NCBI GenBank assembly: GCA_009917405.1
Contig: QZED01000006.1
Span: 1-56,546 of the forward strand
Length of the DNA: 56,546 bases
DNA from: a bacterium c-19
GTDB lineage: Bacteria; Bacillota_I; Bacilli_A; Erysipelotrichales; Erysipelotrichaceae
Reading direction: 5' to 3'
Positions 1 to 56,546 of this stretch are shown in pieces. Position 1 is the first letter of the stretch. Each line of letters opens with the position of its first letter. A program made the translations under genes and the position numbers. The notes under the pieces were generated by a model that worked only from the letters and a program-made list of their open reading frames with translations, did no database searches and had not been told where the DNA came from.

Positions 1-146
1 ATCTCGGACACAAAATACATCAGCGTTATGAGAAACAGGCATGGTATCAGCTGATCAGAAAAGGAACACTGCTGGGAATCTTTGTGATTTGTATTATGTT
101 TTTGGTCAGCTCTACATATAATCCGTTTATTTATTTTCGGTTTTAG
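1..146 (+). CDS. C-terminal end of an MBOAT-family membrane acyltransferase (partial)
   Basis: The window opens inside a gene. Reading from base 3, 47 codons run to a TAG at 144-146. The visible peptide has a basic amphipathic stretch (HQRYEKQAWYQLIRK), one hydrophobic segment (LLGIFVICIMFLVSS) and ends in NPFIYFRF. A last transmembrane helix followed by a terminal (N)PFIYFRF is typical of AlgI/DltB-like MBOAT O-acyltransferases, which move acyl groups onto extracellular polysaccharides or teichoic acids. The family call rests on this short tail only; catalytic histidines lie outside the window. The next gene is on the opposite strand, so this is the last gene of its unit. Confidence 0.55.
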   Translation, partial: LGHKIHQRYEKQAWYQLIRKGTLLGIFVICIMFLVSSTYNPFIYFRF

Positions 147-182
147 TCAAGCGCATCAAAGGTATACAGACAGACATAGAAA

Positions 183-217
183 AAAGCCATTGCTTAAGCG
201 ATAGACGCAACGGCTTT
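183..217 (-). terminator. Rho-independent terminator, probably for the lipoprotein pair
   Basis: Left arm aaagccattgc (183-193) pairs with gcaacggcttt (207-217), 10 of 11 positions. On the minus strand the hairpin runs into a T-rich tail (complement of the A run at 181-185), so it fits the end of the lipoprotein unit at 252. It may also stop the MBOAT gene from the other side. Confidence 0.6.
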
Positions 218-251
218 CTGTTGCTTATAATTATATTAAGGAAGTATTGCC

Positions 252-1046
252 CTATAAAATTTCGTTATCTCCGCCAATGAAATCAGTGTCGAGTTCATCA
301 CTTAAGTCCTTAACCTTATAATCCTTAAAATCAGGGAATTTAATTTCCTTGACTTTATTTTGTTCAGAGAAAGAAATAGTAAAGCTGATCGGATAATCTT
401 TACCTTCAATTTCAAGCAACAAATCAAAGGTAATTTCGTCCATCATACGATCCTTGATGCTCATAGTGCCGTCATAGCTTTTGATCGTCATCTTAAACTG
501 CTCATTAGCGCCTGCTGTTTTCATCAGCTGATCAAACATCTCCAAATCAAAGCTGAACGCAATCACGCCCTGATCCTTATCTTGATACTTAAACTCCTTA
601 AACATTTTTTTAACCGCTTCCGCATTAACTTCATCATCGGAAGTAAAAGAACCGTTTTCATCATTAGTCATACTGAACAGCTTCATGAAATCTTTCGGTA
701 AGGCAACCTTTGTCTTTTCATTCATGAAATTCATATAAAAGGTATTATCTTTTAAATAAAATGCTGTATCATCCAAAGCAACGCCGTAAACGGCAAGATC
801 GAATTCCATCGCTAATTGCGGTTGATCGGAAATGATCAGATCGGCATTCATATTAATTTTTGTGTTCTTCGTTTCTTTATCCTTATCTCCGTAAACACCG
901 CCCGCAACGTCAATATGAATACTTTTGATTTGCCTCATTGCCTGGGCAGCATCTATATACAGGGAAATTGCGTCCTCATCATAGCGAGAGGAACAGCCGC
1001 AAAGGCAAGCGGCTATGATTGCGGTAAAGCATAAAAATTTTTTCAT
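252..1046 (-). CDS. Secreted lipoprotein of unknown function, paralogue of the next upstream gene
   Basis: 264 residues. A short charged start (MKKF), a hydrophobic core and the lipobox LCGC at about residues 15-18 mark it as a lipoprotein anchored on the outer face of the membrane. The mature part alternates beta-like segments (for example INMNADLIISDQPQLAMEFD) with acidic loops, reminiscent of LolA/LppX-like half-barrels, but I see no catalytic motif and do not recognise the family. It lies 26 bases downstream of another minus-strand lipoprotein of similar size and layout (long N-terminal helix DAISLYIDAAQAMRQ, then repeated beta strands, C-terminal FPDFKDYKV versus FPKDLDTW), so the two look like a duplicated pair in one operon. 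SD AAAGGA precedes the ATG. Terminator at 183-217. Confidence 0.8.
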   Translation of the reverse strand: MKKFLCFTAIIAACLCGCSSRYDEDAISLYIDAAQAMRQIKSIHIDVAGGVYGDKDKETKNTKINMNADLIISDQPQLAMEFDLAVYGVALDDTAFYLKDNTFYMNFMNEKTKVALPKDFMKLFSMTNDENGSFTSDDEVNAEAVKKMFKEFKYQDKDQGVIAFSFDLEMFDQLMKTAGANEQFKMTIKSYDGTMSIKDRMMDEITFDLLLEIEGKDYPISFTISFSEQNKVKEIKFPDFKDYKVKDLSDELDTDFIGGDNEIL

Positions 1047-1072
1047 AATGAAATCATCCTTTCTCTTGAGAG

Positions 1073-1798
1073 CTAATTGCCGGAATTATTGCTTTTTGCC
1101 AACGGCCAAGTATCTAAATCCTTCGGAAATTCCAAGGTTTTCTTCTCATTAATCGAATCCAGCTTCAAATAAGCGGATACAGTCACTTTTTCTCCGTTGC
1201 TTAAACCTTCAAAGGTAAGTGTCAAAGATTTGAAGAAATCATTTGCCAATTCAACATCGATTATCATATTATTTACTTCATCGATACCGATTTCTTTAAA
1301 GTTAATATCGCCCTTAGCGCTTGCGTCCTGTACAATTTCATCCTTTAATTCAAAATGAAGCGTTTCACCCTCAATGGAAGCAGCTTTTAAATTTTCCTTA
1401 AACATTTCTTTATCAAAGCCAACTGTTTCTGGATCAAAGGAAAAACTCGGTATATTTCCCCATTCAAGCTTCTGTTTTTGTTTTTGACCCAGCGCATTCA
1501 TATAAGCCGTTTGATCTACGATGTAAACCTCCGCAAACTTCTCGGATTTCATACCGTCTGATGTTAAATCCAAAAATAAAGAAAGCTGAAGTTCATCTAA
1601 AATACAGGAACCGTAAAGCTTACCGTTAGTGAGCGGAGCTTCAAATCCTAACTCATAATCAAATGAATCCACTTCTGCGAATTTCTGTACTGCGGGGATA
1701 ATGCGATCGATTGCCTGTTCATCAATCTTCGGTTTTGAGCAGCCGAACATTGAAAACAAGACTGTACTGCATAAAAATAATTGAATTAATTTTTTCAT
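1073..1798 (-). CDS. Secreted lipoprotein of unknown function, first gene of a lipoprotein pair
   Basis: 241 residues with signal MKKLIQLFLCSTVLFSMFGC; lipobox SMFGC with the lipidated Cys at residue 20. The body resembles the downstream gene in order and length: acidic linker, helix (IIPAVQKFAEV), antiparallel strand-rich region and a closing proline-rich strand (LEFPKDLDTWPL). The start is supported by GGAGG a few bases upstream (complement of 1801-1810). Function unknown; a ligand-binding or envelope-stress role is conceivable but not shown by the sequence. Confidence 0.8.
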   Translation of the reverse strand: MKKLIQLFLCSTVLFSMFGCSKPKIDEQAIDRIIPAVQKFAEVDSFDYELGFEAPLTNGKLYGSCILDELQLSLFLDLTSDGMKSEKFAEVYIVDQTAYMNALGQKQKQKLEWGNIPSFSFDPETVGFDKEMFKENLKAASIEGETLHFELKDEIVQDASAKGDINFKEIGIDEVNNMIIDVELANDFFKSLTLTFEGLSNGEKVTVSAYLKLDSINEKKTLEFPKDLDTWPLAKSNNSGN

Positions 1799-2141
1799 AT
1801 GATCCTCCCTATATGATATCTTGTTTACAATATATCATAATTCTATAGAAATAACTATAAGAATTTATGATTTCTCAGCGTTTTTATGATTAATATTTGT
1901 TATCTCATCTATTTATTCCTTATATAAGTGCAGCTAATTAGCTTCATACATACATCAATATTAGGATATGTTAAAAAAGCAAACCTGTGAGAAACTCAAC
2001 TTGAGAATAATACAGTAGGGTAAAGTAGCGAAATTAAATAATAACGATAATTGATATATGAAATGAATAAATTTATAATAAACGAAGGGTATTCTATGGT
2101 ACAATGGATAAAAAGAAGAATGAATAAAAGGAGTGAAGAAG
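1799..2141. other. Divergent intergenic region between the lipoprotein pair and ispF
   Basis: No gene seen in 343 bases. It holds the leader of the minus-strand lipoproteins, a perfect 12-base palindrome AGCTAATTAGCT at 1932-1943, a small dyad CTCAA-C-TTGAG at 1995-2005, and the ispF promoter at 2051-2079. The palindromes could be operators for either direction; nothing identifies the regulator. Confidence 0.5.
2051..2079 (+). promoter_or_regulatory. Sigma-A-type promoter of ispF
   Basis: TTGATA (2051-2056), 17-base spacer, TATAAT (2074-2079), 62 bases before the ispF start codon. Confidence 0.7.
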
Positions 2142-2618
2142 ATGTTCAGAATCGGACAGTCAAGTGATATTCATCAGCTTGTAAGCGGCAGAGCGTTAAT
2201 ATTAGGCGGAGTGAAAATCATGCATGACAAAGGATGCTTGGGACACAGTGATGCGGATGCACTTTTACATGCGGTGGCAGAAAGCATATTGGGAGCGCTT
2301 GCCCTTGGTGATCTGGGCAGTCATTTTTCTGATCAGGATCCTGCCTATGCCGGCATTGACTCTATGATCATATTGCGAAAAGTTGCGGAAATGATGAATG
2401 AGGCAGGATATGAAATACAGAATCTTGATGCATTGATTATGATTGAAAAACCGAAGATGGCACCGCATATTCATGCGATGCGAACCAATATTGCAAATTG
2501 CTTGTGCTGTGATATTTCACAAGTCAGTGTAAAAGCAACGCGTGGTGAAGGCTTAGGGTTTGTCGGCAGAGAAGAAGGCGTTTTGGCACAATGTGTGACA
2601 TTATTGAGAAAAAAATAA
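2142..2618 (+). CDS. ispF: 2-C-methyl-D-erythritol 2,4-cyclodiphosphate synthase
   Basis: 158 residues, normal for the family. The enzyme closes CDP-ME 2-phosphate to the cyclodiphosphate in the non-mevalonate isoprenoid pathway; undecaprenyl carriers for the two glycan clusters in this window depend on such isoprenoids. The N-terminal metal motif SDIH, the LGHSDADALLHA segment and KATRGEGLGFVGREEG near the C-terminus match the family, although KAT-TTE-LGFTGR is more usual. I start at ATG 2142 because AAAAGGAG (2126-2133) lies 8 bases ahead; a GTG at 2133 in the same frame sits inside that SD. It is monocistronic: no ispD is adjacent. Confidence 0.93.
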   Translation: MFRIGQSSDIHQLVSGRALILGGVKIMHDKGCLGHSDADALLHAVAESILGALALGDLGSHFSDQDPAYAGIDSMIILRKVAEMMNEAGYEIQNLDALIMIEKPKMAPHIHAMRTNIANCLCCDISQVSVKATRGEGLGFVGREEGVLAQCVTLLRKK

Positions 2619-2737
2619 TCGATGTATGCCGAGTCCTTAACTCTAATCAGATCATTTATGACATTGATTTAAAATGAATATTTATAGAATATATGAAGGC
2701 AGCCACTTCGTCAAATGCCTAACTTTTGGCTTTTATC

Positions 2738-2758
2738 AGCTCATAAAGGAGTTTTTTT
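2738..2758 (+). terminator. Possible weak terminator after ispF
   Basis: Stem agctc/gagtt (one G-U pair) with a 6-base loop, followed by a run of seven T. It is 120 bases beyond the ispF stop. The stem is short, so termination is plausible rather than clear. Confidence 0.4.
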
Positions 2759-2778
2759 AAGAAAATGACAGTGTAAGA

Positions 2779-2807
2779 TTGAATAACCTTGAAAATACAT
2801 GTATAAT
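2779..2807 (+). promoter_or_regulatory. Sigma-A-type promoter of the bactofilin gene
   Basis: TTGAAT (2779-2784), 17-base spacer, TATAAT (2802-2807), 41 bases before the chosen ATG. Confidence 0.7.
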
Positions 2808-2848
2808 AATACTACTTAGGGTTAGGAAATATATCCGGAGGTATGAGC

Positions 2849-3412
2849 ATGAACTATAATGATGACAGAGAATATTACAATCGCAATCAGGGCTTTAACA
2901 ATCCAAACGAGCGCATGCGCAATGTTGTGAACAATGAGCAGCGCCGTTATGAACCGCAGATGAGCCAGCAGGAAGCATCGGAACCTACAGTAATCGGAAA
3001 AGGGGCAAGAATTGTCGGTACTGTGGAAGTAGCCGGCGATTTGGTAATACAGGGTGAAGTACAGGGTGATATTACTTGTCAAAATAAAATCAAGGTTACG
3101 GGCGTTGTGGACGGAAACATCACAACTTGTGACGTGGATTTAGATAATGCGATTGTTACAGGCGATATTAATTGTACAGGCGATCTGCACTTAAGTGTCA
3201 GCGCAACGGTAGCGGGTAACTGTGAAGCGATGAATGTTGTCTGCGGCGGTAGAATTAAAGGTGATGTGAACGCTGCGGAATCGGCGACATTTGAAGATAA
3301 AGCAGCTTTGGTCGGCAATTTGACTGCACGTGATATTGAAATTCAAAAGGGCGCGGTTCTACAAGGAAGTGTCAATATCCGTCAAGATGTTTATTTTGAT
3401 ACCGAGCATTAA
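2849..3412 (+). CDS. Bactofilin-family cytoskeletal protein
   Basis: 187 residues. After a polar, Asn/Glu-rich tail of about 45 residues, a bactofilin (DUF583) core runs from TVIGKGARIVGTV to GSVNIRQD. It shows the expected right-handed beta-helix rhythm of short strands with Gly-Asp/Gly-Asn turns (VQGDITC, VDGNITT, VTGDINC, IKGDVNA). Bactofilins polymerise without nucleotide into membrane-associated filaments that place cell-wall or envelope enzymes. The start is ATG 2849 because GGAGG (2837-2841) is 7 bases ahead; an in-frame ATG at 2843 touches the SD. No M23 peptidase, the common bactofilin partner, is adjacent. Confidence 0.88.
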   Translation: MNYNDDREYYNRNQGFNNPNERMRNVVNNEQRRYEPQMSQQEASEPTVIGKGARIVGTVEVAGDLVIQGEVQGDITCQNKIKVTGVVDGNITTCDVDLDNAIVTGDINCTGDLHLSVSATVAGNCEAMNVVCGGRIKGDVNAAESATFEDKAALVGNLTARDIEIQKGAVLQGSVNIRQDVYFDTEH

Positions 3413-3431
3413 TAAATGATTGATAATAAAT

Positions 3432-3475
3432 AAAAACAAGAATTTTGTCTGATAGGCGAATTTCTTGTTTTTTAG
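3432..3475 (+). terminator. Terminator of the bactofilin gene
   Basis: Arms aaaaacaagaa (3432-3442) and ttcttgttttt (3462-3472) pair with the U-tract continuing to 3473. It faces the terminator of the minus-strand small-RNA candidate that begins about 14 bases further on. Confidence 0.75.
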
Positions 3476-3488
3476 TTATATCGGATAA

Positions 3489-3602
3489 TAAAAGAAAAGC
3501 CGCAGGGGGTTATGCGGCCTTTCTTTGTGGGAGCTGTTAAATGGCTTCAATAAGTAAAAATAGGTTTAGGGATAGGGATAATGAATCATACCATTTAACA
3601 AC
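3489..3602 (-). ncRNA. Candidate small structured RNA with a C-rich loop (unrecognised family)
   Basis: About 114 nt on the minus strand, in a 530-base gap without any gene. It starts 6-7 bases after a good promoter (3609-3637). It then forms a perfect 10-bp closing stem: TGTTAAATGG (complement of 3591-3600) with CCATTTAACA (complement of 3535-3544). The enclosed loop contains the C-rich segment ATCCCTATCCCTAAACC. It ends in the GC-rich hairpin GCCGCA-loop-TGCGGC (3499-3518) followed by TTTTCTTTT, a textbook intrinsic terminator. The loop could pair with G-rich Shine-Dalgarno sequences. It does not look like tmRNA, 4.5S, 6S or RNase P RNA. Expression is not shown by sequence alone. Confidence 0.6.
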
Positions 3603-3608
3603 ATCTAT

Positions 3609-3637
3609 ATTTTAACTGCTTTCCGTAAAAAAAGCAA
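3609..3637 (-). promoter_or_regulatory. Promoter of the small-RNA candidate
   Basis: On the minus strand TTGCTT (complement of 3632-3637), 17-base spacer, TAAAAT (complement of 3609-3614). The expected start near 3602 falls just before the closing stem of the RNA. Confidence 0.55.
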
Positions 3638-3856
3638 GTACTTTTTTTAATTTTGAAAATAAATTTATTCATATTTTGAAAAATCGCAGATATAAATGAT
3701 ACGGAAGCTGTTTTTAAGATAAATATACAAGCGTTTGGTTACTTATATCTACAATCAGCAATAAAAAACTTGGTGCATAGAAAAAGTATCTGTTTTATTA
3801 AAGGGAATGTGTAAAATTATGGTATTTATAAAAAGCTCTTGAAGATGTTTTCTAAC

Positions 3857-3909
3857 AGGTATATGATATACCTTGATACTTTCATCGTAGATTTATCAGA
3901 TGAAAGTAT
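3857..3909 (+). promoter_or_regulatory. Two adjacent inverted repeats in the ftsH leader
   Basis: AGGTATAT-G-ATATACCT (3857-3873) is a perfect 8+1+8 palindrome. Three bases later ATACTTTCATC (3876-3886) and GATGAAAGTAT (3899-3909) form a perfect 11-bp dyad with a 12-base loop, ending 33 bases before the ftsH ATG. They could be an operator for a dimeric regulator or an mRNA hairpin pair controlling ftsH. The sequence is not the CIRCE element. Confidence 0.55.
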
Positions 3910-3942
3910 ATAGTAAATAAAACAAGAAAGGATTGTGAATCC

Positions 3943-5778
3943 ATGAATAAAAAGAAAAAACCACTGTACTATTATTATTTTATTATAATGATAGTACTGA
4001 TCTTATTAAACAGCTTCTTCTCGGGATTTTTATATCATTCACGTCAACAGGAAGTGAGCTATAATGAATTCCAAACGGCGCTGAAAGAAAATAAGATTGA
4101 TGAAGTACAAATAGAAAATGAGACTATTACTTACACGTTGAAAAATGATGAAAAACAGCTTCGTTATTATACGGGGAACATGCAGGATCCGAGTTTAACA
4201 GAACAGTTGATAGAGGCAAAAGCGAAGTTTCAGCGTATTTATCCGCAAGAGATCAATCCGTTTTTCAGTGCATTGATTACCTTTTTATTGCCACTGTTAT
4301 TTTTGTGGGGATTAGGTAATTTTATGTTCAAGCGCATTCAAAAGAAACTGGGGAATGACGGGATGACCTTTGGAACAGGCGGTGGCTTGGGAAGTTTCGG
4401 CAAGGCGAATGCGCAAGTTTATGTGGAAGCCCAGAGTGGAAAGCGGTTTTCTGATGTTGCGGGGCAGGATGAAGCGAAAGAAGCGCTGTTGGAGATGGTG
4501 GATTTTTTAAAAAATCCTAAAAAATATGAAAAAATAGGAGCGCAGATGCCAAAGGGAGCGCTTTTGGTCGGTCCCCCGGGAACCGGAAAAACATTGTTGG
4601 CAAAAGCGGTTGCCGGAGAGGCAGGAGTACCATTCTTTTCCATTTCCGGTTCGGAGTTTGTGGAAATGTTCGTTGGTCGCGGTGCGGCAAGAGTGCGTGA
4701 TTTATTTAAACAGGCACGCGAAAAAGCACCTTGTATCGTTTTTATTGATGAAATTGACACAATCGGTAAAAAGCGTGATGGTGGCGGATTCAGCGGGAAC
4801 GATGAACGAGAACAGACGTTGAATCAGCTGTTGGCAGAAATGGATGGGTTTGACGGATCGAAAGGTGTGGTACTGTTAGCCGCTACCAATCGCCCGGAAT
4901 CATTAGATGCGGCATTGTTGAGACCGGGACGATTTGATCGTCGTATCCCGGTAGAACTGCCAGATCTGAAGGGGCGAGAAGCGATTTTACACGTACACGC
5001 AAAAGATGTTAAAATCGGCACAAATATTGATTTCAATGCGGTAGCGCGGGCAACAGCCGGCGCAAGCGGAGCTGAATTGGCAAACATCGTAAATGAAGCG
5101 GCATTGTTGGCAGTAAAGGATGATCGTTCGGTAGTGTCACAAAGTGATTTTGATGAAGCGGTGGAGACTGTAATTGCCGGTTATCAGCGAAAAGGTGCCG
5201 TAATTTCTACGAAAGAGAAGCTGATTGTATCCTATCATGAAATCGGTCATGCATTAGTGGCGGCGAAACTGAAAAATACCGCTCCAGTTCATAAAATAAC
5301 GATCATTCCGAGAACCTCGGGAGCACTCGGCTATACGATGCAGGTAGAGGAACAAGAAAGCAATTTAATGTCAAAGGACGAGGCGTTTGAACGTATTGTG
5401 ACCTATTGCGGCGGTCGCGCGGCAGAGGAGTTGATCTTCCACAGCATCACAAGCGGAGCAGCTAATGATATTGAACAGGCAACTAAAATCGCTCGTGCGA
5501 TGATTACAAGACTGGGTATGAGTGATGAATTCGGAATGGTTGCGTTAGAAACACTGAATAATCAATATTTAGGGCAGGATACTTCTTTGATGTGTTCTTC
5601 CGATACAGCGGCTAAGGTTGATAATGCGATGATGCGCTTGATCAAGGAAGCACATGAAAAAGCATATACGATTTTGCAGGAAAATAAAGACAAGCTGCAT
5701 GAACTTGCCAAGTATCTGTATGAACAAGAAACGATTACCGGTGAGGAATTTATGAAGGTGCTGAGCGCCGAAGCATAA
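3943..5778 (+). CDS. ftsH: ATP-dependent zinc metalloprotease FtsH
   Basis: 611 residues, membrane-bound AAA+ protease that degrades misfolded membrane and regulatory proteins. A first transmembrane helix lies near residues 9-28, then an extracytoplasmic domain, a second helix near 105-128, and the AAA module. That module has Walker A GPPGTGKT (210-217), Walker B VFIDEID with D269-E270, and the second-region-of-homology arginines (RPGRFDRR). The peptidase has HEIGH at 432-436, against the usual HEAGH, and the third zinc ligand Asp in AANDIEQAT. The tail is short and lacks the long acidic end of some homologues. AAAGGA precedes the ATG by 10 bases. It stands alone, with a palindromic leader and its own terminator. 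It is not next to tilS/hpt, its usual Bacillota neighbours. Confidence 0.96.
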   Translation: MNKKKKPLYYYYFIIMIVLILLNSFFSGFLYHSRQQEVSYNEFQTALKENKIDEVQIENETITYTLKNDEKQLRYYTGNMQDPSLTEQLIEAKAKFQRIYPQEINPFFSALITFLLPLLFLWGLGNFMFKRIQKKLGNDGMTFGTGGGLGSFGKANAQVYVEAQSGKRFSDVAGQDEAKEALLEMVDFLKNPKKYEKIGAQMPKGALLVGPPGTGKTLLAKAVAGEAGVPFFSISGSEFVEMFVGRGAARVRDLFKQAREKAPCIVFIDEIDTIGKKRDGGGFSGNDEREQTLNQLLAEMDGFDGSKGVVLLAATNRPESLDAALLRPGRFDRRIPVELPDLKGREAILHVHAKDVKIGTNIDFNAVARATAGASGAELANIVNEAALLAVKDDRSVVSQSDFDEAVETVIAGYQRKGAVISTKEKLIVSYHEIGHALVAAKLKNTAPVHKITIIPRTSGALGYTMQVEEQESNLMSKDEAFERIVTYCGGRAAEELIFHSITSGAANDIEQATKIARAMITRLGMSDEFGMVALETLNNQYLGQDTSLMCSSDTAAKVDNAMMRLIKEAHEKAYTILQENKDKLHELAKYLYEQETITGEEFMKVLSAEA

Positions 5779-5818
5779 AAAAACTTTAAAACGATTCATT
5801 CAACAGTGAAGGATAAAG

Positions 5819-5884
5819 AAAACGGCAGTTATCTGTTTCGCTTAGGATAAGAAATCCATGTGAACAGGACAACGCCGTTTTTTA
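5819..5884 (+). terminator. Large interrupted hairpin, terminator of ftsH
   Basis: Outer arms aaaacggc (5819-5826) and gccgtttt (5874-5881) are followed by further T residues. Inner pairs gtt/aac and ctgttt/gaacag extend the stem with small internal loops. The structure lies between convergent ftsH and the GH73 gene and may serve both. Confidence 0.65.
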
Positions 5885-5967
5885 TGTGCAGTTGGAATCG
5901 GATCATATAAACAGTGAACATTTCTATGTAGTGTATAATACCATTAGAAACGAAAAGGATCATCTGT

Positions 5968-7599
5968 TTATTCGGATGATTGGAAATAGGCGGCAGGCAG
6001 ATAGATGACATCGCTGTTGTGGTTATAATTCTTTGGTGCAGTGACAACCGCATTACGAGCATTCGTCAGAACCGCATCACTTTGAATTTTATACCATACT
6101 GAATTACCGTCGATGGTTTCACCATTGACTTCGCCGAGTATAACAACCGCATAATTTTCTGTGGGCGGCGTATAAAACAGCGTTTTGGAAGAAGTATCCG
6201 GTTGTGCGTAACAAGGCGTTTTTGGTTTGTTTTGTAATATTTTCAGCGTATAGCGTGTTTCATCCTTACCGCCTAAGTACCCATCCATCGTGCGATAATA
6301 CTGCGCTGCCTTTTCACCCCAATACGGGTCGGATGCATAACTCACATTCATACCGCTTTCTTTATCACCGAAGTATCCGCCTAAATAGCGATTGCCGCTT
6401 CGATTAAAGCATGCTGCTGCACTTCCCGTATCATCGGGATCACTTTGATCACAAGGATTCAAATAACCCTGATTTAGAAACAACGAAGCATGTGTAGCGA
6501 TTCCTGCCGCTACATCCTTATAACCATTTGCATTTGCATCCGGCGCATGATCATATGCCGCATGTCCGAACAGATTATTTTTTTCAATCGCAATTTGACT
6601 TTTACCGAATCCGCTCTCATTAATTGCCAGTGAAAGCATCATCAGCGCATTCACTCCGTAAGTATTCTGTGCATCAATAAAAGAATAGCCTTCATCATAT
6701 AACTGACTTTCCTGCTTTGCGCAAGGATAACCGCTTGGTTTTGCGACAAAACCGAGTATGTTTGTGATATAAGCATTGATGTCTTTCGACACATAAGAGG
6801 TCTTTGCCCGATGTGATAAGTATTGATAGTAATTAAAATGCGGTTCTTTATTATTCACACTGTTTTCATATGTATCATTACGATAATCATCAATCATTTG
6901 TGAATATGCAGAATAGAAATAATGTCCATCATAGCTGTATAACCGCTGATCCTGAAACGCTGTTTTAGTTTTGCCGAGGGATATGACAGTAGGGTATTCA
7001 TTTTTTGACAAATCGGTTGTCCCGTTATGAATAATCGCTCCGTCCTCTATTGTATAATGATTAACCGATTTCACTTTTGTCTGATCAAAATAGTTATAAA
7101 TTTCAATATCACTGCGCTTTACCCAACCGACTGCACCACTTTGTTTAAACTTGACCTTTTCTCCTTTATCGTCAGTTTCCAAATAAGCGCCGTCTGCGCC
7201 ATAACAGCCGTTGGTGTATCCGTTTTTTTGATTGTGAGCATTGACATACGAGGTATTTTCTCCACATGTTTTGGTTCTGAAATTCACAATGCCATAGCGA
7301 ATCGCCATGATCTGTTCTTGTTCATCTAAAACGGCAGGATTAAATTTTCCCTGCTCAATCAACTTCATCATTTCACGTTTGGCAGTTTTAAAGCTTGTAT
7401 AGTATTGAATCGTATCGGCTTCGCCGTCTTCTTGATATACTACCAGTTTATAGTGTGCCGGTGAGGAATGAAATCGTGCCAAAAGCACTATAACTCCAAT
7501 GAGCAGTAAAAATGAATACAGCATTTCGCGCTGCAGTCGTCTCGCTCGTTTGGAGTAGTTAGGTTTTCTTTTTCTTGTTGTTTTTGTTTTTTGCGCCAT
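5968..7599 (-). CDS. Membrane-anchored GH73-type N-acetylglucosaminidase with SH3-like tail
   Basis: 543 residues. A very basic cytoplasmic N-terminus (KTKTTRKRKPNYSKRARR) precedes one transmembrane helix at about 27-43 with no cleavage site, so the rest is a type II extracytoplasmic part. Residues about 45-300 are of unknown fold. About 305-430 is a glucosaminidase domain with the catalytic-type Glu in LAINESGFGKS (E328) and the KNNLFGH motif of GH73 autolysins. The C-terminal 60 residues (YAQPDTSSKTLFYTPPTEN..VWYKIQSDA) look like a bacterial SH3 wall-binding domain. Role: cutting glycan strands in peptidoglycan during growth or separation. SD AGAGGT precedes ATG 7599. It is a single gene, convergent with ftsH. 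Confidence 0.82.
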   Translation of the reverse strand: MAQKTKTTRKRKPNYSKRARRLQREMLYSFLLLIGVIVLLARFHSSPAHYKLVVYQEDGEADTIQYYTSFKTAKREMMKLIEQGKFNPAVLDEQEQIMAIRYGIVNFRTKTCGENTSYVNAHNQKNGYTNGCYGADGAYLETDDKGEKVKFKQSGAVGWVKRSDIEIYNYFDQTKVKSVNHYTIEDGAIIHNGTTDLSKNEYPTVISLGKTKTAFQDQRLYSYDGHYFYSAYSQMIDDYRNDTYENSVNNKEPHFNYYQYLSHRAKTSYVSKDINAYITNILGFVAKPSGYPCAKQESQLYDEGYSFIDAQNTYGVNALMMLSLAINESGFGKSQIAIEKNNLFGHAAYDHAPDANANGYKDVAAGIATHASLFLNQGYLNPCDQSDPDDTGSAAACFNRSGNRYLGGYFGDKESGMNVSYASDPYWGEKAAQYYRTMDGYLGGKDETRYTLKILQNKPKTPCYAQPDTSSKTLFYTPPTENYAVVILGEVNGETIDGNSVWYKIQSDAVLTNARNAVVTAPKNYNHNSDVIYLPAAYFQSSE

Positions 7600-7893
7600 A
7601 ATTACCTCTGTATCTATTTTACATGAATTTGTTTGTGAATGAAATATATCTGCGAAATTTTCTTTTTTTATTATTTTCAGACAGGTGGCGAATCATATCG
7701 CAGTCATCGCTTTTTCTGCATAATCTATTCATGAGATAAGATTAAGTGAATAATCTGATGTAATTTAACCGCTTTCACTTGCAAAAGCTCTTATTTTATA
7801 GTACTCTATTCATAGAATATTATGTTTACCAAATGCTTTATTATATTAAAAGTAATAATTTTGTAACACACTGATGAAAAAGGAGATGGGACG

Positions 7894-8451
7894 ATGCCTT
7901 TAAAACACGCTATATTGGGAATTTTGAATTATCAGGATATGACCGGATATGATATTGATCGATGGCTTCAGAAGCCGATCGCTTTCTTTTGGCATGCGCA
8001 GACATCACAAGTATATAAGGAATTAAATGTGATTGCGAAAAATAATTGGGTGGAAAGCCGCGTTGAAGTTCAAAGCGGTAAGCCAAACAAAAAAGTATTT
8101 TCTATCACTGATGAGGGCAGAATTGAATTAAAGCGTTGGCTCGGTGACGCTGACATTACCGAAATTATGAAGTATAAAAATCCGTTGTTAATTAAAATTT
8201 TCTTTTCGGGTAATATTGACTTGGGTGCGACGATGCGTTTGTTGGAGAAGTATATTGCGGAGTGTGAAGCAATTATTGATTCTATGAATGAGGATACTCG
8301 CAATATTCCTGATTATGAGGAATCATTTCAAACTAAGGAAGAATCTTTTTATTGGGGCATGACAATTACATATGGGCTAATGTATTATAAAAATGAGATA
8401 ACCTGGGCTAACTGGTGTATTGAAAAGCTGAAGGCTAAGATTGACGAGTAA
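7894..8451 (+). CDS. PadR-family transcriptional regulator
   Basis: 185 residues. The N-terminal winged helix (MPLKHAILGIL.. GYDIDRWLQKP.. SQVYKELNVIAKNNWVE.. NKKVFSITDEGRIELKRWL) is the PadR DNA-binding domain with its beta-wing TDEG segment. The C-terminal half (AlphaC type; LLIKIFFSGNID, MTITYGLMYYKNEITWANWCIEKL) is the helical dimerisation domain. Such proteins repress genes for detoxification or envelope response on binding small phenolics or drugs. The target is unknown: the next gene is a lipoprotein with its own leader 282 bases away. SD AAAGGAGATGG precedes ATG 7894. Confidence 0.9.
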   Translation: MPLKHAILGILNYQDMTGYDIDRWLQKPIAFFWHAQTSQVYKELNVIAKNNWVESRVEVQSGKPNKKVFSITDEGRIELKRWLGDADITEIMKYKNPLLIKIFFSGNIDLGATMRLLEKYIAECEAIIDSMNEDTRNIPDYEESFQTKEESFYWGMTITYGLMYYKNEITWANWCIEKLKAKIDE

Positions 8452-8490
8452 GCAAAAATATTGAAACTGACTTTTAATATGTTTTTAAAA

Positions 8491-8530
8491 TAATGACCCT
8501 CTTCCGGTTACGCAGAAAGAGGATCATTAA
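8491..8530 (+). terminator. Hairpin after the PadR gene, probable terminator
   Basis: taatgaccctctt (8491-8503) pairs with aagaggatcatta (8517-8529) with one mismatch. There is no strong U-tract, so termination efficiency is uncertain. Confidence 0.5.
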
Positions 8531-8733
8531 AATATTATCGCATTTAAACTAAAAGTTACATAAAATGTGATATTTGGGACTGCGCAGTTTCTTTTAAACA
8601 TGATGTATGATACTTTAAACAAGAAAAGGAGAGAAATCATTAAAACAATAAATTATAAAAGGTGATGTGATAGATTCGAAGTTTGATTAATAAAAGATAA
8701 ACACCAAACTCAACGAGAAAGGAGAAAGTAATT

Positions 8734-9600
8734 ATGAACAAAAGAAAATTAATATCATCCGCATTGGCACTGATCTGTGCGGTTGTTATGGGAGCCTGTG
8801 GTAAGCAAACTGCGTCTCCCGATGAACAAGGCGATAATCAGAGTGGCGGCACGACGGAGGCAATCGCATTTTTAAACAAAGCCTTAGATAAATATGAATC
8901 CCAACCCGGTCTTGAGATGCGGATCCATTTAAAGTCAGTTTATCCTGAAGATCCAAGCGGAATCCCAGAAGCTGAAATGGGTAATAAATCCAGCGAATAT
9001 GTTATTCGTGCTGCTCACGCAAATGAAAAAGAATATCAATGGTGGCACAGTGACACAGATCAGGAAGATAGGCTTTATATATTTTCAAAAACAAATGACG
9101 CAATGCTGTTTGGACATTTGTTTGACAAGGAGATGAGAATATCTTCATATTCAAATAATGTACATAGATCCGACAGCTTCAACGTACTCAGACGCGATCT
9201 TAACGGATTCATGCCGAAAGGGGAATATGCCGCCTATTTTGATTTTAAAATGACAAAGGACGGTGATCACACGATTGTGACAATGTACTGTAAGGATTTG
9301 GCAGGCTATACGAAATATCGGCGTGAACATTATAATTTATTTGAAGATAATCCTGATGCGAAGTATACGTTAATTGAAGATGAGTATTTTATTGATTCTG
9401 ATTTTAACCTTATAAAAAGAAACAATCATTTAAAAACTGATTACGGGAAAGGTCAGGTATCCGAAATAAATATGACAACTGATATAAAAGCAATCAGTGA
9501 CGGTATCATCAACACCGAATTTTTAGATTCGCTCGTGAACGATATGGAAAGCGGCAAACTTCATGAGGGAGACAGCGTAGAGTGGAAAATTGACGCTTGA
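8734..9600 (+). CDS. Secreted lipoprotein of unknown function
   Basis: 288 residues. Signal MNKRKLISSALALICAVVMGAC with lipobox VMGAC (Cys at 22), followed by a Gly/Ser/Asn-rich linker (DEQGDNQSGGTT) and a mature domain with many acidic and aromatic residues. I see no catalytic motif and no clear similarity to a family I know. An overall LolA-like substrate-binding fold, as in the two lipoproteins at the left end, is possible from the strand pattern (TIVTMYCKDL, YTLIEDEYFID, SEINMTTDIKA). SD AGAAAGGAG lies 8-10 bases before the ATG. It follows the PadR gene but a hairpin separates them, so co-regulation is only a guess. Confidence 0.75.
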   Translation: MNKRKLISSALALICAVVMGACGKQTASPDEQGDNQSGGTTEAIAFLNKALDKYESQPGLEMRIHLKSVYPEDPSGIPEAEMGNKSSEYVIRAAHANEKEYQWWHSDTDQEDRLYIFSKTNDAMLFGHLFDKEMRISSYSNNVHRSDSFNVLRRDLNGFMPKGEYAAYFDFKMTKDGDHTIVTMYCKDLAGYTKYRREHYNLFEDNPDAKYTLIEDEYFIDSDFNLIKRNNHLKTDYGKGQVSEINMTTDIKAISDGIINTEFLDSLVNDMESGKLHEGDSVEWKIDA

Positions 9601-9768
9601 TAAAAACAGTTGTCCCGATGAACCTTAAAATAAGATAAGATCCCCATTATAAGCAAAACTGATCCATTAATAAGGTAAGAACAAAAGTCTGAAGCCGAAC
9701 CCGCACACAAACGAAAAGACGCACCGCTTCGATCACTGCGATTGTGGATAAAAAAATAAAATTTCCCT

Positions 9769-9796
9769 TTGCGAAATACTAAACATATGCTATAAT
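9769..9796 (+). promoter_or_regulatory. Promoter of rpmE
   Basis: TTGCGA (9769-9774), 16-base spacer, extended TGC-TATAAT (-10 at 9791-9796). Predicted leader of about 50 bases. Confidence 0.65.
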
Positions 9797-9809
9797 ACTT
9801 AAGCACTTA

Positions 9810-9834
9810 CTTTAGATTCACATGAAATCTAAGG
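9810..9834 (+). promoter_or_regulatory. Leader hairpin of rpmE, possible L31 autoregulatory element
   Basis: ctttagatt (9810-9818) pairs over 9 positions with aatctaagg (9826-9834), loop of 7. It ends just before the GGAAGGAG ribosome binding site. L31 leaders with regulatory hairpins are known in several bacterial groups; I infer the same role from position only. Confidence 0.45.
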
Positions 9835-9852
9835 CGGAAGGAGACGAAAAAT

Positions 9853-10059
9853 ATGAAAAAAGGCATTCATCCTGAATACCATCGCATTATGGTAAAATGT
9901 ACATCCTGCGGTAATGAATTTGAAACAGGATCTACAGCGACCGAATTGCGAGTTGATACTTGTTCAAACTGTCATCCTTTTTATACCGGGCGTCAGCGTT
10001 TCGCAGCTGCTCAGGGTAGAATCGAGAAGTTTAACAAGAAATACGGAATGGGTAAATAA
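9853..10059 (+). CDS. rpmE: Large ribosomal subunit protein bL31, zinc-binding type
   Basis: 68 residues. The start [16 protein letters not shown], the two pairs CTSC and CSNC (C16/C19 and C37/C40), and the [10 protein letters not shown] segment define the zinc-carrying A type of L31 located at the subunit interface. Zinc-type L31 acts as a releasable zinc store in some bacteria. SD AAGGAGACG precedes the ATG. It has its own promoter and terminator, and sits just ahead of cluster A without being co-transcribed with it. Confidence 0.97.
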
Positions 10060-10061
10060 GC

Positions 10062-10094
10062 AAAGGCATCTTGGAAACAGGATGCTTTTCTTTT
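10062..10094 (+). terminator. Terminator of rpmE
   Basis: aaaggcatc and gatgctttt form a stem closed by a GAAA-containing loop, followed by TTTTCTTTT. Confidence 0.75.
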
Positions 10095-10249
10095 GAAAGC
10101 GCTTATGTGGCTCAAACAAGAAACCGATTCACGATAAAATGCAGATAACCACCGAAAACAATATTTTTTAATTCATGACAAAGTTTGCTTGATAATTTTA
10201 AAAAATGCGATAAATAAAGGCATTTACAGGATTTGCATGCTTATTTTTA

Positions 10250-10278
10250 TTGCAATTTAGCGGCTAAAGTATTATAGT
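10250..10278 (+). promoter_or_regulatory. Candidate promoter of polysaccharide cluster A
   Basis: TTGCAA (10250-10255), 17-base spacer, TATAGT (10273-10278). It would give a leader of about 160 bases before the first gene at 10446. The rest of the 386-base gap from rpmE holds no gene. Confidence 0.55.
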
Positions 10279-10374
10279 TATAGCAGATAGCTTGCATATG
10301 CTGTAAAGCTATGAAAATTAAAGAAGAATTTGAAAAAGAAGTTTATAGGATAGAAAAGCTTACAAGGATTTCAA

Positions 10375-10403
10375 ACACAGCGTACAAAGTGAAGCAGCTG
10401 TGT
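10375..10403 (+). other. Hairpin in the leader of cluster A
   Basis: acacagc (10375-10381) and gctgtgt (10397-10403) form a perfect 7-bp stem. A second 7-bp stem atagctt/aagctat lies near 10287-10312. No U-tract follows either, so they are not terminators; a role in leader RNA control is possible. I could not match an EAR or JUMPstart-type element. Confidence 0.35.
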
Positions 10404-10445
10404 GAAAACTGAAATCTGAAACTAAAAACATAAGGGAGTGAGCGT

Positions 10446-12332
10446 ATGTTGAATGCCATTTTCGCTAATCCGATTTATAAGAATTGTCGAGAAGCGATTC
10501 TTTGTACGATAGATTTATGTATTGTTTTATTGTCTTTCTTTTTAGCTTACTGGTCCAAAGTAGATTTTAATCTGCAAAGGCTTTGGACAATCGATTTAAT
10601 GCACATAATCGTTGCGCTGATTGTAGTTCTGATTGTCTATGCGATCAGCTTTTTGATGTTTCGCATACATCAAAGCCTATGGAAATATATCGGTGTGGTG
10701 GAAGCGTTTCGCATCGGCTTATCCGTGTTTGTTGCGAGTGTCGTGCTGGCTTTCCTCATAATCTTTTTATCAATGAACAGCTTTTATATCAGTGTAGTAT
10801 TTGTGGCGGGACTGTTATCCATCCTGTTGATGTTCAATGTGCGCTTGGCATATCGATTATTGAGAAAATATACTGTGAAGCCGGATCGTGATATGCCGAA
10901 AGAAAATGTGATCATTGTCGGAGCGGGTGACGGCGGATATATTCTATCAAAGGAAATCTCCCAAAACGAAAAAATGAATGTGAATGTTGTAGGGTTTGCG
11001 GATGATCAGCGTGTCAATAAGGTCATCAACGGTCAGCGAGTATTGGGAAGTACCTATGATTTACCCGAGCTTGTAACCAAATATCAGATCAGTACCGCTT
11101 ATATCGCCATACCGAGTGCAACTAAAGCGGAAATTCGTCGTATTAACGATATTTGTCAATCCTTAAAATTAAAAACCAAAATCATGAAGGAAGCTGACAG
11201 TCTGTTGGAAGATGAGAGCGCTGCGAAATATCCGATTGCGGATATTTCTATTGAGGACTTGTTGGGACGCGGAGAAATCAAGCTTCAACAAAATGAAATC
11301 GGATCCTATATCGGCGATAAAGTAATTGCGATTACTGGTGCGGGCGGATCGATCGGCTCCGAACTGTGTCGGCAAATTGTGAAATTCAAACCGAAACAGC
11401 TTGTGATGATTGATATAAATGAAAACTCTTTATACATGTTAGAGCAGGAATTCAATCGTAATAAAGTACACGGATTGATGAGTAAGGACATTCAAGTAAT
11501 ATCATTAATCGTATCGATTCGAGATTATAGCTCTGTAAACCAAGTATTTAAGCAATATCAGCCTGAGGTGGTTTTCCATGCGGCGGCGCACAAACATGTG
11601 CCGTTGATGGAGACAAGACCGCAGGAAGCGATCAAAAACAATGTATTCGGAACCAACAACGTGATTCAGGCATGTATCAAAAACAAAGTATCACGCTTTA
11701 TTATGATCAGTACCGACAAAGCGGTAAATCCGACCAATGTCATGGGAGCGACAAAGCGTATGACTGAGATGTTATTACAGGCGAACGGTGATAACGGCGT
11801 TACCAAAATGGCAGCAGTTCGTTTCGGAAATGTGTTGGGATCCAATGGCTCCGTTATACCGATCTTTAAACAACAGATCGCCGAGGGCGGTCCGGTAACG
11901 ATTACCGATAAAAATATTATTCGCTACTTTATGACAATTCCAGAAGCGGCACAGCTAGTGTTACAGGCAGGCTTCTATGCGGATAAAGGCGAAATCTTCG
12001 TTTTGGATATGGGTGAGCCGGTAAAAATTCTGGATTTAGCGGAAAAGATGATTCGACTGTCCGGTTACAAGCCTTATGAAGATATCGATATTGTAGAAAT
12101 CGGTTTGCGTCCCGGAGAAAAAATGTTCGAGGAACTGCACTTGAGCGGTGAAACAAGAACCAAAACTAAAAATAACTTGATTTATAAAAATAACGTCATG
12201 GGTATTACGGTAGAACAGGTTGAAGAAAAACTGCGCACATTAAGCGACCTATTGCAAAAAGACGCAGATACAGAAGTATATCGCGAAACGATGCTTGAAA
12301 TTATAAAAGATGACAGGAGGGCAATTGGATGA
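10446..12332 (+). CDS. Membrane NDP-sugar 4,6-dehydratase (CapD/PglF/FlaA1 type)
   Basis: 628 residues. Four transmembrane helices in the first 130 residues are followed by a Rossmann-like domain (VIIVGAGDGGYILSKEI) and a short-chain dehydrogenase/epimerase domain with ITGAGGSIGSEL (296 on) and the catalytic TDK of PglF-type enzymes in ISTDKAVNPTNVMGATKR (T423-D424-K425). These enzymes convert UDP-N-acetylglucosamine to the 4-keto-6-deoxy sugar, first step to bacillosamine or AATGal. First gene of cluster A; the next gene overlaps it by ATGA and is the matching aminotransferase. SD AAGGGAG precedes the start. Confidence 0.92.
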   Translation: MLNAIFANPIYKNCREAILCTIDLCIVLLSFFLAYWSKVDFNLQRLWTIDLMHIIVALIVVLIVYAISFLMFRIHQSLWKYIGVVEAFRIGLSVFVASVVLAFLIIFLSMNSFYISVVFVAGLLSILLMFNVRLAYRLLRKYTVKPDRDMPKENVIIVGAGDGGYILSKEISQNEKMNVNVVGFADDQRVNKVINGQRVLGSTYDLPELVTKYQISTAYIAIPSATKAEIRRINDICQSLKLKTKIMKEADSLLEDESAAKYPIADISIEDLLGRGEIKLQQNEIGSYIGDKVIAITGAGGSIGSELCRQIVKFKPKQLVMIDINENSLYMLEQEFNRNKVHGLMSKDIQVISLIVSIRDYSSVNQVFKQYQPEVVFHAAAHKHVPLMETRPQEAIKNNVFGTNNVIQACIKNKVSRFIMISTDKAVNPTNVMGATKRMTEMLLQANGDNGVTKMAAVRFGNVLGSNGSVIPIFKQQIAEGGPVTITDKNIIRYFMTIPEAAQLVLQAGFYADKGEIFVLDMGEPVKILDLAEKMIRLSGYKPYEDIDIVEIGLRPGEKMFEELHLSGETRTKTKNNLIYKNNVMGITVEQVEEKLRTLSDLLQKDADTEVYRETMLEIIKDDRRAIG

Positions 12333-13555
12333 AAGAAACGAAACAAACTATGAAGATTCCATTCTCACCGCCTGACATCAGCGAGGCAGAAATCGCAGAA
12401 GTTACTGATGCACTTCGCAGCGGCTGGATCACAACCGGACCGAAGACGAAACAGCTGGAAAAAGAGCTGGCAACATATTGCGGGGTTGAACGTGCGGTTT
12501 GCTTAAATTCAGCTACGGCGGCATTAGAGATGACGCTGCGCTTATTGGGAATACAAGCGGGTGATGAAGTGATTGTGCCTGCCTATACTTATACGGCAAC
12601 TGCAAGTCCGATTGCGCATGTCGGGGCGACAATAGTTATGGTGGATCTTGCGAAAGATTCATTGGAAATGGATTATGAACAGTTAGAAGCAGCGATAAGC
12701 GAAAAAACAAAGGCGATAATACCGGTTGATATAGCCGGGATCCTATGTGATTATGATCGCCTTTTTGCGCTTGTGGAAACAAAGAAAGCGCTGTTTCAGC
12801 CGCGGACCGAAATCCAAAAGGCAATCGGCAGATGTGTGATTATATCTGATTGCGCACATGGCTTCGGGGCAATCCGAGATCATAAAAAAGCCGGTGCGTT
12901 TGCCGATTTTACGACCTTCTCCTTTCATGCGGTGAAAAATCTGACAACCGCAGAAGGCGGAGCGCTTACGTGGAAAGCAATCAACGGCTTCAGCGATGAA
13001 GCGATCTACAAGCAGTACCAGTTATTGTCACTGCACGGGCAGACCAAAGATGCGCTCAGTAAAAATCAATTGGGAAGCTGGGAATACGATATTGTATCAC
13101 CTGCCTATAAATGCAATATGACCGATCTTCAGGCAGCACTCGGCTTGGCGCAAATCAAGCGCTATGACGGAATGTTGAAACGCCGTCATGAAATCGTCGA
13201 TCGATACAATCAGGCATTTCAATCCACCAATATTCAATATTTGAAACATTGTGATGAGAATCATCGCTCCAGTGCTCACCTATACATCACTCGAATAGCG
13301 GGAGCGGATGAAGCGAAGCGCAATGAAATTATCATCAAAATGGCAGAGCGCGGAGTTGCCTGCAATGTGCATTACAAAGCACTGCCGATGTTAAGCGCCT
13401 ATCGCAATATGGGTTTTTCGATTGAAGACTATCCTAATGCTCACGACTTCTATCACAATGAAATCACGCTGCCCCTTTACAGCACTCTAAGCGATGAAGC
13501 ACAGACATATATCATCGAGCAGTTCCTTGCGGTTTTGGAGGAAAGCAGATGCTGA
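12329..13555 (+). CDS. DegT/DnrJ/EryC1/StrS-type sugar 4-aminotransferase
   Basis: 408 residues, PLP enzyme that aminates a 4-keto-6-deoxy nucleotide sugar. Landmarks are SGWITTGPKTKQLEKEL at the start, VPAYTYTATASPI, the cofactor Asp in ISDCAHGFGA, and the Schiff-base lysine K203 in FSFHAVKNLTTAEGG. It is longer than PglE-like enzymes through an insertion (LFALVETKKALFQPRTEIQ) and a loop LLSLHGQTKDAL, features I associate with WcfR-like enzymes that make UDP-2-acetamido-4-amino-2,4,6-trideoxygalactose. The start overlaps the dehydratase stop (ATGA) and has SD AGGAGGG. Exact stereochemistry cannot be read from sequence. Confidence 0.9.
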   Translation: MKETKQTMKIPFSPPDISEAEIAEVTDALRSGWITTGPKTKQLEKELATYCGVERAVCLNSATAALEMTLRLLGIQAGDEVIVPAYTYTATASPIAHVGATIVMVDLAKDSLEMDYEQLEAAISEKTKAIIPVDIAGILCDYDRLFALVETKKALFQPRTEIQKAIGRCVIISDCAHGFGAIRDHKKAGAFADFTTFSFHAVKNLTTAEGGALTWKAINGFSDEAIYKQYQLLSLHGQTKDALSKNQLGSWEYDIVSPAYKCNMTDLQAALGLAQIKRYDGMLKRRHEIVDRYNQAFQSTNIQYLKHCDENHRSSAHLYITRIAGADEAKRNEIIIKMAERGVACNVHYKALPMLSAYRNMGFSIEDYPNAHDFYHNEITLPLYSTLSDEAQTYIIEQFLAVLEESRC

Positions 13556-14241
13556 TGAAGAAATGGAACGAGCTTCCTAAGGAATTCCAAACGTCAGAGA
13601 TCAAGCAATATTATGACATTCTGGCAAAACGAACTGCCGCTCTTATAATCAAGCGTAGCTTTGATATTATCATGTCGCTGCTGCTTTTGCTTATTTTATC
13701 ACCGGTATTTCTTGTAATTGCCGTAATGATTAAAGCGGAAACTAAAGGAGCGGTTTTTTATCGGCAAAAGCGCATTACCCAATACGGCAAAAGCTTTCGC
13801 ATTTATAAATTTCGTACTATGATAGTCAATGCCGATCAACTCGGAACACTTGTAACATTACAAGGTGATGAGCGCATCACAAAAACGGGAAAGCGCATCA
13901 GAAAATGTCGTTTAGATGAATTACCGCAGCTGATCAATGTATTAAAAGGTGAAATGACCTTCGTCGGCACACGACCTGAAGTGGAAAAATACGTAAAAGT
14001 CTACAGCGATGCGATGAAAGCGACTTTATTATTACCGGCGGGGATTACTTCATTGGCGAGTATCCGTTATAAAGATGAGGATGAAATCTTAGCGAAATAT
14101 CCGCAAAATGTGGATGAAGCTTATATCAACATTGTATTATCAGAAAAAATGAAATATAATTTAGAGTATCTGATTCAATTCAGTATTTGGCAGGATTTAA
14201 AGCTTTGTTTTTTAACAATCGCAGCTGTTTTACATAAATAA
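13549..14241 (+). CDS. Initiating sugar-1-phosphate transferase (PglC/WcaJ family)
   Basis: 230 residues, small monotopic polyprenyl-phosphate phosphoglycosyl transferase. A re-entrant hydrophobic helix (KRSFDIIMSLLLLLILSPVFLVIAVMI) leads into FYRQKRITQYGKSFRIYKFRTM and the catalytic Asp-Glu pair D123-E124 in LDELPQLINVLKGEMTFVGTRPE. It lacks the extra N-terminal membrane domain of WbaP/WcaJ, so it is the PglC-like core form, with about 30 extra N-terminal residues. It probably puts the diaminosugar made by the two previous genes onto undecaprenyl phosphate. SD GGAGG lies 7 bases before ATG 13549, inside the previous gene. Confidence 0.93.
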   Translation: MLMKKWNELPKEFQTSEIKQYYDILAKRTAALIIKRSFDIIMSLLLLLILSPVFLVIAVMIKAETKGAVFYRQKRITQYGKSFRIYKFRTMIVNADQLGTLVTLQGDERITKTGKRIRKCRLDELPQLINVLKGEMTFVGTRPEVEKYVKVYSDAMKATLLLPAGITSLASIRYKDEDEILAKYPQNVDEAYINIVLSEKMKYNLEYLIQFSIWQDLKLCFLTIAAVLHK

Positions 14242-14251
14242 GGGTGATAGA

Positions 14252-15049
14252 ATGAACGATTTAATTTCAATTATAACTCCGGTATATAACGGAGAAGCAT
14301 ATATCGAGGCAACGATTCAAAGTGTATTGGCACAAACTTATACGAATTGGGAAATGTTAATCGTAGATGATCTCTCTACAGATCATACTGCACAGATTAT
14401 TCAAAAATATGTTGAGCAAGACTCACGCATTCGTTTTTTTGTGTTATCATCAAAAGGCGGAGCGTCGATGGCACGAAACAAGGCGATCAGTGAAGCCAAA
14501 GGCAGCTATATAGCCTTTTTGGATGCCGATGATTTATGGAAAAGCGAAAAGCTGGAAAAACAGCTGTGTTATATGAAGGCACACGATATTGATTTTTGTT
14601 ATCATAATTATTCCTTAATCGATGAAGCAGGTAAGCCTTGTAATATTCAAAGAATCGCTCCGGCTAAGATCACTTATCGACGCACGCTGTTGGGCTGCTC
14701 CATCGGCTGTCTTTCAGTGATGTATGCGGTAAAAAATATCGGCTTGGTACAAACAAAACGAATTGATAAACGAAATGACGATGCGTTATGGATTACAATT
14801 CTGAAGCGCTGTCGCTTCGGCTACTTGTTAGATGAAGACTTGGCATATTATCGTGTCGGCAGTTCTTCTCTTTCATCTGGTTCTAAGGTTAAGCTATTAA
14901 AATATCATTTTCTTCTGTATCGGGATATAGCTGAGTTTGATATATTCAGAAGCTTATTTTATACCGGAACAAATATTGCCGTTTATTTTATAAATAAACG
15001 AAACAGAGAAATCGATTTAACTAATCAACAAATTGTTGATAAACAGTAA
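14252..15049 (+). CDS. Family 2 glycosyltransferase (repeat-unit assembly)
   Basis: 265 residues. The GT-A start LISIITPVYNGEAYIEATIQS, the IVDDLSTDHT nucleotide loop, GGASMARNKAISEAKGSYIAFLDADD (DxD at the end) and a C-terminal acceptor part with RIDKRNDDALWITIL place it with the inverting GT2 enzymes of capsule loci. It would add one sugar to the lipid-linked repeat unit on the cytoplasmic face. Donor and acceptor are not readable from sequence. It starts 10 bases after the previous stop. Confidence 0.88.
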   Translation: MNDLISIITPVYNGEAYIEATIQSVLAQTYTNWEMLIVDDLSTDHTAQIIQKYVEQDSRIRFFVLSSKGGASMARNKAISEAKGSYIAFLDADDLWKSEKLEKQLCYMKAHDIDFCYHNYSLIDEAGKPCNIQRIAPAKITYRRTLLGCSIGCLSVMYAVKNIGLVQTKRIDKRNDDALWITILKRCRFGYLLDEDLAYYRVGSSSLSSGSKVKLLKYHFLLYRDIAEFDIFRSLFYTGTNIAVYFINKRNREIDLTNQQIVDKQ

Positions 15050-15103
15050 TGATACATAAGAAACAAAATAAAAGAGGATCGGCAAGAGGAAGGCAGGGAT
15101 GAT

Positions 15104-16267
15104 ATGAAAATAGGAATTGCGGGAACAGGATATGTGGGACTGTCCATGGCAGTGCTTTTGGCACAGCGACATGAAGTGACGGCATATGATATTGATGCGA
15201 AAAAGGTTGAACAGATCAATCAAAAGATCTCACCCATCAAGGATGCGGAAATATCTGCTTTTTTGGCGGAAAAGCAGCTTCATTTAAAGGCGACGACATG
15301 TGCTGAAGAAGCGTATAAAGATGCTGATTTTATCATTGTCGCAACACCGACAAACTATGATGATGTTAAAAATCATTTTGATACGAGTGCAGTAGAAAGT
15401 GTTTTAAAAGACGCTTTGGAAATGAACCAAACAGCTCTTATAGTAATTAAATCAACGATACCGGTAGGTTATGTGAAACGGATTCGATCATTATTTCATA
15501 CCGACCGTATCCTTTTTTCACCGGAATTTTTAAGAGAGGGAAAGGCGCTGTACGACAATCTATATCCGTCACGAATTGTTGTCGGTGATGAAACGGCTGA
15601 GGCAAAGCAGTTTGCGAATCTGTTACAGGAAAGTGCATTGATTGAGGCGCCGGTTATTTTGACGCAGCCGAGTGAGGCAGAAGCGATCAAGCTGTTTGCG
15701 AATACATATTTGGCAATGCGTGTAGCCTTCTATAATGAGCTTGATACGTATTGTGAACTCAAGCAGTTGAATACCAAACAAATTATTACCGGAATCGGAT
15801 GTGATCCGCGTATCGGCAATCACTATAACAATCCTTCCTTCGGCTACGGCGGTTATTGTCTCCCAAAGGATACGAAGCAGTTAAAAGCTAATTATGACGG
15901 TGTTCCCAATGATATTATCAGCGCAATCGTTGATGCGAATGATACGCGTAAGAAGCATATTGCGGATATGATTTTGGCAAGAAAGCCAAAGACGGTAGGA
16001 ATCTATTTGCTTACGATGAAAAAGGGCTCCGATAATTTTAGAAAATCAGCGATTCAAGATGTAATTGCGTACATCAAGAAATCAACCAATGTTATTATTT
16101 ATGAGCCTGCAATCACAGCGGATTCCTTTATGAAGCTTGAGGTATATCACGATTTGGCGCAGTTTAAAGAAGACAGTGATGTAATTGTGACAAATCGCAT
16201 GGATGAAGTATTGTCCGATGTAGCAGATAAGGTGTATACAAGGGATATTTATGAGCGAGATGAATAA
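15104..16267 (+). CDS. ugd: UDP-glucose 6-dehydrogenase
   Basis: 387 residues, short HasB-like form. N-terminal NAD site [56 protein letters not shown], the central helix segment [18 protein letters not shown], and the catalytic cysteine C252 in [12 protein letters not shown]. It oxidises UDP-glucose twice to UDP-glucuronate, supplying an acidic sugar to the cluster A polymer. A UDP-ManNAc dehydrogenase is less likely given the SPEFLREG and NYDDVKN motifs. SD AGGGATGAT precedes the start; the end overlaps the next gene by 17 bases. Confidence 0.92.
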
Positions 16268-17099
16268 AGCGGGGCAATCAAAAGCGAATCAGACAGTTGA
16301 GGTCTTGATCACAACGATGAATTGTCAGGATCCGATCAAACTGTTAAAACAGATGAATATTCAGGGAGCGGCGATGATCGGCAATCAGGTAAATGATGCT
16401 TATGCATTGAGAGATTGCGTATCAGAAACAACTTATCAAGATTATTGTATACCGATGTATTCCTTTCGGGAAAAGGGTGTAGGCTTGAATCGCAATAATT
16501 TATTAATGCGGACAGCGTCGTCCTATTGTTTATTCGGTGATGATGATTTAACTTATACCGATGGTTATGAACAAGCGGTGATCCGGTATTTTGAGCAGTA
16601 TCCCGATGCCGATGTGTTGATCTTTAATCTTCTTGAACAAACACCGACACGCTATTTGATCAAAGAAGCTTTCAAAGTAAATTCTCTAAACTATATGCGC
16701 TTCGGTGCTGCACGTATTGCGGTTCGCAGTGCCTGTATTCAAACGCACGGAATTCTGTTCAATACATGCTTTGGCGGCGGTGCTCATTATTCCAACGGTG
16801 AGGACACCTTATTTTTAAGCAGTTGTCTAAAGGCAGGGTTGAAGATCTACGCAATTCCGTACACGATTGCACAGCTGCGTGAGGATCGCAAATCCACTTG
16901 GTTTGAAGGGTACAAAGAAACTTATTTTTTAGATAAAGGGTTATTATATTATTTAATTTCACGACGTTGGTATCGCCTGTTGATCCTACAGGACGCATAC
17001 CGTCATCGCAAAATGTACGGTCAGCCCTTCAGTTATTTGTGGAATACGATGAATCGAGGTGTTAAGAATGCAAAAAACAGGAGATTTACCTTTCGTTGA
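16251..17099 (+). CDS. GT-A-type glycosyltransferase of the capsule locus
   Basis: 282 residues. It opens with a polar leader and then [20 protein letters not shown], has [24 protein letters not shown] with the metal-binding Asp cluster, and a distal [24 protein letters not shown] typical of GT2-like enzymes with an Asp acceptor base. The start at 16251 is chosen for AGGGA five bases upstream; an in-frame ATG at 16260 is an alternative. It overlaps ugd at one end and the next glycosyltransferase by 32 bases at the other, so translation is coupled. Likely role: one transfer in the repeat unit. Confidence 0.8.
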
Positions 17100-18036
17100 A
17101 TTTTCTTTTATCATTCCTGTATATAATACATCAGCTTATTTGGCGGATTGTGTAAAAAGTGCATTAGATCAGGATTATGATCGTAAACGCTGTGAAATTA
17201 TTTTAATTGATGACGGTTCAACTGATGACAGCGTATCTTTATGCGATCGATTGGCAGATCAATATCCGATGATCAAAGTGTTTCATCAGCACAATCAAGG
17301 CACGGCAGCTGCGAGAAATTTAGGGCTTCAGAATGCGTCGGGAGAATATATTATCTTTTTGGATTCCGATGATCGTATCTTGCCGAATGCATGTCAATCG
17401 CTTCATGAAATCATTGAAGCACATCATATCGATATTATCGTGACCAATTTATGCATGATTGACGGTGAGCATCAGGAAAAGTTATGTCATGATCAGGGCT
17501 TAAACAATACGATCGTCAGCGGACGTGATTACTTATATCATGAATTGAGTCATCACTCTTTACATATGGCAATGGTGTTACAGATTTATCGCCGTGCGTT
17601 CTTAAATGAAAATCAGTTACGGCTGCTCAGCGGGATGCGCTATGAGGATGAGGACTTTACACCGCGAGCTTTATTAGCTACAGATGCGGTATACGTTTCC
17701 GATCTATGCTTTTATCAATATTTGATTCATGATGCATCAATTACGCATCAAAGCGATTATTATCCGAAAGTTAAAGATCTGTATACAATTCTTTTACAGT
17801 TGGATGAATTGTATCAAAAAGAAGCAGAGCCGCTTCGATCTTATTTAAGGGAAAGCTTATTAGAAAAATATTTATATTTGTATGCGAAAGCAAATGCTTA
17901 TGAAAAGCAGTTTGATGATATTAGAAATAAAGCTTTTGTAAAAGGAAAAGCAAAATCGATGCGAAATCGATTAAAAGTTCTGTTATTTTGTCTGAGTGAT
18001 CAACTCTATTGTCGCATCAATCAAAAAGGGAGGTAG
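17068..18036 (+). CDS. Family 2 glycosyltransferase
   Basis: 322 residues from ATG 17068, chosen because GAGG (17056-17059) lies 8 bases ahead; an upstream in-frame GTG at 17059 overlaps the SD. FSFIIPVYNTSAYLADCVKSAL, IILIDDGSTDDS, NQGTAAARNLGLQNASGEYIIFLDSDD and GMRYEDEDFTPRALLAT are standard for GT2 enzymes of EPS and teichoic-acid loci (EpsH/CpsJ-like). It would add a sugar to the lipid-linked intermediate. Donor unknown. Confidence 0.88.
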   Translation: MQKTGDLPFVEFSFIIPVYNTSAYLADCVKSALDQDYDRKRCEIILIDDGSTDDSVSLCDRLADQYPMIKVFHQHNQGTAAARNLGLQNASGEYIIFLDSDDRILPNACQSLHEIIEAHHIDIIVTNLCMIDGEHQEKLCHDQGLNNTIVSGRDYLYHELSHHSLHMAMVLQIYRRAFLNENQLRLLSGMRYEDEDFTPRALLATDAVYVSDLCFYQYLIHDASITHQSDYYPKVKDLYTILLQLDELYQKEAEPLRSYLRESLLEKYLYLYAKANAYEKQFDDIRNKAFVKGKAKSMRNRLKVLLFCLSDQLYCRINQKGR

Positions 18037-18038
18037 CT

Positions 18039-19313
18039 ATGGGGAAATTGAAATCAAACACACTGTTATCTTCTGTTTCCGGCTGGTATTTGGTGCTGAG
18101 TACACTGTTTTATTACAGTGCGGTATACGATGGGCTGGAGCTTGTCAGCTATTTATGCTTTTACGGATTGCCGCTTATCTATATACTTGTTCATTATCAA
18201 GACGCACTTTCATTACTGCGGCTTTGTTTCCGTAATTGCTTGAAATATTATCTGTTATCGATAGTGATTATGGCATTGCTCAGTATCGTATTGCCGTATG
18301 TGAGCGGGACAAATGATTACAGCTATTTTACAATTCGCATCTTACAAATTGCCAAAGAGAGCATCAAGCTCTTGTTTTTGGTTATGCTTTTTATTCGTTA
18401 TATATCTCCACAGGGAGATATTAAGCTGTTTATGCGCTATTTTGTTTATTCTACGTGTATTTATATTTTAGGAACAATGATCATTATCTGTATACCGCCT
18501 TTACGAGAACTGTTATTGACATTAAATAAGGCAGATGCGAATGTTATCCGTCTGGCACATAAAGCAACCTACGTGACACGTTTCGGATGGTGCGGCTTCT
18601 CCGGTTTTACTTATACATTGAAATGTTCGCTGGCGGTTATGATGATGTGCTTTTTTATGTATGAAGAGCGGTTTAAGCAATTTTGGGAAAACTGCGTACT
18701 GTTGTTTTTTTGCATGTTGGGAAATTTATTTTACGGACGTGTCGGGATTATTGTAAGCGGAATTTTTTTCCTGATTTTATTGACAGGCTTTTGGCTGAAA
18801 GAGCGAAAGCTGGCATATCGTCTGTTGGTGATGATTGGCAGCGGAATGGGTGCGATTGCCGTATTGGCGCTATGTTCTCAAGCTGCACGCGCTTGGCTGT
18901 ATTGGGCCTTTCAGAGTTTCGTCAATTTATTTACGACCGGCAGTATGGAAACGACATCTTCTGCCTCTTTGGAGAAAATGTATTTTATGCCGGAATGGAA
19001 AACGCTTCTGATTGGTGATGCACGATATATGATGCCGAAAGGACGATATTATATGGGAACCGATGTGGGCTTGCTAAGACCGATACTGTTCGGCGGAATA
19101 CTGTTTCAGGCGCTTCGATATTCCACATTAATTATATCGCTGCGGCAATTAAAAGCGGATTGGCAATTTTCACCGACTTGGCTTGTTTATCTTTCGATAA
19201 TTTTGTTTCTGATCTTTGAAATGAAAGGTGAGGTTATCGCTCCTGTTATTTCAATTATCTTTGCTCTGGCAGTATTGGCGGCTTATGCGAAAGAAACGGC
19301 GGAAAAGAAATGA
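18039..19313 (+). CDS. Wzy-like polysaccharide repeat-unit polymerase (polytopic membrane protein)
   Basis: 424 residues from ATG 18039, which has GGGAGG (18028-18033) five bases ahead; a longer reading from TTG 18009 has no SD. About 10-12 hydrophobic helices cover most of the protein. A long outer loop near residues 290-350 (TTGSMETTSSASLEKMYFMPEWKTLLIGDARYMMPKG.. MGTDVGLLRPI) has the character of the Wzy/WaaL loop. The LLIGD..GTDVG pair recurs in Gram-positive capsule polymerases. Sequence conservation in this family is low, so the call rests on topology, this loop and position between glycosyltransferases. Confidence 0.75.
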   Translation: MGKLKSNTLLSSVSGWYLVLSTLFYYSAVYDGLELVSYLCFYGLPLIYILVHYQDALSLLRLCFRNCLKYYLLSIVIMALLSIVLPYVSGTNDYSYFTIRILQIAKESIKLLFLVMLFIRYISPQGDIKLFMRYFVYSTCIYILGTMIIICIPPLRELLLTLNKADANVIRLAHKATYVTRFGWCGFSGFTYTLKCSLAVMMMCFFMYEERFKQFWENCVLLFFCMLGNLFYGRVGIIVSGIFFLILLTGFWLKERKLAYRLLVMIGSGMGAIAVLALCSQAARAWLYWAFQSFVNLFTTGSMETTSSASLEKMYFMPEWKTLLIGDARYMMPKGRYYMGTDVGLLRPILFGGILFQALRYSTLIISLRQLKADWQFSPTWLVYLSIILFLIFEMKGEVIAPVISIIFALAVLAAYAKETAEKK

Positions 19314-19321
19314 GGGCGAAT

Positions 19322-20281
19322 ATGCAAATATCAATCATAATCCCTGTATATCAGGTTGAGGAGTATTTAAAGGAATGCTTGGATTCGATTGTCAGACAGG
19401 ATCAAAAGATTGCCGTTCAGGCAATTATTATCGATGACGGCAGTAAAGATCGCTCTTCCTCGATTGCGCAGGAATATGTCGATCGATATCCGGATCGTTT
19501 TGAATATTATCGAAAAGTAAACGGCGGTTTAAGCGATGCACGAAATTTTGGTGTGCCTTATGCGAAGGGTGAATATTTGATGTTTTTGGACGGTGATGAT
19601 TATTTAGCGGATCATGCCTGCAAAACGATTATTGATACCTTTGAGAAAACGAATGCCGATCTGTTATTTTTTGATTATATTAATTTTGATGAGGAACATC
19701 AAGAAGTCTATCATGTATATGAAGGAACAAGCAGTTTTGTGAGCGCAAAACAGTATTTGTTATGTCCGCCGACCGCTTGGAATAAGGTCATGAGAACGAA
19801 GCTGTATCGGGAACAGAAGATTTACTTTCCGAAAGGCATTTGGTATGAGGATTTGGCTACAACCGGTGCTTATGTGAATTTTGCGCGGAAATTGTATTAT
19901 TTGCAAGACGGCTTATACTATTATCGTCAGCGCAGTCAATCGATTATGAATCAGGAATCATATAATCCTAAAATGATGGATATGCTTCCGGCTATTCAAA
20001 ATCTGCTTCATCAGATGGATTGTAAAGCATATTATGAGGAATTGGAATATTTATGCGTATGTAATTTGTTTTATAACAGCGGTGAGCGTTTATTAAAATA
20101 TCATCGAACAAAAGAATTAACAAAGTTGGTGCAGTTTGTGAATGAACAGTTTCCTCATTGTTTAGATAATAATTATTTAAAAAAACGCAGCCGTTTTTAT
20201 CGGCTAATTTGCAGTTTTGTCAGTAAAGAACATTATCGAAGTGCAAATCTGTTGTACAAGTTAAAAAATAAAATGGTATAA
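19322..20281 (+). CDS. Family 2 glycosyltransferase
   Basis: 319 residues from ATG 19322, with GAGGG five bases upstream and the start MQISIIIPVYQVEEYL aligned to the family. An ATG at 19310 in the same frame overlaps the polymerase stop (ATGA) and could be used. IIDDGSKDRSS, NGGLSDARNFGVPYAKGEYLMFLDGDDYL (DGDD) and IWYEDLATTGAYV are clear GT2 landmarks. It is similar in layout to the glycosyltransferase at 17068 and may be its paralogue with a different sugar. Part of repeat-unit assembly. Confidence 0.88.
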   Translation: MQISIIIPVYQVEEYLKECLDSIVRQDQKIAVQAIIIDDGSKDRSSSIAQEYVDRYPDRFEYYRKVNGGLSDARNFGVPYAKGEYLMFLDGDDYLADHACKTIIDTFEKTNADLLFFDYINFDEEHQEVYHVYEGTSSFVSAKQYLLCPPTAWNKVMRTKLYREQKIYFPKGIWYEDLATTGAYVNFARKLYYLQDGLYYYRQRSQSIMNQESYNPKMMDMLPAIQNLLHQMDCKAYYEELEYLCVCNLFYNSGERLLKYHRTKELTKLVQFVNEQFPHCLDNNYLKKRSRFYRLICSFVSKEHYRSANLLYKLKNKMV

Positions 20282-20304
20282 TATGGTAGATAAAGGAGAC
20301 GTCT

Positions 20305-21219
20305 ATGGATCGTATACTCGCAATAATTGTCAGCTATAACCGCAAGGAGCTTTTGAAAGAGGCAATCGAACATCTGTTAAAACAACAAGCGGATAATCTT
20401 GATATTTTAGTGGTGGATAATGCCAGTACAGATGGTACGAAGGGGTATATTCAAGGATATATTGATGATAATAAAATCATTTATGAAAATACCGGAAGTA
20501 ATATCGGCGGAGCCGGCGGGTTTTCGACTGGTATTCGGATCGGTGTAGAAAAAGGCTACGATTTTTTATGGGTGATGGATGACGATACTATGGTTCAGCC
20601 GAATGCATTATCCGAATTGTTAGAGGCAAAGGAATTGTTAAACGGAAACTTTGGCTTTTTATGCAGCGATGTGCGCTGGATTGATGGTTCTCCCTGTGCA
20701 ATGAACATTCCGAATATCGATGATCGATGGTATGAACATACAACAGAGATTACGCAAGGATTATTAAAGGTAAAGCAGTGTTCGTTTGTTTCATGCTTTA
20801 TTCCGGCAAGCGTGGTAAAGGATGTCGGTTTACCGATCAAGGAGTTCTTTATTTGGGGCGATGATTCCGAATATACGAAACGAATCAGCCTAAAATATCC
20901 GTGTTATATGGCGGCAAAAAGCTGCGTAATCCATAAAATGAAAAACAATCAGCCGACAGATATTGTGAATGAATCGCCGGATCGCTTATTCCGCTATCAG
21001 TATTCTTATCGCAATATGTATTATGTGAAAAAACTCGAGGGCGGTAAACTTAATATGTTCATGTTTTATTACCGTACCGGATTAGAGATGATGCGCATTT
21101 GTAAAAGTAAACAAGGCGGTAAGTGGAAGAAACTGAAAACAGTTTACGGCAGTATGAGAAAACGTAAGAAGTTTCGTCCGCAGATTGAATATGTACAGGA
21201 TTCTGAACAATTGCGTTAA
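20305..21219 (+). CDS. GlfT-like glycosyltransferase, probable galactofuranosyltransferase
   Basis: 304 residues. ILAIIVSYNRKELLKEAIEHLLKQ, VVDNASTDGT, NTGSNIGGAGGFSTGI, and FLWVMDDDT with the triple Asp, then FFIWGDDSEYTKRI with the WxDDxE-type catalytic region, match the COG1216 group that includes galactofuranosyltransferases. UDP-galactopyranose mutase is encoded two genes downstream, which makes UDP-galactofuranose the likely donor. A rhamnosyl donor is the main alternative, because rmlA/rmlB lie in cluster B, but rmlC and rmlD are absent. SD AAGGAG precedes the start. Confidence 0.82.
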   Translation: MDRILAIIVSYNRKELLKEAIEHLLKQQADNLDILVVDNASTDGTKGYIQGYIDDNKIIYENTGSNIGGAGGFSTGIRIGVEKGYDFLWVMDDDTMVQPNALSELLEAKELLNGNFGFLCSDVRWIDGSPCAMNIPNIDDRWYEHTTEITQGLLKVKQCSFVSCFIPASVVKDVGLPIKEFFIWGDDSEYTKRISLKYPCYMAAKSCVIHKMKNNQPTDIVNESPDRLFRYQYSYRNMYYVKKLEGGKLNMFMFYYRTGLEMMRICKSKQGGKWKKLKTVYGSMRKRKKFRPQIEYVQDSEQLR

Positions 21220-21288
21220 AAGATCAAGAGCATTGAACATTTTATTTTGATGGTTTCATTTGTTTTACAAGACAGAAAGGAGCAGGCT

Positions 21289-22734
21289 ATGCGGAAAAGT
21301 GTTAAAATCAACTATCTGTTAAATTTAGGCTATCAGCTGCTGTTGATTGCCCTTCCGCTGATTACAACGCCTTATATATCCAGAGTCTTGGGTGATTATG
21401 CGATCGGCTCTTACAGCTTTACACAGTCGGTTGTCACTTATTTCACTTTACTTGGCTGTATCGGCTTAGGCTTATACGGACAAAGGGAGATCGCTTATTG
21501 TCAAAATGATTTTCAAAAGCGCACGAAGCTGTTGTATGAACTTGTTTTATTAAAGCTTATCTCCGTAACGGTCAGTTTTGTTTTATATTTTTTTGTAATT
21601 CAGTCTGTCGAAAAGTTTCAATTATTATTTTATATTCAAATGATTGATTTAATTGCGAATATTTTTGATATTAATTATTTCTATCAAGGCCTAGAAGATT
21701 TCTCTAAGATCATCACGCGCAATGTGATTGTACGCTTTATCAGTATCGCGTGTGTGTTTTTATTGGTAAAATCACCCGAGGATCTGCCGCTTTATGTATT
21801 GATTCAGTCATTGTCGATTTTATTCGGCAATATGAGTATGTGGCTTACACTGCCGAAATATCTTGTCAGATTGGATCAGTATTCTTTAGAGATCAAAAAG
21901 CATTTGCGTCCGACGCTTGTGTTGTTTTTGCCGCAGGTTGCCGTTTCGGTGTATACGGTATTGGATCGAACGATGATTGAGCTTTTAACAGGCAATACAA
22001 GAGAAATCGGTTATTATGAACAGGCGCAAAAAATCGTAAAGCTGGCACTTACGATTGTGACTTCGCTCGGTACGGTGATGTTGCCACGTATTTCCAGCTT
22101 ATATGCAGGGGAACAAAATGAAGCAATTAAGCGTTATATTTATCAGTCTCTACAGTTTGTAATGTTAATCGGGTGTCCGATTATGTTTGGTTTGATTGGT
22201 GTCGCTCATAATTTGGTGCCGTGGTTTTTAGGGGATCAGTTTTTGGCAAGCATTCCTTTGGTGATGATTACTGCGCCGATTGTGATCTTTATCGGTATGA
22301 GCAATGTCATCGGTATTCAATTTTTATTGCCGACACGTCGCCAAAAAGCATATACGGTTTCTACATTGGTGGGATCCGGTGTAAATCTTGTTTTGAATTT
22401 GGTACTGATACCGCGCTTTTTATCCTTAGGTGCGACAATAGCGTCGGTAATTGCCGAACTGTCGGTAACTGCCTTTCAATTTTATTGTGTGCATGATGTA
22501 ATACGATTAAGACCGATCATAAAAGAAAACAGTAAATATCTGTTAATGTCTTTGGCGATGTTTGCGATTGTATATCCGATGAGCATTTGGCTGAAGCCGT
22601 CTGTGTTCTATACGGTGTTATTGATGGGAATCGGTGCTTCATTTTATTTTATCGGTCTAATTTTAGTGAAGGATTCCTTAATCTATGGTATCATTGATAC
22701 AATAAAACAAAAGAGTAAAAAGCTGAAAGGCTGA
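21289..22734 (+). CDS. Wzx-type polysaccharide flippase
   Basis: 481 residues from ATG 21289, which has AAAGGAG six bases upstream; an open frame from TTG 21247 has no SD. Twelve to fourteen hydrophobic helices, the opening NYLLNLGYQLLLIALPLITTPYISRVLG and the pattern IGSYSFTQSVVTYFTLLGCIGLGLYGQREIA are characteristic of the MOP-superfamily oligosaccharide flippases. It would move the finished lipid-linked repeat unit of cluster A across the membrane to the polymerase at 18039. A second, only distantly similar flippase sits in cluster B. Confidence 0.92.
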   Translation: MRKSVKINYLLNLGYQLLLIALPLITTPYISRVLGDYAIGSYSFTQSVVTYFTLLGCIGLGLYGQREIAYCQNDFQKRTKLLYELVLLKLISVTVSFVLYFFVIQSVEKFQLLFYIQMIDLIANIFDINYFYQGLEDFSKIITRNVIVRFISIACVFLLVKSPEDLPLYVLIQSLSILFGNMSMWLTLPKYLVRLDQYSLEIKKHLRPTLVLFLPQVAVSVYTVLDRTMIELLTGNTREIGYYEQAQKIVKLALTIVTSLGTVMLPRISSLYAGEQNEAIKRYIYQSLQFVMLIGCPIMFGLIGVAHNLVPWFLGDQFLASIPLVMITAPIVIFIGMSNVIGIQFLLPTRRQKAYTVSTLVGSGVNLVLNLVLIPRFLSLGATIASVIAELSVTAFQFYCVHDVIRLRPIIKENSKYLLMSLAMFAIVYPMSIWLKPSVFYTVLLMGIGASFYFIGLILVKDSLIYGIIDTIKQKSKKLKG

Positions 22735-22745
22735 GGAGGAAGTAT

Positions 22746-23831
22746 ATGCATTATCCATATGTGATCGTCGGTGCAGGTATTGCGGGCATTACCGTTGCGG
22801 AACGTCTTGCGCAAAAATATGATCAGCCGATTTTGTTAGTTGAGAAAAGAAATCATATCGGCGGCAATATTTATGATTGTTATAATTACGAGGGGATTTT
22901 AATCCATCAATATGGTCCGCATATTTTTCATACGAATCATAAGCATGTGTATGATTATCTATCACAGTTTACGGAGTGGAATGATTTCCAGCATCGTGTG
23001 TTGACGTATGTGGACGGCAATTTATTGCCGATGCCGATTTCGTTAGAGACATTGAATCAACTTTATCATTTGAATTTGTCAGTGGAAGAAATGGCGGCTT
23101 TTATCGAACAGCGCTGTGTGAAGATTGATTCCGTTCAAACGAGTGAGGATGTAGCCTTGTCTAAGGCAGGGCGTGATATTTATGAGAAATTCTTTAAGAA
23201 TTATACGATGAAGCAGTGGGGATGTGATCCTTCCGAATTAGATCCTTCTGTGATCAGTCGCATACCGTTCCGGTTTAATCGCGATACTCGCTATTTTGCG
23301 GATCGTTATCAGGGAATGCCGAAGCTCGGATATACGAAAATGTGTGAAGCGATGTTACAGCATAAAAATATTCATGTTCTGTTACAGTGTGATTTCCGTG
23401 ATATTCAAAAGGATATTACTTATGATAAACTGATTTATACGGGACCGGCTGATGAATTTTATGATTATAAATTCGGAGAATTGTTGTATCGCAGCTTGGA
23501 GTTCAAGTTTGAAACGCATGATAAAGAGATGTATCAACAGGCACCGGTTGTAAATTATCCGAATGATTATGATTATACGCGTATTACGGAATTTAAGCAG
23601 CTGACTTGGCAGAAGCATGATAAGACGACAATTGTTAAGGAATTCCCTTGTTTCGGTAAGGAGCCTTACTATCCGTATCCGACGAAGGAGTGGAAGGACA
23701 AGTTTGCGCTTTACAAGGAATTGATGGATCAGGAACAGAATGTGTATTTTATCGGCAGACTTGCGGAGTATCAATATTATAATATGGACGCTATTGTGGA
23801 TAAGGCGTTAAAGTTGGCAGAGAGCTTATAG
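22746..23831 (+). CDS. glf: UDP-galactopyranose mutase
   Basis: 361 residues. Flavoenzyme that interconverts UDP-galactopyranose and UDP-galactofuranose. FAD-binding YVIVGAGIAGITVAERLA, then VEKRNHIGGNIYD, GPHIFHTNH, the substrate region YTMKQWGCDPSELDPSV with the conserved Trp, FNRDTRYFADRYQGMPKLGYT, and the C-terminal GRLAEYQYYNMD signature. It supplies the galactofuranose donor for the GlfT-like enzyme. SD GAGGAGG precedes the start. Last large gene of cluster A. Confidence 0.97.
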   Translation: MHYPYVIVGAGIAGITVAERLAQKYDQPILLVEKRNHIGGNIYDCYNYEGILIHQYGPHIFHTNHKHVYDYLSQFTEWNDFQHRVLTYVDGNLLPMPISLETLNQLYHLNLSVEEMAAFIEQRCVKIDSVQTSEDVALSKAGRDIYEKFFKNYTMKQWGCDPSELDPSVISRIPFRFNRDTRYFADRYQGMPKLGYTKMCEAMLQHKNIHVLLQCDFRDIQKDITYDKLIYTGPADEFYDYKFGELLYRSLEFKFETHDKEMYQQAPVVNYPNDYDYTRITEFKQLTWQKHDKTTIVKEFPCFGKEPYYPYPTKEWKDKFALYKELMDQEQNVYFIGRLAEYQYYNMDAIVDKALKLAESL

Positions 23832-23854
23832 TCGTCGAAAAGGAGTGAGTGGAT

Positions 23855-23953
23855 ATGGCAGATTGGTTAAAGTGTAAACGGATTACCGATTATTTGACGT
23901 CGTATCGGCTCGCTTTTTATGATGCCTTATTTTATAACATTTTTAAGGGCTAA
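23855..23953 (+). CDS. Small open frame of 32 codons after glf (uncertain)
   Basis: ATG 23855 to TAA 23951-23953 with AGGAG (23841-23845) nine bases upstream, 23 bases after the glf stop. The peptide begins MADWLKCKRITDYLTSYR and ends in an aromatic-hydrophobic stretch (LAFYDALFYNIFKG). I recognise no family. It may be a real small protein translated with cluster A, or the surviving start of a longer gene whose remainder was lost. The bases after it turn abruptly more AT-rich. Confidence 0.4.
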   Translation: MADWLKCKRITDYLTSYRLAFYDALFYNIFKG

Positions 23954-24019
23954 ATCAATTGCTTTACATTAAGAAATTATCATTTTTGATTATAATATTT
24001 ATGAATTGTTTTTTAGATC

Positions 24020-24048
24020 TTGATAAATTTTCGTTTGAAGAATATAAT
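24020..24048 (+). promoter_or_regulatory. Promoter of the LRR/CAP secreted protein
   Basis: TTGATA (24020-24025), 17-base spacer, TATAAT (24043-24048), 41 bases before the start. It separates this gene from cluster A. Confidence 0.7.
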
Positions 24049-24088
24049 ACAAATGTTCTAGTATAGAAAGTATAAGAAGGAGAAAACT

Positions 24089-26974
24089 ATGAAAAGAATC
24101 CAATTATTGCTATTAGGCTTTCTGATGGCGGTTTCTATGTTATCAGGAGCCCAAGTCTATGTGTTAGCATCGGAGAATGTTGAATTATCAAAAATTGATA
24201 ATTTCGGTTATCTTAAGCATGAGGAAGAAGAAACAGTGCTTGCTGAAGACGATGATAAGAAATTGCATAACGGTTATGAATTATCAAAATCTCGTCAAAA
24301 TACCCAAAGCAGACAAAAAGCTGTAAATGATCAACAGTCCTGCGGTGACAGCTTAACATGGTCTTTGAAAGACGGGATATTAACTATTTCCGGTTCCGGT
24401 AAAATGAACGATTATGATACAGGTGGAGCTCCATGGTATTCCGATCGATTATCCATTACTAAGATTGTTATGAAAGGCGGAATAACCGCTATAGGTGAAA
24501 AAGCTTTTTATAATCTTACTAACCTTACCTCTGTATCTATACCGAATACAGTAAAATCAATTCATGAGGCCGCATTCTATGGATGTTCTTCAATTACTGA
24601 AATTTCATTGCCGGCATCTGTTAGTGTTTTAGAAGCTGGTGCTTTTGCAAATTGTTCTGATCTTGAAAACTTTTCAGGGAATGGAATAACAAAATTGGGG
24701 GAATATGTTTATCAAAATACAACTTTGAATTCTTTTCAAATATCAAAATTGTTGACTGACATATCACCTTTGGCTTTTTTCAATTGTCCGTTGTCTTCCT
24801 TTACCGTGGCAAGCGGTAATACTGTTTTTACTGTAAAGGACGGGGTTTTATTCACTGATAATGGAAAAACTTTATTTATGTATCCAGCCGGTAAAAAAGA
24901 CAAAAATTATAAAATACCTTCGACAGTTACAAAAATATCCGATTCTGCATTCATTTTTAACAGAAATCTGATAGATATAACTATTCCTTCTTCGGTAAAA
25001 AGTATCGGTTCTTCGGCTTTTCAAGCGTGCTATAACCTCAAATCTGTAAAGATACCTGATAGTGTAACATCGGTAGGGGATTTTACATTCTATGAGTGTA
25101 TGAGACTAGAATCGGTAACCTTTGGTAAAGGATTAACTTCTACCTCTTACCAGATGTTTAAGGGGTGTTCAGAGTTAGCGAATGTGGAATTTGGATCGCT
25201 TAAATTATTGGATGCGCAAACTTTTGCTAATTGTTCTTCTCTTACAAACATTATATTACCGGTGAACATCACTTCAATCGGCATTGGTTGCTTCGGAGAT
25301 GATAATAATTTGGTTAATTTTACGGCTAAAGGTTTAAAAAATATTCCGTATCAAGCATTTTTTAAGTGTACTAAGCTGAAGAATGTATTTTTGAATGAAG
25401 GTGTTACTGACATTTATCGAAGTGCTTTTTATGGATGTAAATCTATTGAAACGGTTACATTGCCGAAAAGCACAAAATATGTTCATTCTTTTGCGTTTCC
25501 AAGCACAACTAAAATCTCAGGCATGAGTCCTCAGGTGCGTGCTTATGGGATAAATGGGTATCGTTATCTGCAAAATGTAAGTATCAATGTGTTGCAAGAT
25601 TATAATAATGCTTATAAAGTATTGCAGCTGGTGAACAAGCAACGTAAGGCTAAGGGATTGAATGAATTAGTTATGGACAGCTCATTGTTAAATTCAGCTA
25701 TGATTCGAGCCGGGGAAAGTGCACTTTTGTTCTCACATACGCGTCCGGATAGTTCAAGTGCTTTTGATCTTAACGATCAAATGATTGCTGAAAATATTGC
25801 TGCCGGACAAATGACGGCAGAAAATGTTATGGACACTTGGATGAACTCGTCAGGACATAGACAAAATATTCTTTCAACAAACGTAAAAACGATTGGTATA
25901 GGCGTAGTGGAACACAACGGTGTCTATTTTTGGGTTCAATGTTTTGGAAGTGGCTCTAATACATCAAATTGTGACAAACCTGCGAATAAAACAGTTTCAC
26001 AAACGATTGCATTGGCAAACGATACTTTTTCAGAAGCCGCAACAGGAAATGGTATTATTTGGAATTCTGAGGAGTATACATTCAAATTTCATACTAAACT
26101 AGATAAAACAAGTATAACAAAAGGTGCTACTGCCAAGGCAAAGGTTTTTGTAACCAATCCGGGTTTCACTTTTCATCAGTCTTTATTGAACAATGATAAA
26201 AATATTACTTGGAGCAGCAGCAATATAAAAGCTGCGACTGTTTTATCCAACGGAAGCGTAAAGGGGATTGCGCCAGGGAGCGCCAATATAACAGCGAAGC
26301 TTCAATATTTTCGTCCATCCGCAAAGCTTACCGTTACCTGTCCTCATAAATATATAAGAACGGTAACAAAAGCTACAACAACTAAAAATGGGAAGATAAC
26401 GTATAAGTGCTCGTGCGGCGCAACTAAGCCGGCAACAACTGTTTATTATCCAAAAAGTGTATCGCTTTCTGCCACAAACTTTATGTTTAACGGAAAAGTA
26501 CAAAAACCTATTGTTAAGGTTATAGGGAGCGACGGTAAAACGATTAGTTCTGCTAATTACACAACCTCGTATTCCGGGGGATGTAAAAATGTTGGTAGAT
26601 ACACAGTATCGGTTAATTTTAAAGGTAACTACAGTGGAACGATAAAGAAAACGATAAATATTGTGCCGAAAGCAACCGGTTTTACTAGAGTAAGTTCTAT
26701 TTCAAAGGGAATACGTGTCTATTGGGGTAAACGTACAGTAGAAACGAGCGGCTATCAACTTCAGTATTCTGCAAACAGTAATTTTTCCAGTACAACTACA
26801 AAAACAATCAATATTAGCAATAATCAAACTATAAATAAAACCATTACAAATCTTGATCCCGGGAAAAAATATTATGTCAGAATCAGAGCCTATAAGACAA
26901 GTAAGTATAAAGGTGAATCAATAAAACTTTATAGTTCTTGGAGTAAAACAGGGGCAGTAGTAACAAAAAAATAA
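24089..26974 (+). CDS. Secreted BspA-type LRR protein with CAP, Big_2 and Fn3-like domains
   Basis: 961 residues. A signal peptide ends near residue 28 (VYVLA-SE). About 90-490 is a run of BspA/TpLRR-type LRR_5 repeats (FYGCSSITEISLPASV, FQACYNLKSVKIPDSV). About 500-640 is a CAP/SCP domain with FSHTRP, ENIAAGQ and SGHRQNIL. About 670-750 is Big_2-like. A small Cys/His element (CPHKY..YKCSCGATK) and an Fn3-like C-terminal domain with RIRAYKT follow. There is no LPxTG or membrane anchor. Such proteins bind host or bacterial surfaces; CAP domains in Bacillota spore and surface proteins have unclear activity. The CAP domain is the same type as in the gene at 53840. Own promoter and terminator. 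Confidence 0.88.
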   Translation: MKRIQLLLLGFLMAVSMLSGAQVYVLASENVELSKIDNFGYLKHEEEETVLAEDDDKKLHNGYELSKSRQNTQSRQKAVNDQQSCGDSLTWSLKDGILTISGSGKMNDYDTGGAPWYSDRLSITKIVMKGGITAIGEKAFYNLTNLTSVSIPNTVKSIHEAAFYGCSSITEISLPASVSVLEAGAFANCSDLENFSGNGITKLGEYVYQNTTLNSFQISKLLTDISPLAFFNCPLSSFTVASGNTVFTVKDGVLFTDNGKTLFMYPAGKKDKNYKIPSTVTKISDSAFIFNRNLIDITIPSSVKSIGSSAFQACYNLKSVKIPDSVTSVGDFTFYECMRLESVTFGKGLTSTSYQMFKGCSELANVEFGSLKLLDAQTFANCSSLTNIILPVNITSIGIGCFGDDNNLVNFTAKGLKNIPYQAFFKCTKLKNVFLNEGVTDIYRSAFYGCKSIETVTLPKSTKYVHSFAFPSTTKISGMSPQVRAYGINGYRYLQNVSINVLQDYNNAYKVLQLVNKQRKAKGLNELVMDSSLLNSAMIRAGESALLFSHTRPDSSSAFDLNDQMIAENIAAGQMTAENVMDTWMNSSGHRQNILSTNVKTIGIGVVEHNGVYFWVQCFGSGSNTSNCDKPANKTVSQTIALANDTFSEAATGNGIIWNSEEYTFKFHTKLDKTSITKGATAKAKVFVTNPGFTFHQSLLNNDKNITWSSSNIKAATVLSNGSVKGIAPGSANITAKLQYFRPSAKLTVTCPHKYIRTVTKATTTKNGKITYKCSCGATKPATTVYYPKSVSLSATNFMFNGKVQKPIVKVIGSDGKTISSANYTTSYSGGCKNVGRYTVSVNFKGNYSGTIKKTINIVPKATGFTRVSSISKGIRVYWGKRTVETSGYQLQYSANSNFSSTTTKTINISNNQTINKTITNLDPGKKYYVRIRAYKTSKYKGESIKLYSSWSKTGAVVTKK

Positions 26975-27075
26975 TGCATTTTAAATTATAAGTTCGATAA
27001 ATCTGTATATATTGTGTGTAGATGCAGCACAATGGATTTTGCTCAACGAATGACTGTTGAAAATTAAGCTATTAT

Positions 27076-27128
27076 AAAATCGTAAAGAACACATAAACTT
27101 TCACAATATGTAATTTTACGATTTTTTT
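27076..27128 (+). terminator. Terminator of the LRR/CAP gene
   Basis: aaaatcgtaaa (27076-27086) pairs perfectly with tttacgatttt (27115-27125), followed by T residues to 27128. It is about 100 bases beyond the stop codon. Confidence 0.85.
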
Positions 27129-27237
27129 AATCTATACAGTGAAAAACGTGTTTCTGATATTGTGCAAATATAAATATGTATAAAGGTAAATAAATGGTGA
27201 TAGATGGATTGTATAATAATTTACTCTATTCATTTTC

Positions 27238-27289
27238 CATTAAAAAAACCTTCAATTTCATATGTTTTATCATACAGCATTGAAGGTTT
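27238..27289 (-). terminator. Terminator of the transglutaminase-like gene
   Basis: aaaccttcaa (27246-27255) pairs perfectly with ttgaaggttt (27280-27289). On the minus strand the stem is followed by seven T (complement of 27242-27248). The 368-base gap 26975-27342 holds only these two facing terminators and no gene. Confidence 0.85.
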
Positions 27290-27342
27290 GCGTAATATTT
27301 TAACCGCTGATTAAAGCTCTATATTGATTTAAAAGGCGTCTT

Positions 27343-30021
27343 TTATTTCTTTACCCATTTCGCATAGAGTGTTTTGTTTCCTGTACTGCCTTTTGTTATT
27401 TTTGTTACTCTGTTCTTAAAGGCTTTATCTGAATACCATCCTTTAAACACATATCCTTTTTTGGTAGGGCTCTTTAAAGTAAATGTTGTGCTTGTTACCT
27501 TATATGAAGCAATGTTGCTCTTATTTTGAATGCCTCCATTTAATTGATAGGTGATCTTATAGGTGTTAAGTTTCCACTTAGCAAACAGTGTTTTTACAGC
27601 ATTACTGCTGCTCACCAAATTTTTTACTGTGGCTTTGTTCTTATAAACTACATTTCCGCTTTTAGAGGTACTCCATCCTAAGAAAGAATATCCTTTTTTC
27701 TGAAAGGCATTGCTACGCAATGTACAGTTTGATCCGTATTTACAAGATGTATCTGTCATTTTTCCTGCTGTAGCGCCGTTTGGATTGTAGCGTATTTTGT
27801 AGGTATTGGCACTCCATTTAGCATAAAGTGTTTTATTACCGATGCTTCCTTTCGCAATGCTTGTGACTCTTTTTGTGAATTTACTGTCTGAATACCAACC
27901 TTTAAATGTATATCCTGTACGTGTCGGATTTTTTAAAGCAAAGGAAGCGGTAACGATTGTATAAGAGCTGCGATTGCCGGAACTGTTTTTACCACCATTT
28001 AGATTATAAGTGATTTTATAACTTGTCGGCGTCCATTTAGCATAAAGTGTTTTATTACCGATGCTTCCTTTCGCAATGCTTGTGACTTTTTTTGTGTATT
28101 TGCTGTCTGAATACCATCCGTTGAACGTATAACCGCTGCGAGTCGGATTTTTTAAAGCAAAGGTTGCAGTAGTGATTGTAAAGGAACTGCGATTGCCTGT
28201 GCTGTTTTTACCGCCGTTCAGATTATAAGTGATCTTATAGGTTGTCGGCGTCCATTTCGCATAAAGTGTTTTATTACCGGAGCTGCCTTGAACGATACTT
28301 GTTACCTTTGATTTGTAGGTGCTGTCGCTGTACCAACCGGCAAATGTATATCCCTTACGGATCGGACTCTTCAAGCTGATTGTAGGAGAAGAGTTTGTAT
28401 ATGTGAGCGGATTTGCACTGTTGTTTGTTCCGCCGTTTAACTGATAAGTGATTTTATAAGCGGTTGAATTCCATTTTGCATATACTGTTTTATTGCCGCT
28501 GCTTCCTTTTGTGATTTGCGTTATCTTTGTACTATAACTGCTGTCGCTGTACCATCCTGCAAAGATATAACCGTTGCGAGTCGGATTTCTCAGGATAATG
28601 GTTGCTTGATCAGATGCATAGCTTGTAGGGTTATGTTCAGCGTTTTTACCACCGTTTAAGATATATTGAAGCTTATAAGTCCCGTAGGAGCCGGTACTGC
28701 TTTTTGTTCCTTGTTCATTCGGAGTTTGCTTAATCACATATTGAATACCGTTATTACGAACACGACTGCCATAGATATTGCCGTTACTTGTATTCGGCGT
28801 TGCTACAAGTTCATCAGTTCCGTTTGTTAAAGAATATTTACGAATTTGTGTGGCTGTATTGTAATATAGCGCTTTGTCCTTTAAATATAATCCGCTGAAA
28901 GCTCCGTTGTAGAAATAGCCCGGTTGATTAAATACCGGCCATTCCCCCAAATTAACCGACAATGAAGTTTCTTTATTGTTGTTACGAGCAATAATAGTGC
29001 CACCGTAACTATCGGCATTGCTACGTAAATAATAAGCAGTTTCACCGTCAAAACAAATCTTACTGTTTACGTTGATCCAATATGCGTTATCATATTTATC
29101 ACTGTCACATTTCAAATTGGTTAAATTCCAACCATTATGTTCATGATTTTCATCTTGAATCACAGTGTCACTGCATAGGAAATAGTTGTGTTCAACTTGA
29201 CCTAATCGATCACGAACAGGATCATCAAAGGTACAGTCAACGTGATAATATGCATCTTGGATTTTAATGATATTCCATGCATGATTCATTGAATCGCTGC
29301 TTGTGACATAGCATTCAATGTTGAATTTGCTCATCAGATAATAAAATGCATATGCATATGCCTGACATACTCCGGTTCTGTTCATAATCAAGCCACCGCT
29401 TCGATAAGAATCTTCAGGGAGTGTACCGGCAGTTAAGTTGTCGTAATCATACTCATATTCATAAACGAGATAATCATGTATCACCAACGCTTTTTGTTCA
29501 TCAGACATTGTACTGTTGATCTGCGATAAAATTTCATCAAGTTCAGCATCTACTGAAGCGATATATGCTTTTGTTTGCGTAGGTGTCATAGAATTAGTGA
29601 TTTTGATCATCGTATACTGATTGACGGACAATGAGTAATAGCATGCGATATCAATTCCGTTACTTAAATAAGGGGAAAAATATATTAAGCTGTTTATGTT
29701 ATAGAGACTTCTGTCAATTTGTAAATCATCTATATCTATGGATGTTTTTCCTGTAAGCAATGCTTCTTTTATACGATTCTCTAATTCTTGATAAAGCTCT
29801 GCTTCCGTATAAGAAGCGGTTCTGCTGTATACATGAGCATTCGGATTTTGCGGTAATTCTCGTTCATCAACGATTGGTTCCGGAGGTGTTTGCAATCCAC
29901 CGGTCGGTAGAATGTAATCTACATCCTGTCCGACTTCTTCATTTGCATGAACAGATGTCGGCAAAGACCATGCTGACAGCATTAAAAATAACGCCAAAAT
30001 CAATTTTAATGACTTCTTCAT
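27343..30021 (-). CDS. Secreted transglutaminase-like protein with six InlB/Listeria-Bacteroides B-repeats
   Basis: 892 residues from ATG 30021, preceded by GAGG at nine bases; an in-frame TTG at 30027 is less likely. The signal peptide ends near SVHA-NE. About 60-290 holds a transglutaminase-like papain-fold domain with Cys219 (RTGVCQAYAYAF), His247 (MNHAWN) and Asp262 (HVDCTFDDP). A beta-rich stretch of unknown fold fills about 290-440. From about 445 to the end there are six Flg_new/InlB B-repeats of roughly 73 residues, each ending GNKTLYAKW. The fifth is divergent (GWSTSKSGN). No sorting signal follows. Likely a wall- or surface-acting peptidase or crosslinker. Own promoter and terminator. 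Confidence 0.88.
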   Translation of the reverse strand: MKKSLKLILALFLMLSAWSLPTSVHANEEVGQDVDYILPTGGLQTPPEPIVDERELPQNPNAHVYSRTASYTEAELYQELENRIKEALLTGKTSIDIDDLQIDRSLYNINSLIYFSPYLSNGIDIACYYSLSVNQYTMIKITNSMTPTQTKAYIASVDAELDEILSQINSTMSDEQKALVIHDYLVYEYEYDYDNLTAGTLPEDSYRSGGLIMNRTGVCQAYAYAFYYLMSKFNIECYVTSSDSMNHAWNIIKIQDAYYHVDCTFDDPVRDRLGQVEHNYFLCSDTVIQDENHEHNGWNLTNLKCDSDKYDNAYWINVNSKICFDGETAYYLRSNADSYGGTIIARNNNKETSLSVNLGEWPVFNQPGYFYNGAFSGLYLKDKALYYNTATQIRKYSLTNGTDELVATPNTSNGNIYGSRVRNNGIQYVIKQTPNEQGTKSSTGSYGTYKLQYILNGGKNAEHNPTSYASDQATIILRNPTRNGYIFAGWYSDSSYSTKITQITKGSSGNKTVYAKWNSTAYKITYQLNGGTNNSANPLTYTNSSPTISLKSPIRKGYTFAGWYSDSTYKSKVTSIVQGSSGNKTLYAKWTPTTYKITYNLNGGKNSTGNRSSFTITTATFALKNPTRSGYTFNGWYSDSKYTKKVTSIAKGSIGNKTLYAKWTPTSYKITYNLNGGKNSSGNRSSYTIVTASFALKNPTRTGYTFKGWYSDSKFTKRVTSIAKGSIGNKTLYAKWSANTYKIRYNPNGATAGKMTDTSCKYGSNCTLRSNAFQKKGYSFLGWSTSKSGNVVYKNKATVKNLVSSSNAVKTLFAKWKLNTYKITYQLNGGIQNKSNIASYKVTSTTFTLKSPTKKGYVFKGWYSDKAFKNRVTKITKGSTGNKTLYAKWVKK
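27346..28685 (-). repeat. Six coding B-repeats (Flg_new/InlB type)
   Basis: Six tandem units of about 73 codons in the transglutaminase-like gene. Units three and four are close to each other (ITYNLNGGKNS.. GYTF.GWYSDSK), units one, two and six are more diverged, and unit five has lost the GWYSDS pattern and carries two cysteines. Confidence 0.8.
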
Positions 30022-30069
30022 ATTCAATATCCTCTTTCCTTTATTATATAAAGTATTCCTAGCATAGTT

Positions 30070-30098
30070 ATTTTATTACATCTATTCGCTCAACGCAA
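30070..30098 (-). promoter_or_regulatory. Promoter of the transglutaminase-like gene
   Basis: On the minus strand TTGCGT (complement of 30093-30098), 17-base spacer, TAAAAT (complement of 30070-30075), about 50 bases before the start codon. Confidence 0.55.
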
Positions 30099-30218
30099 GA
30101 CTTTATTAAGTGAGATATAAGAACAGATCGCTTTTCTGATAAAATCAGGAACTCTGTTTGATTTTTTATATGCATCGCTATGAAAGAAGCATAATTATGA
30201 ATTTATTATGTTGTCTCT

Positions 30219-30248
30219 TTGTATTTGAAAGAAGCGGTATGCTATAAT
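30219..30248 (+). promoter_or_regulatory. Distal promoter candidate for cluster B
   Basis: TTGTAT (30219-30224), 18-base spacer, TATGC-extended TATAAT (30243-30248). It lies 490 bases before rmlB. Confidence 0.5.
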
Positions 30249-30485
30249 GTGCCTGTATCCGATAGGATATGTTTTCAATGAAACCGTACGGAAAAAAGCA
30301 AAATAGTTTTTTATGGTAGACCTTTATAGATAATTCATTTTTAAGGGATTTTTGTATGAAATTTATATCATAATATACACTTTTGTCTGTTTTGCCAATG
30401 ATGATAAAAGTCTACTAATTGAGATATGCCTAAATTAAGCAAAAATATGGTTAATCGGGGAAAAAAGCCATCTAACCATTGTAAT

Positions 30486-30513
30486 TTACGGTATCATAGG
30501 GTAAAATTATAAT
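30486..30513 (+). promoter_or_regulatory. Proximal promoter candidate for cluster B
   Basis: TTACGG (30486-30491), 16-base spacer, TATAAT (30508-30513). It would transcribe the 42-codon frame at 30569 and then rmlB. Confidence 0.45.
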
Positions 30514-30568
30514 GTATAAGTAGATGAGAAAGAGGAAATATATACTTATGGTTTTATAGGAATGTTTT

Positions 30569-30697
30569 ATGAGAACATATATTTCGATGAAGTATGATTT
30601 CAAAGAATTATATGAAAAGGGTTCAAAGTTAGGTGTGCGTACAGAGAAAGCTAAAAATGAAATGTGCTTGCTTTGGGTAAGCGCATCTATATGTTGA
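30569..30697 (+). CDS. Small open frame of 42 codons in the cluster B leader (uncertain)
   Basis: ATG 30569 to TGA 30695-30697, with AGGA seven bases upstream and a promoter 60 bases upstream. The peptide starts MRTYISMKYDFKELYEKG, is rich in Lys/Glu in the middle and ends in a hydrophobic, Cys-containing tail (CLLWVSASIC). I do not recognise it. It could be a leader peptide, a small protein or chance; it ends 42 bases before the rmlB start. Confidence 0.35.
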   Translation: MRTYISMKYDFKELYEKGSKLGVRTEKAKNEMCLLWVSASIC

Positions 30698-30739
30698 TCG
30701 AATAAGAACACCTACAAACTAAGATAGAGAGGGAAGTAA

Positions 30740-31798
30740 ATGAAAACATATTTAGTTACCGGCGGAGCCGGATTTATTGGAAGTAACTTTGTATATTATT
30801 TGTTGAAAAAATATCAGGATATTCAAGTTGTCAATGTGGATAAACTGACGTATGCAGGAAACTTAGAAAATTTAAAAGGCTTGGAAAACGATTCCAGACA
30901 TATATTTGTTCAGGCTGACATCTGTGATGATCAAGCGATTGCGAAGCTGTTTCAGCAATATGAAATTGATTATGTAGTCAATTTCGCGGCGGAAAGCCAT
31001 GTTGACCGCAGTATTTTAAATCCTGAAATTTTTGTGGAAACCAATGTACAGGGAACCGTAAATTTATTAAAGCACGCAAAAGCAGCATGGACAATCGGAG
31101 ACGATGTATATAAAGCCGGTGTGAAGTTTTTACAAGTATCTACTGATGAGGTATACGGCTCATTAGGTGAAGAAGGCTACTTTATGGAAACAACTCCGTT
31201 ATGTCCGCATAGTCCTTACAGTGCATCGAAAGCCAGTGCCGATTTATTTGTACAGGCATTTGCGGATACCTATCGCTTCCCGGTGAATATCACTCGTTGC
31301 AGCAACAACTACGGACCTTATCAGTTTCCTGAGAAATTGATTCCGTTAATTTTCAATAATACAGTTCATCATAAAGAATCACCGGTATACGGGGATGGTT
31401 TGAATGTGCGTGATTGGCTGTATGTAGAAGATCACTGCAAAGGAATCGATGCGGTAATAAATAAAGGCCGTTTAGGTGAAGTTTACAATATCGGCGGTCA
31501 TAATGAAAGAACCAACATTTTCATTGTAAAGACGATTATCGCATATGTGAAGGAACATATCGATGCGGCTGTCGGTGAGCATATGATTACCTATGTGACG
31601 GATCGAAAAGGACATGATCGCCGTTACGGTATCGATCCGACTAAGATTACCGATGAACTCGGTTGGTATCCGGAAACAAAGTTTGAAGATGGGATAAAGA
31701 AAACATTGAAATGGTACAGTGAGCATCAAGAATGGATTGATCATATTACAAGCGGTAAATATCAAGAATATTATAAATTGATGTACGAAGGGCGGTAA
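30740..31798 (+). CDS. rfbB: dTDP-glucose 4,6-dehydratase
   Basis: 352 residues. Extended short-chain dehydrogenase that forms dTDP-4-keto-6-deoxyglucose. NAD site [17 protein letters not shown], the [12 protein letters not shown] motif, the catalytic STDEVYG, Y160xxxK164 in SPYSASKA, and [18 protein letters not shown] all match RmlB. It is first in the cluster B run and precedes rmlA. rmlC and rmlD are absent, so the 4-keto product is evidently sent not to L-rhamnose but to the 2,3-dehydratase two genes on. SD GAGAGGGAAG precedes the start. Confidence 0.97.
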
Positions 31799-31802
31799 AA
31801 AG

Positions 31803-32690
31803 ATGAAAGGGATTATTTTAGCAGGCGGATCAGGCACTCGCTTATATCCGGTTACTCAAGCAGTTTCTAAACAAATTTTACCGGTGTATGATAAACCGAT
31901 GATTTATTATCCATTGTCAACACTGATGTTGGCGAATATTCGTGATATTTTAATTATCTCCACACCGAGAGATGTACCGGTTTTTCAGGATCTTTTAGGT
32001 GACGGAAGTGACTTGGGCTTAAATATTCAATACAAGGTACAGGAGCAGCCGCGAGGTTTAGCGGAAGCCTTTATCATCGGTGAAGAGTTTATCGGAGATG
32101 ATCGAGTAGCTTTAGTATTAGGTGATAATTTATTCAACGGACGTAATTTTTCCGCAGTACTTAAAAAGGCTGTGGAAAGTGACGGAGCTACGATTTTCGG
32201 TTGTCATGTGAAGGATCCATCAGAATACGGCGTGGTTACCTTTGATAATGAAACGAATGAAGTCTTGACATTGGAAGAAAAGCCGGAACATCCAAAATCG
32301 AATTATGCAGTTCCCGGCTTGTATTTCTATGATAATGACGTAATTGAAATCGCAAAAAAGATCAAACCGTCAGCACGTGGTGAACTGGAAATTACCAGCA
32401 TCAATAATGAATATCTTCGCCAAAAGCGACTGCGTATACAAATCTTAGGACGTGGCTTTGCATGGTTAGATACAGGAAATCACGATGCTTTGCTGGAAGC
32501 AAGTGAATATGTTGCCAATATTCAGAAACGTCAAGGTCTGTATATTTCCTGCATCGAAGAAATTGCTTATATTCGTGGTTTTATCAGTCGTATGCAGCTG
32601 TTAAAGCTCGCGGAAAAGAACGCAAAAACAGAATACGGAAAATATTTGCAGCGACTTGCCAATGATGAAGCGTCAATGATAAGAGGATAA
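31803..32690 (+). CDS. rfbA: Glucose-1-phosphate thymidylyltransferase
   Basis: 295 residues. [24 protein letters not shown] is the nucleotidyltransferase start with the RmlA signature; [26 protein letters not shown] and [19 protein letters not shown] complete it. It makes dTDP-glucose from dTTP and glucose-1-phosphate, the entry to the dTDP-sugar branch of cluster B. Its start follows the rmlB stop by four bases. Confidence 0.97.
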
Positions 32691-32694
32691 GCAT

Positions 32695-34089
32695 ATGAGT
32701 ATGTTAAAAAAACTGCTGTTTCATTCTTGGATCTGTACAGAAGGAAATGTAACTGAAAATGCAGAAATCGATGAATGGATACAAAAATTAAATGAAACTA
32801 CAAATGTAGAAATTCATAAAATCCCACTGAAACAAAGCGATTTTTGGTATTATGATGAAGCTGACGGCTGCATCAGAAACAAGAATGGCAGTTTTTTTGT
32901 GATTAAAGGGATTCAGCGCAAAGGAAAGGATCAGATATTATCAGAACAGCCGGTGATACTGCAAAATGAAATCGGCTATCTTGGGATTCTTTGTAAAGAA
33001 ATTGACGGCGTGCTGAATTTTTTAATGCAGGCCAAAATAGAACCCGGTAATCTAAATCAAATTCAGTTGTCCCCGACAATTCAAGCTACAAAAAGCAATT
33101 TCACACAGAAGCACGGGGGTAAAAAACCGAAATATTTAGATTATTTTATCAATGCTTATCAACATACAATCGTTGTAGATCAGATTCAATCAGAACAATC
33201 TTCTCGCTTTTATAAAAAGCGTAATCGCAATATTATCGTGATGGTAGATGAAGATGTTCCTTTGGAAAAAAACTTTAAATGGATGACACTGGGACAAATC
33301 AAGCGCTTAATGCGCAAGGATAATATTGTTAATATGGATACTCGAACCGTTTTGTCATGCATCCCTTATTACAATCATGAATTAAGTGAAGAAGAACTTT
33401 TGGAAATGGAGCAGCAGGTGAATGATAAAGCACTGTTTCGTTCTGTGTTCAAAGCAAATGATCAAACCGTTATCCCGCGAATCTTTCAGTCAATCAATAA
33501 TATAAAGATGTTTGAAGATGTCAGTGATGAGATTGTTCCGTTATCAGCCCTAAAAAGCTGGCATGAGGTAAATAATGAAATTGTATGTCGCCGAAAACAT
33601 GATTTTAAAGTGATATTTTGTGATATTATGATTGAAGGAAGAGAAGTAACGCAATGGACTCAACCGTTGTTTGAAGCGACCGGAATTGCATTGTTTGGGT
33701 TATTCACCTGCGTTGATCAAGGAATCCGCAAGTTCCTTGTGAAAGTGAAGAAAGAAATTGGCTGTTTTGACTTGGTTGAATTGGGACCGAGTGTTCAGCT
33801 TGAGCCTTCTTTGATGAATGTTGAACATGATGAAGTAACAGCGCTGCTAGTAACAAAGCTGAAGCAGCAGGATCGTGTACTCCATGATGTTTTATTGTCA
33901 GAGGAAGGCGGCCGTTTCTACCATGAACAAAATCGCAATGTGATAATTGAGATAAATAAAAATGAGCTTGCGGCAAAGGAAGAAAACGGTTGTTTTTGGG
34001 TAGACTATAAGACGTTGAATACATTGATACAAGTAAATAATGTATTGAATATACAGTTAAGAAATTTACTATCGTTATTGGAGGCGTAA
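32695..34089 (+). CDS. NDP-hexose 2,3-dehydratase (EvaA/TylX3-like)
   Basis: 464 residues, the usual length. The family converts dTDP-4-keto-6-deoxyglucose to the 3,4-diketo-2,6-dideoxy sugar by removing the 2-hydroxyl. The internal duplication of two Nudix-like halves is visible. The first half has FLMQAKIEPGNLNQIQLSPTIQAT, SEQSSRFYKKRNRNIIVMV and MDTRTVLSCI. The second has FLVKVKKEIGCFDLVELGPSVQ, SEEGGRFYHEQNRNVIIEI and NIQLRNLLSLL. These enzymes are best known from actinomycete antibiotic sugar pathways, so its presence in a Bacillota surface-glycan operon is notable. SD AGAGGA precedes the start. Confidence 0.9.
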   Translation: MSMLKKLLFHSWICTEGNVTENAEIDEWIQKLNETTNVEIHKIPLKQSDFWYYDEADGCIRNKNGSFFVIKGIQRKGKDQILSEQPVILQNEIGYLGILCKEIDGVLNFLMQAKIEPGNLNQIQLSPTIQATKSNFTQKHGGKKPKYLDYFINAYQHTIVVDQIQSEQSSRFYKKRNRNIIVMVDEDVPLEKNFKWMTLGQIKRLMRKDNIVNMDTRTVLSCIPYYNHELSEEELLEMEQQVNDKALFRSVFKANDQTVIPRIFQSINNIKMFEDVSDEIVPLSALKSWHEVNNEIVCRRKHDFKVIFCDIMIEGREVTQWTQPLFEATGIALFGLFTCVDQGIRKFLVKVKKEIGCFDLVELGPSVQLEPSLMNVEHDEVTALLVTKLKQQDRVLHDVLLSEEGGRFYHEQNRNVIIEINKNELAAKEENGCFWVDYKTLNTLIQVNNVLNIQLRNLLSLLEA

Positions 34090-34092
34090 ATT

Positions 34093-35109
34093 ATGGAAAA
34101 GATTAGAATTGGTATTATATGTCCATCTGAAATTGCATTCAGACGATTCTTGCCCTCATTGCAGCAGGAAGAAGCGTTTGTGTATACCGGTGTTGCGATT
34201 GCCGATAAAAGTGAATGGGACGGAGAAGTCGATGACAGCGTGATAAAAAACGAAGAGGCAAAGGCACAGAGCTTTGTCGATACATACGGCGGAAAAATCT
34301 TTCACGGCTATATGAATATGATTTGCTCAGATGAGATTGATGTTGTTTATTTGCCGCTTCCGCCGGCACTGCACATGCGCTGGGCAAAGGCTGCGCTTGA
34401 AAACGGTAAGCATGTGTTTGTTGAGAAGCCGTCAACGACCTCTTATCAGGATACAAAAGTATTGGTTGATTTAGCACTGAGCAAGGGATTGGCAGTTCAT
34501 GAGAATTATATGTTCCAATATCACAGCCAGCTTTCACAGATCAAAGAGCAGCTGGAAAACGGCGCGGTCGGAACCATTCATTCTTATCACGCCCGATTCG
34601 GATTTCCGATGCGCCAGGCAAATGATTTCCGCTATAATAAAGCATTGGGCGGCGGCGCATTATTGGATGCCGGCGGATATGTGATCAAGCTCGCAACGAA
34701 GATGCTGGGGCCGACCGTTCAAATGATTTCGTGTGTGATGAAGGATTATTCACAGTTCAATGTTGATATGTACGGCAGCTATATGTTTAAAAATGATCGC
34801 AATGAGGTGTTCATCGGTGAATACGGAATGGATTGTGAATATCAATGCAGCCTTTCGGTTTGGGGTTCTTCCGGAATATTGTCGACTGATCGCATTTTCA
34901 CGGCACCGGATCAGCTTCAGCCGATTGTTAAGGTACTGCACAATAATGAAGTGAGTGAAACGTTGTTAAATGAAGATTCTCATTTCAGAAAATCAATTCA
35001 AATGCTCGCAAAAGCGATTCATGAGGATCAGACGAGAAAGCAGCTTTACGAAGAAATTTTATTGCAGGCAAAGCTGGTAGATGAAGCACGCAGCTTGGCG
35101 GAAAATTAA
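34093..35109 (+). CDS. Gfo/Idh/MocA oxidoreductase, probable dTDP-3,4-diketo-2,6-dideoxyhexose 3-ketoreductase
   Basis: 338 residues. The N-terminal Rossmann fold (IRIGIICPSEIAFRRFLPSL) has a less typical first glycine loop. VYLPLPPALHMRWAKAALENGKHVFVEKPSTT contains the conserved E111-K112-P113 with the catalytic-type lysine, and AGGYVIKLA carries the family GGY element. In antibiotic pathways the 2,3-dehydratase is always paired with a 3-ketoreductase of this superfamily (KijD10, TylC1, EvaE-linked types). Position directly after the dehydratase makes that role the best reading. SD GGAGG lies eight bases before the start. Confidence 0.85.
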   Translation: MEKIRIGIICPSEIAFRRFLPSLQQEEAFVYTGVAIADKSEWDGEVDDSVIKNEEAKAQSFVDTYGGKIFHGYMNMICSDEIDVVYLPLPPALHMRWAKAALENGKHVFVEKPSTTSYQDTKVLVDLALSKGLAVHENYMFQYHSQLSQIKEQLENGAVGTIHSYHARFGFPMRQANDFRYNKALGGGALLDAGGYVIKLATKMLGPTVQMISCVMKDYSQFNVDMYGSYMFKNDRNEVFIGEYGMDCEYQCSLSVWGSSGILSTDRIFTAPDQLQPIVKVLHNNEVSETLLNEDSHFRKSIQMLAKAIHEDQTRKQLYEEILLQAKLVDEARSLAEN

Positions 35110-35157
35110 CTTTTGTATAAAAAAGCGTAACAGCGGAAAAAGAAAGGTTTGGATATA

Positions 35158-36282
35158 ATGAAAGAAACAAATAGTAGAGTAATTCCTGTTGTAAGTCCTT
35201 CTATGCCTCCTTTGGATGAATATATAGAGGAAATCAGCTCATTATGGGAGACAAAGCAGTTAACTCACTCAGGTCCGAAACATGTGAAATTACAAAAGCA
35301 ATTAGAGGACTTTTTGGAGGTTGAACATGTTACTTTGTATGCGAACGGTCATTTGGCACTGGAAGCAGCACTTGATGCTTTAAATTTGGAAGGTGAAGTA
35401 ATAACAACTCCTTTTACATTTGCATCAACGACACAAGCGATTTTAAGACAAGGTTTAAAGCCGGTTTTCTGTGATATTAATCCTGATGATTATACGATTG
35501 ATGTGAGTAAGATTGAGGAATTGATCACGAAAAAAACGTGTGCAATTTTGCCTGTACATGTTTATGGAAACATTTGTAATGTTGAAGAAATTGACAGAAT
35601 TGCTAAAAAACACAATTTAAAAGTTATTTATGATGCGGCACATGCCTTTCATGAAGATTATAAAGGACGCAGTGTTGCCAAGTTCGGCGATATTTCGATG
35701 TTCAGCTTTCATGCGACAAAGGTATTCAATACAGTTGAAGGTGGATGCTTGACCTATTGTGATGATTTAGTCGACTTATTAAATTCTCTTAAGCAATTCG
35801 GTCAGAAGCGTAATAGTGATGAAGTGCCTTATATTGGTACTAATGCAAAGATGACAGAGGTACATGCGGCCATGGGCTTGTGTAATCTTAGGCATATAGA
35901 GGAATACATTGAAAAACGAAAAAATGTTATTGAATGTTATCGCTCACGTCTTTCAAATATTGACGGAATACGCTTGTGTCCTATCCAACAAGATGTCAAA
36001 AATAATTACGCTTATTTTCCGGTAGTATTTGATGCTGCTGTGTTGGGTGTGAACCGTGATCAAATTACAGACGTTTTAGCAAAGCATAATATTTATGCTA
36101 GAAAGTATTTTTATCCTTTAACGAGTGATTTTGAATGTTGTGAGAATGTTTGTGATTCAGCGAATTTGCCGGTCGCAGATTATATTTCTAAAAATGTATT
36201 AACATTACCTTGCTATTCTGATCTTGAAATTGCCGATGTTAACAGAATTTGCGATATTATTTTGACTGAGATTTCAAAGTAA
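35158..36282 (+). CDS. DegT/DnrJ/EryC1/StrS-type dTDP-4-keto-sugar aminotransferase
   Basis: 374 residues from ATG 35158 with AGAAAGG upstream; an in-frame TTG at 35149 is less likely. SLWETKQLTHSGPKHVKLQKQL, TTPFTFASTTQAIL, YDAAHAFHEDY and the PLP lysine K188 in FSFHATKVFNTVEGG make it a true aminotransferase: ColD-type 3-dehydrases have His at that lysine. Its closest feel is to VioA/DesI/SpnR-like 4-aminotransferases. Together with the preceding genes it would give dTDP-4-amino-2,4,6-trideoxyhexose, with D configuration since no 3,5-epimerase is present. Amino position and stereochemistry remain inference. Confidence 0.87.
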   Translation: MKETNSRVIPVVSPSMPPLDEYIEEISSLWETKQLTHSGPKHVKLQKQLEDFLEVEHVTLYANGHLALEAALDALNLEGEVITTPFTFASTTQAILRQGLKPVFCDINPDDYTIDVSKIEELITKKTCAILPVHVYGNICNVEEIDRIAKKHNLKVIYDAAHAFHEDYKGRSVAKFGDISMFSFHATKVFNTVEGGCLTYCDDLVDLLNSLKQFGQKRNSDEVPYIGTNAKMTEVHAAMGLCNLRHIEEYIEKRKNVIECYRSRLSNIDGIRLCPIQQDVKNNYAYFPVVFDAAVLGVNRDQITDVLAKHNIYARKYFYPLTSDFECCENVCDSANLPVADYISKNVLTLPCYSDLEIADVNRICDIILTEISK

Positions 36283-36306
36283 CAATGATCTTGCGGAGGA
36301 AGTCTT

Positions 36307-37761
36307 ATGACCTTAAACCTATCGAAGCGCATGTTTTTTAATCTGACATATTGTTATATAAGTATTCCTATTCTTATATTTCTTTTAGGCTGGATGAAAT
36401 TGATTTATGCAATTCCTTTGGTGGCTGCATTATTGTTTATTCTTTATAAGGTTATCTCGGTAAAGACTGAAAATGAATCTATTTTATTTTCCCGCAGTGA
36501 TCAAAAAAAGCTGCTTATTATATTGGTTATCATATTGATTTGGGTATTGATTTCCGGAATTGGAAAACTTGCATATCAAACCGAAGATCATTTGTGGCGC
36601 AATGCGATGTTTGAGACGCTCGTAAATGAAGATTGGCCTATAATAAAACAAATAAATGTAAACGGTGTTACGGAAACAAGAGGTATGTCCTATTATATCG
36701 GATTTTGGCTCCCTTGCGCGTTGGTAGGTAAAGTATTTGGCTTGAAAGTCGGTTTTCTCTCACAAATCGTTTGGGCGGTATTCGGTATTTCCTTATTTTA
36801 TTACGGCGTTTGTATTTTGCTTAAAAAAATAAGAGTTCTTCCGTTAATAATTTTTATTCTCTTTAGCGGAATGGATATTATCGGATATTATTTAATAGGC
36901 GAAGATCTATCATCGATTACACAAACGCAACATTTGGAGTGGTGGACATTATTTCAGTTTTCTTCAAATACAACGCAATTATTTTGGGTCTTTAATCAAG
37001 CGATACCGGCTTGGTTGATCGTGATTGCATTACTTCTGAATCAACAAAATAGAAATATAGGATTATTTATAAGTGCTGCATTGATTTGCTGTACATTGCC
37101 GTTAATAGGTATGTTACCAATTATTGCTTATCAATGTTTGAATAAAAATTATCAAAATAAGAAATTCGGAATTGAATGGTGGAGAAGCTGGATAAAGGAC
37201 ACGGTCTCTTATGTAAATTTGTTTAGTATACTTATAAGTGTTATATTCTTTCTGTACTTAATAAAAACATCTGACGAGGCTGGAGGCATCGGGCTGTTCT
37301 CATTACAAAATGGCGGATGGCTTACGGTCTTGGTGTTCCTCTTGGTGGAAATCGGAGGGATTGTTTCCGTTTGTTATTTCACACAACGCAATAATCCGTT
37401 GTTCTATATTTGTGTTTTATGGTTGTGTGCTTGTCCTTTGATTAAAGCTTACGGCGGAGATAATTTTTGCATGCGTGCCAGCATACCGGGATTAACTGTA
37501 TTATTTATTTATTTCGTTCAATCAATTTATGAAATTGATTTTAGCAATAAATATTATGCGATAACAGTTCTTGCGGTTATATTTTTTGGAGCAATTACTC
37601 CGTTAAATGAAATCGTGAGAAACATATCGAATACGCAAGAACGCTACATAATGAATGAAAGTGTGAATGCGGCTTCGGTAGGTACTGACAAGGTCTTACA
37701 GAATGATTATGAATCTACGGATTGCAACAAAAACTTGTTCTTTCAATATTTAGCGAAGTAG
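36307..37761 (+). CDS. Polytopic membrane protein, candidate GT-C glycosyltransferase
   Basis: 484 residues with about 11-12 hydrophobic helices. After the second or third helix an outer loop carries QTEDHLWRNAMFETL with E93-D94, the place where GT-C enzymes hold their acidic catalytic pair. A further loop has ETRGMSYYIGFWLPCALVGK. A soluble tail of about 40 residues ends the protein. No family is certain: a DUF2142/GT87-like transferase, a Wzy-like polymerase or a transporter are all possible. Its place between sugar-nucleotide genes and the flippase favours a lipid-linked-sugar-using transferase or polymerase. Confidence 0.6.
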   Translation: MTLNLSKRMFFNLTYCYISIPILIFLLGWMKLIYAIPLVAALLFILYKVISVKTENESILFSRSDQKKLLIILVIILIWVLISGIGKLAYQTEDHLWRNAMFETLVNEDWPIIKQINVNGVTETRGMSYYIGFWLPCALVGKVFGLKVGFLSQIVWAVFGISLFYYGVCILLKKIRVLPLIIFILFSGMDIIGYYLIGEDLSSITQTQHLEWWTLFQFSSNTTQLFWVFNQAIPAWLIVIALLLNQQNRNIGLFISAALICCTLPLIGMLPIIAYQCLNKNYQNKKFGIEWWRSWIKDTVSYVNLFSILISVIFFLYLIKTSDEAGGIGLFSLQNGGWLTVLVFLLVEIGGIVSVCYFTQRNNPLFYICVLWLCACPLIKAYGGDNFCMRASIPGLTVLFIYFVQSIYEIDFSNKYYAITVLAVIFFGAITPLNEIVRNISNTQERYIMNESVNAASVGTDKVLQNDYESTDCNKNLFFQYLAK

Positions 37762-37774
37762 AAAGCGTGGTTAT

Positions 37775-39049
37775 ATGAAACGATTCTTACTGATAAGCAA
37801 AGATATAAAAAAAGACAGCTACTTATGGAATATGTTAGGAAGCATGCTGACAGCCTTCCAGTCCGTAATTATGCTGATGATACTTACAAGAACACTCGGA
37901 TTGACTGATGCCGGGATTTTTACGATAGCTTATGCGAATGCAAACTTGTTTTTAACAATCGGTAAATACGGAATGCGCTATTATCAAGTTTCAGATGTAA
38001 AGCATCAATTTAGCTTCAAAGAATATAAGGCTTCAAGAATCGTAAGCTGTATTGCGATGATACTGATTTCTGCATTATATATCTTGATTACGGGTAGTCA
38101 AAACAATTATTCTGCGGAGAAATCATTAATTATATTGTGTATGTGTGTGTTTAAAATGATTGATGCTATCGAGGATGTTTATATCGCAATGTATCAGCAG
38201 GAAGGTCGGCTGGATGTTGGCTCCAAAGTGATGACAGTGAGAATTTTTTTCACATTATGCGTATTTTCTTTCAGTCTTTTGTTATTAAAGAACCTTTTGA
38301 ATGCATTAATCGTATCCACTGTATTTACTATAATCTGTCTCATTCTACTCCTGTTCCTCACTAATCAACCATTTAAAAAGCAGGAACGGAATCTGAGATT
38401 TCAAAATGTATCATATTTATTGAGAGTTTGCTTTCCCTTATGTATCAGTGCTTTTCTTTCTTTTTATATCGGCAATGCTCCGAAATATGCGATTGATGCA
38501 CAATTAAATGATACACTTCAGGCTTGTTACGGCTTTATCTCAATGCCTGTATTCGTAATCGGTTTATTGAACAACTTTATTTTTAATCCGATTATAACCA
38601 AAATGTCAATATTGTGGAGTCATAAGTGTTATAAAGAATTTATAAAAAAAGTAGCATTTCAAGTTTTAGTGATTGCGGCTATAACGCTTATTTGTGTTAT
38701 TGGTGCTTATTTATTAGGCGTTCCTGTTTTATCTATTCTTTATAACACCGATTTATCCGATTACAAAACAGAATTAATTGTTTTGCTTGTAGGCGGCGGA
38801 TTCTTAGGATTGTCCGGATTTTTAACTACAGTCATAACGATTATGAGAATCCAAAGAACATTAATCTTAGGATATGGATCTGTTGCTGTTCTTGCATATT
38901 TCTTATCACCGATTTTAGTGGCTAATTATGAAATGATGGGAGCAGCTTATGGATATTTATTGCTAATGATCCTATTAAGTGGTTTTTTTGTGTTAATTGC
39001 TTCATTAAAAATAAGATTGAAATTAAAGGAATTAAGTGTTAAAGTATGA
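37775..39049 (+). CDS. Flippase of the MOP/Wzx superfamily
   Basis: 424 residues, about 12 hydrophobic helices. The opening DSYLWNMLGSMLTAFQSVIMLMILTRTLGLTDAGIFTIAYANANLF and the later KYGMRYYQVSDVKHQFSFKEY are typical of Gram-positive lipopolysaccharide/teichoic-type flippases of the RfbX/Wzx group. It is only distantly similar to the flippase at 21289, so each cluster has its own. Predicted cargo: the undecaprenyl-linked product of cluster B. Confidence 0.88.
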   Translation: MKRFLLISKDIKKDSYLWNMLGSMLTAFQSVIMLMILTRTLGLTDAGIFTIAYANANLFLTIGKYGMRYYQVSDVKHQFSFKEYKASRIVSCIAMILISALYILITGSQNNYSAEKSLIILCMCVFKMIDAIEDVYIAMYQQEGRLDVGSKVMTVRIFFTLCVFSFSLLLLKNLLNALIVSTVFTIICLILLLFLTNQPFKKQERNLRFQNVSYLLRVCFPLCISAFLSFYIGNAPKYAIDAQLNDTLQACYGFISMPVFVIGLLNNFIFNPIITKMSILWSHKCYKEFIKKVAFQVLVIAAITLICVIGAYLLGVPVLSILYNTDLSDYKTELIVLLVGGGFLGLSGFLTTVITIMRIQRTLILGYGSVAVLAYFLSPILVANYEMMGAAYGYLLLMILLSGFFVLIASLKIRLKLKELSVKV

Positions 39050-39062
39050 TAGGGGAACTGTT

Positions 39063-39662
39063 ATGATATATTGGATTGATATAGGTACATGCTTAGGAAA
39101 TTTCCGTTGTAAACCAAAGGAGCTGCATTCCATTATCGGAAAAGGCATTTTAAATTATTATTTGTGCTCCGTCGGATATACTGTTGCTGATTTAGCTTAT
39201 ACTAAAAACGGCAAACCGTACTTTTTAGGATTAGAAAAATATTGTTCTGTATCTCACTCTCATAATATTGTTGCGGTAGGAATTTCAAAGCAATGTATAG
39301 GGGTAGATGTTCAATATCAGAAAAAAATCAATATAGCTGTAATGAATCGCTATTTCTGTTCCTCAGAGCAAAACTATGTAGGAAATCATTTAAAGCACTT
39401 TTATCAGATATGGTGTGGAAAAGAGGCTCTCGTGAAGTATTTGGGAATTCGCCTAGCAGAAGTTATCAAAGATATTGAAGTGACAATTAGGGGTCATCAC
39501 TTTGCGGCAGTATATAAAGGAAAACGTTATCCGCTCACAGAAGTGAATTTGCAGGATGACTATGAGATGATGATATGTCATCGAGATGTCGATGTAAAAT
39601 GTAGGCGTTTGGAAATAGAAGATATTATTGATTATTGCGAGTTTAAGGAGAGGATTGCATGA
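39063..39662 (+). CDS. 4'-phosphopantetheinyl transferase (Sfp type)
   Basis: 199 residues from ATG 39063, chosen because AGGGGA (39051-39056) is six bases ahead; an in-frame GTG at 39036 lies inside the previous gene and lacks an SD. The Sfp landmarks are present: KNGKPYF, SVSHSHN, the magnesium motif GVDVQ with D82, and WCGKEALVKYLG with K120-E121. It transfers the phosphopantetheine arm from coenzyme A to a serine of a carrier protein. The obvious partner is the ACP at 41880 in the same operon. It overlaps the next gene by ATGA. Confidence 0.9.
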   Translation: MIYWIDIGTCLGNFRCKPKELHSIIGKGILNYYLCSVGYTVADLAYTKNGKPYFLGLEKYCSVSHSHNIVAVGISKQCIGVDVQYQKKINIAVMNRYFCSSEQNYVGNHLKHFYQIWCGKEALVKYLGIRLAEVIKDIEVTIRGHHFAAVYKGKRYPLTEVNLQDDYEMMICHRDVDVKCRRLEIEDIIDYCEFKERIA

Positions 39663-40603
39663 AAAAATTTTCAATCATTTTACCTGTTTATAAAAATGAG
39701 AAAAATTTACCGGTTACGATACCTTATATTATGGATCGATTGTCATTATTTTTAAATTATGAAGTAGAAGTAATACTTGTTTGTGACGGATCGCCTGATA
39801 AATCTTATGAGGTCATGAAAGAATACCAAGCGATGTATTCGCAGAATATAAAGATTGTGAATCTGTTAAAGAATAGCGGACAGCGTGCTGCCGTGAATTG
39901 CGGAATGAAAATAGCTAAGGGAGATGTCATTGGTGTCATTTCGGCAGATTTACAGGATCCATTTGAACTTTTCGCTGAAATGCTGAATTATTGGGAACAA
40001 GGTTGTCCTTTTGTAATAGCTAAAAGAAAAGGAAGGGCAGAAAAAGGGATTGGTGCCTTTTGTTCTAATCTGTTGCATAAGTTTATTAACAAGAATATTA
40101 ATAAGAATTATCCTATCGGAGGCTTTGATTTCTATTTGATTGATAAAAAAATCGCTAAAGAATTTATTATATCAGACACGCATAATAATTCGATGCAGCT
40201 ATTGTTATTAGAACTTGGAGGCTCGGCGAAACAAATAGAATATGTCAGAAAAAAACGTGAGATCGGTTCTTCTGGATGGAGTCTTACGAAAAAATTGAAT
40301 CAAGCACTGAATATATTTGCTGTCTACAGCGATAAACCGTTTCGTTATTTTTTGCGTTTTTCGATATTGTGTCTTATAATATCATTTATGATGTTTCTAT
40401 ACGGCTTATTCAGTTTTACACAGAATGCAGATAATGCATTTTTCTGTATCGTTATCAGTCTGATTTTGTTAGGTATCGGTTCAGTGAATGGTCTATTGTC
40501 TGTTATGGGGTTGTATCAATTTAAATGGATGCAAAATGACAGAAATATGCCTCGCTATATTATTGATGATATGATTGATGAAACTGAGGAGGATAAGGCA
40601 TGA
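39659..40603 (+). CDS. Polyprenyl-phosphate glycosyltransferase (GtrB/CsbB/DPM1-like)
   Basis: 314 residues. FSIILPVYKNEKNLPVTIPYI, LVCDGSPDKSYEVM, NSGQRAAVNCGMKIAKGDVIGVISADLQDP (D97-x-x-D100), then GGFDFYLIDKK and a KKREIGSSGWSLTKKLNQAL segment, are the pattern of enzymes that load a sugar onto undecaprenyl or dolichyl phosphate. Two C-terminal transmembrane helices near 230-250 and 260-285 are also standard. In CsbB/YfhO-type systems such an enzyme makes the lipid-linked donor for modification of teichoic acid outside the cell. The YfhO-like gene at 44189 fits that pairing. Start and stop overlap neighbours by ATGA. Confidence 0.9.
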   Translation: MKKFSIILPVYKNEKNLPVTIPYIMDRLSLFLNYEVEVILVCDGSPDKSYEVMKEYQAMYSQNIKIVNLLKNSGQRAAVNCGMKIAKGDVIGVISADLQDPFELFAEMLNYWEQGCPFVIAKRKGRAEKGIGAFCSNLLHKFINKNINKNYPIGGFDFYLIDKKIAKEFIISDTHNNSMQLLLLELGGSAKQIEYVRKKREIGSSGWSLTKKLNQALNIFAVYSDKPFRYFLRFSILCLIISFMMFLYGLFSFTQNADNAFFCIVISLILLGIGSVNGLLSVMGLYQFKWMQNDRNMPRYIIDDMIDETEEDKA

Positions 40604-41253
40604 TATTGGCGATTTACGGAACCGGCGGTGCAGGTAAGGAAACATACAGTATTGTAAACGATATTCAAAAGAAAGATCATCGCTGGAACGAAGTTGTTTT
40701 TATTGATGATACTAAACCAATTGGTATGTTTAAAGAATATGCTTGTTATCCTTTTGATGAGTTTCAAAAAAAATATTCCGTCAAGGATGTAGAAATACAT
40801 GTTGCATTGGGTGAATTGGCTACCAAAGAAAAGCTGATAGATAAAGTTACTGCATCCGGATATACCATCTGCAGTATCATTCATCCGGATGCTGTTGTAG
40901 GAAAAAATGTTAGGATTGCACGCGGAGCTCAGATTAAGATGGGTGCAGTGATCGGTGATCATACTGTGATTGGCAAAGGTTCGTGGATACAAGCGTATGC
41001 GACGATCGGCAGTTATGTTTTAATCGGTGATTGTGTGCAAGTATCTGCTAAGGCTTCGATAGGCGATTCAGTACATTTAGACCACCACACTTTTATCGGT
41101 ATGCATGCTGTGGTGGCTCCCCAGGTGCAGATATGCCCTTATGCGATTGTGGCCATGGGAGCAATTGTTAATCAAGATTTAGCTGAAGAATGTGTGTGCA
41201 TGGGGAATCCCGGACGGGTGATGTCCAAAAATAAAGAACATAAAGTGTTTTAG
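40600..41253 (+). CDS. PglD/NeuD-like hexapeptide protein, catalytic His apparently replaced
   Basis: 217 residues. The N-terminal Rossmann-like sugar-nucleotide domain (ILAIYGTGGAGKETYSIV.. VVFIDDTKP) is followed from about residue 100 by a left-handed beta-helix with hexapeptide turns (VGKNVRIARG, IGDHTVIGKG, IGDCVQVSA) and the exit MGNPGRVM. PglD-type acetyltransferases use a histidine at the start of one coil; at the aligned place (ATIGSYVLIG) this protein has S138-Y139. It may therefore be an inactive scaffold, use another base such as H in LDHHTFIGM, or take a different acyl donor. SD GAGGAGG precedes the start. Confidence 0.82.
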   Translation: MILAIYGTGGAGKETYSIVNDIQKKDHRWNEVVFIDDTKPIGMFKEYACYPFDEFQKKYSVKDVEIHVALGELATKEKLIDKVTASGYTICSIIHPDAVVGKNVRIARGAQIKMGAVIGDHTVIGKGSWIQAYATIGSYVLIGDCVQVSAKASIGDSVHLDHHTFIGMHAVVAPQVQICPYAIVAMGAIVNQDLAEECVCMGNPGRVMSKNKEHKVF

Positions 41254-41262
41254 GAGGAGTTT

Positions 41263-41868
41263 ATGAAACTTAGTATTATTGCTTTAGATGGTTCTTGGCA
41301 GTTTGTTAAGCGAATTGCGGAAGCTACCAAACAGTGGGAAGACATAGAGATTGTTAATAAAAGTAACTTAGCGATTGTTGATTCGATTTTTTACGATAAC
41401 TTTAAAAGTTGTGACAATAAGGTTGTAATTGCGGCTTTTGATCCTAAGGTACGTCAAACGGAATATGAAATTCAAAAACAAAATCATGCGGAATTTGCGA
41501 CATTAATTCATCCAAACAACTACATAGATAAAAGTACTGTAATTAATGAGGGGTGTATTATCGGTAACGGTGTTATCGTTTATCCGGACAGTGTATTATC
41601 TGCTAATGTCTTAATTGCGGAATACGCTTCTGTTTCTCATGACGTGGTTGTAACAGAACACAGTGTAATTGAAACAAAAGTGACAATTGCCGGCGGCTGT
41701 AAGATAGGAGCGAATTCTCATATAAAAGCGAACGCTGTACTGAAAGAGCAAATCACGATAGGTGATCGATGTGTGGTGGAAGCCGGTTCTGCTGTAGTAA
41801 GTGATGTGGCGGATGAATTAACTGTAGCAGGTAATCCTGCCAGAATTAAAAGAAATATTACGATATAG
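41263..41868 (+). CDS. PglD/NeuD-like sugar N- or O-acyltransferase
   Basis: 201 residues. An N-terminal alpha/beta domain (IIALDGSWQFVKRIAEATKQW) without a clear glycine loop precedes a hexapeptide beta-helix: STVINEGCIIGNGVIV, VSHDVVVTEHSVIETKVTIAGGCKIG, and the exit AGNPARIKRNI. Histidine H126 in ASVSHDVVV sits where PglD has its catalytic base (H125), so this copy looks active. The substrate may be the 4-amino-trideoxy sugar of this cluster. The donor could be acetyl-CoA or the acyl-ACP made by the following genes. SD AGGAGGAG precedes the start; the next gene begins 12 bases on. Confidence 0.85.
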   Translation: MKLSIIALDGSWQFVKRIAEATKQWEDIEIVNKSNLAIVDSIFYDNFKSCDNKVVIAAFDPKVRQTEYEIQKQNHAEFATLIHPNNYIDKSTVINEGCIIGNGVIVYPDSVLSANVLIAEYASVSHDVVVTEHSVIETKVTIAGGCKIGANSHIKANAVLKEQITIGDRCVVEAGSAVVSDVADELTVAGNPARIKRNITI

Positions 41869-41879
41869 GAGGAAAAAAT

Positions 41880-42119
41880 ATGACAACTTTAGAAATGTAT
41901 AACGGAGTATTTACAGAGTGCTTTCAGGTTGAGGCAGAAGCCTTGAATGAGGAGTTTACGAGTGAAAATGTAAGTGAATGGGATTCTATCGGACATATGA
42001 ATTTAATTGCTATGTTGGAAGAAACTTTTAATATTTTCTTGGAAAGTGAAGATATTATGGAGTTGAACTCTTATGAGAACGGAAAAATAATTTTGAAGAA
42101 ATACGATATCAGTATTTAG
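41880..42119 (+). CDS. Discrete acyl carrier protein
   Basis: 79 residues, acidic, four-helix ACP size and close to DltC in length. The phosphopantetheine serine is S36 in SEWDSIGHMNLIAMLEETFNI, the DSxxxx motif of carrier proteins. It differs from the usual fatty-acid AcpP motif DSLDTVE, so it is a specialised carrier. The Sfp-type transferase at 39063 should activate it and the AMP-ligase immediately downstream should load it. SD TAGGAGG precedes the start. Confidence 0.92.
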   Translation: MTTLEMYNGVFTECFQVEAEALNEEFTSENVSEWDSIGHMNLIAMLEETFNIFLESEDIMELNSYENGKIILKKYDISI

Positions 42120-42130
42120 GAGATTGCCGT

Positions 42131-43543
42131 ATGGAAAAAATATTTAAAAATTACGGTAAAAGGATTGCGGCTATTCAGGACAATCAAGATGTGCTTACTT
42201 ATGATGAACTGTTTCAATATGCTGCGCAGCTTAATCACTCTATCGGAAAGCGCTGTCTGGTTTTTCAGTTATGCAGTAATACTGTTGCTTCATTAATCGG
42301 TTATGTAAGTTTTCATTTAAATGACATTGTACCTTTATTGTTGGCTGAAAAAATAGACAAGGAATTATTTCAATCCTTAATCGAAATTTATCACCCTCAA
42401 TATATTTGGGCATCTTGTCGAGCAGAAAATAAAACAGCCGGCTTTGAAAAAGTGTTTGAGATAAAGGATTACGCTTTATATAAAACAAACCTGAAGCCAT
42501 ATCCGTTAAACGATGAATTAGCGTTATTGCTAACTACATCAGGAAGTACCGGCAGTCCCAAGTTAGTAAGGCAGAGTTATAAAAATATTCATTCTAACAC
42601 AGAGTCTATTGTATCTTATCTGGAAATCACCAAAGACGAGCTGCCGATCACGACCTTGCCGATGAATTATACTTATGGTCTTTCAATCATTAATTCACAT
42701 TTATATGTAGGCGCAACAGTGTTATTGACAGATAGAACATTAATGGATAAAGATTTTTGGAAGTTTTTCAAAGAAAACTCAGCGACATCGTTTGGTGGAG
42801 TACCATATACTTATGAGATGTTAAATCGGTTACGTTTTTTTCAAATGGATTTACCGTCATTGAGAACGATGACACAAGCAGGAGGAAAATTATTGCCTGA
42901 TTTACATAAGAAATATGCAGAATATGCCAAAGAGCATAACAAAAAGTTTATTGTAATGTATGGTCAGACTGAGGCAACAGCAAGAATGGCTTATTTACCG
43001 GCAGATAAATCACTTGAAAAGTACGGAAGTATGGGAATAGCAATCCCCGGTGGGATTTTCAAGCTTTTAGATACAAACAATCAGGAAATCAATGAGCCTG
43101 AAGTTGCAGGAGAGTTAGTCTATCAAGGGGATAATGTAACGCTTGGTTATGCAGAATGCGGTAATGATTTAATTAAAGGTGATGAAAGAAACGGAATTTT
43201 ACATACCGGAGATATCGCTAAACGAGATAAAGACGGTTATTATTATATTGTCGGAAGATTAAAAAGGTTTTTGAAAATTTTCGGCAATCGCGTCAACCTT
43301 GATGAAGCAGAGCGTATAATCAAAGGTCAGTTTGCCGTTAAAGAGTGTGCTTGTACCGGGCGTGATGATAAAATGTCTATTTTTGTTGTAGAACCAAATC
43401 AAGTACAATTAAGTGAAATCAGAAATTTTATCAGTGCAAAAACGAAATTAAATATCAGTGCTTTTGAAGTGAAGGAGATCGAACAGATCCCTAAGAATGA
43501 TTCAGGAAAAATACTTTATAAAGATTTGGAGGGCATGATTTGA
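42131..43543 (+). CDS. AMP-forming acyl/amino-acid ligase loading the adjacent ACP
   Basis: 470 residues, adenylate-forming (ANL) enzyme. LALLLTTSGSTGSPKLVRQSYKN is the P-loop-like A3 motif, MYGQTEATARMAYLP is A5, LHTGDIAKRDKDGYYYIVGRLKRFLKIFGNRVNL covers A7-A8, and the A10 lysine is in PKNDSGKILYKDLE. The protein is single-domain with no fused carrier or condensation part. Immediate adjacency to the ACP, 12 bases apart, makes a DltA-DltC-like pair likely, but no DltB or DltD lies here. The acid activated cannot be read by eye. Its end overlaps the GNAT gene by four bases. Confidence 0.9.
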   Translation: MEKIFKNYGKRIAAIQDNQDVLTYDELFQYAAQLNHSIGKRCLVFQLCSNTVASLIGYVSFHLNDIVPLLLAEKIDKELFQSLIEIYHPQYIWASCRAENKTAGFEKVFEIKDYALYKTNLKPYPLNDELALLLTTSGSTGSPKLVRQSYKNIHSNTESIVSYLEITKDELPITTLPMNYTYGLSIINSHLYVGATVLLTDRTLMDKDFWKFFKENSATSFGGVPYTYEMLNRLRFFQMDLPSLRTMTQAGGKLLPDLHKKYAEYAKEHNKKFIVMYGQTEATARMAYLPADKSLEKYGSMGIAIPGGIFKLLDTNNQEINEPEVAGELVYQGDNVTLGYAECGNDLIKGDERNGILHTGDIAKRDKDGYYYIVGRLKRFLKIFGNRVNLDEAERIIKGQFAVKECACTGRDDKMSIFVVEPNQVQLSEIRNFISAKTKLNISAFEVKEIEQIPKNDSGKILYKDLEGMI

Positions 43544-44184
43544 TTAAAATAACTAATTTAGAATCGGACTCATTAAATAACTGTGAAATTGATAATGTAC
43601 AGCACCTTAGACTATCCCTTGATAATCATGGATTGGATCAAGTTAAAGAATGTGCGCAAAAGCATTTATATCTATTTGATAGGATGCTTGATGTCGCTGT
43701 TCCTTTAAAGAATAGGCAAAAAGATTTTAGTAAAAAAATCAGATTAAAGGCTGAACTATTCCAAGAGAATGAAAAACAAGAGTTATTGAAAATAGCATAT
43801 CGCAGCTTTACAGATGATTCCAGATTTCGGATACCAGCACCGGAAAGCGAATTGTTGTATAAAAATACGATTCAATATTATATGGATCAAGCAGAAGCAA
43901 CCTATGTATGTCGATATAAGGATTTGATTATTGCTTTTGCGAATATAACGTTTATAAAAGATGGGACTGTTCCGTTCTTTCATCTTGTCGCGGTTGATGA
44001 AAAATACCGCATGATAGGGGCGGCGTTGAGTTTGTATGCAAATGTTTGTCAAATATACGCTGAACAAGGATATGCAAGTATTGAAGGCAAAATTTCAACG
44101 AAGAATACAGCAGTAATGAATCTTTATGGTTCTTTAGGAGGAATTTTTAAAAATCCTCAAGATATATATGTGAAAATGGAATGA
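43540..44184 (+). CDS. GNAT-family acyltransferase, candidate acyl-ACP:aminosugar N-acyltransferase
   Basis: 214 residues. It starts at TTG 43540, which overlaps the ligase stop (TTGA) and has GGAGGG six to seven bases ahead; the unusual start is well supported by this coupling. An N-terminal helical part with no known motif leads to a GNAT domain from about residue 75, with the cofactor loop FFHLVAVDEKYRMIGAALSLY and the closing ISTKNTAVMNLYGSLGGIF. Layout resembles WecD-type dTDP-4-amino-6-deoxysugar acetyltransferases. Because it is coupled to the ACP ligase, acyl-ACP is a plausible donor in place of acetyl-CoA. Confidence 0.82.
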   Translation: MIKITNLESDSLNNCEIDNVQHLRLSLDNHGLDQVKECAQKHLYLFDRMLDVAVPLKNRQKDFSKKIRLKAELFQENEKQELLKIAYRSFTDDSRFRIPAPESELLYKNTIQYYMDQAEATYVCRYKDLIIAFANITFIKDGTVPFFHLVAVDEKYRMIGAALSLYANVCQIYAEQGYASIEGKISTKNTAVMNLYGSLGGIFKNPQDIYVKME

Positions 44185-44188
44185 TGTT

Positions 44189-47104
44189 ATGGTAAAAAAA
44201 ATGAATTGGGAAGATATTAAGAAACAGCTGTTATCTTTAAAAGATAATATTTATTTTTCTTATACGCTTTTGTTTATTTTATTTTTCTTGTTGATTTTTT
44301 CACCGTTTATTATTCAAAGTAAATCGTTTTTATGGATTCCGGATGGTATTTCTCAGCATTATTCTTCATTGACTTATATGAAAGAATGGCTTGGCACAAT
44401 CTTTGAATCCATCTTTCAAAATCAAGTTTTAAATATACCGTTTTGGACATTAAAAGCAGGTTTCGGTCAAGATGTAATCGGTAATATAATCAATTTTCGT
44501 CTCTTTAATATGCTGTTTGCTTTCTTTGATGAATCCCAAATCGAATTCTATTTTTTATTTCGTACATTTATCAGTTTATATTTATGCGGATTATCCTTTA
44601 TCTGCTTTGCTTCAACAAAATCTAAACACAAGTATGCGATTTTAATCGGATGTATGGCTTATCTTTTTTGTGGCTATTCACTTTATGTAGCGCCGCGTCA
44701 TACGTTTTTTTTGGAGATGATGTTTTATTTTCCGCTTTTGCTTCGCGGTGTTGACCTAATCTTTGAAAAGAAAAGATCGTATCTTTTTATCTTTATTGTA
44801 TTTTTGAGCTGTATCAGTTATATCTATTTCTTATATATGATTACACTTCCGGCAGTGATTTACGCATTGTTTAAGTATTTTGAAACAAGAGATAAACAAA
44901 ATCGAACTTGGAAGGACTTTTTAAATATCGTTTGTTGCTTTTTGTGGCAGTATTTATTCGGTGTTGCATTAAGTGCTTTCAGTTTATTTCCGGCTTTAAT
45001 TCGATCGTTAGGCAGCAGCCGAACTGGAGCAGTCTCCGGATTAAGCTGGTTTCATTGGGATTTGAGCTATTATTTTGATTTTATTAAAGGTTTTATTAAT
45101 ATTGAAGAATTCGGTTCTTACGGGTTTATTGCAATATCCGGTTTAGCTGTATTCTGTATTGTTTATATGTTTGTGGAAAAATTCAAGGAAAAGAACATTT
45201 ATGTGGGACAATTTTTGTTGTACACTGTTGTTTTTCTCGTACCTTTTGCGGTTCTTGTATTTAATGGATTTATGGGAAGAACATTGCGTTGGTGTTATGT
45301 ATATTCATTCTGGATTGCGATGATAGTGGTTATCATGCTGCCGAGAACATTAGAAAAACGGAAATTTGCTTTTAATGTAAGCTCGCTGGTCGTTGCCGCA
45401 TACTTATGTATCTATTTGCTGGTTTCATTCTTAACAAAATCTGACTTGAAACCCGGCGTCATTTTATACTTTGTTTATTTCGTATTGTTTTTATTTATTA
45501 ATTATGCCAGATTTTTTAAAGAGAAAAAGCAAATCATTTATATTTTACTGTCTTTGCTTTGTTTAGAAACGATGATAAAATCGTATACTTTATTTTCACC
45601 GCAGAACGGTTATATCACAAGATTTGCGGATACCGGAAAAGTTGTGGGTATGGCGAAAGATAATCCAACGACTGCTTTACAGCTTGTAAAAGATGAAAGC
45701 TTGTACCGAGTAGACTCCGTACTTTATCCGATCGGCAAAAAGTATGATCAAAAAAATTATGGTTTAAGAAATAACGTAAATGCAATATCCAGCTATTTTA
45801 GCTTTACAGAAGGAAATATAACCAATTATTCTTTGCAACTTGGAAATTCTCAGCAGAATGTTCCGTTTTTGATGCTTGATTTCGACCAAAGGGCTGTACT
45901 GAATTCATTAGCAAGTGTAAAGTATTTGACAGTTACAGATTCAAGTCTGCGTCGTGTTCCGTATGGATATGAGTTGATTGATTCTCAGGTGAAATATTTT
46001 TCTAACGGTTCAAGTGAAAAGGAATATTTGTATCTAAATGAAAATGCATTGCCTTTTATGTATACTTATTCTTCGTATATTCCTTATGAACAGTATGAAG
46101 AAATGGATGCACATGAAAAAGAGCAAGCGATGCTTCAGGGAGCGGTATTGAAACAAAATATTGATTATCCTAAAGCCGATGTTCAATATGATCATAAAAT
46201 CATTTTAGATAAAAATGAAGTTTTGCGAAGATTGAGACTAGATTATGCAGACAGCAGTGTATTTGAAATCTATGATGATTATTTTATCGTAAAGGATGAC
46301 GATGTAGAAATTACATTAACAAATGAACAGAGAATAAACGGAGAAATTCATGTGCTGTTCAGTAATACCGGTTTTGAGGCGATTAATCCGAAAGGTAATA
46401 TAAAGGAAGATTTAGAGACACATGGAAAGCGTTATGTTTTAAAAAATTTCATTAGTAATTATTTGAATTGGTCTCCTGCTACCACTTCAACGATTACAGC
46501 AAAAATCGGAATTATGAATGATACAGGGACTTTATTAAATAATAATTATCAATATTATTTTGGTAAAAGAGATCTGCTTTTGAACATAGGAAATACAAAA
46601 AGCGATCATATTAAAATAAAGTTCAGTCGTGCAGGTGTGTATTCCTTTGATGACATTAAAGTCATTGTACAGCCGATGGACAACTTCAAGGAAAAGATTG
46701 ATGCTTTAAAAACTGTTCCTGTTACTGATATATTATTGATTGACAACGGCATAAAAGGGAAACTTTCTACTGATAAAAAACGCTTGGTAACAATATCCAT
46801 TCCTTATTCAAAAGGTTGGACCGCATATATAAACGGGAAGGAAACGGATATCATGGAAGCTAACGGCATGTATATGGCTGTTATGGCAGAAGCAGGCGTT
46901 AATGAAATTTTGTTAAAGTATGAAACACCCGGATTCATGCTGGGTGTAAAAATATCAATTATCGCGTTCTTCTTATTGCTTATTATTGCGTTAATGATGA
47001 ATACGACTTTTATCAACAAACTGAAAAAAGCAATCATTGATATGTACAGAATAATATTCAGAAAAGAGAAAATGCATAAGAACTCTGAGGTGCAGGGAGG
47101 TTAG
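44189..47104 (+). CDS. YfhO-family membrane protein (GT-C-like)
   Basis: 971 residues. An N-terminal block of about 560 residues carries a dozen or more hydrophobic helices. Early outer-loop motifs PDGISQHYSSLTYM (D52) and FWTLKAGFGQDVIGN match the YfhO family (Bacterial membrane protein YfhO). A large extracytoplasmic region of about 350 residues follows (VDSVLYPIGKKYDQKNYGLRNN; KGWTAYINGKETDIMEANGMYMAV), then a last helix near 915-935 and a basic tail. In Bacillus and Listeria relatives, YfhO/GtlB-type proteins move a sugar from undecaprenyl phosphate to teichoic acid outside the cell. The GtrB/CsbB-like enzyme at 39659 would provide its donor. Confidence 0.87.
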   Translation: MVKKMNWEDIKKQLLSLKDNIYFSYTLLFILFFLLIFSPFIIQSKSFLWIPDGISQHYSSLTYMKEWLGTIFESIFQNQVLNIPFWTLKAGFGQDVIGNIINFRLFNMLFAFFDESQIEFYFLFRTFISLYLCGLSFICFASTKSKHKYAILIGCMAYLFCGYSLYVAPRHTFFLEMMFYFPLLLRGVDLIFEKKRSYLFIFIVFLSCISYIYFLYMITLPAVIYALFKYFETRDKQNRTWKDFLNIVCCFLWQYLFGVALSAFSLFPALIRSLGSSRTGAVSGLSWFHWDLSYYFDFIKGFINIEEFGSYGFIAISGLAVFCIVYMFVEKFKEKNIYVGQFLLYTVVFLVPFAVLVFNGFMGRTLRWCYVYSFWIAMIVVIMLPRTLEKRKFAFNVSSLVVAAYLCIYLLVSFLTKSDLKPGVILYFVYFVLFLFINYARFFKEKKQIIYILLSLLCLETMIKSYTLFSPQNGYITRFADTGKVVGMAKDNPTTALQLVKDESLYRVDSVLYPIGKKYDQKNYGLRNNVNAISSYFSFTEGNITNYSLQLGNSQQNVPFLMLDFDQRAVLNSLASVKYLTVTDSSLRRVPYGYELIDSQVKYFSNGSSEKEYLYLNENALPFMYTYSSYIPYEQYEEMDAHEKEQAMLQGAVLKQNIDYPKADVQYDHKIILDKNEVLRRLRLDYADSSVFEIYDDYFIVKDDDVEITLTNEQRINGEIHVLFSNTGFEAINPKGNIKEDLETHGKRYVLKNFISNYLNWSPATTSTITAKIGIMNDTGTLLNNNYQYYFGKRDLLLNIGNTKSDHIKIKFSRAGVYSFDDIKVIVQPMDNFKEKIDALKTVPVTDILLIDNGIKGKLSTDKKRLVTISIPYSKGWTAYINGKETDIMEANGMYMAVMAEAGVNEILLKYETPGFMLGVKISIIAFFLLLIIALMMNTTFINKLKKAIIDMYRIIFRKEKMHKNSEVQGG

Positions 47105-47107
47105 CCT

Positions 47108-47800
47108 ATGATTCAAATGTTTTGTATTTCATATGCCGGGGGTAATGCCGGTTTCTTTGAACCGTTAATTAAGAAATTTCATGATCAAATAGATTGTACA
47201 GCGATTGAATACACCGCAAGAGGATCAAGAAAAAAGGAATTGCCGTACAGTTCATTTGATGAAATGACTGAAGATATCAGTGACAAGATTAATCAAAGAT
47301 TGGATTCTTGTAATGACATCATTATTTTCGGTTACAGTATGGGAAGTCTTGTTGCGTATGAAATACTGGCAAATGAAATGTTAATTAAAAAACCTAAATT
47401 ACTGATTGTGGCAGCACATTATGCACCTACAAGATCAAGTGTAGAAGAAACGCTGTCAAACTTATCTGATGAAGATTTGGTGAAGCAGATGTTAAAGTTT
47501 AGTCCGATGAATCGACAGGTTTTCTCTGACAAACGCTTTTGGCCCTTAATTCTGCCGCAAATTCGCAATGATTATCGATTGCTGGAGTCTTATGATTTTG
47601 ATAAAACTAAAAAGAAATTGGATGTTGATTTGAAAGTTTTATATTCAAAAAACGATATACCTTTTCAGCTTATTTCTGAATGGAAAGAAATGAGTTTAAA
47701 AGATACGCACTTTTATGAATTTGAAGGTGACCATTTTTTCTTAAAAAACAATGAAGAAAGAATTGCTGATATTATTCTAAAATATATTCAAACTATATAA
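47108..47800 (+). CDS. Type II thioesterase (GrsT/SrfD-like)
   Basis: 230 residues, alpha/beta hydrolase. The nucleophile serine S77 lies in FGYSMGSLVAYE, and the triad is completed by D183 (YSKNDIP) and H209 (EGDHFFL). The opening MIQMFCISYAGGNAGFFEPLIKK and YTARGSRKKELPYSSFDEM are characteristic of stand-alone thioesterases that edit carrier proteins in non-ribosomal peptide or polyketide systems. Here the only carrier in reach is the ACP at 41880, so clearing wrong acyl groups, or releasing the product, is the likely task. SD GGGAGG precedes the start. Confidence 0.9.
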   Translation: MIQMFCISYAGGNAGFFEPLIKKFHDQIDCTAIEYTARGSRKKELPYSSFDEMTEDISDKINQRLDSCNDIIIFGYSMGSLVAYEILANEMLIKKPKLLIVAAHYAPTRSSVEETLSNLSDEDLVKQMLKFSPMNRQVFSDKRFWPLILPQIRNDYRLLESYDFDKTKKKLDVDLKVLYSKNDIPFQLISEWKEMSLKDTHFYEFEGDHFFLKNNEERIADIILKYIQTI

Positions 47801-47818
47801 GGATTAGAGGTGTGATAA

Positions 47819-49195
47819 ATGGAATATCGTTCAGAAAAAGACTCTTTAGGTTCTATCGATGTACCAAAGAATGCGTATTACGGCTGTCAGACATTACGTG
47901 CATATCATAATTTCAAAATTACGGGGAAAACGTTCCACCCAAAGATGATTCATGTGATTGGTTTAGTGAAAAGAGCTTGTATCTTGGCCAATTATGAATG
48001 CGGCAAGCTGGATAAAGAAAAGCTTAATTATATGTTGCAGGCTTGTGATGAGGTAAGCAGCGGTCTACTGGATGAAGCGTTTATAACAGATCCTATTCAA
48101 GGCGGTGCGGGTACATCATTTAATATGAATGCAAATGAGGTGATCGCCAACAGAGCAGCACAGCTGGCAGGTAAACCAATGGGTTCATATGATTATATTC
48201 ATCCGTTAGATGATGTGAATAAAAGCCAGTCTACAAATGATATATTTCCGACTGTATGCAGAATTACCGCCCTTTATTTAGTAGAAGAGCTGATTCAGGA
48301 ATTATTGCTTCTGCATGAAGTTTTTTTGGAGAAAAGCAGAGAATTTGACGATGTATTGAAGCCGGGGAGGACTCATTTACAGGATGCAGTTCCGATTCGT
48401 ATGGGACAGGAGTTTCAGGCATACGCAGGTTCTTTGCTGCGGGATTTAGATCGAATAAAATTTACTTTTGAAAAGTTGAAATTTATTAATATAGGTGCTA
48501 CTGCAATCGGTACAGAATTAAATGCACCCGAAAATTATAAAGAAATTTGTTTATCTTATTTAAAAGACTTTTCAAAAATTGATTTAAAAGGAATGGATGA
48601 TTTAATTGACGGAACAAGAAATGTAGATTCATTTGTATGGGCCAGTTCATCCTTAAATATGCTGGCAATTAATCTTTCCAAAATTTGCAATGATCTGCGC
48701 TTAATGGCTTCGGGGCCGAGAACCGGTTTAAATGAGATTATATTGCCTGCCAAGCAGCCGGGTTCTTCTATTATGCCGGGGAAAGTTAATCCGGTGATAC
48801 CTGAGGTTATGAACCAGGTGTGTTTCCAGGTTATGGGAAATCATCATACCGTTTGCAAAGCTGCAGAATCGGGACAGCTTGAATTAAATGTATTTGAACC
48901 TATTTTGTGTTATAATTTATATGAATCGATTGAAATTCTTTCAAACGGGTGCTTCACATTAAGAAAAAACGCATTAGAAAATGTGAAAGCGAATAAACAA
49001 AGATGCAAAGAACTGATTGAAAACTCTTATTGTATTTTAACTGCATTGACACCGGAAATTGGTTATGATAAAGCAGCTGTCATTGTTAAAACGGCACTTG
49101 AAAAAAATATATCTATAAAAGATGCGATGCTTATTGTTAATATAAACAGTGAAGAAATCATTGATAAGTTTCAGGATATTTATACAATAACATAA
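47819..49195 (+). CDS. aspA: Aspartate ammonia-lyase (aspartase) family enzyme
   Basis: 458 residues of the fumarase/aspartase superfamily. RSEKDSLGSIDVPKNAYYGCQTLRA, GGAGTSFNMNANEVIANRA, HPLDDVNKSQSTND and the signature loop GSSIMPGKVNPVIPE with the catalytic-type S317 are present. KVNPVIPE points to aspartase; class II fumarases have KVNPTQCE. It interconverts aspartate with fumarate and ammonia. Inside a surface-sugar operon, beside an ACP and acid ligase, it may supply fumarate or aspartate as the acyl group. It may alternatively be a plain metabolic gene or have shifted specificity. It sits between the thioesterase and a secreted lysozyme. Confidence 0.88.
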   Translation: MEYRSEKDSLGSIDVPKNAYYGCQTLRAYHNFKITGKTFHPKMIHVIGLVKRACILANYECGKLDKEKLNYMLQACDEVSSGLLDEAFITDPIQGGAGTSFNMNANEVIANRAAQLAGKPMGSYDYIHPLDDVNKSQSTNDIFPTVCRITALYLVEELIQELLLLHEVFLEKSREFDDVLKPGRTHLQDAVPIRMGQEFQAYAGSLLRDLDRIKFTFEKLKFINIGATAIGTELNAPENYKEICLSYLKDFSKIDLKGMDDLIDGTRNVDSFVWASSSLNMLAINLSKICNDLRLMASGPRTGLNEIILPAKQPGSSIMPGKVNPVIPEVMNQVCFQVMGNHHTVCKAAESGQLELNVFEPILCYNLYESIEILSNGCFTLRKNALENVKANKQRCKELIENSYCILTALTPEIGYDKAAVIVKTALEKNISIKDAMLIVNINSEEIIDKFQDIYTIT

Positions 49196-49213
49196 AGAAG
49201 AGGAGAGGGAAGC

Positions 49214-52060
49214 ATGCGAAAGAGAAGGATTGCCGTGACTTTAAGCGTTATTTGTTCATTATTATTGGTGAATATGCAGATATGGGCAAAAGAAGCTGAG
49301 GTTGATACAGATATTATTACAGAAGAAAATTTTGTGCCGATCAGCAAGGAAGAAATTCAAGGTATGAAAGATGTTGCTATGGGAAGTGAACAGCAAGTAA
49401 CTTTACGAAGCGGCGGACCATATTGGACAAAAACAAACGGAATAAAAAAATTTTATGATGCAGAAGGAAAATTAATGTATGGTTCCGGATCGAAATACGT
49501 TATTGATGTGTCTGAGCATAACGGTTTTATCGACTGGAATAAAGTAAAGGCTGCCGGAGTAGACGGTGCAATTATACGAGTCGGATACGGTTATTTAGAG
49601 GAAGATGATTATTTCAGAAGGAATGTTTCTGAATGTAATCGTTTGGGAATTCCGTATGGAATCTATTTATACAGTTATGCATATGACGCGAATTTTGCAT
49701 ATGCAGAGGCAACAGGAACTGCACAAATGCTTGCACGTGCCAATGTAAATTTATCTTACCCGATTTATTATGATATTGAAAATTTCAGTCCTTGGTATTA
49801 TGAGGGAGCAACCAGAAAACCGCCTGAAACTGTCAGCGGTTATAAAAAGGTAATTAAAACATATTTAAACAGAATGAGTGAATTGGGTTATAAGCAGGTG
49901 CATGTATACAGCTATCGTTCTTATTTGCAGTCAAAATTGAATGATCCGGAGATTTTATCTCATGTGTCATGGATAGCGGCTTATACAGATACGTTAGGTT
50001 ATAAGAATGCCTATTACAGCGGTGAACAAGGGTGGCAATATAGCTCCGGAGGATATGTGAACGGTATCAGCGGGCGTGTAGATTTAAACTGCTTCAGTAA
50101 TCAATTTATCAAACCAAGCGCTAAAGGAATCGAGTTATCTGATGAAGATCGGACAATGTCGGTAGGCAGCGTTTATCAGTTGAAAGCAACAATGACTCCG
50201 GCAAATGCGAGTTCAAGTATCAGCTGGCGATCCGGTCGATCGGATATTGCGTTTGTAGACCAAAAAGGAAGAGTGACAGCCAAAGCTGTCGGTAAAACGT
50301 GGATTTATGCAAAAACAAATAACGGCTTTGAGGCAAAAGCATTGGTAACTGTGATTCCCGCAGCTACTTCTGTTTCTATAAATTACAGTAGTAAGGAAAT
50401 AAAAATCAATGATTCTTTTAAATTTAAAGCGGCTGTAAATCCTTCTAATGCTTCACAGGCAGTCACATGGAGAGTCGGTAATGAAAATATCGCTACTGTC
50501 GATAAATATGGGAATGTGAAGGCAGTCGGGGTCGGCAGCACCTATTTATATGCAAAGACTTGGAATAATAAAGAAGCTAAATGTTTGATAAAAGTAACGA
50601 ATCCGGCAACATCAATCACTTTAAATGCAAAACAGATTCCGGTATCGGTAGGCAGTTGGTATCAGTTCAAAGCGACAACAAATCCTACTGAGGCAGGCGA
50701 TACACTTACATGGCGAATCGGTACCAGCAGTATCGCGACGGTTGATCAAAATGGCAAAGTCAGCGCAAAAGCAGAAGGCAGTACATATGTATATGCCAAA
50801 ACAAGCAATGGTTTAGAAGCGAAGGCATTGGTTAAAGTATTACCTGCGGCAACTAAAGTTACATTGAATTATAGCGATAAATCATTGACATTACATGATA
50901 AATATCAACTTAAGGCAACCGTAAATCCGACCAGAGCATCGCAAAGTGTTACATGGCGAACCGGTAATTCCAAGGTAGCAACCGTAGATAAAAACGGAAA
51001 TGTAACCGCAGTAGGAACAGGAAGTACATATGTTTATGCAAAAACATGGAATAATAAAGAAGCAAAATGCTTGATAAAGGTGTCAGTACCAGCAACATCA
51101 ATCACCTTGAATGCAAAGCAGATTCCGGTATCGGTAGGCAGTTGGTATCAGTTCAAAGCGACAACAAATCCTACTGAGGCAGGCGATACACTTACATGGC
51201 GAATCGGTACCAGCAGTATCGCGACGGTTGATCAAAATGGCAAAGTCAGCGCAAAAGCAGAAGGCAGTACATATGTATATGCCAAAACAAGCAATGGTTT
51301 AGAAGCGAAGGCATTGGTTAAAGTATTACCTGCGGCAACTAAAGTTACATTGAATTATAGCGATAAATCATTGACATTACATGATAAATATCAACTTAAG
51401 GCAACCGTAAATCCGACCAGAGCATCGCAAAGTGTTACATGGCGAACCGGTAATTCCAAGGTAGCAACCGTAGATAAAAACGGAAATGTAACCGCAGTAG
51501 GAACAGGAAGTACATATGTTTATGCAAAAACATGGAATAATAAAGAAGCAAAATGCTTGATAAAGGTGTCAGTACCAGCAACATCAATTACTTTAAATGC
51601 AAAGCAGATTCCGGTATCGGTAGGCAGTTGGTATCAGTTCAAAGCGATAACAAATCCGACTGAGGCAGGCAATACACTTACATGGCGAGTCGATAACAGT
51701 AGCATCGCAACGGTTGATCAAAATGGTAAGGTTAGTGCAAAAGCAGAGGGCAGTACATATGTATATGCCAAAACAAGCAATGGATTAGAAGCGAAAGCAT
51801 TGGTTAAAGTATTGCCTGCGGCAACAGGAGTAACAATCAATCATATAAGTAGAGTGATGATAATTTCAGAGCAATACCAATTTAAAGCCACAGTAAATCC
51901 GATCAGATCCTCACAAACTGTTACATGGCGGACCGATAATGCGAATATAGCAACTGTAGATAAATACGGCAATGTTACCGCAGTCGGAAAAGGCAATACG
52001 TGGCTGTATGCAAAGACTTGGAATAACAAAGAAACAAAGTGTTTAATTATCGTACGGTAA
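49214..52060 (+). CDS. Secreted GH25 lysozyme with eight Big_2 repeats
   Basis: 948 residues. A signal peptide ends near IWA-KEA (about 25). About 92-300 is a GH25 muramidase: YVIDVSEHNGFIDW with D98, and YYDIEN with D187 and E189, which carry the family's acidic active site. Eight Big_2 modules of 81 residues follow from about 302 to the last residue, alternating type A (ending NGLEAKALVKVLP) and type B (ending NNKEAKCLIKV), so the true unit is a 162-residue A-B pair. Two pairs are almost identical in DNA. No LPxTG, SLH or GW anchor exists; the Big_2 array probably binds the wall or its glycan. It follows aspA by 18 bases with SD GAGGAGAGGG. Confidence 0.92.
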   Translation: MRKRRIAVTLSVICSLLLVNMQIWAKEAEVDTDIITEENFVPISKEEIQGMKDVAMGSEQQVTLRSGGPYWTKTNGIKKFYDAEGKLMYGSGSKYVIDVSEHNGFIDWNKVKAAGVDGAIIRVGYGYLEEDDYFRRNVSECNRLGIPYGIYLYSYAYDANFAYAEATGTAQMLARANVNLSYPIYYDIENFSPWYYEGATRKPPETVSGYKKVIKTYLNRMSELGYKQVHVYSYRSYLQSKLNDPEILSHVSWIAAYTDTLGYKNAYYSGEQGWQYSSGGYVNGISGRVDLNCFSNQFIKPSAKGIELSDEDRTMSVGSVYQLKATMTPANASSSISWRSGRSDIAFVDQKGRVTAKAVGKTWIYAKTNNGFEAKALVTVIPAATSVSINYSSKEIKINDSFKFKAAVNPSNASQAVTWRVGNENIATVDKYGNVKAVGVGSTYLYAKTWNNKEAKCLIKVTNPATSITLNAKQIPVSVGSWYQFKATTNPTEAGDTLTWRIGTSSIATVDQNGKVSAKAEGSTYVYAKTSNGLEAKALVKVLPAATKVTLNYSDKSLTLHDKYQLKATVNPTRASQSVTWRTGNSKVATVDKNGNVTAVGTGSTYVYAKTWNNKEAKCLIKVSVPATSITLNAKQIPVSVGSWYQFKATTNPTEAGDTLTWRIGTSSIATVDQNGKVSAKAEGSTYVYAKTSNGLEAKALVKVLPAATKVTLNYSDKSLTLHDKYQLKATVNPTRASQSVTWRTGNSKVATVDKNGNVTAVGTGSTYVYAKTWNNKEAKCLIKVSVPATSITLNAKQIPVSVGSWYQFKAITNPTEAGNTLTWRVDNSSIATVDQNGKVSAKAEGSTYVYAKTSNGLEAKALVKVLPAATGVTINHISRVMIISEQYQFKATVNPIRSSQTVTWRTDNANIATVDKYGNVTAVGKGNTWLYAKTWNNKETKCLIIVR
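50633..51604 (+). repeat. Perfect or near-perfect tandem duplication of 486 bp in the lysozyme gene
   Basis: The segment from cagattccggtatcggtagg at 50633 recurs at 51119 (period 486 bp, 162 codons). By eye the two copies are identical for at least 470 bases, first differing at the end (atcaatca versus atcaatta). A third, more diverged copy starts near 51605. In-frame duplication adds one A-B Big_2 pair. Confidence 0.85.
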
Positions 52061-52087
52061 TATAGAATCAGGAGGCAGAAGAAAGAT

Positions 52088-53809
52088 ATGAAAAAAATAT
52101 TTTATATACTAGTGATTTTATCTTTTATGATAAACAGTGTAATTCCTTGTGTAGAAGTAAATGCGAATCAAAGTGAAGTGTTATCATCTAAGACGATTTC
52201 AGCGCCGACGGAGAAACAGGCATATGATAGAATGATAGCTTTGAAAAATCAGTATCCTGAGGGTACCAGCTGGACTAATTCAAACGGATATTTCTGGCAA
52301 GGTGCTCCGATACAGGGCTATGGCTGTGCAGCATTCGCGTTTATGTTGAGTGATGCGGCGTTTGGTGATCGGTCAGCTTATCGTTTTGATACAATCAATT
52401 ATGACGCTTTAAAAGTAGGCGATATATTACGTATGAATAATGATTCACATAGTGTGATTATTCTGGAGAAAAACGCAGATCATATCGTAATTGCAGAAGG
52501 AAATTATAATTTTTCTGTCCATTGGGGCAGAGTAATATCAAAAGCTGAAGTATTACAATCTGATTATTACTATACAAGATATCCTGAACCAATTTCTGTA
52601 ACAGGGGTTTCTTTAGATAAGAGTGAAGCAATGCTAAAACCAGGAGGTATGACGACGCTTCGTGTGATAACCCAGCCTTCTAATGCGAACGATGTTAAAA
52701 AAACCTTTTGGGAACTTTCAATGAATCAGCCCGGAGTGGTAGAAATAGAGTCAATAAACGGCGGGTTAAAAGTTCAAGCATTAAAACCCGGAATTGCGTA
52801 TATAACTGTTATAATAAATGATAAATATAGAGCGAGCTGTAAAGTTACCGTTTCATCAGATATGAAAATGAGTGCCGCCAGTAGAATTGTAACAGTCGGA
52901 AAGTCTACGGTATTGTCTGTATCACCTAAACAGAATGTTACTTGGCGAATCGGTAATTCGAATATTGCCACTGTAGATAAATACGGAAAAGTTACCGGTA
53001 AGTCTGTTGGCAGCACTTGGGTATATGCAAAAGCGGCAGATGGCAGTGAGGTAAGAGCTTCTATCAAAGTGATCCCGCAACCGACAAGTGTAAAACTGAA
53101 TTACAGCAGTAAAATTGTAACAGTGGGAAAAACAACACAATTTAAAGCAACTGTAAATCCAACGAATGCAAATCAGGCAGTAACATGGAGAAGCAGTAAC
53201 ACGAGAATTGCGACAGTTGATAAGAACGGATTGGTTACAGCAAAATCAGTCGGAACGGCTTATATATATGCTAAAACAATTAACGGTAAAGAAATAAGAG
53301 CAACGGTTAAAGTGATTCCGCAGCCGACAGGGGTAAAATTAAATTACAGCAGTAAGATAGTTACTCAAGGAAAAACCACTCAATTTAAGGCAACAGTAAA
53401 TCCGACTAATGCGAATCAGACAGTGACATGGAGAAGCCACAACACGAAAGTTGCGACAGTAGATAAAAACGGCATTGTTACAGCGAAATCGGTCGGAACG
53501 GCTTATATATATGCTAAAACGATTAACGGTAAAGAAATAAGAGCAACGGTCAAAGTGATTCCTCAACCGAAAAGTGTGAAAATTAATACAGAAAAGCAGA
53601 TTTTGAAAATCGGCAGATCTTGTACGTTAAAAGCTACTGTAAATCCGACTAATGCGAATCAGGCAGTAACATGGCGAATCGGTAATTCAAAAATTGCGAC
53701 AGTAGATAAAAACGGTAGAGTTACGGGAAAATCTGAAGGATTAACATGGCTTTATGCAAAAACAGTGAATGGGATAGAAACGAGAAGTTTAATAAAAGTA
53801 ACCAAATAA
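52088..53809 (+). CDS. Secreted NlpC/P60- or CHAP-like cysteine hydrolase with five Big_2 repeats
   Basis: 573 residues. Signal peptide to about VNA-NQ (residue 27). About 40-170 is a papain-like amidase domain with Cys80 in QGYGCAAFAFMLSD and His121 in NDSHSVIILEK, preceded by LKVGDILRM, a motif common to NlpC/P60 and CHAP folds; I cannot decide between the two. One diverged Big_2 module (about 174-262) and four regular ones fill the rest, ending flush with the stop. Consensus pieces such as VTWRxxNxxIATVDKNGxVT are shared with the neighbouring genes. Probable role: cutting wall peptides. SD AGGAGG precedes the start. Confidence 0.83.
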   Translation: MKKIFYILVILSFMINSVIPCVEVNANQSEVLSSKTISAPTEKQAYDRMIALKNQYPEGTSWTNSNGYFWQGAPIQGYGCAAFAFMLSDAAFGDRSAYRFDTINYDALKVGDILRMNNDSHSVIILEKNADHIVIAEGNYNFSVHWGRVISKAEVLQSDYYYTRYPEPISVTGVSLDKSEAMLKPGGMTTLRVITQPSNANDVKKTFWELSMNQPGVVEIESINGGLKVQALKPGIAYITVIINDKYRASCKVTVSSDMKMSAASRIVTVGKSTVLSVSPKQNVTWRIGNSNIATVDKYGKVTGKSVGSTWVYAKAADGSEVRASIKVIPQPTSVKLNYSSKIVTVGKTTQFKATVNPTNANQAVTWRSSNTRIATVDKNGLVTAKSVGTAYIYAKTINGKEIRATVKVIPQPTGVKLNYSSKIVTQGKTTQFKATVNPTNANQTVTWRSHNTKVATVDKNGIVTAKSVGTAYIYAKTINGKEIRATVKVIPQPKSVKINTEKQILKIGRSCTLKATVNPTNANQAVTWRIGNSKIATVDKNGRVTGKSEGLTWLYAKTVNGIETRSLIKVTK

Positions 53810-53839
53810 AAGTGCTACGATATTAAAGAGGGGTGCTAT

Positions 53840-56164
53840 ATGAAAAAATTATTTTCCGGCATTATAACACTAGCTGTCATGATGATTATGTTATGTGTGC
53901 CGACAAGTGCAATTAACAGAACCACTGTATTGAATTATTCAGGAGAGAACTATTACGATAAAGCGTATGATGTCTTAGATTTAGTGAATGAAGAACGCAG
54001 AAGACTTGGTCTCAATGAGCTTACCATGGATGAGGAGTTATTAGCTGCGGCAATGGAGAGAGCAGCTGAGACAGCGATAAATTATAGTCATGAGCGTCCG
54101 AACGGCGACGGTTGTTTTACTATTAACAGTAAAATGGGCGGCGAGAATATTACCTATGGGCAGGTAACTGCCCGAGGGGCTTATACCTCTTGGAAAAATT
54201 CACCCGGTCACTATCAAAATATGACGTTAAAAGATTGGAAATCAGTGGGAATCGGGTGTTTTAAAAACAATGAAACATATTATTGGGTACAAGTTTTCAG
54301 CATGTTAGAAGCAGAGCCGATAAAAAAACCCGCGAATAAAACGGTGTATAAAAGCAAATTATCGCGTGATGAGTTTGTGGATATTGAATGGCAATCAATG
54401 ATTCTTCATCCATATGACGAAAATTCAGACTTGTTTAGGTTAGAAACACTGCCCACCAATTTTTATTTGGAATATAGGAAAGAAAAAGAGGTTCACTTAG
54501 TAAATACTAACAAAAAATCCGGTGGTTTTAACTTATTATTAGATGATTCGAAGATTGCCTATTCAAGCAGCAGACCTGGAATTGTTTCTGTTCAGGCAGA
54601 TGGGACTCTAAAAGCACTTGATATTGGTTCATCGGTTATTACCGCAAAATATTTAGGCAGAACACTAGGCAGAACTGTTACAACTTACTACAACATTAAC
54701 GATTTAACGGGACCTGAAGAATTAATTATGGAACCGAGTACAAAGAAAAAAATATCTTTTAAACATAAAGATACAAAAAAAGAAGTGAATAATTATATCA
54801 AATGGGAATCTTTAAATCCTGAAATTGCTACGGTGGATCAAAGCGGTAATGTTACAGCGATATCAGAAGGCAGAGCAACAATCCAAAGAACATATAAACC
54901 GACGAATTCTTTTATGGGTTTAACAAGTATTTGGGTGAAAAAAGACGAGGTACCCCAAAGTGTGAAAATAGAAACAACAAATGATAAGCTGTACATGGGG
55001 ACTACTATATATATGAGTGCTAAAGTATATCCGGTACGCGCTGATCAAAAAGTTACCTGGCGGATTGCGAACCCAAAGATTGCCTCTGTAGATCAAGATG
55101 GACGTGTAACCGGAAAATCGATTGGCAGTACTTGGATATATGCAAAAACGATAAACGGAAAAGAAGCGAGATATCTTATTAAAGTAACGGATCAACCGGA
55201 AAGTATTGAAATAACCGGCGATAAAATATATTTAACAAGAAACGGCTCAATGAGTATCCATGCCGTCGTTTATCCGCATGAGGCCAATCAGTCAGTAACA
55301 TGGCGAATCGGAAATCCAAAAGTAGCGAAAATTCATCAAAACGGTTTGATAGATGCAGTAGGCGAAGGTATGACGTGGCTATATGCTAAAACAATAAATG
55401 GCTTAGAAGATAAAGTTTTAGTGAAAGTTATGAAAGATCCGAAAAGTGTGAATTTAAATTTTAGTGATAAGATTATTTCATCAGGTAAAACAGTTCAGTT
55501 TAAAGCGGTTGTGAATCCGTCAGATGCAGTTCCGCAAGTATACTGGCGTTCTGATAACCCAAATGTAGCAAGGATCGATCAAAATGGAAAGGTAACTGCA
55601 GTCAAACAAGGTACCACATGGATTTATGCTACAACAGTCAATGGACTACAAGCTAAGGCTTTTATAAAGGTTCTTCCTAAGCCTACCGATGTTATCTTAA
55701 ATTACAATAAGAAAATAGTTACGGTCGATAGGACAACACAATTTAAGGCTTCTGTATATCCTGTAATAGCTAATCAGTCTGTTACATGGAGAACCGGAAA
55801 CTCAAAAATTGCGACGGTTGATAAATTCGGTAAAGTAACCGCTAAAGCTGAGGGAATGACATGGTTGTATGCAAAGACGACGAACGGCATTGAAAAGAAA
55901 GCTTTGGTGAAAGTTATACCACAACCTAAACATGTGACTTTATCTTCAGAGAAGCTAACGTTGAAAGCAGGCGCCACTATCAGCTTGAAAGCAACGGTAA
56001 ATCCTGTAAATGCAAATCAGTCTGTTACCTGGCGTACAGGGAATCCTAAAGTAGCTGTCATTGATAAAAACGGTAAAATTATCGCTAAAGCAAAAGGAAG
56101 TACTTATGCTTATGCAAAAACTATTAACGGAAAAGAAACTAAATGCTTATTAATTGTTAAATAG
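53840..56164 (+). CDS. Secreted CAP-domain protein with Big_2 repeats
   Basis: 774 residues. The signal peptide ends near TSA-INR (about 25). About 38-160 is a CAP/SCP domain: LVNEERRRLGLNEL, NYSHERPNG, GGENITYGQ, SWKNSPGHYQNM. About 200-375 contains two diverged Big_2-like modules, then five regular modules of 80 residues run to the stop (VTWRTGNPKVAVIDKNGKI). The CAP domain is the same type as in the LRR protein at 24089, and the Big_2 modules match those of the two preceding genes. No anchor signal. It is the last gene of cluster B and is followed by a terminator. SD AGAGGGG precedes the start. Confidence 0.9.
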   Translation: MKKLFSGIITLAVMMIMLCVPTSAINRTTVLNYSGENYYDKAYDVLDLVNEERRRLGLNELTMDEELLAAAMERAAETAINYSHERPNGDGCFTINSKMGGENITYGQVTARGAYTSWKNSPGHYQNMTLKDWKSVGIGCFKNNETYYWVQVFSMLEAEPIKKPANKTVYKSKLSRDEFVDIEWQSMILHPYDENSDLFRLETLPTNFYLEYRKEKEVHLVNTNKKSGGFNLLLDDSKIAYSSSRPGIVSVQADGTLKALDIGSSVITAKYLGRTLGRTVTTYYNINDLTGPEELIMEPSTKKKISFKHKDTKKEVNNYIKWESLNPEIATVDQSGNVTAISEGRATIQRTYKPTNSFMGLTSIWVKKDEVPQSVKIETTNDKLYMGTTIYMSAKVYPVRADQKVTWRIANPKIASVDQDGRVTGKSIGSTWIYAKTINGKEARYLIKVTDQPESIEITGDKIYLTRNGSMSIHAVVYPHEANQSVTWRIGNPKVAKIHQNGLIDAVGEGMTWLYAKTINGLEDKVLVKVMKDPKSVNLNFSDKIISSGKTVQFKAVVNPSDAVPQVYWRSDNPNVARIDQNGKVTAVKQGTTWIYATTVNGLQAKAFIKVLPKPTDVILNYNKKIVTVDRTTQFKASVYPVIANQSVTWRTGNSKIATVDKFGKVTAKAEGMTWLYAKTTNGIEKKALVKVIPQPKHVTLSSEKLTLKAGATISLKATVNPVNANQSVTWRTGNPKVAVIDKNGKIIAKAKGSTYAYAKTINGKETKCLLIVK

Positions 56165-56172
56165 TTATCAAT

Positions 56173-56204
56173 AAGGTAGTAGATGAATTTCTATTGCCTT
56201 TTTT
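56173..56204 (+). terminator. Terminator of cluster B
   Basis: aaggtagtag (56173-56182) pairs with ctattgcctt (56191-56200), including G-U pairs, loop of 8, followed by TTTTTT. It is the first clear terminator after 30740. Confidence 0.8.
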
Positions 56205-56546
56205 GTTTGTACTTAAATAAAATAAGGACCTGAAGTGAAAAGTTAAATTCTACTTCAAAAAGCACATAAAAATAAATAGAATTTACTGTTACAAAAAGAA
56301 AGCAGATAGACAGGACTAGGATATATCAAGAAAAAAGTCTTGTGGATTTTAGTTTTTCAGTTATAATGTATATGTAGATAAGTCAAAAAAGGGCATAACG
56401 AAAACAGGTAGAAAAAGCAGTTCAAAAATTTATGAAAAACTTAATTCCACCTTGTTGAAGTGAATAGACTAAGTAGGCTGACAGCCAATTTTTCTTATCT
56501 ATTTCTTGATGAGATAGGGTTTTAATATAACCTTATCTTTGTCAAT
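56205..56546 (+). other. Right-end intergenic region, probable leader of the next unit
   Basis: 342 bases with no gene I can support. A promoter lies at 56340-56367. A 10-bp hairpin agatagggtt/aaccttatct (56512-56521 with 56529-56538) and a small ggct/agcc hairpin near 56475-56486 lie downstream of it, as in a structured 5' leader. TGAAGTGAA occurs at 56231 and 56457. The window ends before any coding start is visible. Confidence 0.35.
56340..56367 (+). promoter_or_regulatory. Promoter candidate at the right end
   Basis: TTGTGG (56340-56345), 16-base spacer, TATAAT (56362-56367), reading out of the window. Confidence 0.5.

Follow-up and report, generated by a model that had tools for sequence, protein, structure and literature searches.

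A candidate small regulatory RNA gene with C-rich loops, divergent from ftsH, in a genus of Erysipelotrichaceae

Layout of the locus upstream of ftsH

The DNA analysed here (the window) comprises 56,546 nucleotides of contig QZED01000006.1 from the draft genome of bacterium c-19, a gut member of the Erysipelotrichaceae (assembly GCA_009917405.1, G000 below). Between the bactofilin gene and ftsH, the minus strand carries a complete set of elements of a short transcription unit that diverges from ftsH, its promoter and the start codon of ftsH being about 330 nt apart. All features are collated in Table 1. The initial annotation, made from the letters of the window, had described the promoter TTGCTT-N17-TAAAAT in the proper order on the minus strand, a perfect 10-bp closing stem, a 46-base loop with two CCCT repeats, a GC-rich intrinsic terminator with a U-tract and a bactofilin terminator facing it; each of these elements is present.

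Table 1. Features of the predicted small RNA gene and its neighbours (window coordinates).
Feature	Position	Strand	Basis and remarks
-35 element TTGCTT	3632..3637	-	read directly; 3/6 of consensus TTGACA; same in G050
-10 element TAAAAT	3609..3614	-	read directly; 5/6 of consensus, spacer 17; same in G050
Predicted sRNA transcript, about 114 nt	3490..3604	-	start inferred from -10, end from terminator
Closing stem, 5' arm TGTTAAATGG	3591..3600	-	fold
Closing stem, 3' arm CCATTTAACA	3535..3544	-	fold
46-nt loop, UCCC at 3578-3575 and 3572-3569	3545..3590	-	unpaired probability 0.98-0.99
Linker UCCC between the two hairpins	3529..3532	-	unpaired probability 0.70; UCCA in G050
Intrinsic terminator stem-loop, CCCCC in loop at 3509-3505	3496..3526	-	fold; loop CCCC unpaired probability 1.0
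U-rich tail of terminator	3490..3498	-	read directly
Terminator of bactofilin gene, facing the sRNA terminator	3436..3473	+	read directly
Bactofilin gene, neighbour	2843..3412	+	PF04519, E 2.6e-22
ftsH, neighbour divergent to the sRNA	3943..5778	+	PF01434, PF00004, PF06480

The promoter (3637-3609) scores 8/12 and is not listed by the promoter scan because its -35 box matches at only three of six positions. The closing stem TGTTAAATGG/CCATTTAACA consists of ten Watson-Crick pairs (13 pairs if the adjoining G-U and C-G pairs are included) and frames the loop, in which UCCCU occurs twice. The linker GCUCCCACAA joins it to the terminator (AAAGAAAGGCCGCA-TAACCCCC-TGCGGCUUUUCUUU in full), the core of which, GCCGCA-TAACCCCC-TGCGGC, lies at 3518-3499 and runs into a T-rich tail. 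The predicted fold of the whole RNA has an energy of -36.8 kcal/mol, compared with -14.9 ± 2.9 kcal/mol for shuffles (z = -7.6), and z is -4.3 when the terminator is left off. The UCCC/CCCC patches are predicted to be unpaired with probabilities of 0.70-1.0. At least three TCCC per 108 nt are found in 0.28% of windows of that length, and six CCC in 0.04%.

The layout was searched for on both strands under the following conditions: a promoter of at least 8/12, an 8-bp stem starting 3-12 nt after the -10 element and a terminator within 80 nt. The sole match in the window is the unit at 3637-3490, under criteria that were chosen after the site had been seen (the limit for the -35 element was set to 3/6, since a limit of at least 4/6 missed the site itself); the same criteria gave 0 matches on either strand of 20 dinucleotide-shuffled versions of the window. 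A search against Rfam, which the initial annotation had proposed, gave no match at the site, either at gathering thresholds or at a permissive E ≤ 5, so the RNA matches no curated Rfam family. One full copy of the unit is present in G000. The minus-strand segment 3604-3490 is read here as a probable free-standing small regulatory RNA gene with its own intrinsic terminator, divergent from ftsH; the presence of an sRNA gene, of whatever kind, is very probable.

Further observations were made in the ftsH region. A perfect 15-bp palindrome, GGTATATGATATACC, at 3858-3872 overlaps the -10 element of the promoter presumed for ftsH (TTGAAG-N17-TATGAT, 3839-3867), and its conservation extends to three congeneric genomes (G050, G111 and G132); it is likely to be the operator for a regulator of ftsH. 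Upstream of this promoter, the block GGGAATGTGTAAAATTATGGTATTTAT at 3803-3829 is nearly unchanged in four congeners, and a sequence like it, AAATTATGTGGAATTATGG, stands before ftsH at L082, L087 and L089, which belong to other genera of the family. In other genera (L081, L082, L087, L089), an inverted repeat resembling the HrcA/CIRCE operator (AGCACTC...AAAGTGCTAA) lies directly upstream of ftsH; the genus of the window has no such repeat at this place, and the heat-shock control of ftsH may possibly have changed in it. Next to the ATG, GGATTGTGAATCC at 3930-3942 folds into a 5-bp hairpin that covers the Shine-Dalgarno sequence of ftsH; it is present in G050 and absent in G111 and G132. Elsewhere, the minus strand of the window carries at 252-1798 a pair of neighbouring genes of similar layout that encode small secreted lipoproteins (264 and 241 aa) and perhaps arose by duplication.

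Counterparts in congeneric genomes

Seven genomes of the genus, all Erysipelotrichaceae, were compared. G050 carries a 91% identical copy of the unit in the same place, with the promoter intact and the stem and the C run of the terminator loop kept. Both UCCC of the main loop are retained despite the insertion of 3 nt between them, and the loop-closing pair is changed from U-G to C-G. The linker UCCC reads UCCA in G050 and is hence unconserved, and between the window and G050 the RNA is only mildly more conserved than its flanks.

In G111 and G132 an RNA of divergent sequence lies between the same neighbours, at the same spot and on the same strand: TTGATT-N17-TATAAT, followed by TGTCAATGG...CCATTGACG and a terminator. 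BLAST detected no similarity between its body and that of the window RNA. Between G111 and G132, about 3 of 120 positions differ from the -10 element to the terminator (about 98% identical; sliding identity 95-100%), and identity drops to 35-80% on either side. This conservation island bears the signature of a functional RNA, because the short frames within it are not common to the other type. The terminator stems of the window and of G111/G132 align flush and gapless inside the stem, with GAAAGGCC/GGCUUUUC identical, and two inner pairs are swapped in a compensatory manner (G-C to C-G and C-G to G-C). This pattern, drawn from four sequences of two types, was also reached by 18 of 500 shuffles; as modest statistical evidence, the match of the stems supports common descent of the two types. 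The part of the G111/G132 RNA before the terminator folds no better than shuffles (z = -0.6 and -1.0). As a separate observation on these two RNAs (L040/L041), two mutually exclusive hairpins of 9-10 bp can be drawn, TGTCAATGG/CCATTGACG and ATTTCCACCT/AGGTGGAAAT; the latter covers most of the anti-Shine-Dalgarno motif CACCTCC, and the RNA could therefore be bistable.

G146 stands further apart within the genus (69% identity of FtsH across the N-terminal 131 residues) and is the fifth species with a unit upstream of ftsH and divergent from it. Its promoter reads TTGATA-N17-TACAAT; the closing stem TGTCGATG/CATCGACA is supplemented by an inner 7-bp stem with the loop UUUCUUCCCCCACCCAAUU (UCUUCCCCCACCC), the z value of the fold is about -6, and seven U follow straight after the closing stem, so that the hairpin is itself the terminator. 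The 5' arms of the closing stems are TGTTAAATGG in the window, TGTCAATGG in G111/G132 and TGTCGATG in G146. In a simple simulation, for which the stems had been picked post hoc by the analyst, the chance of such likeness among three sequences was about 4e-5. Because the compared stems were chosen in this way, shared ancestry is a less certain reading for the G146 unit than for those of G111/G132.

The two remaining genomes are uninformative: only about 140 nt lie upstream of ftsH in G086, and ftsH is at a contig end in G159. A search of both for a relocated unit with the pattern TGTCRATG-N-CATYGAC gave a few isolated matches, none of which was recognised as a unit. Each of the five species that have the unit has it linked to ftsH. 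Searches beyond the genus found no homologue, and a search of viral contigs for FtsH gave no match. Other genera gave short matches at L010 (G120, 24/25 identical), L109 (G091) and L028-L030; these were in the wrong context, limited to the promoter, or coding, and were rejected as chance. The synteny, the G111/G132 island and the compensatory changes in the terminator, together with the lack of an Rfam match, lend good support to the claim of the initial annotation that the region holds a small RNA gene not recognised before; of the outcomes named there as refuting it, a lack of conservation of stem and terminator in relatives did not occur.

Mode of action and candidate targets

Layout, fold, synteny and selective constraint are observed; we infer transcription, pairing with mRNAs and repression. 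The 5' end of the sRNA would be locked in the 13-bp stem that presents the C-rich, G-poor loop of 46 nt; the unpaired UCCC/CCCC patches of loop, linker and terminator loop would contact mRNAs at their G-rich Shine-Dalgarno regions, the closing stem might then open and lengthen the sRNA-mRNA duplex, and translation of the target would be blocked through occlusion of the Shine-Dalgarno sequence. Such trans action, as the initial annotation had suggested, is plausible in view of the analogous LhrC and RsaE, and the locus probably holds an sRNA gene whose product acts on mRNAs in trans.

C-rich or anti-Shine-Dalgarno loops recur in the five species even with differing sequences (UCCCUAUCCC in the window, UCCCUAAAAUCCC in G050, CACCUCC in G111/G132 and CUUCCCCCACCC in G146). 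The CACCUCC motif, which is the anti-Shine-Dalgarno sequence of 16S rRNA, is partly masked by a competing 10-bp hairpin. The differing loops serve the same chemical end, a C-rich single strand, within one frame. Tentatively, these units may represent one orthologous, ftsH-linked sRNA gene in which the frame (promoter spacing, 5' closing stem and terminator stem) was kept and the target-pairing loop was replaced between congeners. If so, the RNA would be a platform of which the targets are re-chosen within a genus.

The target search covered 207 predicted genes, located in the window and in about 215 kb taken from elsewhere in G000. The best duplex (-28.9 kcal/mol), well apart from the rest, was predicted with a gene for a lipoprotein-like protein of 211 aa without a Pfam family (G000:C96:117550); it is interrupted and spans 38 nt of the 46-nt loop over the Shine-Dalgarno sequence and the AUG. 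This value was matched over the 207 genes by 15 of 600 shuffled loops (p about 0.025). The G050 loop pairs with the same gene at -24.4 kcal/mol; since G000 and G050 do not differ in the target region, it offers no covariation signal. The lipoprotein mRNA may be a target and is treated as a lead only. Against ribosome-binding sites as a class, the loop did no better than shuffled loops over the 207 genes; of the target prediction proposed in the initial annotation, one lead was thus obtained and a general preference for Shine-Dalgarno sites was not. A long target of the loop, GGTTTAGGGATAGGGATA, searched with up to three mismatches, was found only at the locus itself in G000 and not at all in G050. 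Cold-shock genes had been considered as antisense targets, the 3' arm matching a csp start in G081 (L028), and were rejected as the two csp genes of G000 match poorly. Separately, the first 60 coding and 160 upstream bases of the lipoprotein-like gene are identical in G000 and G050 (L138/L139; G050:C1:229187), compared with a difference of about 10% between the two in the bactofilin-ftsH intergenic DNA.

Action in cis would mean read-through, or a prolonged 3' end, antisense to the bactofilin 3' region, or interference of transcription with the convergent bactofilin gene or the divergent ftsH. The facing terminators, the distance of about 330 nt from the sRNA promoter to the ftsH start codon and the constant linkage to ftsH speak for it; each converging transcript, however, has its own terminator, a different gene lies on the far side of the G146 unit, and action in cis requires no explanation of why the loop is C-rich. 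We consider it unlikely. An RNA that binds protein, namely a decoy whose pyrimidine-rich loops would capture a translational regulator, would fit loops that vary among congeners with C-richness and framing hairpins maintained, as expected of a protein that reads short C-rich patches, but the neighbourhood suggests no protein partner, and UCCC loops of low-GC Gram-positive bacteria have been shown to bind mRNAs (PMC4132741); its probability is somewhat lower still. Similarly improbable is the absence of any RNA gene, with a bidirectional terminator beside a chance hairpin: although the terminator stem functions on both strands (its plus-strand reading was listed by the scan) and the -35 element is weak, the G111/G132 island spans the -10 element, body and terminator, the ftsH locus of G146 has the same layout, and shuffled windows lack it. 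Least probable is a gene for a very small peptide or leader peptide: a leaderless ATG frame of 25 codons occurs in G111 and G132 with one synonymous difference, but unrelated frames occur in the window (12 codons), in G050 (10 codons, shortened by a 3-nt insertion that brings a new stop) and in G146, no Shine-Dalgarno sequence is found, and no gene follows before the terminator. The short frames inside the unit differ by type, so there is no conserved ORF among the window, G050, G111/G132 and G146.

Relation to known small RNAs

Pairing of mRNAs with an sRNA, the preferred reading, has precedents in Gram-positive bacteria. LhrC has three UCCC patches, in loop, linker and terminator loop, each of which binds the lapB mRNA at its G-rich Shine-Dalgarno region; opening of the stem completes the duplex (PMC4132741). 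The unpaired UCCC motifs in hairpin loops of RsaE and other Rsa RNAs pair with translation initiation sites (PMC3861533). By experiment, the UCCC loops of RsaE, RNAIII and FsrA likewise bind target mRNAs (PMC4132741, PMC3861533), and a C-rich motif of FsrA from Bacillus subtilis is reported, in work cited in PMC4132741, to pair with its targets.

LhrC (Listeria monocytogenes, RF00616) resembles the window RNA in length (about 111 nt) and in build: a hairpin at the 5' end, a single-stranded linker and a terminator follow one another, and all three contain a C-rich UCCC/CCCC patch. Both RNAs are G-poor, and the closing stem of the window RNA could open on a target as in LhrC-lapB (PMC4132741). 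The window RNA has UCCC in loop and linker and CCCCC in the terminator loop; the pattern is partial in G111/G132, and the linker patch is gone in G050. LhrC differs in its five copies, compared with a single copy here, in its neighbours and in its host, Listeria having no close kinship. The RF00616 model (gathering threshold 110 bits) gave no match at the site at gathering or at E ≤ 5, and its best matches in G000 (17.5 bits) lie elsewhere. In the window, the RNA resembles LhrC in arrangement, yet is not an LhrC member by the Rfam model. RsaE/RoxS (Staphylococcus, Bacillus) has no Rfam match here and shares no sequence beyond the UCCC motif; its fold and length differ as well. FsrA also has a C-rich motif, and here neither an Rfam match nor a sign of iron/Fur control is seen.

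A full-text literature search, with most subscription journals outside its scope, found no study devoted to small regulatory RNAs of the Erysipelotrichaceae, a family common in the gut. In common with the UCCC-type RNAs, the unit has its own promoter and intrinsic terminator by sequence pattern and no conserved ORF by comparison, and in the window its UCCC motifs are unpaired in the predicted fold. It is fairly filed as a genus-restricted UCCC-type sRNA of Gram-positive bacteria, possibly with an exchanged loop. If this is right, a genus-specific RNA with LhrC-like anatomy would offer a natural series on the turnover of sRNA pairing regions, because the frame is constant and the loop varies between congeners.
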